Assembly: GCF_000764305.2 (NCBI RefSeq)
Contig: NW_025933425.1
Span: 35,873 to 99,872, forward strand
Source: Hyalella azteca
Taxonomy: Eukaryota; Arthropoda; Malacostraca; Amphipoda; Hyalellidae
Direction of reading: 5' to 3'
Length of the DNA: 64,000 nucleotides
Shown here: one piece after another, positions 1-64,000 of the stretch
Position numbering within the stretch: the stretch's first letter is position 1
How the letters are laid out: each line of letters opens with the position of its first letter
Position numbers and translations under genes: made by a program
The notes under the pieces: model-generated
What the model saw: the letters and a program-made list of their open reading frames with translations, nothing else
Told to the model about the DNA's origin: nothing
Databases searched by the model: none

Positions 1-239
1 TTGCTGTTTAAATTTGATAAAATTAATATTGTAGACAGTTTGCAGAATTAGTGACAATTTTGTCATTCATAAAGCATGCAATAGACATAGAGTTTGAACA
101 GCAGGATTAAAATTTTCCTGCTTGTTTCTAAAATCTTGCGGCTCTGGCGTGACACATTTTTATTACATTTGGAAATTTGTTGTCCAATCGTGCACTTTTG
201 TTAATAATTAGATAGAAGGTAATTCATCTGGTGGGAATC

Positions 240-660
240 TTGCATTTCTGGAAATGGTGGAAAAGCTCTACCGCCCCCAGCTGCACCTTCATGACGGCAG
301 AGATACCCACGGGAACAGCCTGAAACTTGCCAAGGGCCGCTGCAGACTGAACGTCAGAGCCGGCTACTTCTCCTACAGAGTCGTGTCAATATGGAACAGC
401 CTGCCGGACAGCGTCGTCACTGCCCCCTCTATTAACGCCTTCAAGATCAGGCTCGACAAGCACTGGGCAACACGCATAGAACAGTATGACCCCGAATGCT
501 GTCATTAGCTCCCCTTTTGGCATTTCTAGACTAACTGCTAGCCACGCATGCGACAAGTAGTCAAGAAGCAACCCAACTAGGCCAAATAGTCAAGAAGCAA
601 CCCTCCAACCAGGCGTGGTGAACAGGCCGCAAGGCCTTTTACACTGAACTTATCAAGTAT
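240..660 (+). mobile_element. 3' end of a non-LTR retrotransposon (LINE), truncated
   Basis: An open frame at 254-508 ends in a stretch reading RVVSIWNSLPDSVV followed by KIRLDKHW, the hallmark C-terminal tail of the ORF2 protein in many animal LINE families (from memory R-V-x-x-W-N-S-L-P ... F-K-x-R-L-D-K-x-W). The frame starts without a convincing initiator and the fingers and palm of the reverse transcriptase are absent, so this is a 5'-truncated copy. A short 3' untranslated region follows and ends near 660 with the repeated phrase CAAGTAT, like the short microsatellite tails of CR1/L2-type elements. I cannot assign the clade. Confidence 0.65.
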
Positions 661-2027
661 CAAGTATTATACTGGCTTACTGCCCTAAAGGCTAAAGGGA
701 AATGTTTTCCTTGCCAGTTGAACAGGTGTACATACCGGTATTAATCATAATTATTGTGTCTAACATCCCTTTTCTTCCAGTTAGGTTTGAGTGAATTGAG
801 TCCTATAAAAAGACCACCAAAGTAGCATAAATACCAGCATTATAACACATAAATCTTGAGTAGATGAGGAAATTTAAAATGAACTGTTTCTAAAAATTCT
901 CAGGTTTGCCAATATCATCGCAATATGCTGAGCTACAACTAGTGCTTTACTGCCATTTTTGGACCTGCATGATTCATTTCTTGCTAAACACAGGTAGTTG
1001 ATGACCAGAGAATTCATTGATTTAAATTTTCAGTATCAAACAATATTCTTCAGGTGATGTTGATTGATCAAAATGCAGGCTCAGGAAAGTAATTTAATTT
1101 ATTAATGACATTTTGAATGTGACGACATTGATTTTCAAGTTATAGGAAGCATTGAATACTGAAATTTTGCCAGAAATAAGTATATGATACACTTAAATAT
1201 GATACAACACTAAAATTTGGAACCGGGAAATAATTCTGAAACAATCTCAAGGTTCAAAAAATCTGGTAGTTATGAGGTGGATAGTGAGTTCAATCAGTAG
1301 AGATGAGGGCTTCAGCTATCGTCGGTCAGATATGTTGGTCCAGCGCAAGGTAACAATGCTGGTGGAAGTAGTGGGTTCCAGCACTGTAGGAGATGTTGTC
1401 ACGGGTGTCACAGAATTTATCACAAATGAATTTATCACAAATTTTGAGATGAAGTTGCTTGATTGTAATAATTTGAGACCTGGTCTGGTTGCAAGCTTTT
1501 CTCAGGTGGCAGGAAGAACGGCTGCTCAATTTCGTTGAAGTTACTCCAATGCTGTCCAAAAGATGAAGAAGTCTACAACCTTTTTTGAAGCAAAATTTTT
1601 AGATCACACCAGATTCTTGTAGAACTCTAAATTGCTAATTCTTGCTAAATGAATTCATTTTTTAATTGTTATTGAAAGAGCATGATTGAGTGGTGAGATC
1701 CCATAATTATATAAATATATATTGCTGATGCTGAAGCTGCAAGATATCCATAATATTTGGTCTGTATGTTGGGATAGAACTAACTCTTCTATGATCAGAC
1801 AGAACTACTAGGTATATTAAAAACTTGGCTAATTGTATTTCTGCAAGTTTTTAGGTAAAATAGTAGTTGTAAGTACAAATGTGCTTTCTATCATCGTATC
1901 ATGGGAGAATTCTAGATGTGATTTCTTTATTTAACTTGACAAAATCATTTGTATGGAACCAATTATTATTTCTTTTTGGCCCTATATTTCAGAAAACCAG
2001 TTATAATATTTACTTTTTCATCCTAAA
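661..2027. other. Intergenic sequence with one copy of a dispersed repeat
   Basis: No gene is visible. About 795-915 is a copy of a repeat family also seen at about 11,270-11,400 and 12,775-12,960; all share GAGTCCTATA, a block reading TACCAGCATTAT or close to it, and AAATGAACTG. The rest is AT-rich sequence with no feature I can support. Confidence 0.4.
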
Positions 2028-5000
2028 ATGTTATCACGTGCCTATTTAGCCCTGGGAGAAAGATTACGATGTTTTGAACATAATTTTTTCTGTCTCGTGA
2101 AAGTGTTATCTAACCAGCATGGTAAGTACACTATTTGTAAAAAATATTAAAGTTTTCAATAAATTCTCTTGTTTAAATCATGAAAAAATAATGGTCAATT
2201 TAAAATATTCAGTGCCATTTTAAGTATGTCTTCATGACTACCATGTTTTTAAATTGAATTAAAATAACTTCCATTCTTGATTATATTATTACAAGGTTTG
2301 TTATATCTGTACTAATCATTGAAATTTCTACCAGTAGTGTGTATATTTCTATCTGAAATCCTTTCCAGTATGTGCAAGCTTTTTTTGTTATAGGTAGCTG
2401 TTTTAATTTGAATACTGAGAAATCCTTGTAGCATAAATGCCACATTACTTAATTCTAACTATGATTAAATAGGGATTTTTAAACATTATTTATATATATA
2501 TATATATAGAGAGAGACGTTTCCTATCGTCTCATATCTGTTAAAGTTGGGTGAATCGGAGTGATCTACTCCACCAAATTTACGTTACGTTCAGGTTCAAG
2601 ATACCGGTATTCATTACTTATCGTTTTGTCAGGTAGGCTGCCGAGTGGCATTTGATTTGGCACGTGAATAAGGTTCTCTTTTTTTGGAAGCGTTACGGCA
2701 AAGAAAATACAAAGAGAGGGTTGTAATGATCGATGCTTCCCACGGTCTCGCAACAACTGCGCCGCATTCTTAGCATTCTTAACATCTATGCATAATACAC
2801 ATTCAATATTACCTACTTTATTCAACTATATATCAGCCTTACAAAAATAATGAAATTCATCAGAGGAATAACCTTGTTGCTGAATTAGACATCAGTTGAT
2901 GATTTCTATTTTCTCGTAGGTCCTCCACCTCCCAGTGCTCTGGTCTTAGTGGGCACTGACCTTCACATGCCTCACTTGTCCATCCCGTACCCCAAGAGTG
3001 ATGAATATGACAGTACATTACTTGATGGTTTTCTCTGGGCTGTGCCGAAGAAGCGCCGCAGCCGAGAGAAGAGGCTCACTCGTAAACATTCTGCTAATAA
3101 ACAACTTTGTGTCAAGAAACTTCTCATGTGCACCAATTGTGGTGGGCCACATGAACCTGGCAGACTATGTCGTGAGTAGTAGTCCGTGATTAGAGCATAA
3201 ATAGAAGCTGAATTTAATCTATTCCTCGAACTTCTGCATTATGTTTTTGATTACATTCCTTGTCTGCCCTGCTAAGTTATGATACAAAAAAAAAATAATA
3301 AATTATTTTTCATTTTCATTTGCTTTGGTTCAATAATTTGGTTTGCCTTTCATTCATATAATTCTATTTTATTAACACGTTTTTCGTAACTTAGCTTGGC
3401 GTTTGTTTGTTTGTGGATTTGTTCGTTGTTAACATTGACAACGAAAATTAGCCCACTTCTGATTGCTCTAGAGATCTGAAATTCGGCATGCAGGCTATTT
3501 TCGCCTAACAATTTCAGATACAATCATAAAAAACTAGCAATTAGAGACCTAAATTAGCTTAATTGAGTAAAGTATATATATATGTAATATATATAGTATG
3601 ACGTGCGGGCGCTGACGTTATAGACGAGCAGGCGCTGACGCTGCGTATCATCGATACGTACGTGAAGTCATACTTAATCAAGTCTTAATCGTTTTTGATT
3701 AAGACTTCTGCATTATGTTTGAATATATTTGTTAAAATTTCAGTTCACAACCATTTTTCCAATAGTTTATTGACAGTCATGAAATGACATGTCCTCCAGT
3801 CTTTTTGTTGCTACCTACCTATGTTACAATGAATTTAATGCTAATAAATTCTTGTATATGTGGCCTTTCTTTCAGGCTCAAATAGTTCAAATTTTGTTAG
3901 CTTCAAGATTTTTTGTGGGAGACATTATAATACCTACGGTATCTTTGCTGTGCATGATGCATTTTTTTCAATTTAGACAAACCCTCACGAGAATTTTGCT
4001 GTTTTATTAATTGTTTTTAGGTCAGGGCAGGGTGGCCCAGTGGTTACAGTTCAGAGTATGGGGATTGGAGCAGAGAGGTGCAGGTTTGATCCCAGCTCTG
4101 TGCGCCAGTTTCTGGTCAGAATCGGCAAGAAGGCCGGGCGGTTAAGCAAACAGAATTGGAGCAGTGAGTTGTGAGTTCAAGACCGCAACAAGTTGTGAAT
4201 GTTCTGCCACGTTGAGAATCAGCGACAGGCCTGTGGCCTAATAAACGCTGAAACCGCTGTTATTATTAATTGCACTGGTAAAAAACTTGTAAGAATAACG
4301 CTTATTGACAATGAGGTTCTCAACTTTCTTTCAAAATAACGGTCGCACAAGTGTTTAAGAGGATGATAAACTCACTTTCGGTACTTCATAAACTTGTTTG
4401 AATGCTGTTTCATCATTGTTCTTCAATCCAGAGACAATATATATATTCAACTTGCATCAATGACGGCACTGTAACTCCTACTCAACAACCTTCACTTCTT
4501 TCAGGAAAGGCATTTTCTGTTGACGTCCTGCAAAAGTTACCACTCTAGTTGCAGTACCATGTAACGACTTGCAACATTTCATTTTGTGTTTGCAGAGCTC
4601 ATCCAAAGAGTCCTAAAATCCTGACAGTGATAGTGACACTGTGAAATCAATTTGTAATAATTCAACTGAAGAAGATAGTTAAACAAGGGTTTAATATTAT
4701 ACAATAGAAACTTGAAACGACACCAAGCTAGGTGCTGGGGCAGCTGTGAATGTAGAACAACCTAGCTTGACCAACTCCTCCTCTAAGTTAAAGTTTTGTA
4801 TGTTTTATCCCGGATGAGCAACAGGGAGTGATCATGCTCACCTGATGTTACTGATGCTAACGCTACGTAACATCTCCCCGTCTAGTAAATATCATGTTTT
4901 AATAAAATCCAGTGCGTAGTACATTATGTAATCATATTATTGTAATGAGTTGCCTGGCTCCGTCAATTATGTTTATTCTCGTTTAGGCTATATAACGTCG

Positions 5001-5989
5001 AAACAATCATACATTTACCTTATGTGCAGCCATTTGCTACGCCCTAGTGAAGGATACGACAGCCTCGCTGTATGAACGAGTTAAGGACAAGTTCGGATTG
5101 AGCCCCATTGAAAAGGAGATACTGGCGGTGTATAAGGGTGAAACGCCTCCACGAGAAACAGTAAGTGTCACTACCCTTTGTTTACTGACGGCAGCTCGTT
5201 AACAGCGGCCGTTCTATCAAATTTATTTTAGAGTTAGCAACTCCAGCAAGCTATCACTGACCGTTTTTTAAGCCAAATCCATTTATTACAGAGGAAAAAT
5301 TGTCCGCTATTTGTACGGTATTTCAGCAAAATTTTAAATGAGAGCGATTCTTATCAGTAATGTCTTGGCCTTTAAGCACAAAACGCATTGCTATGGTCAA
5401 AGCGTTCCTAGAAAAGTTTTTAAAATGCTGTCGGGATCACGTCTCAGCTATTCACGCCGGAAATTCTACGACATTGTGAGCACCTAACAATTGTTAGTGC
5501 TTCTATGAGTAACCTATTTTGTTCAAATTGTTTTAATAATTCCTCTCGACGTCTCGAGTTAAGAAAAAAAAATTAGGACTCTACGCGAGTGGCGAACAAG
5601 TTTTGTGTTTAGCCAACATTTATAGAAGTGTCAAAATTCTATTAAACTGGTTGAGGAATTCATGGCAGGCTGCCGTTTGTTCCCGCAAACTTTAACTTTA
5701 AATACAAGTAAATTAAAATCTGTTTTCATTATTATCTCAGTCTACCCATTCCTGTAAGATTCGAAAGTCCTCTATTTCATTAATTTGTGTCCTTCCTAAA
5801 AGTTTTGAAGATTCTCGGTAATGATGTTTGAAGCTCATTAGTTTGATATTATTCCAGGACCGTGTTATCATTGAAGTCCCGAAGCCGCGTCCAAGTTTCT
5901 TCACCAGGAATCTGCGGACGCCGTCCACGCCTGCCAACAGCGACAGCACGACAGTCGACGTGGTCCCTGACACTAAAGTTATAAGTTGA
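2028..5989 (+). CDS. MRPL32: Mitochondrial ribosomal protein bL32m, four exons, complete
   Basis: Coding exons are 2028-2121, 2920-3171, 5030-5160 and 5858-5989; all junctions are GT-AG and in phase (1, 1, 0), giving 202 residues against 188 in human as I recall. Exon 1 encodes an arginine-containing, acid-poor start (MLSRAYLALGERLRC), as expected of a matrix-targeting peptide. Exon 2 has the bL32 signature WAVPKKRRSREKR. Four zinc-ribbon cysteines are in place: C102 and C105 (CTNC), C115 and C118 (LCPIC), the second pair split by intron 2. Exon 3 ends in VYKGETPP, matching the animal VLYTGETP motif, and exon 4 holds RVIIEVPKPRPSFF, matching RIIERDRKRPSWF. The product is part of the mitoribosomal large subunit; the precursor is cut by the m-AAA protease in yeast and mouse. 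Intron 2 contains a SINE. No oddity in the coding sequence. Confidence 0.93.
3230..3720. repeat. 17-bp direct repeats in MRPL32 intron 2
   Basis: The 17-mer ACTTCTGCATTATGTTT occurs at 3230-3246 and again at 3704-3720, bracketing about 457 bases of AT-rich sequence with (TA)n runs and a hairpin near 3677-3707. Possible target-site duplication around an inserted element; no element ends are recognised. Confidence 0.35.
4021..4265 (+). mobile_element. tRNA-derived SINE in MRPL32 intron 2
   Basis: The head reads GGGTGGCCCAGTGGTTACAG, resembling a polymerase III A box (TGGCNNAGTGG), followed about 45 bases later by GCAGGTTTGATCCC, close to the B-box consensus GGTTCGANTCC. A tRNA-unrelated body follows and the copy ends in TGTTATTATTA. 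The same strand as MRPL32. A TTATTAATTG string lies on both sides but not flush with the left end, so the target duplication is uncertain. Confidence 0.65.
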
Positions 5990-8474
5990 TAACTTATGGC
6001 GCTTTTGTAAATTCAGTCGAGTGTCAACTCGAGTACAAATGGCGTGATTATGTAAAATATCAGTTGAGTTCCTACGCGTGTTACGTTGAAGCGTCGTGTA
6101 ACTTTTTTGCTTGGGAATTAAAATACAATTTAATTAGTTTGTTAAATACTTGTCGAGGATGCAATCATCTTCATTTCACGATCAAATGATATTTGCCGAT
6201 ATTTGAAAGGGGGGTTATCTAGTAATGTTTAAATCTCAAGAAGACAAACTTTTCCCCTCTGTTACACTCTCTGATTATAAATTCTATGGCATTTATTACT
6301 CGCCTGAATGAATTCAAAATAAGACGTGTAAAAATAGTGCAAGATTATTTTCCTAATCGCGCTCGAAAATTATATGTAAGTGAATGGCTGCGGGTAAGAG
6401 TATAGTTCTTTCTTCATTAATCAATTGCGTCATCCAGACATTTCATGGTTCGCATAATGGCGCGTCAATTTCTACTTTCCGCACTACAATGAGCATGTAG
6501 CCTGAGTGCTACGCAAAACCTTGTCAGGAAACGCGATTTTCCTCGTGGATCGATGTTCACACCTCGTGAGAGGCAGCTCCACCTCCTCCACAGGTGGCAT
6601 GGCATTATACAATCCATTCTTTGCAGCAGCACCTAGGCTGCAAGTATCTAAGACATTGATATTCAATTCAATAAGATTTCTCGCTCTATTTTTGTTCAGC
6701 TCCACAAGGAATATTAAGACAAGCATTTCATAATTGTATAATTATACTTTTATTACTTCTGTTATACTTATTGTTTATCACAGAAAGAAACATAACCAGG
6801 ATACCGCAACAGTGATGTGCCTACGGGAATTATTGGGCTTGAGATACCATAACAACAAATCAGTCCAACCAAAACGGTCAATAAGATTATGAGCACGGTC
6901 TTATGGGATATACGGTACATACATTTTAGAAAACAACGCAAATGATTTGATCGGATAATTGCTTCAAGTAATAATTATTATTTACAGAGCAATTCAGCTA
7001 TGCTAGAACGCTACGTCACGAGGCACCAGACAAGGTATTATCCCTCTACTACCGCCGGACTACCGCTGCATGATTAACCAGAGCAAAATTGTCACACAAG
7101 CCTACCCAAAACAGATACGTTGCCAGTGAGCGCAAAATGACTTGTACTGATGGTTGCTGCCGCGTACAACTTCAGAATGTTCTCTGTTGCGTACAAACGT
7201 CCTCAGGTTGTTACAATCAATAGCTTACGTATAATTCAAGTTGAAAGTTATGCTCCCGGAGAGTGACATAGTACGGCGGTAGAGGGCTAAGGATACCTAT
7301 ATGCGGTATAGTTACTTATCGATAGCAACGGATATCACATGAATTAGCATAACAATTAACATAGCACATTAACATAACGCTGCTCGATGACAGAGATCAA
7401 ATTGAGAGATACTTTTGACTCAAGTCTTAAAGATAACTATTAAAATAATTAGCTGAGTATCATTAAAGAGTTTTGCTAATGAACGACGGCATCTCAACAC
7501 ATCGGCTGCAATATTTCATCGCATTGAGAATGTTTTGAGGCAGATTTTCTCTTGTCCATATGTATTCCTGGAGCAACTTACATAGGAACCAGAAATTATT
7601 CTATCGTATGATGCATTTGCTCCACGATGTTCATTAATTATCAGTAAGCCTCCTGAGTGCACTCAACAAAAGAGTGAAGGTTTTGAAATTGATAGACATA
7701 CTACGTAATTACTCGAAGTAAGAGTTCAGTTGGGCAGTGAGATTAAAGTATCGAGTATTGTACGCATAAATACAAGAGAATGATTATAAAAATCCGAGGT
7801 TACAAAGAGATATGTGAAAATAGAATAGTCAAATATATATGAGAAGACTAAAAAATTTCATCCAAATCATTGCCAAGTGCGTTCACCGTCCTCTAATTTC
7901 GAACACTAAGTTCTAGATTGAGTTGAAAGCTTGATGATCTATAATTCTATATGATAATAAAACTTGCAGGCAAATACAAAACATAACTGATAATAATTAA
8001 TACAAACTGACTAGATCTATGCACGTTACTGAACAGATATTGATGGCCAAAGTAGATGGAAAAACTGCCACACATACAGCATTTAACAATATTTTCGTAG
8101 GGGAAAAAATAAATTAACACACACTATAAACAACTTTGCGCGCCAGATATTCAATGAACGCAGTAACTCGTACACTAAGATTTTGTAAAGAGTGCAAAAA
8201 TCTAGTGTCATCATCAAATTGAAAATGTGCGCTTACTAAACAATTAATAAAGATGAGCCACAATTGTCACACGGTGTCATTAATTCCCGAGTTTAAAGTA
8301 CCTTAAAACAATTCATTACACGGTGCAAGATGTAAGCTAAAGCTCGTCTCGCCGAAAAGTTGAAGCAGATGCTATCCAATTCTTTGGTGAAATTATTTTG
8401 AGATGAAGTCATGGTAAAGCTACGGAAAGGGAAAATGAAAAAAGACTAGAACTTGTTCCGATCTATGTGAGCCA
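5990..8474. other. Intergenic region between MRPL32 and the hexosaminidase gene
   Basis: The 3' flank of MRPL32 and the 3' flank of the convergent minus-strand hexosaminidase gene lie here. An imperfect inverted pair at 7036-7057 and 7273-7296 (CCCTCTACTACCGCCG against CGGCGGTAGAGGG) may mark a degraded small inverted-repeat element of about 260 bp. No coding potential that I can support. Confidence 0.35.
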
Positions 8475-10325
8475 CTAGAGTTCTTTTTCGTGGCTCACCT
8501 CTAATGGACGTCGCGGCCAATGAGTTATGGACAGAAGACGCAGACATGTTTTGTGCAAAGTGCTGAGTTCATTGAGCAATTTGAGTAGGTTTTGCTCTAT
8601 CCATTCATGCACTGTATACTCATCATAAACTTCAGCTAAAACTTTTTCAGCATCAACTTTGAGTTTGCGAACCTCAAACAGCAGCATAGCCAAGTCTTGG
8701 AGTCCTTGCTCAACGTGCTGCGGACTTGCAAAGTTATGCTGGATGTTGTACTCGGAAACCCAGCCTTTAACATGTGGGTTTGCGTACATTTTAGCGACAT
8801 CTTTATGAAGAATATGGAGGCGTTGAGCAATCTCATAGAAATTGCTACCTGGGAAATTGCACTTGTTTACGAAATCGAGGTACTTCAGATCCAAGTTGAG
8901 ATAAGAGTTACAGTTGAGAGCCTGGCCGACTTTGCTAAGGGCTGTGTGGTCCGCCTGCCTCTGCGTCACGTACATGAGGTTGACCGCCAGAGAAGGGATT
9001 GCCTGTGGCAACAATTCGCACAACACCGAGAAATGATCGAACCGTTGCCAGCCCGTCAATGTGATGCCACGGAACGGGATAACGCTCTTGTACATGTCCA
9101 CTAGCTCCATCCACTCTTTGTGGTTGTTGAGACGCTCACTAATATTGGTGATGAAGGAGTCGGGGTTGGAGGCACCTTTGAAAGCGCTTGCTATCCAAAC
9201 ACCCGCGAAAGACTCAATGTATTTTTCCCAAACGTCCATCCTCAGGTCAGCCATGATCCCTGGATCATATTTCCACACCATGATCTCCACATACTCTTTT
9301 ATGCCGGACTTTTTTATGGTGCTTGCAGCGGCCTTACGAATCTCGTCATCCCAAATGATAGGCTGGATGTCGTACACGTCTTTTACATACTTGGCTATCT
9401 TTCCGATGTGATAGAGGAACATTTCACTCTTGCCATAGTCATTGGCTACCATGAAAGCCTGGCACCTCATACACTCGCCCATGTTGAAGACTTCATCAGC
9501 GCCGATATGCAGCCAGTTCAGGCCAGGATGAAGCTCAGTTATTTGATCAATGATAGATTTGATTAAAGGTATTGTTCTGTTGTTTGTTGGGCAGATAACC
9601 TGGGGATAGTTTGGAACCTCCCTCATATCTTGGAATTCCTTCAGTTTTAGCAAACTCTCCATGTGTCCAATTGACTGAATTATAGGAATCACTTCCATGT
9701 GCAGTCCCCTAGCAATGGCGAGAATTTCCGAAATTTCTTTACGGGTATAAGCATTACGCGCAGCAAGAGATGCGAGAGGACCCCAGTATGGAAAAGAGTC
9801 TTCATACTCTATAAGGAGGCCAGTGGCGCCCATCTCCTTCATATACGGGATCAGAACTCGTAGATAGCTTATTTTAGGTGGCGCTCCTTTCAAATCCAAA
9901 TGAACAAGTTTGTGACTCAGTTGATTGTCAAAAATGGCGTTGTTTTTAATGACTTCTTTCTGTAAGGATTGCGCGCGTTCGCGATGCTTTCGATCCCAAG
10001 CAGAGGCATAGTTTTTTCCCAATATAATACCGACAGGTTCACGACCAAGAGTATTGTGGCTGGCATGCTGTTTTGAGCTCTGAACCTCTTTTGTTTTGTT
10101 GACATTGGCTAGTAGTCTTGCTTCAAAAGCCTTGTGACGACTACCGTGCCGTTCGTTCATTGTTTCCTGACTTCCTTCATTGAGAGAGCTGTGATCATTT
10201 TCACTAAGGGCTGGCTTTGGAGAGCTAACTGAACTGCTAGTTATGAATAGTGCCACAACAAGAGCACAAGCTCCGATGCCAAAGAGTATGAGCAGTCCAC
10301 GCCTCTTTGCACGCAAAAAACTCAT
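8475..10325 (-). CDS. HEXD: Hexosaminidase D-like beta-N-acetylhexosaminidase (GH20), intronless, membrane-anchored
   Basis: A single 616-codon frame. The first ATG is at 10,325; an in-frame GTG 12 bases upstream is not a credible start. Residues about 10-29 form a hydrophobic segment after a basic RAKRRG, giving a type II signal anchor, then a Ser/Asn/His-rich linker to about residue 135. The GH20 domain starts at LVHLDLKGAPPK, continues through LLIEYEDSFPYWGPL, and has the catalytic Asp-Glu pair in HIGADEV (D277, E278); ASAFKGA and LTGWQRFDHFSVLCELLP are family signatures of hexosaminidase D. It should remove terminal GalNAc/GlcNAc from glycoconjugates. Human HEXD (about 486 residues) has no such anchor as far as I recall. 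The C-terminus ends in EKEL, reminiscent of an ER-retrieval signal. Absence of introns is unusual beside its neighbours; a 5'UTR intron is possible (CACACTAG just upstream). Confidence 0.9.
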   Translation of the reverse strand: MSFLRAKRRGLLILFGIGACALVVALFITSSSVSSPKPALSENDHSSLNEGSQETMNERHGSRHKAFEARLLANVNKTKEVQSSKQHASHNTLGREPVGIILGKNYASAWDRKHRERAQSLQKEVIKNNAIFDNQLSHKLVHLDLKGAPPKISYLRVLIPYMKEMGATGLLIEYEDSFPYWGPLASLAARNAYTRKEISEILAIARGLHMEVIPIIQSIGHMESLLKLKEFQDMREVPNYPQVICPTNNRTIPLIKSIIDQITELHPGLNWLHIGADEVFNMGECMRCQAFMVANDYGKSEMFLYHIGKIAKYVKDVYDIQPIIWDDEIRKAAASTIKKSGIKEYVEIMVWKYDPGIMADLRMDVWEKYIESFAGVWIASAFKGASNPDSFITNISERLNNHKEWMELVDMYKSVIPFRGITLTGWQRFDHFSVLCELLPQAIPSLAVNLMYVTQRQADHTALSKVGQALNCNSYLNLDLKYLDFVNKCNFPGSNFYEIAQRLHILHKDVAKMYANPHVKGWVSEYNIQHNFASPQHVEQGLQDLAMLLFEVRKLKVDAEKVLAEVYDEYTVHEWIEQNLLKLLNELSTLHKTCLRLLSITHWPRRPLEVSHEKEL

Positions 10326-11929
10326 GTTGGCAACCACAAATTGATCTAGTGTGGAACACTACCTATATCACCTCAGCAGGTGCACATCTAAACACTGTTG
10401 TGTGTCCCATCCAGGAAGTTGCACAATTTTGCAAAAATGTCAATACATTAAACTTGAAGAACATGAAATAAAAGTATATATTAAATTGTTACAAAGCAAC
10501 AAATTGTACATAGATAAAGGCCTAATTTGCACTGCAAAAATCATTTACTAAATTACCTTCTAAGATCCTTGATACTCAGTAACTAAGAGAAATCCTTTGA
10601 TTCACCGTTGCATTAGAACCTATAAACAAAGCAATTATGAGAAATAAAAGACATGAATGCAGATTGGGTACCCAAAACTTGCACTCTCAGGTTTGGGAGA
10701 TGTCCTTTCTGGAGTAAGGATTAATTAAGGAGCTGAAGCCTTAGCCCTGAAGAGGACTATCCCATGGTCAACCATGCCTGAAATATAAAATTATATTAGA
10801 ATGGGAATTGATATGATTACTATCTTACCCACTAATATATCATATTGGAGCCCTCATTATTCAGGCATGTATTTTATTGGAACCTCAGTATTAAAATTTT
10901 TCAAGAAAATTCAAATTCTACAATTTAATTTGCAGATTTATTAAAAAAGATTCATGTGAAAAGTGAGGTATACAATAGAAAAAATGTGTGCAAGCATGGG
11001 AAAATGCCAGCTAAAATGCATTTTTAAAATAATTTTTTAGAGAAATTAAACAAGGGTCAAAGCAACATGTAAAATGGTCTGCAGGCATGAGAATCTTTAG
11101 AGGTGGTTTCTGCCCACTTCCCAATTTTGGTTGGCAATTCTGTCAGACAGAATAACTGTCAAGTAATATTCATTTTGTATTAACATTTAGCAGGTAAAGT
11201 GAAGTCAGTTTGGGTGACAGACACATAGGCCACGTAGAAAATTTTTTGTTGCCTTTCCACAAGTTCATTTTTGAGTCCTATATATAGTCCTATAAGTATC
11301 TTGGATACCAGCATTATCATGCATAAGAAATTGATAGAAATATTGAGTAGATGAGGAAATTAAAAATGAACTGATTCTAAAAAATCTCTGGCTTGCCACT
11401 TTTGCAACAATAAATCTGGCACCTGCAAATCTCAATTTCATCATGGTCTAGGAAAGTTGAATAATATCTTACATACGGTACCTGCTAAACTGCTAAGGTG
11501 TATGAATGGGAAATTCCTTCTTACTACCAAGATTTAGCAGGACCAAAATGATATATTTCAATAATTTTGGAGTCTCATGTCTCAATTGTAAAGTTTTGGT
11601 AACAATTACCTTCAATGACACACAAGTTGCCACATGGCAGCTATTGCATTTAACTTTCTGCTTGTCAATAAAAACCATACAATACTAGTCAGAACCCAGA
11701 AGTATATACAATTTGAAGGGTTTGATTCCCAGTACCACATAATAATTATGAAGTAGTTTTAATTGTACTAGAAATTTTTTACTCTGTTTTATTTTCAAAA
11801 TAGATCAATAATATTACAGGCTGAGAAAATAAACAAGTGCAGTGGCACATGGCAGAGTTAGCAGTATTGATAGTAGATAGGAGATTATTTTGTCACTTTT
11901 GATTTTGGCTTTTAATCTTTTACCACGTG
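10326..11929. other. Upstream flank of the hexosaminidase gene, with a dispersed repeat copy
   Basis: Contains the promoter side of the minus-strand hexosaminidase gene; no core promoter element is clear. About 11,270-11,400 is the second copy of the GAGTCCTATA repeat family. Nothing else supported. Confidence 0.3.
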
Positions 11930-12650
11930 ATTTTTTGGGTCAAAAATTGCAAATTTTCCTTTTCTGGTTTTTAGTCTCGCCTTAAAGCTGACATTCTGAC
12001 CTATCCAACGGTACCAAAATCATCCCTGTATGTTGATTTATGCCTTGATGACAGATAGCAAAAGGGTTAGGGGTGGGGGAGTTCTTCCACATTTAAGATT
12101 TGGTTGTAGCTTTTTTTCAATTTCGTCATAGTTTTGAAAATATTTTGAAAAAAGGACAGGAAAATTGAAAGGGTGGGGGAAAATCAAAAAATTTTCAAAA
12201 AATGCCCACTCCACCCACAAAAATTAGAATTTCGAAAAACAGCAAGGACCAATCGATAGATATGGTCCTTACGCATCAAATAATATGCGTCTCAATGTTG
12301 TAGCTTGAAAATCCTAGGAGGAGATAGATTTCTACAGTACCCCCTTTTTGGCCATTTTCTAAGAATTTCACGTTTTCTTTCATTTTTTAAAAAAATTCAC
12401 ACCAACAAAAAAGTCTTAGATTTATTTTTTACATATGTGTACCAAGTTTCAAAGTGATCTGTCTGTAAATAACTGAAATAAAATATCCACAAGAAATTGG
12501 AAATTTCCATTGGAAATTGGAAATTTTATTTTGGTTATTTACAGACAGATAACTTTGAAACTTGGTACACATATGTAAAAAATAAATCTAAGACTTTTTT
12601 GTTTGTGTGAAATTTTTGAAAAAAATGAAAGAAAACATGAAATTCTTTAA
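11930..12650. repeat. Repeat family R2, copy 1, ending in a long foldback
   Basis: A segment shared with 43,470-46,370: common strings include AAGCTGACATTCTG, CTATCCAACGGTACCA and GAAAATCCTAGGAGGAGATA. Its right part is a near-perfect inverted repeat: the left arm about 12,375-12,485 (AAGTCTTAGATTTATTTTTT to TAAATAACTGAAATAAAAT) is mirrored at about 12,522-12,635 around a centre near 12,505 made of AAATTGGAAATTT-like steps. Transcripts could form a hairpin of roughly 110 bp. Confidence 0.6.
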
Positions 12651-12774
12651 AAACAGGTGTTCTTCTAAAGGCGACTTGAAAGTCCAATTTGGCGGTAAAG
12701 GGTTAACAGCACAGGACACAGGTAGTCATGATGATAGTGGCAAAGCAGAGAGTTTTTTAGACTCTCCCTCAAGT

Positions 12775-12960
12775 TCATTTGTGAGTCCTATAGAGTATAC
12801 CTAGTATAAGTAGACCTGTAAAGACAGTAAAGTATCCTGGATACCACATACCACCAGCAGTATCATACATAAGAAATTGATTTAAATCTTGGGTAAATGA
12901 GGAAACTAAAAATGAACTGATTCTAAAAAAGCTGTGGTTTACCACTATGGGCCCACAGCA
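12775..12960. repeat. Dispersed repeat, third copy of the GAGTCCTATA family
   Basis: Shares GTGAGTCCTATA, TACATAAGAAATTGAT and AAAAATGAACTGATTCTAAA with the copies at about 11,270-11,400 and 795-915. Flanks at 12,961-13,830 show nothing further that I can support. Confidence 0.45.
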
Positions 12961-13832
12961 TTGGTCTAAGTTCTCCCTGAAAAATTAGAAAAAGCAGGAC
13001 AATATTGTCCATGATTTTCAAAAATCACCCCTAAAACAATCATTTTGCAATAATTTTTAGAAAATTTTCAACAATTCTACAGATTAGCTCAGCTGGATTT
13101 GTGGAAAGCAGATTGCAGCATTGCCAGATGCCAGATTCCTTGCCTGTGCTGCAAAAGTGCCAAAGACAAACTGTCCAAAGTTCATCATTCATTTCATGAT
13201 ATTTCATACTACAAAACAAAAGTTCTCACAATTGAGTCAAAATTAAATACTAACATTAATTCTTCTTTCAAAAATTAGTCTAAACTTTCATTCAAATTAA
13301 ATTAAGTACACTGGCAAATACATTTAGGTATATAATGAATAGCAAGATTATAAAGACAGATTTGAAAAAATTGACTGAAAAGAGAATGCATTAGTCAATA
13401 GTCTTAGTTATCAGGCAAGTGTCATTTGTCATATGCAAGACTACAAGTTATTTTTGCAGGGCTAGTCTAATTATACTATAGAGACTATTTTAGGCTACAG
13501 TCTGAGTCAGTGTCATGCACTGCATGATTTCTTATCAAACATTTCGTTTCAAAATGGGTTGAGCAATAGCCTCACTTCATGTCTTCATCTTCATGGACAT
13601 GGAGCGAATAGAGCGATGAGCGATGTAGGTAGCCATGTTGATTGTTGCCCACCATCCCAGTGATCCCACGTGAGCAGAGAGCCGATACTATCATTAGTAA
13701 TTACTATGAAGTGCAACTTGCAAGTGCTGCAGTGTAGCTGTGGTGTAGGTAGTGCATGGAACGGTGGAATCCAGGAATTGGTCGAAATAAAGCGGTCTAA
13801 GAATCGATTGGCAAAATACTCAGCTATATTCT

Positions 13833-14015
13833 TTTTAAAGCATTTTCTCATTTATGGAAAAATGCACTATTGTGCTCGCCATGTCTGTCTGTCTGTCTGT
13901 ACGTCCGTGACCCGTCTGTCCGTCCGTCCGTGACCTGAAGTTTTGGTCGACGCGAAAATCAAAATGCGCTTTCTCAGTGTCAAAATGTCAGTGACCTACT
14001 GAGTTATATTTTTTC
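13833..14015 (+). repeat. CATTTATGGAAAAA / (GTCT)n repeat, copy 1
   Basis: Starts CATTTTCTCATTTATGGAAA, then GTGCTCGCCATGTC and a (GTCT)n/(GTCC)n run. The same head is at about 54,757-54,930 (same orientation) and, inverted, at about 50,190-50,440. Dispersed repeat of unknown class. The stretch 14,016-15,017 has no recognisable feature. Confidence 0.5.
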
Positions 14016-15040
14016 TTTATTTTGGCGATTTGTGGGAGCCCTAAAGACTTGTTCAATGTAGCCTCACGACAGAATGGAGTAGTTTAGTTCATTTAGTTGC
14101 CAGAGTGACTTTTGTTCTTACTTCGATTGGACAGATCACAACAAAATATCCGGCAGCCCCTTAGCCTTAGGCGGCCATTGTAATGATTGTATACGTGTAT
14201 CCGTGCTCCGTAGCAGCGTCTTCTAGATATCGATCTGCAAAATATTTGTGTTTCGGTATAATTTTATGCGATACAAGTCAATTTGTAATCGATCAAAATT
14301 CATTTCAATGAGTTTTAGCAGTTCATGTTAAAGCACCTATGAACAAATATTTGCATTGTTCGATCCAAAAAGTGGGATGCAACGCTTAGCAACAAGCTAC
14401 CTAGTTTAATTTCAAAACATTATTTCCTAATAATTTATCAGTATACTCTTACATGTCAGGGTAGTCACAGATTGCCAGCATCGATTCCAAGGTGGTAGAC
14501 CATATACCACTCAGCTGCCACGGTAGGAGACCTTTGAAGCTTGGAAGCTCGCACGTGAGTGTGAGAAGCAAGGGAAACGGGTTTCTCGTCTATGCCAAAC
14601 TTTCGACATATTTTCTCGATTTCGGCTGCTGACCAAGCTATATAAGTCTGATATTTATAGCTGCATTATCATCAGGACTTCTTCGGCTTTATCATACCGA
14701 CTTCTTCGGCGGAATAAGACAGAGGTGAGTGTTAGCACAACCTCACGCTTACACGTCTCGAGTCAACCTCCTTCAATTTAGTGAGCTGGATCTTTTCGTT
14801 TCGCTCTGCTACGAGACGAATATAACATGAATTGTAAACCGGTTCTTGTTCATGTTAAAGTATCGTGATAAGAGTAGCCATTGTATGAGTATGACAAATC
14901 TTCAAAGGCATAATTCGTCTGAGTTTTGTGTACAAAACCAAGTAGAATTTACAAAAAAAATTATTTGCTAATGCGTAAACGGAGAACCCCACCTTGTGAG
15001 CCACGTTTGAGATAACGGGCGTATGATGATTGTCTTAGAG

Positions 15041-16358
15041 CAGTGGTTCCCAACGTGGGTGATATCGCCCCCTAGGGGCGGTGGAAAGATTTTGGGGGGC
15101 GGTAAGGAAGAAGAAGGCATTAGGGGGCGGTAGTCCGAAGTCGGAAGTTCGAACGTTTGTTTGACGATTTGTACACAACACGTGCAGCACATGAATCCCA
15201 GCGATGGTTTTTTCACACGGATGTGTTTTTTTTTAGCCTCTCCTGGGTTTACGTCTCGGACAAATTAACGGCCGGACTCACGGTCAATTTCCAAATTCAA
15301 TGATCAAGGAATATCTTTCAAACTAATGAACTTAACTCGATGAAACTTTGTACACGTATTCATTGGGATCTAACGGTAATGTAAAGCTCGTGAAAATTTT
15401 TTGAATTTTGCCTTCAATTGCTTTTGCCAAAGTTATGTGACAATACGGGCCGAATTTCACAGTGATCAAGGAATTTCTTCCAAACTACTGAACAGATGCG
15501 AACGAAATTTTGAATTTACAGTCCTAACTACCGAACGGTGATGTTTAGATCGTGAAATTTTTTCGATTGTGCCTTCGTTCGCGAGTTTCATTCGTGATTT
15601 AAACAGCAATACGTGCTTAAATTCGCAGTAATCAAGAAATTTCTTCCAAGCTACTGAAAAGGTTTGAACGAAATTTAGTGTTTTAATACCTAACCGCAGC
15701 AACGGTGATGTTTAGCTCGTTACAATTTTTTCGTTTTGCCTTCATTTGCGAGTTATACGGCTATGCGTGTGAGCCAATAAGGAAGTGTGAAAACAAGAAT
15801 GACGGTGAAATGAAAAAAAAAAATTCGCTAACGAAGGTAAAATAATTTCTTTTAATATAAAAAACACCATTTGGTAGTTAGGAATGTATATTCAAAATTT
15901 CGTTCAAATCTGTTCGGTAGTTTGGAAGAAATTCTTTGATCACTGCGAATTTCGGCCTGTATCGCAATATAACTCACGAATGAAGGTAATATTTAAAAAA
16001 TTTTCGCATGCTAAACATCACCTTTAAGTTCTGATGAATACATGTTCCAAATTTCATTGAGCTGCGTTCATTAGTTTGGGAGATATTACTTGATAATTGA
16101 ATTTGGAGATTGGTCGTGAGACCGGCCACGAGTCCGGGCAGTAAATTTGCCCGAGACGTCCTAGGTTTCTAGTGCTGTAACAGTTAAAACAGATAAAAAA
16201 CATATTGGTTCACTAAATGGGGTTCTATTTGTGAAATACACGTTTGTGTTTAACCTTAATCTTTTAAAATTGCAGCGTACTAAATTTAATAGAAAAAGAC
16301 GCATGATTTTATTTGTGTCTGTTGGGGGCGCCAGCCTGAAAAAGGTTGGGAACCACTG
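15041..16358. mobile_element. Non-autonomous hAT-like DNA transposon, copy 1
   Basis: Left end CAGTGGTTCCCAACGTGGG and right end AAGGTTGGGAACCACTG are terminal inverted repeats of the kind seen in hAT-Charlie elements, with G-rich subterminal sequence (CCCCCTAGGGGCGG; GGGGGCGCCAGCC). The interior holds inverted and direct subrepeats around AAATTTCTTCCAAACTACTG and no transposase frame. The flanking octamers TCTTAGAG and ACCTATAG match only 5 of 8, so the target duplication is degraded or the true end lies further out. Related copies: 30,402-31,216 and 37,451-39,033. Confidence 0.75.
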
Positions 16359-17329
16359 ACCTATAGACAAAAGAAACATTAACTAAAATCATTTCCAAAG
16401 TGCGACGAGGAGTAATATTACATAATAGAATCACAGTAATAAAACTTTTTACCTTTTGCCAACCTTATTACATGAGATATATATATCCTAATTGACTTTT
16501 TACAGAACATAGCTGGAAGGTGTCCAGCTTGCTCACACAAGATGGTGTGAGCTTATTTACGAAAAAACAGTAATCTATTTTGATTATCGCATTATAATCT
16601 AAGTCCTTTGACAAAATATGTCAAAGATTGGCTACGCATTACTTAGACTAAAGTTGAATACATTGAGTTTATCCAGAAACAAAGCATTGCTCTTCAAGAA
16701 AAACAGTTCATAAAACATGGGTTCCGTCACACCAGCTTGTGTGCCTATAATTGGTTAGATGTGAAGCTTGTAAGCAATAGAATAGTCCATGTATTCTCGT
16801 TTGAATGTGTATAACCGTATTATTATGGAATTAACTGTGTAAGCATAGGCCAGTGGTGGCAAAGTACTACTGTAATTTTACTGCCGGATCTTCAATTGAA
16901 AGAAAAGCTTCTTTCCTTCTTATGTCGATAAGTCTAAGATATTAATATCTCTAACGATTTCACCATTTTCGTCATCAGAAATATTTGTACCAAAAAATAG
17001 GCAACAATATCGGTATCAAAAATCATTAATTTTAACAAGAATATTACCATCAATGTAGCTGCTAGATTCACCATTACTATCGCTACAAATATATTATTTT
17101 ATACCATTGATTTAAAGTTACTCTTTATGGACCAGAAAAAAAATTTTTTTCGCCTTCATTCTTCATTAATTATTTACCGTACCGTATGTTTACACTTATT
17201 TCAATTTATGAGCCGTCAAAGTTGAAATACACTGGAATTTTCTGTAACTGTATATAGTGATTTCATGAACATTTGATATCCAGTGAAAATCAATTCAAAT
17301 TCTAATAATTTTTTCATAATTTCCAATAA
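16359..17329. other. Intergenic sequence before the zinc-finger gene
   Basis: AT-rich sequence upstream of the first recognised exon of the zinc-finger gene. I see no promoter motif, repeat end or coding exon I can support. Confidence 0.3.
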
Positions 17330-20300
17330 ATGAACATGAAGTTCAACAGTCATCGTAAACTGTTGAGCTCTGAACGCTTGAGTGAAGTCGACAGGCCTAC
17401 CCCACATAATGGCTACAAATCAACGGTCACAGTATCAACACCTGACTGTGATCTGCCACTGTTGAAACCAAAACAAGAGTTCATAATCAAAGAAGAGGAA
17501 GAAGACTCTGATCTAGTTAACGGGGATACTGAGTTCAAGCTTTATATGGCGCGACAAGGTGAGTTTATTCTATGCTTTTTCCACAGTGGCTCTATATGAA
17601 CAATATGACCCGTTCATTTTTCTGAACACAGAACATATTTGGTGACAGGCTTTCCTCTTATTCATTTGTAAGGCCTAATTTCATCGACATGACGACTGGC
17701 ATTCATATTAAATCGTTTTTGACTGAATTTACTCATATCTCATGACATAGAATTTCTGTGAATTTTACGGTAAATTCTACCAATGTTGAAAAAATAATCT
17801 TCTAGGTAATAAATTATTGTAGTCATATCTTTTTAAAGGAGATGTTAGAGATCTTCTATGAATTCATGATATTGATGCAATAGGCTCTGTCAGTTAAGAC
17901 TACAGGTAATTTGAACTGTGACAATGCTCTAAACCGGCATAAAATTGAGATTTGGTTTCATGTGAGCCATTATTCCAAGTATTTATTTAGCCTCACTCAA
18001 ACAACCGCTAGAATGTAACTGCTTTTGGTCTAGATGAGCTGCCAATTGAACCAACTCGGAGTTGTAATTTTTCACGGAGATTGAGTTGAAAGAAGACCCA
18101 TACATGAACGGTATCCTGTCTAATTATCCTTATATAGACTGATTAAACTCGTCGAAAATAATGATCGATCAATATCTTGTTGATGAGAAAAAGGCTTATT
18201 GGAAAATTTTTTCCCTTCTGTTGCTTATGGAAAATTATATTTTCAGACGGAAAACGAGGTATAGAGGCCGCGGCCGGGGACGAGGTCGTGGCAAGAGTCG
18301 CGGTCGCTCATCTCACATGAAGCTGAGCGTCAAGAACGAGCCCGCGGTGCAGTTTGAAGGCTGGCAAGAGACGGATGGACAACTTGACAGAGTCGAAATG
18401 ACCATCAACTCCTCACCACCAGCCCAGCAATTGTGCGTTCATTGCTTAGGCTTCTTTGACTACCTATCAGTGATTCTCGCTACCTTGCTGCTGTTGATCG
18501 TTTCTAGATCTAAATTGGACGAAACGAGCGACAGTTTTGAATCTCCCTGTTGCTTCTATAGTTCTTAATTAATTCAACGGTAAATGTCGACAGTTATGAA
18601 GTACGTGATGTGCACGCTGCAACAAAATTGAGTCGGTCAAGGTAAAATTTCTCGCCCGATAGTTTCTTCACACCCAAATCAAATCTGAATGGAGATATGG
18701 GCTCATCTGGTGCCTTTGCACTCATTATTTCATCTTATTAAAATGTAGGTATTGATGAATTTCAGACGAAGTCATCGATACCACCCTACCTGCAAGTCCA
18801 AGTGCAGTAATATATCCTAACTCGTACTACTTCTGTGTTATAATATAACACAATCACTGACTGAAGCAACTTTTCGTGCAGGTTCAAGTCACGGGTGCGG
18901 AGAGGCAACTATCCTCTGCATCGGCTGATCAGCTTCATTTATTTGCTAACTGCAGTGGTCAGTACTTGCCTGTGTAATGTATGTATTCTGAATTCGTCTC
19001 TCCGGGGTGCTAAAGAAATAATCAATATCCATGAATTATTGTATTCCTCTCATGGGGTAATGAATATTCACGTGGTACAGATATATACGGTTGTCTGAAA
19101 TATGATATGTGTAAATGGGAGATTGTGACATCGTCGATACGTCTCTTTTGAAATTTATTGTTGAAGTCATAAAAAACCCGTCCTTCTCATCCGGCTTGCA
19201 TATCAAAACGGAAATACGTACGAATTTTTGATGTATTAAGGTAGGAGGAAACGTTTTGTGGCTCGACGACACCACAGACTTTACCTTCTTCTTCTTTGAA
19301 TTGGAGAAATGTTTGATTATAATGCATGAATACTGTTGTACATTTTTAATTGAATTAATATTTTGAAGATGATGGTGACGAGGCTGGTGATACCGAAGAC
19401 GATGCAGATGATGATGAGGACGAAGGTAAGAACGAGAACAGCCGACAGCGTCGTACTCGACTGCCTCGACGTGTTCGATGAGTCGGACGCAACCGGCTTG
19501 AGAGCATCCAATGAGACCGTGAGTACTACTTAAATGCACTGTAACGGGACGCTGGGTGACTTGTACTCCTTAGATGCACTGTAACGGGACGCTGGGTGAC
19601 TTGTACTCCTTAAATGCACTGTAACGGGACGCTGGGTGACTTGTACTCCTTAGATGCACTGTAACGGGACGCTGGGTGACTTTTACTCCTTAGATGCACT
19701 GTAACGGGACGCTGGGTGACTTTTACTCCTTAAATGCACTGTAACGGGACGCTGGGTGGCGTACATTCCCTTAGAGTACTTAAACGCATGTACTTTGCTC
19801 CCTTTCAGATCCTCTCTGGTAACACGTACTTGGGTTTTGATTAGGAAGCGCACGAGCTTTCTCACTGTGTTGTTCGTTCCCTTTGCTTCTCCTTTTTCTC
19901 TTCGTTTCCTATCTGAGTATTTGTCAGGTAGATTATTCAGTTTTTGGTTTACAGGACGACTGTTTGGACAGTTCTATGACCGCAGCAACGATGTTCGCTG
20001 CCATCCTCCCATCAGGCCACGAGACCGGCGAGACGTGCTGGCAACGCTACCTTTGCTATTACTGTAACAGCGCTGCCAAACGCTTCAGCAGCATGCAGCA
20101 ACATATCATTGAAGTGAGCTGTTTTCCTCTTACTTTGACATTTTCCTCTTAGTCTTTCTTCAAAACAGTCTTTCTCCGAAGGAAATAGCTATCATTTAAA
20201 AATTTGTTAGCAACATTTTTAGGGTGAATTAACTATAGGAGTTATTGTCAATTTATCCATATTGATGCAAATTTGGTGACGAAAGAGACGTGAAATTTTT

Positions 20301-22222
20301 TGGTAAATCTTGTGGGTCTGTTACATATCTGTTCCTATAGATTCGATTGATTCATTGAAGGCTAATTAGCGCTAAGCTTTATGCAATTAGTAACCCATTA
20401 TTGTTTCTCTTGTACCTAGAATCATCAAGAACGTCTCTACGAATGCGAGCTGTGCTTCCAAACCGTTTACTCCGGAGATGCATCAGGGGATACGCAAGGC
20501 CTCGTTTTCCAGAAGCGATCTGACCTCATCCTACATTTGGAAGAACATTTATCGAATGGAGAACGCCGGTACACCTGCGGTTCGTGCAACAAACGCTTCT
20601 GTTTAGCGCGCCAAATTCGTCAGCATAAACGTCATCATCTGGCCAAGTCCGTGATGTGTCCTCACTGCCCCAGGAGGTTCAGGAGCGAGGTGGCTCTCCA
20701 AGAACACATCTATAATCACACGGGATGTCGCCCTTTCAGATGTTTCCATTGTAAGAAGAGATTTTCGTCGAGGTATACCCTTAAAGTGCACAACAAAACA
20801 CATCTCGTCCGAGAAAGAAATCACAGGTGCATTGTGTGCAGGAAAGAGTTTTTATCGTACCATCATCTCGTGGAGCACATGCATGTGCATGAGGACAGTA
20901 AAAACTTTCCCTGCGATGTCTGTGGAAAAGCTTTTGCTACAGTCAGAAGTCTTGAACTCCACAAAGTTATTCATACTGGCGTTAAAAATTATTCTTGTAA
21001 ACTATGTAATAAAATGTTTGCTCGTAAAGGCGAAGTCGAAGACCATGAGAGAATACATACCGGAGAAAAACCCTTTCAGTGTGAAATTTGCGGAGCAACT
21101 TTCAGCCAGAGAAGTAATTTACAAAGCCACAAGCGTGCAACTCATCTCAAAGAAAAGAAGCATCAGTGTCCTGATTGTGATAAGGCTTTTAAAAGAAGAA
21201 GGTTGTTAGTCTGTCATCAAATGAGTGTTCACACAGGTGAACGACCCTACAAATGTGAAATTTGTAGTGCTGCATTTGTTTATCCAGAACATTTTAAGAA
21301 GCACCTCCGAATTCACACTGGTGAAAAACCCTTCAAATGCGAAATTTGTGGTAAAGCATTTAACTCGCGGGATAACCGAAACGCGCACAAGTTCATTCAT
21401 TCAGAACGTAAGCCTTACGAGTGCACCTTATGTAACACAGGCTTCATGCGCAAGCCCATGCTCATGACGCACCTCTTGCAGCATGACCAAAATTTGTCTC
21501 AGCCCAAGTCTTGTGTTCGTGTGAACCCTCCAAGCGTGGCTGATGAACCTTGGTCACAAAATCATTCCATGGCAACCGATGAGAACGAATTTTATGAAAG
21601 CTCTGAATCACTCAAAATTGTCCCTGAAGAACTCGAAGGTGAAGTTCAGCTAGTGAATAATGAAGAAGTTGAGGTTGTGTCTAGGCCTCTGCATATCATC
21701 CAGACCGATGGCTTGCCGCGCTATCTCATCCAGAGCTCAGACCGAAGTTCCTTCCTGGCTTCTATTCAAGGCCAGGTGCTGAAAGTCCGTCCTGAAGCCT
21801 TCCATGTCAAGTGCGACGGAGTGCACTATGAGTTGAGTGACAACGCTCCTGAGGCAGAGGATGTCGAATCTCCCACAGCAAATCCACTCGGCGTCCAGAC
21901 GAGCACTTTTCAACTCCAGCTTGATGACGAGGACGATCTTGACCAAGATGAACTCAAGTTGCAAAACGTAAGAACCGTTGGCGGGGAAATTCAAGGTATA
22001 AGTTGCGTGTCAGGTGTTGTAGGGTCTCAACACGGACACGACAATGATTTGTTATCGTGCGGCACCTCGCAAGAAGACAACAACGCCCTGTTATCTCGGT
22101 CGTTCCAGTTCGATGGGCCCATCAAAGTTTACACCACACAAGGAGTCGTCACAGTTCCAGGAGGCAAGCAGAGGCGTGTTGCGTCCAACAGGACCATGTG
22201 GAACGAAGCTAATACTGAATAA
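17330..22222 (+). CDS. C2H2 zinc-finger protein, probable transcription factor, multi-exon
   Basis: Firm exons: 20,420-22,222 (stop TAA) and 19,955-20,113, both phase 0. They encode about 13 C2H2 fingers: a partial one (YLCYYC ... HIIENH) split by the intron, an irregular one (YECELC ... HLEEH), then 11 regular fingers from YTCGSC to YECTLC with TGEKPF-type linkers, and an acidic tail of about 235 residues. Likely upstream exons: about 19,369-19,518 (ends FDESDATGLRASNET, donor GTGAGT), 18,247-about 18,435 (Arg-Gly run RYRGRGRGRGRGK, then VKNEPAVQ) and 17,330-17,558 (ATG; IIKEEEEDSD, a SUMO-motif-like acidic patch). The phase between the upstream exons is not resolved; a 25-nt microexon at about 18,086-18,110 would reconcile the first join. 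The protein should bind DNA in the nucleus; target unknown. ATTAAA near 22,250 may be the polyadenylation signal. Confidence 0.8.
19524..19765 (+). repeat. 40-bp tandem repeat directly after a splice donor
   Basis: Units beginning ATGCACTG start at 19,534, 19,574, 19,614, 19,654, 19,694 and 19,734, an exact 40-bp period. The core is TAACGGGACGCTGGGTGAC and copies differ by one to three bases. The array starts within 20 bases of the putative GTGAGT donor at 19,519 in the zinc-finger gene. Confidence 0.9.
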
Positions 22223-22646
22223 CAATGTACATATATACTAGTTGTTTCTATTAAATTAGAATCGATTTCCGTGTCGTCAGGTAATGAAGCCTGCAACTTA
22301 ATTCCTGCACAATTGTTACACGCCTTATTTCAGGTAAAATTTGTTTCTAACATTCATTTTGTTTGCCAGGATGAAATCCTCCCGAAATCAGTCATATCTT
22401 CATTAGCCTTCGTAAGGTTTGTTTTGCACATAAACTATTTTTTGTGAAGCCTGTATAAGAATAATAAATTTCGGTTGACCTGTTAGACAACGAAAGCATA
22501 AACCTAGCGATGAAGTTTTGACAAATTCACATTTCTCGATAGCAGTGTAGTTAGGCAGAAGTTCTTCATTTATGCAGGTTTGATTGAAGACCACAGCATG
22601 CTTTTTATTAACAATTTTTTTCAATAAGCCGAACGAAATTACTTAC

Positions 22647-22844
22647 TGGCGTTGAGAGATCGAAAAGCAGGTTACCAAATGACATTTTACTGGAATACGG
22701 CGTTTCCAATGTCTTGACGAATCCGGTGGTTTGCAAATTGATAGCTGGAGACTCGTCCTTGATGATGAGAGCCTCTGCTTGTTGTATCAGGGCACCGCAT
22801 GATGAAGCTGGTGCAGGCGTTGTGATGGTTTCGCTATGAGCCTC
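22647..22844 (-). CDS. Candidate internal exon, minus strand, possibly the 3' part of the 26.2-29.6 kb gene
   Basis: On the minus strand an acceptor (TAAAATGCAG) at 22,845-22,846 is followed by 66 open codons and a strong donor GTAAGTAA. Both ends are phase 0. The peptide runs EAHSETITTPAPASS ... FGNLLFDLSTP, low in predicted structure and not recognised. If the upstream exon at 26.2-26.3 kb uses an internal donor (TGG|GTGAGG at 26,238) instead of reading to its stop, this exon joins it in phase across the Penelope-like element. A possible terminal exon with a TAG lies just below, near 22,440-22,490, but is weak. Confidence 0.45.
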
Positions 22845-22959
22845 CTGCATTTTACATGGATCATTTTTCATGATTAAATTCTTAATTTTCTGTTTTTTTA
22901 GTAAATTAGGAGTCATTTATTTGGTCAATTACTTTTGTGCAGGTGATCTTATTTTGCAC

Positions 22960-24000
22960 AATTCAATTAAGGACTCTTTCATTTGTCTAATAACTGATGT
23001 TCATCTGGTTTTGATTGTAAATTCAGGTAACGCAGTCTTTTGATGTGGATTCGGTTTTGACGTGCTCGAAAATTTGATTTTTCAGTGTCAATAGTTTTGT
23101 TCGCATAACCGTTGTTGACAAGAATTTGCTTGTAGGTCCGAAGTGCAATTGTAAAGTCACGAGCGGTTGTAAAAGTTTTGAACGCTCGATGTACTTGGGC
23201 ACGTATATTTGGTGCTGATTTTGTAGCGCCGGAGATATTACTTTATTCGTTCAGGACCTTTCCGACGTCTGTAGGTTGCCGATAAACTTTGGTGAACGAA
23301 TTATTATCATCTTGCATCAGTATGTCCAGGAAATGTAACGTGTGGTGTGACTTTGAATGTAACGTCAAAACAATTGAGTTCTAAAGCTACGCGCAGCTCC
23401 ATCATGCGATCTTCGTCTCGAACGATGACGATGAGGTCGTCAACATGGACAGTAAAGGTCGGGTTTATTCTGTGCATCTATATATAACAACACTCGGTTT
23501 TTGGGCTCGCACATGTAGAATTCGGCGAATGTTGGACCATGAGTACTGCCCTTGGCTACACCGTTAATTTGCTGGTATATTCTGTTGTCTGGTGTCCGGA
23601 AAGGCAAATCTTAAGTACGTACATAGGCGGAGGAGATCACGTAGGATATTTTGATGGATTGATTTTGCCGGCAAAGTTTCATTAGAGTCGGCATGTTTGA
23701 CTATTATTTCTAAAGTTTGTTCGGTTGGGACGTTCGTGAATAAACTATTGACGCTAAGTGAAGTGAGCAGACCAGAGGGGCGCCGATTGCGAAGTTTCGC
23801 CAAGAAGTCTCTAGATCTAAGCGAAAATTTCTTCAGGATATACGGTTTTATTATAGCATCCATTTCTTGGCCTGTCTTGGAGATTGAAGAGGTAGCGTGA
23901 GCACTTATGGACCGGAGGAGATTGTTCCTGTTTGTGATTTTTAACATTTCCGTAGAGATAACCTGGCGAACAACTCCCAACAATCGAGGTTAGTTTTCTT
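22960..24000 (-). mobile_element. Penelope-like element, decayed reverse transcriptase
   Basis: Reading the minus strand: SLSVNSLFTNVPTEQTLEII (conserved S-L-F-T-N-V-P of Penelope-like RT), then GVAKGSTHGPTFAEF (usual GVAMGSPLGPTLAN), then, after a frameshift near 23,465-23,475, FTVHVDDLIVIV, where HVDD stands at the catalytic Y-V-D-D position, and FLDILMQDDN with VYRQPTDVG (usual VYRKPTHT). A further stop lies just after this. No GIY-YIG endonuclease is visible. The copy is frameshifted and truncated, hence dead. It lies between the zinc-finger gene and the unknown minus-strand gene. Confidence 0.8.
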
Positions 24001-26076
24001 GCGCCGGCGGTCTTTTTTAATTGGTTGGTTCTTGTTTGAAGTTGTCCTGTAATATTTCACTTATTACTGAAATATAGTCAATTTTGTCCAAGATGATGAA
24101 GATGTTGCAGCTTTCCTTATTACAATTTTGTACTTATTTCTTAATTATATTGATGCCAGGCGTAGAGCTGTGGAATTGGGACTGGGGAGGTCGATGATGG
24201 AGCTGTATTTATTTTCTATGTATTTATCATATATTTCTCGATATATGCCTAATATCTTCTTCAAATATATACAATTTTTATCTTTATTTACCTATACTGG
24301 TGAGGATTCAATCAATTAGGTTCCAGACTGTTTCTTCGTTCACGCGATCGTTGGCGAGGTTTCAACCTTGTCACTGCAGGCTCCTATCTCAACAAACTCC
24401 TAATTTCCGTGATCTTCGTAGATCACATGGTTTTAGCCATATTTTGTTGGCAATTCCTTTTGTATAATGTAAATATATTCCCTTAGTCGCCTACACGGCA
24501 GTTGATTTAGCGGCGTCTACCCTTGCCACGCAAAGTGAATTTAGTCGTCTGTATTATGTTGCGCTCTAATGCATATGGCTGTCAAGTACAAATTTAAAGG
24601 TTTTTTACACATTACTGTTAACTTGAATGTGCAGACACTATGATAAATTAATATAAAACATTATTGTATGATAATTATATAAATTATAGGACTTAGTAAT
24701 GCGTATTACTATTTTTCCGGTTGCATTGCTGCAACTAACGTTTCATTAAAACTTAGATCGCTTCGACATCCACGCTGTTTCATTCCAGCTACGATTTAAG
24801 GTCGTTGTCCCTGTATGTCTCATTTGAATCAAATTTTATCAGTCATTATCCTAGGCTAAATGATAGGTTATCGTACTGTGGAAATAAATATACATAAATA
24901 TCAGCTTATTCAATAAACGATGACCTAATTAGTACAATGTCCATGTGTTCTTGATGCGTTTTGATCGCGGGCTCGCAGACTAAGAAATTTGTATTTTAAA
25001 ATTGACAGTTACTCAACATACAGCTCGTACGGGTCATGATGCTCTTCGATGACTTGTGACCAATATCCCCTCGATTACTGGTAATCAATGTTGCCGTGAC
25101 CATTTCTGGACTGACAGGTGAGATTTACGACGGCTGTTTCACCGAGTGGAGTAAAATCCAGCCTAATTTGTGAAGAAACTAGGAGGGAAGAGCAGAGCCT
25201 GTTCGAAGGCTCGCAGTTCTTGCTTAAAGCTCTGGGAGAATCAAGGCTTGAGTTGCAAATATATCATAAATAATAATATCATAAATTTAACTCTTCTGCA
25301 TAGGGTGAGCATTGAAAAAAAATCAAGATTTATAAGATTATTTATTCACTAACTTAAAACTATAGTGACAAAGATTCCAACGCCATACTAATGAATACTG
25401 ATTCGTGATCATATCTCAGTTAGGTTACCTTTCTCGGAAACTAATGTCACAAGCTTATAAACAAAAGATCTGAAAACTATTTTGTCGCGTGAAATAAACC
25501 ATTTATTTTGTTCTCCCATGAACTTTCAGCCGTCTGGTAAGGATTTATTTATACTATCTATAACGTCATTTGTCTTATCATTAAAAACTTCAATCCACAG
25601 TTTACTGCAGGGTAAATATTTACGCTGAATCGTAGAAAAATATCTGCACATTTCTGGATAAAGCGTGATTTTTGATCACTGCGTCAGGTTTTCCGACTTC
25701 CATGGTCGCGTGAGAAGAATGGCAACGTAGCGTGAGAAGAATATCAACGTAGCGTGAGAAGAATATCAACGTGGCGTGAGAAAATCAGCAACGCTAGGCG
25801 CCAGAGATGCAATAAGATATAGTGTTCATTTCTTTTCTGCCATATAATTCCGTGCATCAGTAAAAAAAATATATACCTGCTAGAGAGTCATTTGGAAGAG
25901 ATAATAATCTGACTTTTTATCACCAGAGTTCGCGCAAAACAGTTGATTTTCTTTCTTCCGAAGACCTTTGCGCATAAGTAAGGATATCCCGTACATTTTA
26001 TACCCTGAAGGGGATTATAAAGAATAAAGTGTTTTTAAATAACTAGCATACAGCAATGATTCCCCAGTACCGCGTA
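24001..26076. other. Non-coding region with a 22-bp minisatellite
   Basis: The only clear feature is a four-copy 22-bp repeat at 25,708-25,795, with GCGTGAGAAGAATATCAACG units starting at 25,708, 25,730, 25,752 and 25,774. Otherwise AT-rich sequence without supported genes. Confidence 0.5.
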
Positions 26077-26199
26077 CAAAAATAAGCATACTAGGATGAC
26101 GTTAAGTTTCACTTGGCAGATCGTTCCTTGTGCTCAGAAAAATAAGCATACTAGGATGACGTGAAGTTTCACCTGGCAGCTCGTTCCTTGTGCTCAGTC
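26077..26199. repeat. 60-bp tandem duplication covering a stop codon
   Basis: Two copies at an exact 60-bp offset (about 26,077-26,138 and 26,137-26,198) share AAATAAGCATACTAGGATGA, TTTCAC and TCGTTCCTTGTGCTCAG. The inner copy encodes, on the minus strand, the last codons (TEHKERAAR) and stop of the gene at 26.2-29.6 kb; the outer copy would encode TEHKERSAK and a stop. Confidence 0.85.
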
Positions 26200-29100
26200 T
26201 TGACAGGCCTGCTGTTGCTGCCGCTGCAGGCCCTCACCCAAACGTCAATGAGATCACCAAGGCAAGGACCGGCGTTGCGTTTCCGCCAGTCTTCTTCGTA
26301 GGTGTTTTTGACACAGCCTTGTGCCTTGGAGATGTTCTGCAATAAGATACATCTTGTGAAGCGCTACACCTCAAGCATTACAAATAAATAAAGCATTTAT
26401 TGTATACATTAACAATGTAAGATCAACGTAATGAAAGCCCAAAATCTGAGTTTTCGATTCCTAAGAATATGCATACATTAATAAAAATCGAAAGTACACC
26501 AGATAATGATGATTACCAAATTTCAACTATTTTTGATGATAATAATACCCGGCAGACAATATCAAATGAAATATCATCGTGAAATTCAAATAATAATAAA
26601 CGCCATAGATTGACATACCTCTTTCAACCGTAAGTTGCGTTCACGCTGCGCAGGCTCGGATGACTTCTCGGCTCGCGCACTCAGGGCTTGGTAGAGCAGG
26701 GAACCCACGCTGAACATGTAGCGCAGGCACGCCTTCACATCCTCGGGCGTCTCAACTGCGCTGCCTAGCATAGTAAGCCAGTCAAAATTAGTGACATGCT
26801 GGTTATCACTAAAGACCTAGAGATAGTAGGTACTATTTACCGGCGCCAACTTGATTTCCCGCCAGTAACGCTCACCGCCAGTGTGACGGTGAGCGTAGTT
26901 ACAGTCAGTAACTTGGTGTGTGACTGTAACTGTAGATTTCATCGGTAGGTAGAGGGCTAAGATTTGCGTCAATTCAATTAGAAATACAGAGATTAGTATT
27001 TGTTTGCAACTTTATATTCATTACGGCACTCTAAGATGGATATTAATTGAATAAATAATCATTGATACATAGTTCGGTCGCTGTTCAAACTTTTCTACTT
27101 CAGCTAATTCAATTCAAAACATGGGGTCACAGGCTCACCTTAAAATGTAACTAGAGCCAAAACGGAAGGTGTAGTTATTACAAACTATGGAAATCTAGTT
27201 ATTTTAAATTTGATTTAATTTGAATATTCAAAAATTATCAAAAAGTACAACATAAGCACACCAACGTGTAAGCCAACTCTCCATTGCGTTAGGCAATAGC
27301 TGTACCATTTATAATTAATAACGTACACAGCAGTGATTTGATACGTGTGCGAAAATTGAACATAAAGTAAAACGTTGTTGCGCCTTCCAAATTATTGAAT
27401 GATTTATAAAAGTGATTGTCAGCAGGTTGATAGGCTTTAAGTTCAGCTATCGACTCTCGAACGCTAGTGCTCTGAGTGTCACAAATAACACAGTAATATC
27501 CAATATTATTATCTAGAAAATTTCAACAAACCCGGAAGCGTGGTAGTTTGCACTATAAAGTTGAGCTTGGTAAGCATCTTTTCTATCCGATCTTGCCCGA
27601 TCACCTGCACGGACTGGTCTCTCGTCGAAAGTCGCGAAACTGCCCGACACATCCAATATTATAGATTAATTCGCCAATCTCATGAAAATTGTGCGAAAGT
27701 TGATTTCATATTATCTAATATTTTATAGTGTACCATTCATTGAACATTGAACAAAGAAAATACGGGAATTTTGCGCACGAGTTTCAACTAGAACTCGCAT
27801 ATTTCAAATTCTGTGAAATATTTGAATAACGAAATGAATAAGGCTTGCTAAAATATGAAGAATTCCTTGTAAATTTGAGAAAATTATAACTAAGAGACTA
27901 TCCAACAAAACCATTGCCGGACAAGCTTCCTGAAACGTAAAAACAACTAGTATTGCACGTACAGCTGCATATTAAAGTTACTTATGATACCAAAATTCGA
28001 TCTATTGTTTTGAATGATTCAAAACTATTCAAACAGCAGAACAACATCAATTAATGACTCCTCTGCTACTGGCCGCTGCACGCGTTAAGCAGCATAAGAT
28101 CACACGCAAGTACCTACGGCGGCGGTCACTTGTTTCACCTGAACGGCTGTCGGAGGGTCGGCGTTCCGGGTTCACGGCGTCCGTGGAGCTTTTAAGGCTC
28201 TTAAGGAAAGCAGCGACTTTTCTATCAACTTCATCCTCATCCGCCTCACGCTTCACAGTCGACATCAACGAAGACCTGTCTTCACGTACAGCTTCCTTCT
28301 TAATTGACTTTGCCAGGGATTTCTCCCTACTTCCATGATGGCTTCCTGCACAAAATAAAATTATCTTGTAATTCCATATCACTTCATTGGAATGCTGAGC
28401 TTTTGCTGCTAACAAAAATGCCTATATTATTTAATAAACTACAAGTTGTGGTATACGTTTATCCTACGGCATACTATCCGATTATACTGTCACCGGCTAG
28501 AGCTACTACAAGCCAATCTAAACGTTAGGCCTGTAATTCACTATCAGGATTCACCGCTCATAGGCCAGGACAATATGAATAAATTTCAGGCAACTGTGCT
28601 CATTGATCTAACCTACAATGCCGTTCAACTCTCCCAGTCATCGTCAGTTAAAGCCGGTTCAGTGGCTATGGATTTTAATCACGACAAAGCACACTTAAAA
28701 TAGTTTATTCAATCACTTTGTTTAAAATCAGTAAAACATGGTAAAGGGAAGCACGAATTCCGACTAAAATGACTATTCTAAGAGACGTTCAAATTGGTTC
28801 AATTCCATTTACTATTGCACAGCATTAATGCACGTAGTTAAGGTTACCGTAATTCGCATAGGCGAACGAATAGCAGGTAAGACTAAGTCCTCACGGCACA
28901 GCCACAACTCCAGCGTTAAGCAAAGAATGCTGAGAGTTAACAGAGATGAGCGGGTTCAGGTATGAACCTCACTATAGGGCTGGCGGGACACGACTGACTA
29001 CCTCACGCACAGACGCTCAGACCTGCAGGAGCCGTATTATCAAAACTTCGTAAGTACGCAAAGTCGACTTACGAGTGGCGTTGCTATGACAACGTAATAC

Positions 29101-29559
29101 TAGCGGTGGTATTATCAAAACATTTGCGCGGGAAGAATTTGCGCTGGAAAAAAATTTAGGCTTTTAGCTAAGACTTGCATACGAAAGTTTTGATAATGCC
29201 AAATATAAGGGTGTATTTACGTACCACAGAACTTTTTTGTCGTAAGTACGAAAAGTTACGAAGTTTTGATAATCCGGCCCCAGACCTAGTACTAGACAGT
29301 TCCAACTGCTATAGGTCTGACTCGCATGTCACTGGCGCGGCTTCGCCAGACGTAATAGAATAATTTCGTCACAAGAAAATGCACATTGAATAAATTAGTG
29401 AACGCTGTTCCTCGTTCACAATACTATGATGATAAGATGATAGTAATAATGCATACAATTGACAGAATAATCGTGCATAATAATTGCGAGAAAATATGAG
29501 ATTTGCTGCATTACTTACGAGGAGGCGACCGCGAACTGCGTCCATCATAAAACCCAGCT
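26169..29559 (-). CDS. Unrecognised Arg/Ser-rich protein, at least four exons, 5' end missing
   Basis: Minus-strand exons 29,519-29,559, 28,114-28,345, 26,619-26,760 and 26,169-26,336 join in phase: acceptors TTTCAG, GTGCAG, AGGCAG and TTGCAG, donors GTAAGT, GTACTT (a GTGTGA nearby is an alternative) and GTATGT. The product reads GFYDGRSSRSPPRSHHGSRE, then SIKKEAVREDRSS, an acidic DEDEVDRKVAAFLKSL helix, a basic patch, and a compact part containing DVKACLRYMFSVGSLLYQAL and YEEDWRKRNAGPCLGDLIDVW. The start is RS-like and charged, suggesting a nuclear or RNA-linked protein, but I recognise no family and assign no function. The C-terminal part looks helical and conserved-like. The reading to the stop at 26,169 may be one of two alternative 3' ends (the other via 22,647-22,844). 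The first exon lies upstream and was not found. Confidence 0.6.
29028..29281. mobile_element. Small inverted-repeat element (MITE)
   Basis: The left end GGAGCCGTATTATCAAAAC and right end GTTTTGATAATCCGGCCCC are inverted repeats of about 30 bp sharing TTATCAAAACTTCGTAA; total length is about 254 bp. The flanks share AGACCT (left AGACCTGCA, right AGACCTAGT), a possible decayed 8-9-bp target duplication. The element lies inside an intron of the unrecognised minus-strand gene. Confidence 0.65.
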
Positions 29560-30400
29560 CTGAAATACAAACGTCAGTCTAACTTAAATACTTACCTGGC
29601 ACAGGAGATACCGTAAATATTTACACATTACCGAACTCATCGGTTCCATAAAATAGAAAGAAAAAGAGTACTTATCTATGAACCAGCAAATATCTATTAC
29701 CAACAAACACAAGAGCAAGTTAAAAAGTAACGTAAGAAATACCTTAAGTCAATTTGGATTTTGGTCAAGCATTGCTATAAATACTCTGAAATCCCAATAT
29801 TTAATTCCTACTATAACAAAAGAGAGCAGGGAAATGCAGAGCAATAGAAAATATAGGTAGATCGCCAATCTATTCGCCAACTGAAGTAGTGGACCCACCG
29901 TCCGAATGCAGATTTCAAAAGTGTCGATACACCAAATCAAAGGTGTAAATGAACGACTTTTTGCTGCTCAACCGTCTAGACTGCCAAATTCACACCAATA
30001 AATGCCTAATCGTTTATTTATTACAACTTTTATTTCAGATCACGTGAAACCATCCATCATTACGTATTAGTTGGTTTTAGGAACGTATTACGTGTTGGTA
30101 TTCAAGAACATAACAATACTATTAAATTAGAAACCAGGGTGCGTTGGTGTGGAACTAAACACGCAATCATAAACGGAACACGAGAATGTCGCTCATTACA
30201 ATACTTGTCACACCGAAGATCAAGGAGCAATCAACAAGCGAAACGCAAAAATCTTGCTGGTTATACGAATGTCTATCATGACACGCGAAGATTTACGAAC
30301 GCAGTTTGAGTCTGGCGTTCCAATATGGCAACTGAACTGAACCGATTATGGCGTTATTTTTGACGATATTATTAAACAGAGCGGTACAAATTCGCGAGCG
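29560..30400. other. Non-coding sequence upstream of the unknown minus-strand gene
   Basis: No exon, RNA gene or repeat end that I can support; the missing 5' exon of the minus-strand gene may lie here or further right. Confidence 0.25.
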
Positions 30401-30401
30401 N
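30401..30401. other. Ambiguous base (N) at the edge of a transposon copy
   Basis: The only N in the window sits exactly where the hAT-like copy 2 begins in mid-element, so it may mark an assembly join or a collapsed gap. Confidence 0.9.
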
Positions 30402-31216
30402 CTTGGTTAAACCGACCGGTAGAAAAGCCGGTCGTTCCTCCTATATCTGTATAACTCGCGAACGAAAGCAAAATAGAAAAATTTTCACGAGCTAAACATC
30501 ACCCTTGAGAGGTTAGGTATTAATATACAAAGTTTCGTTGAAATCTGTTCTGTAGTTTAAATAATTTTTTTGATCGCAACGAATTACCCGGCGATGCGGG
30601 CCGAATATAAGGAAGTGTGAAATCAAGGATGACGGTGAAATGAAAAAAACTCGCAAACGAAGGTAAAATAGAAAAAAATTTATAAGCTAAAAATTCACCG
30701 TTGGGTAGTTAGGAATGTATATTCAAAATTTCGTTTAAATCTGTTCAATGGTTTGGAAGAAATTCTTTGATCACTGCCGATTTCGGCCTGTTTCGCAATA
30801 TACGCGTAACTCACGAATGAAGGTGAAATTAAAAAAAAAAATACGAGCCAAACATCACCGCTAGATTCTGATGAATACGTGTTCCAAGTTTCATAGAGCT
30901 GCGTTCATTAGTTTGGGAGATATTACTTGATAATTGAATTTGGAGATTGGTCGTGAGACCGGCGACGAGTCCGGCCTTAAATTCGCCCCCGACGTCCTAG
31001 GTTTCTATAGTGCTGAAACAGTTAAAACAGCTGAAAAGCATATTGTTCACTAAATGGCGTTATATGTATTTGTGAAATACACATTTGTATTGAACCTTTA
31101 TCCTTTAAAATTGCAGCGTACTAAATTTCAAGAAAGAGGCGTATGTCTGTGGGGGCGCTAGAAATTCACTAGGGAGCCAAGGGGGGCGCCAGCCTGAAAA
31201 AGTTTGGGAACCACTG
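30402..31216. mobile_element. hAT-like DNA transposon, copy 2, left part missing
   Basis: Begins abruptly at CTTGGTTAAACCGACCGG, which matches 38,195 onward inside copy 3, and runs to the right terminal repeat GTTTGGGAACCACTG at 31,216, preceded by GGGGGGCGCCAGCC. The left half, including its inverted repeat, is absent; the sequence left of the N is unrelated. No coding sequence. Confidence 0.75.
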
Positions 31217-33869
31217 ATATATATGAACCCGGTCACATAACACGATTTTAGATTTTCTGTAAAAATGGCAAGAAAAGGAAAAGAATCGGCGACAGGTCAC
31301 ATCAGGCCTACACTTCAGCGCCGACATCACTATAATTATGTTAATAAGTTAATCAAATCTTACGATATGACTTCAATATCTGTTGTTCAGAAGCCGTAAT
31401 TTATTTTATATAGATTACAGATTCAGCATCTATGTATATTTATTTTCTCTGAAGCTGTTCTCACCGAACATTACCGAAATAATAATGCACACATAAATAC
31501 TATTGAGGGTTGTAAATAAACATCTAAATAAGTATTTTAAAAAGGTGTAAGTTATCCGTACGAGGATACCAAGCAAATCATAATCGGCATTTTGGCGATT
31601 GCAGGCCATTTCTTAATCAATAAAATATAGTAAAATGATATTAAACTAGCAAATGAAGTGACCCAATCAATACTTTTGTAAACATTAATACACTAACAAG
31701 TAATTTAAACAATCCATATAAACTCATTCCACAACTTCACGAGCGTAGCCATAATTACTTTCATGCTCTGTTTATTAGTGAAATCGTACGATAAAAACTG
31801 CTGCTAGTTCTGAGTAATAGCCGAATCCTTACTTCACACGAGACTAACAAAAGAAGATAAAGAAAATTGCGGCAAGACTCATTGCCGCGCTATTAAAATA
31901 AAAACTTTTATTCCTTTCGAATTTCGGTATGTTTAGCTTTGCTGACAATGTGTGTTGATTGTTCCATGTTTCAATGCTCGTTTCATTATTAGTTATAGAA
32001 AACGAACAGGCCAATATTTATTTATATATAAATGTATATGATGTTTATTAGCATTCTATGAAACCATCATCAAGCACACTATACAATACGTCAGTGATTT
32101 CATTGTGAGCATAAATTATTCCAACTCAGTTTCAAAGGAAGTAGACGTATAGACAGTTCTGGTTAAACCTGCCACACAACTGAAAAATTGGCGAGTTAAA
32201 ATATTCCATTACGAGGTTCGTTACCAATTGGCTGCTACAATTATTTCATCTACAATTTGGTAAGACGGAATCCGCCTCAAAGCTGAAACTTAATAATAAT
32301 TCACTCCTGAAATCCGACTGATAAAGGTATACGAGAAAATATAAAAAGTTTCTATTTTAATTTCATTTCCAGCTTGAGTTCAAATAATATTTATTAATGT
32401 CCATGCAATTGATACAAAGAACTACTTAAACGAGTAGTCTGCGTCTCACAGAAACACGATGCAAAAACAGTAAGTGGAACTGAGAAAACGCATGATGCAG
32501 TGGCCTAAGGACCGCCCACTGGCAAGAAACGGTGGTATGAGGAATATTTCCGCAACAAATAAAGATTTTAAATCACAACGTCCTACACTCTTACCTTTAG
32601 TTTCGTCCGATCAGAGTCCTTCTAATTACTGCTAAGTGACACAGAATAAACAAAATAACTGTAACTGGTCATACATACGAACACGTCAGAGAAAGATATT
32701 AACGGTCTTATCGCGGCAAAGGTCTGTGAAGGAGTGCCGAACAGAGGCCCAAGCTGATGGTTCTCGAGAAAATTTAGGTATTTTTGTTTTAGAAGTTACA
32801 TCGCGTACAAGCCTCTTTATGGTAAATTTTCGGTCATTTTTTATTTCATATTCATGTTTTTGTGTCAAGCTATTATTTTTTTAACACTGAGTATGAATGA
32901 TAGCGGTAGGTGTTCATTTATGTTCAAAAAGTTATTTGAAATGTCTGCCACAGAACGTAGATTAACTGAATCCACATTCCAGACGTTCAAAGGGAACAAC
33001 GACAAAGCAGTAAACGTCTTCATTATTCTGGACTAATCCTGAAGTCTCCTAACTCGGAATAAAAAGACTGAATCGGTCAACATTTAATTCAAGTGACACT
33101 GTTAGAAGTCAGTTCCTGACACCGGTTTAATTTTACCCAATATTCGCGTCAAAAATGTTGTAGGAATTGAATTATAATACATAAGTGGTTGTCCGTACAG
33201 CTCCTGTAACCTCAATCATCTTCGGAGACATCGGCTCAGAACTCAGGTATAAAAACTGCGTTTCATGCTAGAGCGTGTCTGTGAAATTTTGTTGTCCTCT
33301 GCTCTGACGTCTTGTGCCTTAGTCTTACTCTGACACGTTGCTCTGTAGACTTACTCTGACACCTTGCTTTTTAGTTTAACTCTGAAATCGTGCGTTGGAG
33401 TCGTGATCCGCAAGTCAAACCCAGAATTATGTCCAGGTTTACTCGGTGCATCAACACAGAAAGATATATTGAAGGAACCTTCACGCGGCGGTTAGTGAGG
33501 ACCCAGGCAAGACACATCAGCTGTAGAGTCAACAGCCGCGCGTGTTGAAGTGCGCCGAGTTCATCTCATCTGTTCATCGCAGCTCAACGGGAGACGACGA
33601 TATCCATCATCGCCGCGTTTACATCATTGCTTCCACAAATGTTTTTCTTGGAAAAATGTCTTGGTTGAAGTAAATATTAATTAAATACTTGTTTTATATA
33701 ATTTAAATAGTTCTTAAATATTAATTAAATAATAACGACTGTTTTTCATGTTTGAAACATCTTTCGCGTTTCAACTGTGCCATATAATCAAATGCCAACA
33801 ATATTTTTTGGGTAGGAAACATGTTATCACGGCATTGTCTTGCATTATTTATTTTGCGTAGGATCTAAC
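31217..33869. other. Non-coding region
   Basis: AT-rich sequence; degenerate direct repeats around TACTCTGACA at about 33,290-33,400 are the only structure noted. Short open frames at 32,636-33,036 lack splice sites, motifs and composition that would support them. Confidence 0.3.
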
Positions 33870-34065
33870 ATCAGACACCAACATCAGGGACCCACATCAG
33901 ACACCAACATCAGGGACCCACATCAGAGACCAATATGAGGGACCAATATCAGAGACAACATCAGACACCAACATCAGGGACCAACATCAGAGACCAACAT
34001 CAGACCAACATCAGAGACAGCATCAGAGACCAACATCAGAGACAACATAAGGGACCAACATCCGA
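33870..34065 (+). repeat. Tandem repeat of ACATCAG(A/G)GACC units
   Basis: Irregular array with units of about 12-17 bases, such as ACCAACATCAGAGACC and CAACATCAGGGACC. First of several unrelated arrays packed into 33.9-37.1 kb. Confidence 0.85.
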
Positions 34066-35060
34066 TGGCTGCAGTGGCCAAGTCAGTGGTTGCAGAGATC
34101 ACCACAATCGAGTACCACATTAAGGCAGGGACCAATGCAGTGTTAGCAGTAAACGTCGCGGTGGTTGTTATGACATCTCAACTATTGCACTGATCATCAA
34201 AGTTGTTACAGAGACCATTGCAGTGGTTAATGTGACCGTCTCAGCGGTAACAGAGACCGTGTGGTTGAGGTGGTTGTTCTCTATATTCCTCTCATCACAT
34301 TGACCCTGAGCTTCCGCCTCGCAAAACTAAAGTTCTTGTTGACGGCAGAAGCATAAAAGCAGCAGCCATAGCAAGTTCAAGGATTACGTACTTAAACTTA
34401 TCACTAACGTATTATTAAGTTTGCTGTTCTCAAAAGAATAACCATGCACTCTTCGACCCCCCCAGCGCCCCCGCCCCCACAGCTACAAGGAAATTAAAAT
34501 TTTTTTGGATCTGTGAAAACAAAGTTGTACAAATTACCTTAAACTTGTAGTCCAATTGCATAATTCACGAATTTGATTATTTTCAGAATTGGGAAAAATA
34601 AACATTTGAAATCAAATTTTATTTTGTATTTTAAATTGTATTCTTCTTAGAGTTTTTATCGATAACTGCATAAATGAAATAGGTACTGATTAATGTCTTT
34701 ACGTCTACAATCGCACTCGGAATAATTCACACAAAAAGCTGCTCATCGTGTGCAGTTAACTCTGTAACTGAGATCTACATTATTGATGCTAAAAATTGAG
34801 CTTTTTAAAGGAGTATAATTGGCTTTTGTTTGGCTGTAAGTCCGTCGCTTCGAGCTGGCCTATTGTGGACCCGAACAAACCAAGTTCTCAATGAGAAGCA
34901 GATTATTATGATTATTTTTAGGGAGGCCTGCGAGAGTGAAGGGCCGGGGGAAGTTGAAGGAGCTAAAGCGAGCTGTGAAGAGATGGCACAGCTTTTGTTG
35001 TTGTAATCGAGTTACACGTCATCTCCATTTGGGGCGGCGGCCTAACGCTTATGATGTGCG
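34066..35060. other. Spacer between satellite arrays
   Basis: Contains (CAGTGGTT)-like imperfect repeats to about 34,280 and a C-rich patch near 34,460. A TTATTATGATTATT tail at about 34,905-34,918 resembles a SINE or LINE 3' end, but no body was recognised. Confidence 0.3.
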
Positions 35061-35064
35061 CGCC

Positions 35065-35762
35065 TGACTGAGATCTGCGCCGCGCGCCTGGCTGTAGATC
35101 TGTGCCGCGCGCCTGGCTGGCTGGAGATCTGCGCCGCGCGCCTGGCTGGAGATCTGCGCCGCGCACCTGGCTGGATATCTGCGCCGCGCGCCTGGCTGGA
35201 GATCTGCGCCGCGCGCCTGGCTGGAGATCTGCGCCGCGCGCCTGGCTGAGATCTGCGCCGCGTGCCTGGCTGGCTGGAGATCTGCGCCGCCCGCCTGGCT
35301 GGAGATCTGCGCCGTGCGCCTGGCTGGCTGGAGATCTGCGCCGCGCGCCTGACTGCGGAGATCTGCGCCGCGCGCCTGGCTGGCTGGAGATCTGCGCCGC
35401 GCGCCTTGCTGACTGTGGAGATTTGCGCCGCCCGCCTGGCTGGCTGGAGATCTGCGCCGCGCGCCTGGCTGGCTGGAGATCTGCGTCGCGCGCCTTGCTG
35501 ACTGTGGAGATCTGCGCCGCGCGCCTTGCTGGCTGGAGATCTGCGCCGCGCGCCTAGCTGGCTGGAGATCTGCATCGCCCGCCTGGCTGGCTGGAGATCT
35601 GCGCCGCGCGCCTTGCTGGCTGGAGATCTGCGCCGCGCGCCTTGCTGGCTGGAGATCTGCGCCGCGCGCCTGGCTGGCTGGAGATCTGCGCCGCGCGCCT
35701 GGCTGGCTGGAGATCTGCGCCGCGCGCCTGGCTGGCTGGAGATCTGCGCCGTGCGCCTGGCT
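35065..35762. repeat. GC-rich satellite, 25/29-bp unit with BglII and BssHII sites
   Basis: About 25 units built from GGAGATCTGCGCCGCGCGCC followed by TGGCTGGCT (29 bp) or TGGCT (25 bp); a few carry GACTGCGGA or GACTGTGGA instead. Nearly every unit has AGATCT and GCGCGC. Composition is far richer in G, C and CpG than the flanks. Long open frames on both strands are a by-product of the stop-poor unit. Confidence 0.95.
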
Positions 35763-35826
35763 TAAGTTTTGTGGCTGCTTTGCTGCGTGACTGTCGGCAA
35801 CACAAACCTATTACTGCGCGCACTAA

Positions 35827-36290
35827 ATGTTAGTGGTGAGGTGATTGGCTCGTTGGTGGTGAGGTGATTGGTTCGTTAGTGGTGAGGTGATTGGTTCGTT
35901 AGTTGTGAGGTGATTGGTTCGTTAGTTGTGAGGTGATTGGTTCGTTAGTTGTGAGGTGATTGGTTCGTTAGTTGTGAGGTGATTGGTTCGTTAGTGGTGA
36001 GGTGATTGGTTCGTTAGTTGTGAGGTGATTGGTTCGTTAGTTGTGAGGTGATTGGTTCGTTAGTGGTGAGGTGATTGGTTCGTTAGTTGTGAGGTGATTG
36101 GTTCGTTAGTTGTGAGGTGATTGGTTCGTTAGTGGTGAGGTGATTGGTTCGTTAGTTGTGAGGTGATTGGTTCGTTAGTTGTGAGGTGATTGGTTCGTTA
36201 GTGGTGAGGTGATTGGTTCGTTAGTTGTGAGGTGATTGGTTCGTTAGTTGTGAGGTGATTGGTTCGTTAGTGGTGATGTAATTGGCTCGT
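35827..36290. repeat. 23-bp satellite with a 69-bp higher-order period
   Basis: About 20 units starting GTGAGGTGATT and ending CGTTAGTT or CGTTAGTG. From about 35,990 the last base alternates strictly G,T,T,G,T,T, with the G variants at about 35,993, 36,062, 36,131, 36,200 and 36,269, giving an exact 69-bp trimer. Confidence 0.95.
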
Positions 36291-36815
36291 TAATGATGAG
36301 GCAATGGTTGGTGTTGTTACTTGTAAATTACTTCGTAAGGCAACACATGCATATATATTATATATAATACGCAAACTGGATTATCAAATATCACAAAATT
36401 CTGAAGTTTCAAAATCGCGCGAATGTTCTCAAACTTTTACTTGTAAATTATTACACATTTATTAGTGAATTTATGCAAGATGATAGTATTTAGAATGAGT
36501 TAAATGAGAGACACACAATCTCATTCATATACTGTAGTTCACTATTATTGTTCTTCCCAATCGTTAAATCAATCAATCCCGCAATCCTTCCTCAATTTCC
36601 CGCCTTTCAATAATTTTTTATATTCAACTTTGTTGCCACGCTTACTTATAATAATCCGATTGGTAATCATGAACATTTTTCTGATGAAACGACTTCGGAA
36701 TCGTAAGTTGTTATTGCAATGGGAAGGGCCAGCAAAAACAAGATCATTTATATAGCAGGATATCTGTCATGCACTTTATATACTCGTGGACATTAAAAAA
36801 GCTAGATAGTCAAGT
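36291..36815. other. Spacer between satellite arrays
   Basis: AT-rich unique sequence; an 83-codon open frame at 36,504-36,755 has no supporting motif or splice sites. Confidence 0.3.
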
Positions 36816-37125
36816 ATGACTTTTAAATAGCCATGTTAAATAGTAATGTTAAATAGTTATGTTGAAAAGTCATGTTAAATAGTCATGTTAAATAGTCATA
36901 TTAAATAGTCATGTTAAATAGTCATGTTAAATAGTCATGTTAAATAGCCTTGTTAAATAGTCATGTTAAAAAGTCATGTTAAATTATCCTGTTAAATAGT
37001 CATTTTAAAAGCAGGTTAACGTTATTACAATAGAGCGTTCTTAAGGTTGATTAACGTAATAACAATAGCGTTCATAAAGTTGATTAACGTTATAACAATA
37101 GTGCATTCTTAAGGCTGAATTGCAT
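36816..37125. repeat. 13-bp tandem array (TCATGTTAAATAG) followed by a longer AT-rich repeat
   Basis: About 14 copies of a 13-bp unit TCATGTTAAATAG run to about 37,005. They are followed by about three copies of a roughly 50-bp unit containing TTAACGTTATTACAATAG and GCGTTCTTAAGGTTGA. Confidence 0.9.
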
Positions 37126-37450
37126 TGTAACAGAAACGGTTTTCTTCATTGATCTCATGCACAAGTACAATACAATTAATAGATATAGAAGACTAATTCA
37201 TATAGGACAGGCATACAGGATTCAGTGTCTGCTCCTTTTATAACACACCAACATCGCTCCAAAGCCTCCTTTTTCTGCTCCTGTTTAAGTCATCGCGTCT
37301 AAGCATTACACCAACAAACTTCCTCAGCAATTAAGCTACCACCAACGATTAATTAACAAAGTGTTTACTGAGACGCGCTTTAGGGAGAGAAGTGCGGTAG
37401 TTAGGACCATTAGAGAGTGTTTGTTTTGGCGTTTGATGATTGTCTTAGAG

Positions 37451-39033
37451 CAGTGGTTCCCAATATGGGCGATTTCGCCCCCCTAGGGGTGGTGGAAAGA
37501 TTTTGGGGGGCGGTAAGGAAGAAGGCATTAGGGGGCGATAGTGGGCGGTAGTCCGAAGTCGAAGTCAGAAGTTCGAACGTTTGTTTGACGATTTGTACAC
37601 AACACGTGCAGCACATGAATCCCAGCGATGGTTTTTTCACACGGATGTGTTTTTTTTAACCTCTCCTGGGTTCACGTCTCGGACAAATTAACGGCCGGAC
37701 TCACGGCCAATTTCCAAATTCAATGATTACGGAATATCTCAAACTAATGAACTTAGTTCGATGAAACTTGGTACTCGTATTCATTAGGACCTAACGATAA
37801 TGTTTTTGGTCGTGAAAATTGTTTGAATTTTGCCATCGTTTGTTTTTGTCATAGTTATATGTCAATACGGGCCGAAACTCACAGTGATCACGTAATTTCT
37901 TCCAGACTACTGAACAGATTCGAACGAAATATTGAATTTACAGTCCTAACTACCAACGGAAATGTTTAGCTCGTGAAAAATTTTTCGATTGTGCCTTCGT
38001 TTGCGAGTTTTTTTCATTTCACCTTTATTCGTGATCGTGATTTTAAAATTCGCAGTAATCAAGAAATTTTTTCCGAACTACTGAACAGATTTGAACGAAA
38101 CTTAGTATTTAAATACCTAAAATCAGCAACGGTGATGTTTACAATTTTTTCGTTTTGCCTTCGTTTGCGAGTTATACGGCTATTCGTGTAAGGCTCTTGG
38201 TTAAACCGGCCGGTAGAAAAGCCGGTCGTTCCTCCTATATCTGTATAACTCGCGAACGAAAGTAGAATAGAAAAATTGTCACAAGCTGAACATCACCGTT
38301 GAGAGGTTAGGTATTTATATACAAAGTTTCGCTGAAATGTGTTCTGTAGTTTAGAAGAACTTTCTTGATCGCCGCGAATTTCAGTGACAAATTACCCTGC
38401 GATACGGAGCGAATAAAAGGAAGTGTGAAATCAAGAATGACGGTGAAATGAAAAAAAAAACTCTCAAACGAAGGTAAAATCGAAAAAATGTATAAAATAA
38501 AAAATCACCGTTTGGTAGTTAGGAATGTATATTCAAAATTTCGTTCAAATCTGTTCAATAGTTTGGAAGAAATTCTTTGATCACTGTGAATTTCGGCCTG
38601 TTTCGCAAAATAGGCTACGCGTAACTCGCGAGTGAAGGTAAAAATAAAAAAGTTTACAAGCTAAACATCACCGTTAGGTTCTGATGAATACGTGTTCCAC
38701 GTTTCATAGAGCTGCGTTCATTAGTTTGGGAGATATTACGTGATGATACTTGAATTTGGAGATTGGTCGTGAGATCGGCCACGAGTCCGGCCATAAATTC
38801 GCCCGCGACGTCCTAGGTTTCTAGCGCTGAAACAGTTAAAACAGGTGAAAAACATATTGGTTCACTAAATGGGGTTCTATTTGTGAAATACACATTTGTG
38901 TTTAACCTTTTATCTTTTAAAATTGCAGCGTACTAAATTTCAGGAAAGAGGCGTACGTATGTCTGTGGGGGGCGCTAGAAATTCAATAGGGAGCCAAAGG
39001 GGGCGCCAGCCTGAAAAAGTTTGGGAACCACTG
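37451..39033. mobile_element. hAT-like DNA transposon, copy 3 (longest)
   Basis: Runs from CAGTGGTTCCCAATATGGG to TTTGGGAACCACTG with G-rich subterminal regions as in copy 1. It includes the middle segment (CTTGGTTAAACCGGCCGG at 38,195) missing from copy 1. Flanks are TCTTAGAG and TCTTAAGAG, one insertion apart. The left 20-odd bases outside the element (TGATGATTGTCTTAGAG) are identical to those beside copy 1, so the real left end may lie further out. No transposase. Confidence 0.8.
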
Positions 39034-39922
39034 TCTTAAGAGTGTTGAAAATGGCGTCTCGCGTAGGTACTGTAGGCTCAAATGAGACCTCAAAGAGCTT
39101 AGCAAATTAACCCATAGGCTCAGGAAGCCAATCTCGCACAACATTCTTCTTTGATGACATAACAAATCGGCTTTTGTGTTACTCGAAATACTGACCGTCT
39201 CAAGAGTTTGAACCTTAAGCTAAGCGAAACAAACCCCGCCGAGAACACCGAAGTCAATAGAATCACGAAATAACGCTAAAAGAAAAATTGTCATAGTTGC
39301 GGAAATAAAATCCTGTTCTATTCGTATATTGCGCCTTTTTTGCCCAAGACACTTTATTGTTCATATTGTTTTGAAGCAGTTTCCCCATCTTACAACATTC
39401 ACAAGGGTTTGAAAAAATTCACTTGCGCAGTCACACGTATTTAGGGCACGATGTATGCGATTGCGGGTGACAATTAAGATTCATAGCTCACGTCCTTCCA
39501 GACTTAATAGCTGCTCAAAAGCTTGAACACGTATGCCATTGAGATCTTGTGCCTCTCAAGTTGGGAGAATTATCCACTTGATTATGATCGAGGTATTGTT
39601 TGCGACGTTTGCTACATGAAAAATACGCAAACCCTCAGTTATGATGACAAAAACGTTGACGATGTTGGCAACAATTAGCCAATAGCAACGCAGCAAATAT
39701 TTAATATGAAATGGAAGCATTGTCGACATGTTATTCCAACAGGCTGCCACTTTCTTTCTTCTACATGATAAAATTTGTACAAAAACTGGCCATAATTGCA
39801 AACGTGTTGAGGGCAAAAAAGGCTAGATATTCTGTAAATCACACGGATAGATCGTGAAAATATCAATATTAACAAGTAGGTATTATTACTTGGATACCAG
39901 CTTCATGTTATATTAAATACTA
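39034..39922. other. Non-coding sequence downstream of the diphthine synthase gene
   Basis: No supported gene or repeat; two overlapping minus-strand frames at 39,556-39,875 lack motifs or splice context. Confidence 0.3.
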
Positions 39923-39928
39923 TTTATT
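39923..39928 (-). promoter_or_regulatory. Polyadenylation signal AATAAA for the diphthine synthase gene
   Basis: A minus-strand AATAAA about 88 bases past the stop codon at 40,016, at a plausible 3'UTR distance. Confidence 0.5.
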
Positions 39929-40015
39929 GTTATTTTTAGATACATCAATATCAAGAAAACTAATAACGGTAAGAAATACAAAGGAATCCAATTCAACTCG
40001 TGTTTACTGGGCATT

Positions 40016-43000
40016 CTACGAGATAGAAATTGGTTTAGTCAGAGCAGCTAAGCACTCTTCTTCAAGAGGGTGTGTGTGGCCCAACACGATAAGAGCGTAC
40101 AACGCTGTCTCACTACGAAATATATCCGCATTAGCTAGATCCTGAAGGTTGGTGTTATAATATATTGGTTGTCCACGTGTCGGCATCTTGCCTATCACAA
40201 CACGACAGGCACCATCTATTTTGGACGATTCGATGACAGATGAAAGTTTCAACAATAGGCGAGCAACTTCACACGGAGTCCATTGTGACAATTTATCATT
40301 ACCCTCACGATGCAAAATGCACAAACTGTGCCAACCAACGCTAATGTTGCTCATGAGTTTCTTGTAAAACACGGGTACATCAGGTAACGAGTGTGGGTCA
40401 TAAATTGATCCAGACTCTGGAAGGCGGATGACCTCCCCAAATGAATATAGCTGCAGCCCACATGATGCCACAGAATTAATTAGAGACGCGTTGTGCACGA
40501 CTGAAAATGGGATGTTGCAATCTACTAGCCGCGTGAGTAGAGAAGTATATTCAGTGAGGGCCAGAGGATCTCCCCAAATCATAATCGTCACATCCTCTCC
40601 GCTTTTGAGTAATGCTAAAACGTCTTCACAATCGCTCGCACTCACACTTGGTTTGTTCACATCAAAAGCAGCATCCAAACGATCCAATTCATCAGGGTTG
40701 AAAACATCTGAGAAAATTTCTCGAATGCTCCTCGAGCCTAACAACACGTTCAAAATTTGTCTAGATGCTTTGTCAAGGAACACATGATTGGTTTTGAGCA
40801 AAATTTCTACACCCTTAACGGTGATATCAGAGATTGTTAAGCCCATTCCTATAAGATGGAGGCGTCCAGCACAAGAAGACGCAGGTTTTGTGGCTCCTTG
40901 ATACCAGGAAGCCAGAGCAGCCGCGTCACGTGTCTCCGCGTCGCTCAGGGGGGCACAAACCACCATTGAGTGCAAAGGCTCGCCTAGGTCAGCTTCAGCT
41001 GATTCTGAAAATTTCGAAATTGAGAAAATTCATACAAAGTTTTAAGCGCAAAACCTAATTAAATAAGTCATTGACCCAGCCGTCAAATAAAGGTAATCAG
41101 ATACATACGTAAACTACATTTGGCAAATATTTTCATCTTCATTGAATCGTGCCTTTCTTATTCCAGAAATCTGATAAATACATAGGCTGATAACTGAAAA
41201 ACGGAGACGGTTAATTGAATAACTAAATACCTATGTATAAGTCTAAGAACATAAATTTGAATGTTGACAATACTCCAGAGTGCAATAAATATTTCACCTT
41301 GCAGTGTCATGACGAGATTTTTTTGGCGCTCAGTACCCAGCCTAACACAGGCAATGCAGGTAGTGTCACGACGGAGTGTGCCTTCTGTACAGGAATTATC
41401 CTGCTGCTCTCTCTTCTCTATGATGGCCAGCAGCTGCTTGGCAGCTTCGTGGGTGCGCATGAAGCGAGGAGGTTCAAACAATTTCCGGTTCTTTATGATG
41501 TTTTCAACGGTTTGCTCTTTGACTTTAATGTCTGAGAGTAGAAAATAAAAATAACATAAAATGAAGCAAAAATGATCAGAAATAAATCGATTCTTTCAAT
41601 TGATAACATCCTGAAAATATTCACTGCTACATTATATTTATATATACACTCAAATCGATTATACTTGTATATACTGTATATATACTTACAACGATATGGT
41701 AACGCAGAAGAATTCTGAGACCTACAAAAATTTAGAGATCAGATGAAAACTAGAAGATAATTTATTTATTTCAAAGGTCTTGAATTGTCTACATTTAATT
41801 AGGTAAAAAAGATTGGTTAATCATTAAAGTAGGAACACAACAAAATAAAAAAAGAAATGGAGAGTCTGGCATGCTGGAGGAGTGAAAATATTTTTCGTAA
41901 CAAGCTCTGAAATTGGGCTCATTAAATTGTACTAATAAAAAGGATAAAAATTGGAATTTCAGTTATAGACACAGACATGATCTTACACAGACAAGTATTA
42001 AATGCAGTGGTCAAATCAAAAATGGCTACATAAATTGCTTTCAATAACAAGCTTTGACATTATAAATGGGCAATTTCACAAACCAAGAAGGCAAAGAGTG
42101 TGCAAGCCATGCTTGAGGTTGGTGCATATTTTGTCATAAAAGCTTTCAGGCTGCCAGTTTTCTTCCCAGTATGGAATGGACACAACTTCTCCAAGGCGCT
42201 CCAATTTGAGCCCAGTTGTTGCAGCAGAGGTCAGCACTGAAGCATTACTTAAAACCTGAGAAGAAAATTATTGCAATAGGTTAGCATTATAAGGAACATA
42301 TATAAATACTCCCAGTGCAGTACATTTTCATGATAAATGTTTTAATCAAAAAGAGCAGCAAATGATGCAAAATCAATCAATAGTTTAATCTTTAATTTTG
42401 CTAGAATGAAAGAACGTGTTACATTAAAATACCATTGGCTGATCGTAAAATTATAACAGTATGACCAGTGGTGAATAGATGATTGTTAAAAAAATAAATT
42501 TGTATAATAGAATACATAAGAATCAAACTCAATTAAAGCTCCTGATTTTGTAATAGTAACAAGACATTGTTTCATTTGATGTGGTTATGGCAATTCAAAG
42601 ATTTATTAGGCTAGGATATCTCCAAAAAGGTAGTTCCACCAATGATAAAATAAAATCATCTATTATATTATTACATCTGAAATTATTCTGAATATATTTA
42701 TATTATCTGAGAAATACTGACACTTCTAATGCTACTGAAGTGAGATGAAAATACCATTGTTTAAGATAGTAATCAAGTTTTTTTTTAAATAATTTCATTA
42801 TTCAAGTGAAAATGTTGAATAATTGCTGGCAATTTAAATTATGCTTCAATTCTGACCTGGACTGGGATGCCCAAAGCTTGAGCTCTGAGCATGAGATCGG
42901 AATGAGTTGTGGCACTGAGAGGGTCTCCCACCACCAGCAGCGCAACATCCTGCACATCAGCCGACTGCAGCAGGTCTCCAGCTCCAACTTCCACTTGTTC

Positions 43001-46000
43001 TCGGTCAGCTATCAAGATTTTTCTCCCATAATAGGTTTCCTGAAAATGAGGGATAGTAAATTAGGACACAATAAAAAATTATTATTGACTTAATAGTCTC
43101 AGAAAACTTTTCAGTGAAGAGTTTGAACAGCTCCAAAAAATCCTGTAAATTACATACAACATACACATATAGATTGAAGCAAATTTCCTGCACGTCTATA
43201 GGTTGTTAGCAGCACTTAGCACTAACAAAAATTTACTGTCATAGTACTGGAAATAAGGAATTACATGGTAATGTGACTGCTGTAGGGCCCCAAGATCTCT
43301 ATGTTCAACCAATTTATTCTATATTCAAGATCAATCCAGCCCAGTAACTTGATTAGTTCTGAAAATTTAGCAGACTTTAGTTTCAGATTTTATAATAACA
43401 TAAAATTATGAATAAAATATAGTTTTAGATTTTTTGTTCCACTATATGTGCATTTGTTCATTGTCATGCATGAATTAAGGGGAGCTTCTCGCCTAAAATT
43501 GAAAATTTTCACTTTTTCGGTTTTTATACTCATTTTAAAGCTGACATTCTGCCCTATCCAACGGTACCACTGCCATCTCTCTACGTTTATTTATGATTTC
43601 ACGACATTTCATGAAGGGGAGCGGGTGGGGGAGTTCTTTAAGTAATTTTTTTTAAAGGCCTCCACACTCACCATTCCAACAAAAAAAGAAGTGATTTTAA
43701 GTAATTATATAGGAACTAATTAGCTGCTGAGCTCTTTAAATATAGTGTCTAGGTACTTGAGTTGTGCTGCAGGTATGTGTTTAGTCTCATCTTAACGCTG
43801 ACTTTCTGGCCTATCCAATGGTACCACTACCATCTCTGTACGTCGACTTTCACTTACACGACACTTCATGAAAGGGGGGCGGGGAGGGAGTTCTTTCAGT
43901 AATTAGATACGAGATAATTCGCTGTCCACCACTACAAATATAGTGTTTTTGTGAGGTCTGACTCAGTGTGCCTCCGGGCTTTGTAGGGAGAGATGTGCAT
44001 GTAGTTGCTCCCATCATCCTTGAATGGAATCAAGCTTCAGAAATGTTTAGTTTGGAATCTATGCTACATTGAGTGCATATTGTGGTGCGCGCGGGACTTT
44101 GTCGCTCTCTCCTAAACATTCACACTTATTGTCATGAAAAACCTATCTCCTCCTAGAGTTTTGAAGCTACGTCAATGAGACATATATATACCGTTCGATT
44201 TGGAAATGAAAGAGCTACAAAACTGTGTATGGGTTTTTCTAAGTTCGTTAGAGTTCGGATTTAATGTTGCAAAAAAGGGGGGAAAGTGGAGGTAAAATCG
44301 AAAATTTCAAACAATTTCAGACAAAATGCTCCCACACTCACGAAAATGAGAAATTCAAAAAACCTATACACAATTTTGTAGATGTGGTCTTTACACATCA
44401 AATGATATGTGTCTCAATGTTGTAGCTTGAAAATCCTAGGAGGAGATAGGTTTTCTAAAGTAGGGTAGGGTAAACGCGGTATATTCCGACATCATAGGTA
44501 ATTCCGTCACGGTGTCACCTCTCTAGTTTTTCCTTTATATTAAGCTTTGTTTTAGTTCCATGCGTTCGTTGATGGTTGAAATGGTGACGTCATACATTTG
44601 CGCGTCGAACTACTGCCAAAACACTAGGTCTTGGCCATCTAGCGGGAAAATATTGAGATCCAAAGAGAGACAATGCATGCTACCCAGTGAGATCATCAAA
44701 AAATGTGTCAAATTTGGCAGTTGACCTTGCTCTACCAAATAGTAAATAACTGTTTGTATAGGAAGAATATTATGGTTTGAGACTTTTAGATACAGCAATC
44801 CCTTGATTAACGCGGTTAATAAATCCCCGAGTTTTACCGTGTTAAGCAAAACTGCGCTAATCAAACTTAAGAATATATGGGAATAATTATAATGAATCCT
44901 CAAAAATAGCAAAGGAAAGGAAAATTATTTAGTTTGATAAAAGTGAGCAGTAGATATGGCAGCAATCTTGACCAGTTGAAGGCTAACGAGTAACTAGCCC
45001 TTTACGCACTGAATTATGTTTCAAAAGTGAAAAAACAATCTGAATTACTTTTCAGATCACGCGCAGTCTTTGTGTTGTACTGGCAGTAGCGGTGCGCCTA
45101 CTCCATCGAACGTCGTTCGAACAAGTTCACAACATGTGACGCTACTGTCACACTTGCGGCTAGAATCCAAACATGTAATTACTCTCGGTAGAAGCTTTTA
45201 TTTTCTGTGTGACAAATTCGTCATACCAGGGCTTAAAGGGCTAGAGCACCGGCATGGCGCACTTACCGGCGAACGTTGCCAAACTCGATCATTCGAGTTA
45301 TGAATGAGACAAGGCGCGGTTAAACCGACTCTGTAGTTAGCACGAGTGCCTACGGAACGGGACCTTATTTAAAGAATTATTGACTGAAATTCATAACGTA
45401 ACAACATTTGGCAAATTTTTCCAAAAGTCGTAACAAAAGTAACAACATAAGATCTAATAAGCAAGAAGTAACACTTTTATTACGAACGTAACACCTCTGG
45501 CTGGAGGCGGGAAAATGATGCATTGTGAAAAAAAAGTCGTGCTAATCAAAACTGGCACCGCGTAGATTAAGGGTAGGTCGCAAATTTTTTTTCCGCATTA
45601 ATCAGAACCGCGGTATTCAAAACCGTGCTAATCAAGGGATTGCTGTACGTCTGTGAATATATTAGGAATCCTTTAAGTATACTTGTATTTGCTGATTTCA
45701 AGTGGTAAATAAATTAATTAATAGATGATTAAGTTGAAAAATGAATTTAGACACATGAAAACTAATTCCGTCACAACTTGAATTGGACACACACAGATCG
45801 TTCCAAGCTGTGTACAAAAATTAAAATTTGCTTAATTAAAAGCTTAATAGTTGTTAATTAAAAGCGTAATTAAGTAGTGTTCAATATTCATTAGTGTTCT
45901 AATTCAAAGCCGTGTTGTATTCCAATACAGCTCACACAGCAAACGGAATTCAAACACGTGGATGACGGCATTACGTATCAGTAGAATTTGAAGCGCGGAC

Positions 46001-47139
46001 GGAATACGCCTCACCACGTGCCAAATATTGCCACACACAGTGTCGGAATATAGGGATTTGGTAGGTTTGCATTCAAAAGGCCTTTAAATAAATACGCTTT
46101 TTAAATAAGTAACGCATACGGTTATTTTTTATAGTTTTTCATTTCTCGATGTGTCCTTAATGTGTCGGAATATACTGCGTTTACCCTGCCCCTTTTTGGT
46201 CGTTTCCTAAGAATTTCACGTTTTCTTTTAATTTTTTCGAAAAATTGACACGAATAAAACCTGTTTTCTTTTAGGGTTTACACATGTGTACCAAATTTCT
46301 GATTGATCCCTCTGTAAATTACTGAGATAAATTTTAGGCGAGACGTTCCTCTTAACCTTGTCCTTCAAAATTCCACCCTCAATTCAATTTATTATTCCAT
46401 GTTAAATTTTAGGAAGGTAGTTTGTTTACAGCATTACCTATGGAATATGGACTCCACTAATTTTATAGCTACAAAGTTCTACCTTAATTAACATATCCAT
46501 AATAATTCAAATTTCAAAATGCAACAAAAAATAGGCTAAGTGCTTTCAAGTCATATGAAAAAACTAAACTTGCACATCCTATTTTTAGACATAGGCTACA
46601 TCCTACATGATACCTATTAAGGCGGGAAGGCCTATCATTCTATTCATAGCCTAACCTGAAGTTCAGAACTGTATTGTTGTATTTATAGGTAGGTACCAAA
46701 ATTACATGACACTGAATACTGATGATAGAACAGAAAAATTATTTTAAATGTGATTGTTTGTTACATATGCTATGCTACAAAAGTATAATTTGATTGAAAA
46801 TTGAAACAGTAAAAGTACTTAAAAGTTAATACGGTACCTACTAATAAATTCAAATTGTTGGCATTTGATTGCTGCTTTTGTTGGCAGTTGGCACTGCATT
46901 GGTTTAGTGATGTCAGTGACGATGGTCATTAACATTCAATAATCAATGATATTGATAGCCTAGATGGAAGACGGCAGGTACCTAGTATTTTCATTTCTTA
47001 CCAGAGAAGGCTCAGTTCCATTGACTAAAATTGAAGTATATGCTTCTAAATAAACTCGTTCACATTTTTTGATAATCTGTTGGCCAAAAACACCCACATC
47101 AGTTGGATCACCCAACCCCAAGCCAATAAGGAAGAACAT
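40016..47139 (-). CDS. DPH5: Tandem-duplicated diphthine methyl ester synthase (two DPH5 domains in one chain)
   Basis: Minus-strand exons 47,002-47,139, 42,857-43,039, 42,084-42,255, 41,298-41,531 and 40,016-41,004 join in phase (0, 0, 1, 1) into exactly 572 codons; DPH5 is normally about 285 residues. Domain 1 (1 to about 275): FLIGLGLGDP, VYLEAYTSIL, ILIADREQVE, LLVVGDPLSATTHSDL (80-95), SFYDKI, HTLCLL, DIKVKEQ, and at the start of exon 5 ADLGEPLHS (247-255). Domain 2 (about 290-571) follows in the same exon: LHLIGMGL, SDITVKG (301-307), HNASLINS (413-420), GLQLYSFGE (425-433) and GHTHPLEEE. Both are SAM-dependent methylases of the TP-methylase fold, acting on eEF2 in diphthamide synthesis in the cytosol. 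Domain 1 lacks DITVKG (DVGVFG), the HNAS histidine (SNAS) and GLQLYxFG (GLKLERLG); domain 2 lacks VYLEAY, IADxExVE and ATTH (ALTEYTS). Intron 1 carries nested transposons. Confidence 0.92.
44468..46186. mobile_element. Tc1/mariner-type element A, host of a second element
   Basis: The ends are GGGTAAACGCGGTATATTC on the left and its inverted form (GAATATACTGCGTTTACCC) on the right; subterminal strings such as AGCTTTGTTTTAGTT and CATTTCTCGATG are shared with the 220-bp element at 49,466-49,685. A TA precedes the left end. Part of the interior is a separate insertion (44,793-45,645). No transposase frame survives. Confidence 0.7.
44793..45645. mobile_element. pogo/Tigger-like element nested in element A
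   Basis: Terminal inverted repeats CAGCAATCCCTTGATTA and TAATCAAGGGATTGCTG flanked on both sides by TA (44,791-44,792 and 45,646-45,647), the expected Tc1/mariner target duplication. The subterminal CGCGGTTAAT motif recurs inside. About 853 bp; no long transposase frame seen. Confidence 0.8.
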
Positions 47140-49465
47140 TGCTTATCACTTTTTTGCTTCAAAACTAGCACAAAAAAAAAGCTCTATTGATAATTGCAAT
47201 ACGATTCTATGAGCACGTGCTACACCTCGATTCAACATTCAACAACGTCTAAAACACGACTCGCCAGTCGCCACATGTTTCGACTTGAGATTATGAGTGC
47301 CGCGTAGAATGTTATTGAGATTTGAGAGAGCATAGTTTCGGTTGATAATGAAGGTTTCTCTAATATTTCTTCTAAAATGAAATTTTGAGTATTTTTTCGA
47401 GTAAAATTTCGATTAATCAAGTGCCTAAAGGAATAGAATAGAAGTTTTGGCGTTGAAGAAATAGGCCCATGGCCTATTGCAGGGGGATCAATAAAGCGTC
47501 GTAACAGTTATAAAGTATTTAAACCTCAAGTTTGATTGTAGCTATGAATATGATAGCTGTGCATGATCACATAGATTTCATTTCAAAATTCAAGGAGGAA
47601 TCAAAGAGATTGAAGAAATTCTTCAATTTTAAAGAATAGGTCCATATGGTCAATCCTTTACGATGCCAACAAACGCTTTTACCTAAAAATTTAGGAACTT
47701 CATTCAAGTTGAATTTTAAATTATATTTTTAGATATTAAGTTCGTCTCAACTGTTTTCACTTTAATTGATTCATTGGTCAAAATGCACAAAGTTGCCTTG
47801 TCGTGTACAGAACGTTCAGACCTTTAAGCGACAATTAGCGTCGCGATCAGCTGTGATTCGGTCATTTGGTTGGACAGGGATCGAGGAGTTGATAGGGTCG
47901 ACTACGGACGTGTGTATGTGATAGAGTGAGTACATTTTTGAATCGGTGAATAAATAGAAAAAAGTCTTAATTTTGAGACGGGCACCTATTTGGAGTACCT
48001 TGTTTGTACAAAAAACCAGCAGAATGCCCAAGCCCAAAGCTAAACGTAAGAAAAATTTGTTTCAGATTTTAACTTTCAGAGCTGTTAGAGTGTTAGGTAC
48101 CAATTAAACCCAGTTTAGGCAAGGGGCTTTATGGACTAGCTTCCAGTGCTCCTATAAGAATAAATTAGAAAGAAAGAAGATTCGGTCATTTCCGCTGGAC
48201 CGCTGGGCGCTGAGAGGTGATGTGGTGATGCGTGATGTCAGTTGTCAGTGTCACTTGCCTCCAGCTTGTTGTGTATGTACGGGCCGGCAGGCGGTGAAAT
48301 TGAACGTAACGTGCGGTCCGTTCAGAGCCTCCTAAGGCTAACAATTAAGCTGACTTTGTTCCATATCATTTTTCTTTACTGTAGATTGCCGAACATTTTT
48401 TGTTGATTTCGGAAGTACCTATTGGGGTCAATGGGGTGGGCCTGGGCGGCTGGGCCCCCGCCCCGGTGGGCGGTGGGGTCACTGGGGTGTGTTACCCGGT
48501 GTGAATCAGTGAGTGTAGGACGAGATTGAACTTGTTGAAAGAATGAAAGCAATTGGGACCGATAGCCAAATTTATGAAATTAAGCCTGTTGGCGTTGCCG
48601 TTGCGGACGTGGCTGGCCCCTGCCCCTGGCGGGCCCTGGGAGGCTGCCAGGCTGGGAGTGTTGCCGAAAGCCAATCTTCTCTGTATTGTATATAATTTGT
48701 AACAACTGACAACTTAACAAGTTTATTAACAAGTCAATAAGAAACACCATGATGTTCAGAATTTGTTTCCTAGTAAGCCCACACTCAGGATGATGTATGT
48801 TTTCGGTGAATTTTCCCGTGCATTTTCACTTTTTTTTAGCTATTGCTGTGCACAGTTGGCGCAATGTAATGAAAATTGATTATCTTCGCGCACGTGTTCG
48901 CGCAATCCCGGCCATCTTTATTTTAGAAGAAATTTTCTCCAAAGTCATATGGCAACACTGAACACCGTCTGTTTACATTTTGTATGTATAACAGCCACAG
49001 TTTACGATTACCGTACGTTCCGTATCCGACAAGGCGGACAACCGGAAGAGTCAGAAATAACCCGGACATGTCTTACATTTTATTATTGTCAGTTCGACTC
49101 GCGTAGTCAATATACTTGCGTATATTGTCGACTAAAATAGTATAACTATTTTAGCTTTCTAAAGTACGGCGCACGGCACATTTTTTTACCAACGAAGTAC
49201 GGCGCACTGCGCAGGTCGTTAAAATGACAAAATAAATTCCCGCGCACCTGGCACATCTTCCTGACCATGGCTAGTAACAAACTAAACAAAGTAGCAATTG
49301 AAAGAATTTTCATAAAGTAGGCCTACTTAGCTAATTCTATTCTTATTTACTGATCAGCTCAATCAGGCTGATCTACCTAAAGATTTCATTCTATATCTTT
49401 TGTATCGTGTATGTAAAAATAATAATAATGTGATAAAACGCCTGTTCTGGCATCTAATCTTACTA

Positions 49466-49685
49466 GGGTAAACGCGGTATATTCCGACATCGTAGGTAAT
49501 TCCGTCACCTCTCCAGCTTTTCCTTTATATTAAGCTTTGTTTTAGTTTCATGCGTTCATTGATGGTTGAAATGGTGACGTCATACATTTGCGTGTCGAAA
49601 TACTGCAATAACGCATACGGTTTTTTTTTATAGTTTTTCATTTCTCAATGCGTCCTTAATGTGTCGGAATATACCGCGTTTACCC
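49466..49685. mobile_element. 220-bp MITE, internal-deletion derivative of element A
   Basis: Both ends GGGTAAACGCGGTATATTC in inverted orientation, flanked by TA on each side (49,464-49,465 and 49,686-49,687). About 130 bases of the left end of element A (TTCCGTCAC, TGATGGTTGAAATGGTGACG) are joined directly to its right end (CATTTCTCAATGCGTCC). Confidence 0.85.
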
Positions 49686-50189
49686 TAGTCAGACTGTCAG
49701 TAGACTAGTGTTGTAGTGTACTTAATACTTATAGTTAGAATTTAAAAGGGCCATTCTGCAATATTGGGCAATGGCCAATGGGCACAATTTTCTGAAAATT
49801 GCAGGTAAAAACTTATGTCATGGGCCAATTTTTGAAACTAGTTTTTTTCATCCCATTAGGCATTAGGTACATAACATTGCAATCAGCTTTTTCAGATAAT
49901 TTTATTTTAATCTGTTTTTTTTTTCATTCCACTTCATTGTAGCCTTTTTTATTCCATTTCATTGTAACCCATTTTTTCATCCCATTACCTAAAATTGATT
50001 GAAACAATTGCAAAATTAATTCTATTACAGTCCAGTATCTAAAAGATACTTGCTGTATCTTTTTGTAGTTTATTCTGGTCCTATCAAATGAAGGATTATT
50101 ATGAGTAGAGAATTATTATTTAGTCCAAATCCTTTTTTCCCCTGTGGTGACATAAAAATATTGTACTTTTTTAGGTCATGTTTAAAAAA

Positions 50190-50440
50190 ATATAACTCAG
50201 TACTCACAGCAGTAAGTGACAGAGAGCGCATTTTCTCTAGCATAAATCAGTTTTCATTGCAATTAGTACAGTGCATTAGAGCTAGTCACTAGAGATATTG
50301 TATCTTTGATACAGGCATGCCTGCTTCTTGAAATTGACAAAAACGTGAAGTTACGGACAGATGGACAGACAGACAGACGGACATGGCAAGTACAATACCT
50401 ACTGCATTTTTTCTATAAAGAGAAAATGCACTAAAAAGGG
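50190..50440 (-). repeat. CATTTATGGAAAAA / (GTCT)n repeat, inverted copy
   Basis: Reads, on the minus strand, like the copies at 13,833 and 54,757: AGTGCATTTTCTC, then TTGCCATGTCCGTC and a (GTCT)n run, then AACTTCACGTTTT. Confidence 0.5.
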
Positions 50441-50743
50441 TGATGTTCATCAGCGTGATGTTCATTAAAATTTATATGAATTTTTGGAGCAGCATCACTC
50501 ATCACAATGTATATTTGACTAAGTTTGGTGTAAGATTAAAATATTGCATTGGTATCATTTATATATGGTATATCACAACTCAGTTCATTAAAATGAAGTT
50601 ATTGAAGTATATATAGGTTCAGTAGTCAATTCAATAAAGTAGTTAGGAGCAAAATATTTGTTCTTGTTCATAAATGTATGAACCTAATAATCACTAGACA
50701 ATTTGAATATTGATGATTTTTTCATTTTTCAGAAGTGAAAGTA

Positions 50744-53700
50744 ATGGATCCTCCTGCAGCTGAAAGTACCCAACCTGCACCCATTGCTGAAGTTAACATG
50801 AGTGATAATGTAGCATGCAAGGTAGCTGAACTGAGAGCAAATGCCTCAGGTCAAGAAGAAACATCTTCTATCTTTATCAAGTCTTCTTCTCACAATGATC
50901 AAGAGAACCTAGACACCCATTCATGCAAACAAATTTGTTTGCCTCTACCATGCTTACCTCATGAAAACAACATAGTGTACTGCTTCATTTTGAGTGTGTG
51001 GGATAATGTTATTGGCCCTCAAACTGTGCAAGTGTGGACACGAGAATCTAAGCCTCCAAGAACTTCACAATTACAACACACCGATAACCAAGCAACAAGA
51101 CAATCAGCTTCTATGGATGAGCTACCAAGCAAAAAAGATAATAACATAGGAATGAATCGTGATGAGTCTTGCTCTCAAAGTTCTGAACAATCTCAAAATC
51201 TTCCTGCTCAACAAAGAGACTTCAATGCTTCTTGCTCTGCTCCGCATTCAGCTGAAGTAACTACTACAAATCAGTTTCACCTATCTACCTCCAAGCCTCA
51301 AAAGTGAGAATTATTCATGTGTGTCTTGAAACTATTTGTAAGATATTGGTGTATAGTTAGATATTTATTTGCTGCATTTCATCTTCATTACTGTAAAATC
51401 AATGCCAAACCAACATAAATGTAATAAAACGTAATGATTACTTCTTCAAATTTTATTTCACAGTAATTCAAAGAAAGACACCTTATTTTTGTCCTGATTT
51501 AGTGATTAAAATTATTGATTCTGGAACAAAATTCATTTTTAACTTCTTGCCAAGCTACAATTAAAGGTTTTCATTACTATCTCTTTGAAATGGCAATTCA
51601 ATATGGTACAAGTGAAATTTATGAGCCATTAGTCATTTTTGTTTTTGTATGCATGCATCAAAATTATGTTTTAGCTCTTAACATGGCTGACTTCATTGCC
51701 TGGAACATTGTAACTTAATCAAAGTTCCTTATGAGATCCTGGTTAGTTGAAATTGAACCTTCTCAGAACTCCACTGTGATGTTGAAAATGTACAATTTAT
51801 CTCACTCAGGCCATTTAGCCTATCCTTTATAATTTTATAGTGCAAAGTAAAATTTACTGCATGCAAAGAGTTTCACAGGGCTGTGCCACTGTGAGTAGCT
51901 AGATTAGATTGAATAGCTTGTTAGAAGCAATGTAACATTTTTGTATTTGTTACAGAAAAGGAAGCAGTCGCTTGCAGTCAATTGTTCGCTATGTAACTGA
52001 GCACACTGTGACCTTAGCTCAAGTTAACCAGCCATCATCAGGCAGAGATGTCTCATCAGAAGAACCCAGTTCAACAATCATGATTATACCTCAACATGGG
52101 ATTATTATACAGGCTCTTCGGTAATTCTAAATGCTTTTTGGATAATAATTGAGTTTGAAAGTGATATAAATTGTATAATTACTATCTGTACTAATTACTA
52201 TTACTAATTGTAGGTATTAATGTATAGGTAATAGGTACTTTAGTTTTATTGCTGGCTGAAGAAGCACGAATGCTTTTTTCACACCAGGTTCTTGGTGCAG
52301 GAGGAAGCAGACGTGTTGGTGCCTCACTGTTTGTCAATGGTGGTGTCCATCAAGGAGGAGAAGCAGCTACTGCAAGTCTCTTCCCTCACTTGCTCTTATC
52401 TCCTGAGGATTCTCAGGAAATTAAGAATTTATCTCTCTGGCGTAAGGAATGTCTGTTTAGAACTCCTTCATTATACACTAGTCAGATACTTGAATCAGCC
52501 AAGCAGTTTACACAATTTATATTATTACTGTAATACTTTGCTTCTTGTGATACATGAAAGTTTTGCAGTAAAAACTGATCTTGGATCAGTTGGAACCCAT
52601 TTACTTTTACATTAAATTGGCATTCATTGTTTCATATAGTCCCGATGTGTTATTTTGACCACTCAATAGAGAGACTTGAATTATTATCCTGTCGAGATGT
52701 AATTTAACAGTCCTACATTTTGAGTGCGTATCAATGTTTTTTTTAATTGAGCAGAGCACCCTACACAAGATAGGTGAAGCAGTGAAGCAACACTTGCAGG
52801 AGCTGTGCTGGGTGCTGGTATCTCTGAGGCTGCACTCGCTGTCACTGTATCCTCTGTATCCTTCTGGCCAACCTCCTTCAGATCATCAGTTTGCCCTGAA
52901 ACTCCTCACCTCGCATCTAACCACTGCTGGCTACACTGTTGTTGTCGGCAATACCTGCACTGCTGTTAACTCGGTTAGATGCTACATTAAGTGACTTAAA
53001 ATGTATTGTCTAAACAAATATTAAAACTTTATAGTAATGCTTTTTTTTCATCTCTGTAAGCTGCTGCAGTTTGAAGCTTGAATTGCTCTGATGTGCATTT
53101 TATATTGTTTGAGTCCAAGAATGAAATTCAGTTATATATCAACGACAAAGTTTTTTTTTTGTGCATAAAAATATTATTTAACTGATTGCTTTGTTTCTTT
53201 TTTGACTTTTGGTTAATTTTGTTAAATTCAATGAAGAAATGAATTAGGTGTTCAGTAATATTACCTGCCAAGTACATCTTAAACTATTACACTGATCGAT
53301 ATGACTCTCCATTCTTATGTTCCTTTTTAATTGGCCACCAGGTGTTGCTGTGGTTGGGACAGTTCCTTCGCCCACAAGAACTACATTTATCAAGACTGTG
53401 TTGGGATCCTTGCTATAATGAAGTGCAGCCTGGTCTCTTCCTCCAGGTATATTAGATATATATGAAGGACGTTAAGCCATTCATCATTTCATATCTATTA
53501 CTTGCATGGACCAAACACAACTAGCCTTTCTTGATTCCCCCTGTCACTTCAAATTTGTAGCTTACTTACTTGTCAGATTAGCGCCATATTGGTTAGACTA
53601 GGAACATAAAACTATTTAAAAAAATGAAATAAATTTCCAATTAATGCTAACTGGAGAAAGATTTGGCTTCCATTTAAATAGTATGAAGGACAAGATGTGT

Positions 53701-56700
53701 TATGTTGAAGGGCGTAGTGAGCAGCAGCAGCAAAGAAGGTGTCAATGCCGAGCGCTTACTGCAATTTGGGCGGCCAGTTACGCTGTGTGATCTGAACAAC
53801 CTCATCGTGTCGCACACCATCGTGCGTCGCACCTCCAGCAACAAGTCAGGCTTTTCTAACATTTGAGAACATTTCGTGGTCATACTGTATATTTTTGATT
53901 TCCAACTAAAAAAGTTATTCGTTGCAACGTTTCTCTTTTGATGAAGCAAAATCTTGTAGTTTGAAGTTATTATTGAAGTTATGCGATATTATGATTTTGC
54001 CGATATTTTAATGTCGTACATTATTTGAAGTCTGGTCTCATGCATGCCAATTTTAACTAAACAATCCCTTGTGGCTTCTAATTCGAAATCCTAGGAATTG
54101 CCTGTTTGTTTGTCAACGATTACCTTGCCACAGGGAAGTGTTGAAGGAGGTCTCGGAAATATCAAACTTGGTGCGTCAGTTCTCCCATGACTGTCAGCTG
54201 CTGATGAGTCACTCGTGTGAAGTCCGTAGCGGCTTTACGCAAGCCTTCATGCGATCCCTGCATTACCAGGCCTTGGCGCTCATAACCTTCGTTAAACATA
54301 ACAAGTAAGTCTTCTAATATGCCAGTGTGTATGAGTTATTGTGTGTGTTCGAACAAGCGTAGTCGCGTTCCTAGCACAACCAAACCTTGGCGTTCATAAC
54401 CTTTGTTAAACATAACAAGTAAGTCTTCTAATATGCCAGTGTGTATGAGTTATTGTGTGTGTTCACACAAGCGAGTCCTAGCATAACCAAACCTTGTCGC
54501 TCATAACCTCTGTTGAACAGAAGTAATTCGTCTCATTTAACAGTCTCTGTGAGTTATTGCATGTGTTCATACAATCATACACGTTCCTAGCATACCAGGA
54601 TTTCGGGTTTACAATTTCATTGAACACAACAAGTGAGTGCTCTGAATTAACTGTGTACGTGAGTTCATGTGGCTGGAAAATTTTTAACTGTGAAAATTCA
54701 GCTAAGAATTAATAATGTAAGCAAGACCGCTAATTTAGTTTAAATTTGCTTGTTTTTTAGCGTATTTTCTCATTTATGGAAAAAAGGTGCTAATGTGCTC
54801 GTCATGTCCGTTCGTCTGTCTGTCTGTCCGTCTATCTGTCTGTGACTTCACGTTTTCGTCGTCGAGAAAATGCGGCGCTCTCTGTCAATCACTGCAGTGA
54901 GTTGAGTTAATTTTTCAAGTATGGGGTTTTCTTTTCTTAAATGTCAATAATAAAAGTTTAAAATTACTTTTCAAAGACAACACTTCTAAAGAATCCAGTG
55001 TCTCCAATGTTACACATGTACAATGAATTTCTAATTTTATTTCCGAATATTAAAAAAATAATAATTTATCATTTTACCAAACTTCTCTCTAACTTCACTT
55101 CTCGACGTTTGTTTGTCTGCTGCAAATCTTATAATCCATATTTAACACACTTCTACATGTCCAATCGATCTGAAATTTTGCACACTTGCGTAAAGTTGAA
55201 GACAATGCATGAATCAAATGACAGAATAAATAATTTTATAAATTAAAATTTTTTTTCGTTATCAAAAAAAAAAATTTAAAAATAATTTCGTCTGCTACAA
55301 ATCTTATAATCCATATACAACACAATTTGACCTGTCCAATCGATCTGAAATTTTGCAAAATTGCATAAAGTCAGAGACAATGCACGAATCAGTCGACAGA
55401 AAAAATTTTGTTTATAATTTACAAAATTTTTATATTTTAAAAAATTTTTTAAAATTTATTTTTTTCAATATTTGAAAAAATGTGAAAAATAATTTTTTCA
55501 ATATTTGAAAATAAAATTAGAAATTCATTGTACATGTGTAACATCCAAGACACTGGATTGTTCAGAAGCGTTGTATTTAAAAAGTAATTTTTAAATGCAT
55601 ATTATTTTAATATATATAAAAAAAATAAAATTTCCAAATTATTAATTCTGTTAATTGATTCATGCAATGTCTCCGACTGTACGTAAGTGTTCAAAATTTC
55701 AGATAGATCAGACTGGTAGAAGTGTGTTAAATATTGATTATAAGATTTGTAGCAGACAAAGTTATTTTTTCAATTTTTTTAATATTGGAAAAAATGTATT
55801 TTTCAAAATTATTTATTTTGTCGATTGATTCATGCATTGTTTCCAACTTTACACAAGTGTGCAAAATTTTAGATTGATTGGACAGGTAGAAGTGTGTTGA
55901 ATGTCGATTATAAGATTTGTAGTAGCAGACAGACAAACAAACAAACAAACAAGAAGTGAAGTTAAAGAGAAGTGTTGTAATAATATACGTTTGAAAATTA
56001 CTTTTTAAAGACAACACTTCTAAAGAATCCAGTGTCTCCAATGTTACAGATGTACAATGAAATTCTCATTTTATTTTCGAATATTAAAAAAAAAAATTCC
56101 ACTTTTTTAATATATAAAATTTTTCTTCAAAATTATTTAGTCTGTCATTGATTCATGCATTGCCTCCGACTTCACACAAGTGTGCAAAATTTCAGATCAA
56201 TTGGATCGGTAAAAGTGTGTCAAATATCAGTTATAAGATTTGTAGCTGACAAAATTATTTTTTCAATTTTTATTACAACACTTCTCTTTAACTTCACTTC
56301 TTGTTTGTCTGTCTGCTACAAATCTTATAATAGATATTTAACACACTTCTACCCGTCAAATCGATCTGAAATTTGGCTCACTTGCGTAAAGTTGGAGACA
56401 ATGCATGAATCAATTGACAGAGTAAATGATTTTCTAAACTAAAAAAAAATTTTATTATCGAAAAAAATTAAAAAATAATTTCGTCTGCTACAAATCTTAT
56501 AATCCATATATGACACAATTTGACCTGTCCAATTGATCTGAAATTCTGCACAATTGCATAAAGTCAGAGACAATGCATGAATCAATTGACAGAATAAATA
56601 ATTTTGAAAATTTACAAAATTTTGATATCGTAAAAAAATTTTTGAAATGATTTTTTTTCAATATTTGAAAATAAAATTAGAAATTCATTGTACATGTGTA

Positions 56701-57452
56701 ACATCCAAAACACTGGATTGTTCAGAAGTGTTGTCTTTAAAAAGTAATTTTTAAACGCATATTATTTTAATATGGAAGAAAACATTTTTTTAATTTTTAA
56801 AATCATTTATTTTGTCATTTCATTCATGCATTGTCTCCAACTTTACGTTAGTGTGCAAAATTTCAGATCGATAGGATGGATAAGTAGAAGTAATACGTTC
56901 GATATTCTCCAAGTCAGCTTCTTCACTCCATAGCGTACATATCACTCCCTTCCATAATACAGTTTATTACAACAACAGCATTTATCCAGTACCAATAAGG
57001 TAAGGTACATAGCAGAGAAAGACGTTCGTCGAGGATGGGAGCTTAGAGTCAACAACCCTACTAACTATAATATTCTGTTCCTAGTCAACTTCTGTCCGCA
57101 ATCTAGTTGTAAAGTTGGGATAACCGCTATTTTGTCATAACAAATTCCTTACATGTGTTAAATTTCGATTATAAGATTTGTAGCAGACAGACAGGCAATC
57201 AGACAAACAAGAAGTGAACTTTAAGAGAAGTGTTGTAAAAATGGTCCAAATTACCTCATTTTACGGTTTTGCATGATGGACTAAAGTTGTAATTTTAATT
57301 AATAACAATTTCTCAGGAGTGAAAGCAGCCAGAAATTATTGAGCAAGTTGCGGTCAGTGCTTGACTTGGATGAGCCCAGTCTGTCGCTTGTGCTGGCCCT
57401 TGGTGAGAAGCTGCAGCCTGGCCTCGGCAACCTCATTGCCGGGCAAGCGTGA
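50744..57452 (+). CDS. C9orf72: C9orf72 orthologue (longin/DENN protein), eight exons
   Basis: Exons: 50,733-51,303 (ATG 50,744), 51,956-52,120, about 52,311-52,441, about 52,755-52,973, 53,342-53,446, 53,711-53,844, 54,134-54,304 and 57,317-57,452 (TGA). All but the third/fourth junction are in phase; that one is one base off, so its donor or a small exon is missed. About 540 residues against 481 in human. Matches, from memory of human: ILSVWDNVIGPQTVQVW to AYWDNILGPRVRHIW; YVTEHTVTLA to the beta strand after it; LTSHLTTAGYTVVVGN to ISSHLQTCGCSVVVGS; LSRLCWDP ... PGLFLQG to CSRLCEAE ... SGLFVQG; ALALITFVK to ALTLIKYIE; LVLALGEKLQPGLGNLI to IIMALAEKIKPGLHSFI. C9orf72 works with SMCR8 and WDR41 as a GTPase-activating complex in lysosome and autophagy control. 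Odd features: an 85-residue N-terminal extension, a Ser/Gln-rich insertion after the first longin strands, and a short acidic loop region. Confidence 0.88.
54262..54640 (+). repeat. Tandem duplication of an exon end with its splice donor
   Basis: The end of the seventh C9orf72 exon plus donor (GTTAAACATAACAAGTAAGT) recurs 114 bases downstream (54,401-54,420) almost unchanged, and in more decayed form near 54,490-54,520 and 54,590-54,635. Each repeat carries a CTTGGCG or CTTGTCG box, a GTT(A/G)AACA box and a former donor. Confidence 0.85.
54757..57240. repeat. Alternating inverted and direct repeats filling the last C9orf72 intron
   Basis: After a (GTCT)n-family head (54,757-54,930), two modules alternate in orientation. 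Module 1 (GACAACACTTCTAAAGAATC and ACATGTACAATGAATTTC) is direct near 54,975 and 55,995 and inverted near 55,500 and 56,670. Module 2 (TGCTACAAATCTTATAATC and GACAATGCATGAATC) is direct near 55,115, 55,290, 56,315 and 56,480 and inverted near 55,660, 55,800, 56,140, 56,820 and 57,160. The intronic RNA could fold into long duplexes. Confidence 0.75.
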
Positions 57453-59155
57453 TATCTTCAAGTGCGACTGCCGCCTATCTCCATAGTCATATCATAATTT
57501 ATTCCAATTGGGATATTCACGTTACGATCATCGTTAAAGTGTGCAGTTAGCCAATTTCCATTTTTATCATTGTAATTTTCCGTTTTTATCTTAATTCTCG
57601 GCTATTGGCCTATTTCTGCCTTGAATGGCAATTATATAATCGACACGTTGCAGTGGTTACTCGAGAATTATAACTATGAAATACATATGCTATAGCTTAT
57701 ACGGTATGAATATATGCCCTACTCAATTATCAAAGATCGTGGTATTGCCGCGGAAATTCTCTAAGTTGTCCGTTGCTAAGAAGAATTAGAGTTCTTGATT
57801 TGAGGAATCTAGTCTCGAGGAAATGAGGTGGTCAAAACTTGACCGTTCGATGAACTTTGCTCGTTACAATAATGAACCTGTTATTTTATTTTCCAAGGTG
57901 AATAGCTGAATTGTATTGACTGTTTAAATTTTTATACGCCGCTTAGGAAATAATCTTAATATAACGTGAAAGACGTCATTCAAGTAACTACTACGTTGAA
58001 TGCAAAGAATTATTCTATAATACTTTGCTGAACTGATAATGAAATCTATGGTTTCCGATTGCCAACTTTATAAATAGGTTGAACTGAAGGAAATTCTTCT
58101 CGGAATTTCTCATTTGATCAAGATCCTACTCTGGGGATCAAGATCCTACTCTATCTATCTCATTAAATGAAGTTTACACTCTGCTGTCATGTATGAATTG
58201 TGAAACATCATCAATGTTGTTCCACAACATTGATGTTGTGTGCTTCAGCGAGACCAAAGTGCTCGTGCATATTATTATTAATATCATTAGTGCTTCTGCG
58301 AAACCAAAATCGTTTAATTTTTTTCTGGTTTTTGGCTTTCTGTTTTGCGTCACTCTACATTTTCGTTCTTGACGAAATTTAGTGCTTCAGCGATACCAAA
58401 GTCTTTTAATTTTTTTCTGGTTTTTGGCTTTCTGTTTTGTGTCACTCTACATTTTCGTTCTTGACGAAATTCAGTGCTTCAGCGATACCAAAGTCATTTA
58501 ATTTTTTGCTAGTTTTTGGCTTTCGGCTTTCTGTTTTTCGTCACTTTACATTTTCGTTCTTGACTGAAATTTTTCGCATTAGAACCAAAGACCCGCTGTA
58601 AAAATGTTCCGCATTTCGGCTTTACTGGTCTTATTGTGAACATGAGTATTCAGGAAAAGGCAAATAAATTTCAGTTGTAACTTGTATTGCAGAGTTGTTT
58701 GGGATTTACTGATGTAGTTCGCCCTTTAAATATATGTTAGGGAAAATGTACAACTGTACTCTCCTGTGTACTTGAACATATTGAAATGAGTACGTGATTA
58801 AAGGTAACTTACACATTATTAACTTTGATAAACTATTATAATTATGTTGATCTATAATTAATCTAGCGCGACTAAGTAGCCTATTAATTATAAGACGAAC
58901 GCCTAACAAATAAAAAAATAAGTTTGGTGACAAATGCGCTCGTTTTCACTCGGCTTTTGAATCTTTATAAATTATGAATCAAAACTCCAACTTGAGTACG
59001 CAGTTGATACACTTTCTTAATACTATGTATCCAAACGTGAAGCTAGCGAACGAAAAAATGGCTGCCCATTTCGATTCACCACCATCAGAATTTCATTCCC
59101 GTGGCAAGCTAAGAGATCTCGGCTCATAGTATTTATAATTAGTTTACAGCATTGG
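57453..59155. other. Intergenic region with a 92-bp tandem repeat
   Basis: About 58,288-58,565 holds three copies, spaced about 92 bases, starting at GTGCTTC(A/T)GCGA and containing TTTTTGGCTTTCTGTTTT and CATTTTCGTTCTTGAC. Direct repeats CAAGATCCTACTCT occur at 58,117 and 58,140. No gene is supported; short frames here lack motifs. Confidence 0.5.
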
Positions 59156-59161
59156 TTTATT
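59156..59161 (-). promoter_or_regulatory. Polyadenylation signal AATAAA for the Rieske-domain gene
   Basis: A minus-strand AATAAA about 190 bases past the stop codon; between them (about 59,170-59,300) a degenerate repeat of TTGTTAATTAGTGCA occupies most of the 3'UTR. Confidence 0.5.
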
Positions 59162-59347
59162 TTCAGATCATGAGTAGACTGTTAATTAGTGCACCTAGAG
59201 TATATTGTTAATTGGGGCAGCACTAGTATATTGTTAATTAGTGCAGTACAAGTAGATAGCTTATTAGTGCAGAATGAATAGATTGTTAATTGATGAAGAA
59301 GGTGAAGCTGAAAAGCGCGCGCCTTAACTGTGTGTCGCCGGAAGCCG

Positions 59348-60449
59348 TTACCAGGATGGCTCTCGGAAGTATTGCTCGTTGAAGCATTTGAAGCCCACCC
59401 ATAAACTCCCGTCGTTTGGGTCGACTTTGACGGGGTAAACCCGGGCTTGCTTGGTCTGATGGCGAGGGTATATGCACTCACCTGACGAAGAAAAACCGTA
59501 GACATTGACTAGGTATTATAGTAGTGGCTTATTGAACTTTACAGGTGTTCGAATGTTTTAACCTACTTTGAGGAGGAATCAGAGAATCATTAGAGGCTTT
59601 GAATTACAAGATCGTACAAATTACCAACTTTAATGAGGTGGCAAAATAATTAGCCTAGTCAAACAATTACTAAGTGTTACCTGTTGTTATCTAAACTAAG
59701 TGTTATCTGTTGCCTAATGCTATGTGATAAAATCAGCACGGGATGAATTAATATGATTTCTTTGTTGCAACTCAAAATTGCTACAGACAACCGCATAACT
59801 ACAAGTATGTCCATTATTATGTGATGTAACAATACATTTTGAGTAGAGATTTGATCTGAAATTCCGGGAAAATTTGCGGAAGTTTACCCACGATATTGTT
59901 CGAAAAATGAATAATTGTACATACAAGATCTGACGGAAACATGTAAACAATTCTTATCTCGTAAATGCGTGGCTGAAACTGAAAGGACAATACGAGAACT
60001 TGCCTGTAGTGAGGTCAAACTTCCAGCCATGATACGGGCAACGCACGCATGGCTTTTGCTGATAGCCATAGTCTTCTATGTCGCCCATGTGTAGAGGCCC
60101 TCCTGCCCCGAGAAATTATATTGCTCAAGTATCATTAGGTATTTCGTATCGAGTCTGTAAAAATTTCTACTTTGTTTATTGAGAATAACTGCGTATCTTG
60201 GCACCAATCAAAGACAAAAGGGTTGAGAAACGCTGCGGGAGACCGAACAAATCAATAACGAGTGATAGTTAAGAGAGTTTTTTCACATGATACTAGTGTC
60301 CCGTATATAACGCTATCGTATGGGTCAAATGAATCTGAAAAAAAAAACACTTGCCTGCGTGCGGACACTTATCTTCAACGGCATATACATTTTGGTCTTT
60401 CCTGAAGAGCGCCAATTCACAATGATTCACATTTACTTTGCGACCGCAT
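59348..60449 (-). CDS. RFESD: Rieske [2Fe-2S] domain protein, RFESD-like, 5' end missing
   Basis: Minus-strand exons 60,355-60,449, 60,004-60,102 and 59,348-59,481 join in phase 1. The protein reads ELALFRKDQNVYAVEDKCPH, then AGGPLHMGDIEDYGYQ, CPYHGWKFDLTTGE and VYPVKVDPNDGSLWVGF, ending EPSW. The cluster ligands are present as C-P-H and C-P-Y-H-G-W. GPLHMGDIED closely matches GPLHLGDIED of animal RFESD, a soluble Rieske protein of about 157 residues whose substrate is unsettled. Both introns begin with GC (G|GCAAGT). The initiator exon was not identified; the first listed exon start (acceptor CTGGGCAG) is inferred. A bacterial-type dioxygenase ferredoxin is the alternative but fits less well. 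Confidence 0.87.
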
Positions 60450-61735
60450 CTGCCCAGTGATGTTGAAATAGTGACCAACAATGCATTATAGTTTCTAAAG
60501 CTTTTCATTCTTTTTGGTTCGAAAAACCACCTTCAAAATCAAATATTTTTACATGTACAATAAATCAACGGTCATTAGCAACAACATTATTTCGTACGTA
60601 TCACAGCGGAAATTTGTGTTTGGCAGAGCGTATAAATCATAGCACAACATGGAAACAATTATTTTATTAACACTCCACCTCATAGTCGCGTAGGCCTTGC
60701 CACTGGAAAAATAATCAGTAACTTTGTTCAAACCAAGGCTGCGTTTTTCTACTGACTCAGCAAGCGGTGAACGAGCGGCAGTGTCGTGGATATTACTCTT
60801 GTTGCACCAGTCGTACAGTTCTGACGGTAAATATTAGATTCGTGAGATTTATTACCACTGACAATATTTCTTTGAAATTTCATTCAAATACTCTATTTTT
60901 TATGATTGGAATTTTAACAGTGGAATAATGAGCAGGCCATGGAATGAATATCTCATGGTCATAACATATATATCGTTTGATTAAACAGTTTGTCAATGGC
61001 AAGGGAAGGGCTGCATGAGGTCAGCCTTTATAACAGATGATAAGAAAGTTTAATTTCAAGATTTTCAATAAATATTTTTCACAATTACTGCTTGTTTCTA
61101 ACATTTTTCCTCGCACATACTCTGCTTATAGTCTCATAGCCGACAACATAACCAAAGATGAATTAAACTTAGAACTGCCTATATCATTAGATGATGATAA
61201 TAGCTGTAGCCTGTACCACAATGGATTCATTATAATAGGAAAATCAGGAAATAGTTTACGCTTTTCATGGCTGGGATTTGTTATACATAACAGCAGTAAT
61301 AGTAGCACGCCCATTTGTAAACAAAACATAATGCGCATTTCAGTTCGGAATATCATTGGGTGAATTATACAATATTTGAAAAAAAAACAATTAAGTCGTT
61401 TACACGTGTAATACTTCCATTCGTTTTATTGACGAATCAAAATTTGCGATTACCTGAAAGTTTTATACTTTCTACTCTGAAGTATAGGGAATCAGTCTCG
61501 GATTCGGATGCATTTGAAGTGCGTGATTCATTCATGTCGACAAAGTTGTTAATCTTTTGGTCTCGGCAAATATTTGCAGATTTATCGGAAGGAGATGACG
61601 ATAGTCACGAGATTATTTACCGCATACTTTCATTAACTGATACTTTTTATCAAATATCGATGCTGCTACTTCCTTGGCACACAGATTTTCGATAGTGTTA
61701 CTCCCTTCTGTGTCATCACACTACACTGACTACAG
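60450..61735. other. Upstream flank of the Rieske gene and unassigned sequence
   Basis: The 5' exon(s) of the Rieske gene should lie here. A minus-strand frame at about 61,458-61,575 (MNESRTSNASESETDS, ending at a GTAATC donor) and another at 61,126-61,341 (MGVLLLLLLCI, signal-peptide-like, then a KR pair) are weak candidates; neither is supported by homology. Confidence 0.3.
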
Positions 61736-61743
61736 CCCTACAG

Positions 61744-62853
61744 CAGGGTTGCCAGATGGAGCCGAGTGAAAAAGGCCAATTTAGCTCACAAAAAAGGCCA
61801 CAAAAGGCCTCATTTGAAATTAATAAGAAATTCTTAAATTAAAGGTAGTTCTAACCATTCGCAGGGCATGCATTTACTCTCAACGCTTTCAGAAAGCAAA
61901 AAAACTACACCAATTTCACCAAGTGTACGAGCTGAATTACCGCCAATGCTACATAAGCCGCCAGGTTCCAGCCTGCACGTTTCTGCACGTTACTTGCTGA
62001 CCGTAAATAAAACCGTATAATACAGGTCCAGAACTATGATATTTAGGATTCGATTGCCACCTTACATCTATGAAGCTTTTCGATCGCGTTAGAAAGTTTT
62101 GGCTCAGTTTGCTAAGAAAATACATAGTGAAGTGGCCGGCGACATTAATGATGTGGCGAAGTTCTGTGGTATTGATGGTAGAATATTTATACGCGGAAAT
62201 TAAAATAAATGTAAACTCATATCTGCAGTATAAAGATGATGTGGTCCTTGCAAGACTAAAGTATATATTATTTGTCAATCCTATAAATTTGTCACAACTT
62301 TTGAATGCGTAGAAAAAATATATTGCCTATCATAATTCGGAAAAGAGTAAATTATATTTATTCAAAGTGAAATTTTGTAGTGACTCACACCAGAAGGCTG
62401 AATGTATTGATAAACAGGGCTGTAACCTCAAAAATTAGTGCTGAATTTACTATTTAGAAGTGAAAACTATACTCGATTATACGCGCTCTCAGCTCTGCCA
62501 TCCGTGGTTATTAATACCACTCGGCAACTGGATATAGTCCCATGGTTCAACCAAAATGTTGCCCGAATTGAGCGGCACTCGCCAGTGTTGCCACCTAAAC
62601 CTGTAAACCGAAGTGTTGACACAGTTACGTGTCAAAATTAGAGTTTATTCGTCTTGGGCAAAACTAAATTTAGGTGTACTCGTCTTGGATAAAATTGAAG
62701 GACCAAATTATCAGAAAAAAACGGGAATTACACTTTTCATAAAAAAGGCCCAAAACGGATAAAAAGGCCAATTTAATTTTTGTCAGGCCAATGCCCTTAA
62801 AAAAGGCCACATCTGCGAAATTTGGCCTGAAAAAGGCCCATCTGGCAACACTG
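61744..62853. mobile_element. Non-autonomous hAT transposon with intact 8-bp target duplication
   Basis: The ends CAGGGTTGCCAGATGG and CCATCTGGCAACACTG are inverted repeats matching 15 of 16, with AAAAAGGCC-rich subterminal regions. The octamer CCCTACAG flanks both sides exactly (61,736-61,743 and 62,854-62,861), which is diagnostic for the hAT superfamily. The 1,110-bp body has two overlapping 80-110-codon frames but no recognised transposase. Confidence 0.9.
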
Positions 62854-62861
62854 CCCTACAG

Positions 62862-63821
62862 GACGTCGGACGACTCTAACTCGAACTCGCTATCATTTAC
62901 ATTTGGCCTTCGTGGTTGAAGATTAAACACTAGTTGATCTTGGCATTTGGCAGTCGATTAGGATCAATTTGTCTTCAATAGATCGGGGATTTAGCACACA
63001 ATTATCTTATCACTCGTCAAATTTTTTAATCAATCAAACCAATTCTAACGGACTTTTAATTAATACCTAGCTAGCATTAGCATTTAGCAATGAGGCTAGC
63101 AGCCTAGCATAGATGATAGTTGATAGAACAGTAGCGTGCGTCTGTAAACTGTAAAGTGTTAACCTAATTTAACTAAGGGGAGCTAAACATGAGTTTCAGC
63201 CCCTCTAAATTCCCAAGGTGTAATAGTATAAAGTATAAACTGATGTAAATGGTACATTTAACAAATTTTTTAATAAAAGCAGTTTTTCTAATTGCATGCT
63301 GATTATTGCTGACCAGTGACAGTGAGTGACTAGTGGCCAGATTAATAAAGTTTAAACTTTGTGGACATTCAGTGAAACTGTGAAAGTTGCTAGGTAGCTA
63401 GCTAAGCTAGGTAGCTCCTAGCCTCCTAGCCTCCTAATTCCCATGCCTCTAACTACCTAAGTCTAAACTCACATCGTCACATGTTTAATTTAATTTGAAC
63501 TTTGATGGCTTGAGCCTTGAGTTGAGACTGTTGAGTGTTTTAGTTTGCTAGCTGGTCTAAATTAAATTGCCAGGCTGTCAGCCTGAGCTAATTGAAGTTT
63601 GTCTTTTACTTATTATTATCATTAATTATTAACTTAAAGTTAATAGTCTTGTAGGGTCCAGGGAAGAAACTAAATTGCCAGGACAAGAATAACTAAGGGA
63701 CTTCAAGAGACTAGGCTAGCGCAAGCGTGGAAAACGTCTACCCTTGGCCTTAGGGCTGCAACTAGAGCTTTCCTGCCATTTCCTGAACTGCAAGATTTCC
63801 AGCAGATGATGAGATGAATTA
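62862..63821. other. Unassigned sequence
   Basis: Rich in TAGC/CTAG steps (63,070-63,440) without a defined repeat unit. No gene seen. Confidence 0.3.
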
Positions 63822-64000
63822 GGGTAAACGCGGTATATTCCGACACTTTAAGGACGCATCAAGAAATGAAAAACTATAAAAAAAACGTATGCGTTACGTA
63901 AGTTCTGTTGCCTTCACATGACTCTCAAAACACTTCACTACGCGTCAGCAACGATGAAACGTCACAAAATGTTGCCATATTTATTAAAAAGCCTTTAGAA
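63822..64000. mobile_element. Element A family, third copy, cut by the window end
   Basis: Starts at GGGTAAACGCGGTATATTC preceded by TA, then TTAAGGACGCATCAAGAAAT, the inverted form of the right end of elements at 44,468-46,186 and 49,466-49,685. Confidence 0.75.

What the first reader, a model, noticed from the sequence alone, without database searches (positions are those of the whole stretch)
40016..47139. Diphthine synthase duplicated into one chain, with complementary loss of conserved motifs
Seen: five in-phase exons give 571 codons, and the last exon runs without a stop from the C-terminal signature of one DPH5 domain (ADLGEPLHS) into a second full domain (LHLIGMGL ... GHTHPLEEE). Domain 1 keeps VYLEAYTS, IADREQVE and GDPLSATTHSDL but has DVGVFG for DITVKG, SNAS for HNAS and GLKLERLG for GLQLYxFG. 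Domain 2 keeps DITVKG, HNASLINS and GLQLYSFGE but has lost the three motifs domain 1 kept. Known: archaeal and eukaryotic DPH5 enzymes are about 270-290 residues and the archaeal enzyme is a homodimer. Inference: a fused, subfunctionalised pseudo-heterodimer with one active site, or a composite one. I know of no described tandem DPH5.
Basis: partly seen in the sequence, partly recalled or inferred. Interest (0 to 1): 0.88.

Follow-up and report, generated by a model that had tools for sequence, protein, structure and literature searches.

The report
Fused double diphthine synthase in crustaceans
In shrimps, crabs, krill, a mantis shrimp and amphipods the enzyme that methylates the diphthamide residue of elongation factor 2 is made as two joined copies, and in some lineages each copy has lost the part that the other kept, as if the pair now works as one enzyme.

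Summary
Five GT-AG exons (47139-40016, minus strand) encode 571 residues holding two DPH5 domains, D1 and D2, in the amphipod Hyalella azteca. A whole-genome search with a tick DPH5 hit only this locus.

It is not a local oddity: 17 further full-length double proteins come from, or group with, amphipods, krill, decapods and a mantis shrimp. D1 and D2 form separate, well-supported clades, so one duplication-fusion predates the mantis shrimp/Eumalacostraca split.

D1 lost His109 (HNAS) in 18 of 18 rows; D2 keeps it in 18 of 18. Amphipods and krill independently also lost Gln123, Tyr125, Gly257 and His260 from D1 and much of the SAM-side core from D2. Mitten crab shows a partial version, and two unnamed fragments the mirror image.

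Best reading: DPH5 sites are completed across the dimer interface, and after fusion one of two sites could decay. The fusion and its minimum age are firm; the composite site is inference (about 0.6). It would put human disease residue His260 in the trans-acting half.

The parts
47002..47139 (-). exon 1, start codon at 47139-47137; D1 residues 1-46 (contains DVGVFG 47100-47083, VYLEAYTS 47055-47032)
42857..43039 (-). exon 2, D1 (IADREQVE 43012-42989, GDPLSATTHSDL 42928-42893: SAM-side core kept)
42084..42255 (-). exon 3, D1 (SNAS for HNAS 42249-42238, GLKLERLG for GLQLYxFG 42213-42190: 'cap' residues lost)
41298..41531 (-). exon 4, D1 (DIKVKEQ, FEPPRFM kept)
40016..41004 (-). exon 5: C-terminal strand of D1 (GEPLHS 40984-40967), linker, and the whole of D2 without an intron
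40016..40861 (-). D2, second DPH5 domain: DITVKG 40828-40811, HNAS 40495-40484, GLQLYSFGE 40459-40433, GHTHPLEEE 40081-40055 kept; VFLDKASR, PDELDRLD, GDPLALTEYTSL and ETALYA replace core motifs
39923..39928 (-). AATAAA polyadenylation-type signal downstream of the stop codon
   Evidence: pattern match only

Best explanation
This is the diphthine methyl ester synthase (DPH5) of Hyalella azteca, and probably its only one. A homodimeric ancestor was duplicated and fused head to tail in an early malacostracan, so the former dimer became one chain (D1 + D2). D2 lacks all four D1 introns, so it may have come from a retrocopy. In the homodimer each methyl-transfer site would be built from a SAM-side core of one protomer (YLEAYTS, ADRE, GDPxxATTHxDL, DIKVKE, EPPR, GxPLHS) and a 'cap' of the other (His109, Gln123, Tyr125, Gly257, His260, mammalian numbering). 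Fusion made one of the two sites redundant. D1's His109 was lost first, in the common ancestor. Amphipods and krill then separately lost the rest of D1's cap and much of D2's core, leaving one site: D1 core plus D2 cap. Shown: the gene structure, the old fusion, the absence of another DPH5 match in the assembly, and the pattern and recurrence of the losses. Inferred: that D1 and D2 pack like the homodimer, that the two halves form one active site, and that the protein makes diphthine.
For: Double-length relatives in 12 named malacostracan species besides Hyalella. D1 clade 100/95 and D2 clade 100/97, each a single group in 200 of 200 bootstrap trees; D1+D2 together 94/89 (amphipod D2 left out; with them in, 97 and 98 SH-aLRT). 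Of 97 columns at least 90% conserved in 74 non-redundant single DPH5, amphipod and krill D1 lost 9 and 11 and share 5 (H109, Q123, Y125, G257, H260; 1.0 expected, Fisher p 0.0007). All five are kept in D2 of 18 of 18 full-length tandems. Q123 and Y125 are invariant in 213 of 213 singles, H109 is H in 212 of 213, H260 is H in 210 of 213. Krill D1 groups with decapod D1 (97/88), and decapod D1 keeps Q123 and G257 in 12 of 12 and Y125 and H260 in 11 of 12, so the krill and amphipod losses are independent. The one decapod exception, Eriocheir (P0016), lost Y125 and H260 from D1 and also has the most D2 losses of any decapod. Over all 18 rows, the 6 with two or fewer cap residues in D1 have 21-56 non-cap losses in D2, the 12 with four have 5-15, while D1 non-cap losses are 1-9 throughout. 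Mirror lineage: D2 of P0048 and P0232 keeps ATTHTDL and GEPLHS and lost Q123, Y125, H260; the visible D1 tail of P0048 lost PLHS and kept H260. Tick DPH5 against the genome at E<=10: 6 candidates scored, 5 matches, all the five exons here. DPH1/DPH2-family exons are present on two contigs. AlphaFold2 models of the amphipod and krill tandems have pTM 0.85 and 0.82, suggesting a defined D1-D2 arrangement.
Against: No coordinates were available, so no distance between D1 core and D2 cap was measured. Within one group, D1 and D2 losses are only weakly disjoint (amphipods 1 shared of 9, 3.5 expected, p 0.068; krill 2 of 11, 3.0 expected, p 0.39), and D2 losses in krill and amphipods overlap little beyond chance (14, 10.2 expected, p 0.061). 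Columns are not independent of each other, and the groups were chosen by me. In the mantis shrimp and most decapods D2 keeps both halves, so a complete site within D2 is possible there. Krill D2 groups weakly with mantis shrimp and P0051 (87/19), not with decapod D2. RsmI, of the same fold class, has a back-to-back dimer with exposed AdoMet, and its own strand4-helix4 loop (which I equate with HNAS) helps to bind AdoMet (PMC5053481 passages); this argues against a simple trans role for His109. The mirror lineage rests on two unnamed fragments and about 20 residues of D1, and its D2 keeps His109. Human His260 has been modelled at an eEF2-binding surface (PMC12294659 passages). DPH6 and eEF2 of H. 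azteca could not be searched.
Confidence: 0.6

Rival explanations
1. Division of labour without a composite catalytic site: D1 alone binds SAM and catalyses; the residues kept in D2 (His109, Gln123, Tyr125, His260) form an eEF2-docking or allosteric surface that is needed once per dimer.
For: The SAM-side core is largely intact in D1 of 3 of 3 full-length amphipods and 2 of 2 krill (6-9 non-cap losses of 92). His260 was modelled as perturbing an eEF2-binding surface (PMC12294659 passages).
Against: If each function were kept on a random domain, opposite placement should occur about half the time per lineage; it is seen in amphipods, krill, in part in Eriocheir, and from fragments in the mirror lineage. 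Weak evidence: at best 1 in 16, with two of the four cases incomplete.
Confidence: 0.23
2. One domain is a complete enzyme and the other is only a dimerisation scaffold that is decaying.
For: Mantis-shrimp and most decapod D2 are near canonical (4-13 of 94 columns lost, 19 in Eriocheir), and decapod D1 lost only 2-8 of 94.
Against: In amphipods and krill neither domain is complete: D1 lacks all five cap residues, and D2 has 27-56 non-cap losses yet keeps all five cap residues in 5 of 5 rows.
Confidence: 0.1
3. The amphipod protein no longer makes diphthine and has taken another role.
For: Strong divergence of amphipod D2 (26.7-33.2% identical to D1).
Against: Only DPH5 match in the assembly, DPH1/DPH2-family exons present, amphipod D1 about 50% identical to tick DPH5. 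DPH6 and eEF2 were not testable.
Confidence: 0.05
4. Annotation or assembly artefact: two genes or a frame error.
For: None found; single-genome gene models can fuse neighbours.
Against: Same double length in 17 other malacostracan or malacostracan-like proteins, whole reading frame on short contigs, D1 and D2 clades old, window frame of 337 codons versus a maximum of 198 in resampled windows.
Confidence: 0.02

Closest known systems
Diphthine (methyl ester) synthase DPH5 / Dph5, PF00590 class III methyltransferase (Pyrococcus horikoshii PH0725, Entamoeba 3i4t)
   Different: Two domains in one chain instead of one; each domain lacks residues that are nearly invariant in single DPH5.
Fused pseudo-heterodimers with one surviving composite site, such as the C1/C2 halves of mammalian membrane adenylyl cyclases (recalled, no call)
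   Same: Works like it, if the best reading is right: a former homodimer with two shared sites became one chain with one site.
   Different: No homology. The composite nature of the DPH5 site is inferred here, not shown.
Castilleja foliolosa double DPH5 (P0018, plant)
   Same: 567 aa, two DPH5 halves; its first half also has SNAS for HNAS.
   Different: Independent and recent: halves 88.2% identical and each other's closest relatives in the tree; single gene model, unverified.
Nematode GPI-mannosyltransferase-DPH5 models (P0035, P0036, P0044 and others)
   Same: DPH5 joined to another domain in one model.
   Different: About 45-48% of the query covered, so one DPH5 domain; partner unrelated.

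Membership tests
DPH5 (diphthine methyl ester synthase) | TP_methylase domain with DPH5 sequence over the length of each half | tested here: met
   Pfam 66.7 and 43.8 bits against cut-off 27.8, the D2 match covering 136 of 212 profile positions; PDB diphthine synthases matched over residues 1-266 (D1) and 5-277 of 285 (D2).
DPH5 (diphthine methyl ester synthase) | Fold of a solved DPH5 | tested here: met
DPH5 (diphthine methyl ester synthase) | Near-invariant residues in one domain: H109, Q123, Y125, H260 together with the ATTHxDL/PLHS core | tested here: not met
   Neither domain alone has them all; the chain as a whole has each of these at least once. Filed as a DPH5-family chain, not as a canonical single-domain DPH5.
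DPH5 (diphthine methyl ester synthase) | Single domain (265-292 aa in the solved chains) | tested here: not met
   571 aa with two domains.
DPH5 (diphthine methyl ester synthase) | Homodimeric assembly | not testable with these tools
   The archaeal homodimer is recalled; pTM 0.85 and 0.82 only suggest a fixed D1-D2 packing in two relatives.
DPH5 (diphthine methyl ester synthase) | Methylation of the diphthamide precursor on eEF2 | not testable with these tools
   No enzymology. DPH1/DPH2-family exons present; DPH6 and eEF2 domain IV searches did not complete.
Malacostracan tandem DPH5 (defined here) | D1 and D2 fall in two separate clades shared with other Malacostraca | tested here: met
   Hazt_D1 in the D1 clade; Hazt_D2 in the D2 clade (only; long branch, left out).

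The most novel reading that the evidence does not exclude
All DPH5 homodimers, human included, have two trans-composite active sites; human His260 (disease variant H260R), with His109, Gln123 and Tyr125, acts on the SAM bound in the partner subunit. Malacostracan fusion exposed this by letting one of the two sites decay repeatedly: in amphipods, in krill, incipiently in mitten crab, and in mirror image in an unnamed lineage.
Probability: 0.5. Interest if true: 0.85.

Novelty: new variant of a known kind. Interest (0 to 1): 0.72.

Why it matters
An enzyme step shared by archaea and eukaryotes has been rebuilt as a single-chain pseudo-dimer in a large group of crustaceans, and the losses sort its near-invariant residues into two groups that seem to be needed once per pair. 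That gives a concrete, testable map of which residues work together across the DPH5 dimer, including human His260, whose H260R variant was modelled as affecting eEF2 binding (PMC12294659 passages), and the neighbour of Asn110 (variant N110S). It is also a natural case of reciprocal decay recurring after a fusion.

Tried and rejected
Rejected: gene-model artefact (see rivals). Rejected: a separate canonical DPH5 elsewhere in the assembly; PF00590 found only the D2 exon (3 candidates scored, 1 match) and tick DPH5 only the five exons of this locus at E<=10 (6 candidates scored, 5 matches). A very divergent or unassembled copy is not excluded.

Led nowhere: papers on tandem DPH5 in crustaceans (0 papers; 20 of 1,662 listed, none with DPH5; 15 of 14,356 listed, none with diphthine or DPH5; weak evidence of absence). 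Papers on the residue-level structure of the DPH5 dimer: the listings showed none that I could identify from titles and abstracts; of them I opened PMC5371833 (passages) and PMC12294659 (passages). RsmI was used as a stand-in (PMC5053481, found; passages and one section). The variants of PMC5371833 do not touch the cap residues; human G87R kept activity there, so the change at 87 in D1 and D2 should not be over-read. My guess that the frames at 50717-52615 are a C9orf72 relative was not supported and is dropped. VIA-align rows covered model residues 1-286 only; nothing is concluded about D2 from that.

Counts corrected on the way: P0048 and P0051 were first counted among single DPH5 and were found to be tandem fragments; removes them, with P0232 and four D2 fragments, and is the one used for totals. 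number the last residues by the tick protein (G259, H262); by a mammal (G257, H260). Only proteins of 250-420 aa were counted as singles (213). Partial tandems P0020, P0021 and P0022 were left out of the loss sets. In the careful tree the three full amphipod D2 rows and both halves of P0022 were left out (long branches, partial).
Full report
What is there. The window lies in an assembly of 519 Mb that I take to be the amphipod Hyalella azteca, because a public partial model, HAZT_HAZT005544, matches the protein at 100% identity and its contig is 99,872 bases long, the end coordinate of our window on its contig. Five exons on the minus strand, all GT-AG, give a 571-residue protein. In-frame TGA and TAA stand just before the start codon. 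The last exon carries the final strand of the first DPH5 domain (D1), a linker, and the entire second domain (D2). Its 337-codon open frame was not approached in 100 resampled windows, where the longest was 198.

Only DPH5 match in the genome. A family search of the whole genome found one match, the D2 exon. A search with tick DPH5 at E<=10 found five matches, the five exons of this gene. The first enzyme pair of the pathway is represented: DPH1/DPH2-family exons lie on two contigs above the family cut-off. Searches for DPH6 and for eEF2 did not complete.

Age and spread. (422 proteins at E<=0.001, best 120 listed) shows 18 proteins that cover at least 98% of the query; 17 are malacostracan or group with Malacostraca and one is from the plant Castilleja. 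The 12 named malacostracan species are Penaeus monodon, Homarus americanus, Procambarus clarkii, Halocaridina rubra, Oratosquilla oratoria, Palaemon carinicauda, Petrolisthes manimaculis, Macrobrachium rosenbergii, Chionoecetes opilio, Eriocheir sinensis, Meganyctiphanes norvegica and Hirondellea gigas. Five more are unnamed; I assign them to groups by similarity and tree position. A profile search (5155 proteins at E<=0.001, best 120 listed) added no other full-length tandem. No isopod or non-malacostracan crustacean appeared by name among the listed hits, and no single-domain malacostracan DPH5 by name either; the lists are capped at 120, so this is not absence. The lower bound of the fusion's age is the mantis-shrimp/Eumalacostraca split; the upper bound is open. 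In the careful tree D1 and D2 are clades with 100/95 and 100/97 support, and they join each other (94/89). The amphipod D2 rows, left out there for length, fall in the D2 clade.

Intron hint. D2 has no intron in Hyalella. P0048 and P0051 begin within a few residues of where Hyalella's last exon begins and run through D2 without a break. Four decapod-like ORFs (P0217, P0218, P0230, P0243) cover most of D2 without introns at the D1 positions. I infer that these contigs are genomic because the ORFs stop short of the rest of D1. This fits a retrocopy origin of D2 but does not prove it.

The pattern of losses. Numbering is that of a mammalian DPH5 row (P0024, a bat), in which N110 and H260 match the positions of the human variants named in PMC12294659 (passages). 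One search uses 213 single DPH5 (74 at under 80% identity) and 97 conserved columns. H109 is lost from D1 in 18 of 18 full-length tandems (3 amphipod, 2 krill, 1 mantis shrimp, 12 decapod) and kept in 18 of 18 D2. Amphipod D1 lost 9 columns and krill D1 lost 11 in every member of the group. They share H109, Q123, Y125, G257 and H260 (1.0 expected, p 0.0007; without H109 in the earlier set of 94 columns, 4 shared, p 0.0014). All five are kept in D2 of every full-length tandem. Amphipod D2 lost 38 columns and krill D2 lost 26; of the 14 shared, ten (E32, T90, D93, W140, K166, Q170, N174, E183, P184, R224) are kept in all full-length D1 rows, while L38, G178 and R186 are not, and G87 varies in D1. 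The D2 overlap itself is weak (p 0.061), and within-group disjointness is not significant (p 0.068 and 0.39). The krill and amphipod D1 losses are independent because krill D1 groups with decapod D1 (97/88), and the mantis shrimp and decapods keep these residues in D1 (Q123, G257: 12 of 12 decapods; Y125, H260: 11 of 12). Krill D2, however, groups weakly with mantis shrimp and P0051 (87/19), not with decapod D2.

A dose relation. In one search the 12 tandems that keep four of five cap residues in D1 have 5-15 non-cap losses in D2. The 6 that keep two or fewer (three amphipods, two krill, Eriocheir) have 21-56. D1's own non-cap losses stay at 1-9 in all 18. Eriocheir is the only decapod to lose cap residues beyond H109 (Y125, H260), and it has the most D2 losses among decapods, D93, K168, E183, P184 and R186 among them; its D2 has an insertion that may be a gene-model error. 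Related rows are not independent; as events this is three.

The mirror lineage. P0048 (314 aa) and P0232 (288 aa) form a pair (100/99) that is the first branch of D2, where amphipod D2 is absent; the place of P0048 within D2 is open. Their D2 keeps the SAM-side core and H109 and lost Q123, Y125 and H260. The tail of D1 visible in P0048 lost the PLHS residues and keeps H260. The same two groups of residues are thus split the other way round. The organisms are unnamed and the rest of D1 is unseen.

How it most likely works. No single domain of the amphipod or krill protein has a full set of DPH5 residues, yet the chain as a whole does, and it is the only DPH5 match in the Hyalella assembly. The simplest reading is that D1 supplies the SAM-side core and D2 the group His109, Gln123, Tyr125, His260, completing one site across the interface. 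AlphaFold2 models of an amphipod and a krill tandem have pTM 0.85 and 0.82, which suggests a fixed arrangement of the halves; no coordinates could be inspected. In RsmI, of the same fold class, dimer contacts lie mainly in helices 4-6, strands 5-8 and their loops. That is roughly where Gln123 and Tyr125 would fall by my secondary-structure reading, but its AdoMet is exposed and its own strand4-helix4 loop helps to bind AdoMet, so the comparison cuts both ways.

Known and new. As a family member each half is DPH5; as a system it is a single-chain pseudo-dimer, comparable in principle to adenylyl cyclase halves (recalled). No paper listed describes it, as far as titles, abstracts and term counts show, though database entries exist under automatic names. 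I rate it a new variant of a known kind.

Noticed in passing
P0018 (Castilleja foliolosa), no window coordinates: Independent recent double DPH5 in a plant (halves 88.2% identical); its first half also carries SNAS for HNAS while its second keeps HNAS.
   Followed up: partly
window 8475-10358, minus strand: 627-codon open frame with a glycosyl hydrolase family 20 domain (59.1 bits).
   Followed up: partly
window 20420-22222, plus strand: 600-codon open frame with an array of C2H2 zinc fingers.
   Followed up: partly
window 35070-36292: Two adjacent minisatellites: 29-bp GC-rich unit x 24.8 and 23-bp unit x 20.2.
   Followed up: no
P0021 (Trinorchestia longiramus): Public model that joins an upstream stretch with a PF13639 (RING-type, name recalled) domain to D1 exons 1-4 only; looks like a gene-model error, as the D1-D2 exon is missing.
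   Followed up: partly
P0035-P0037, P0044 and similar (nematodes): Several nematode models join a GPI mannosyltransferase (PF05007) to DPH5; could be read-through models or a real fusion.
   Followed up: no
window 50717-52615, plus strand: Two unplaced open frames, divergent from the DPH5 gene; no Pfam match and no significant PDB match.
   Followed up: partly
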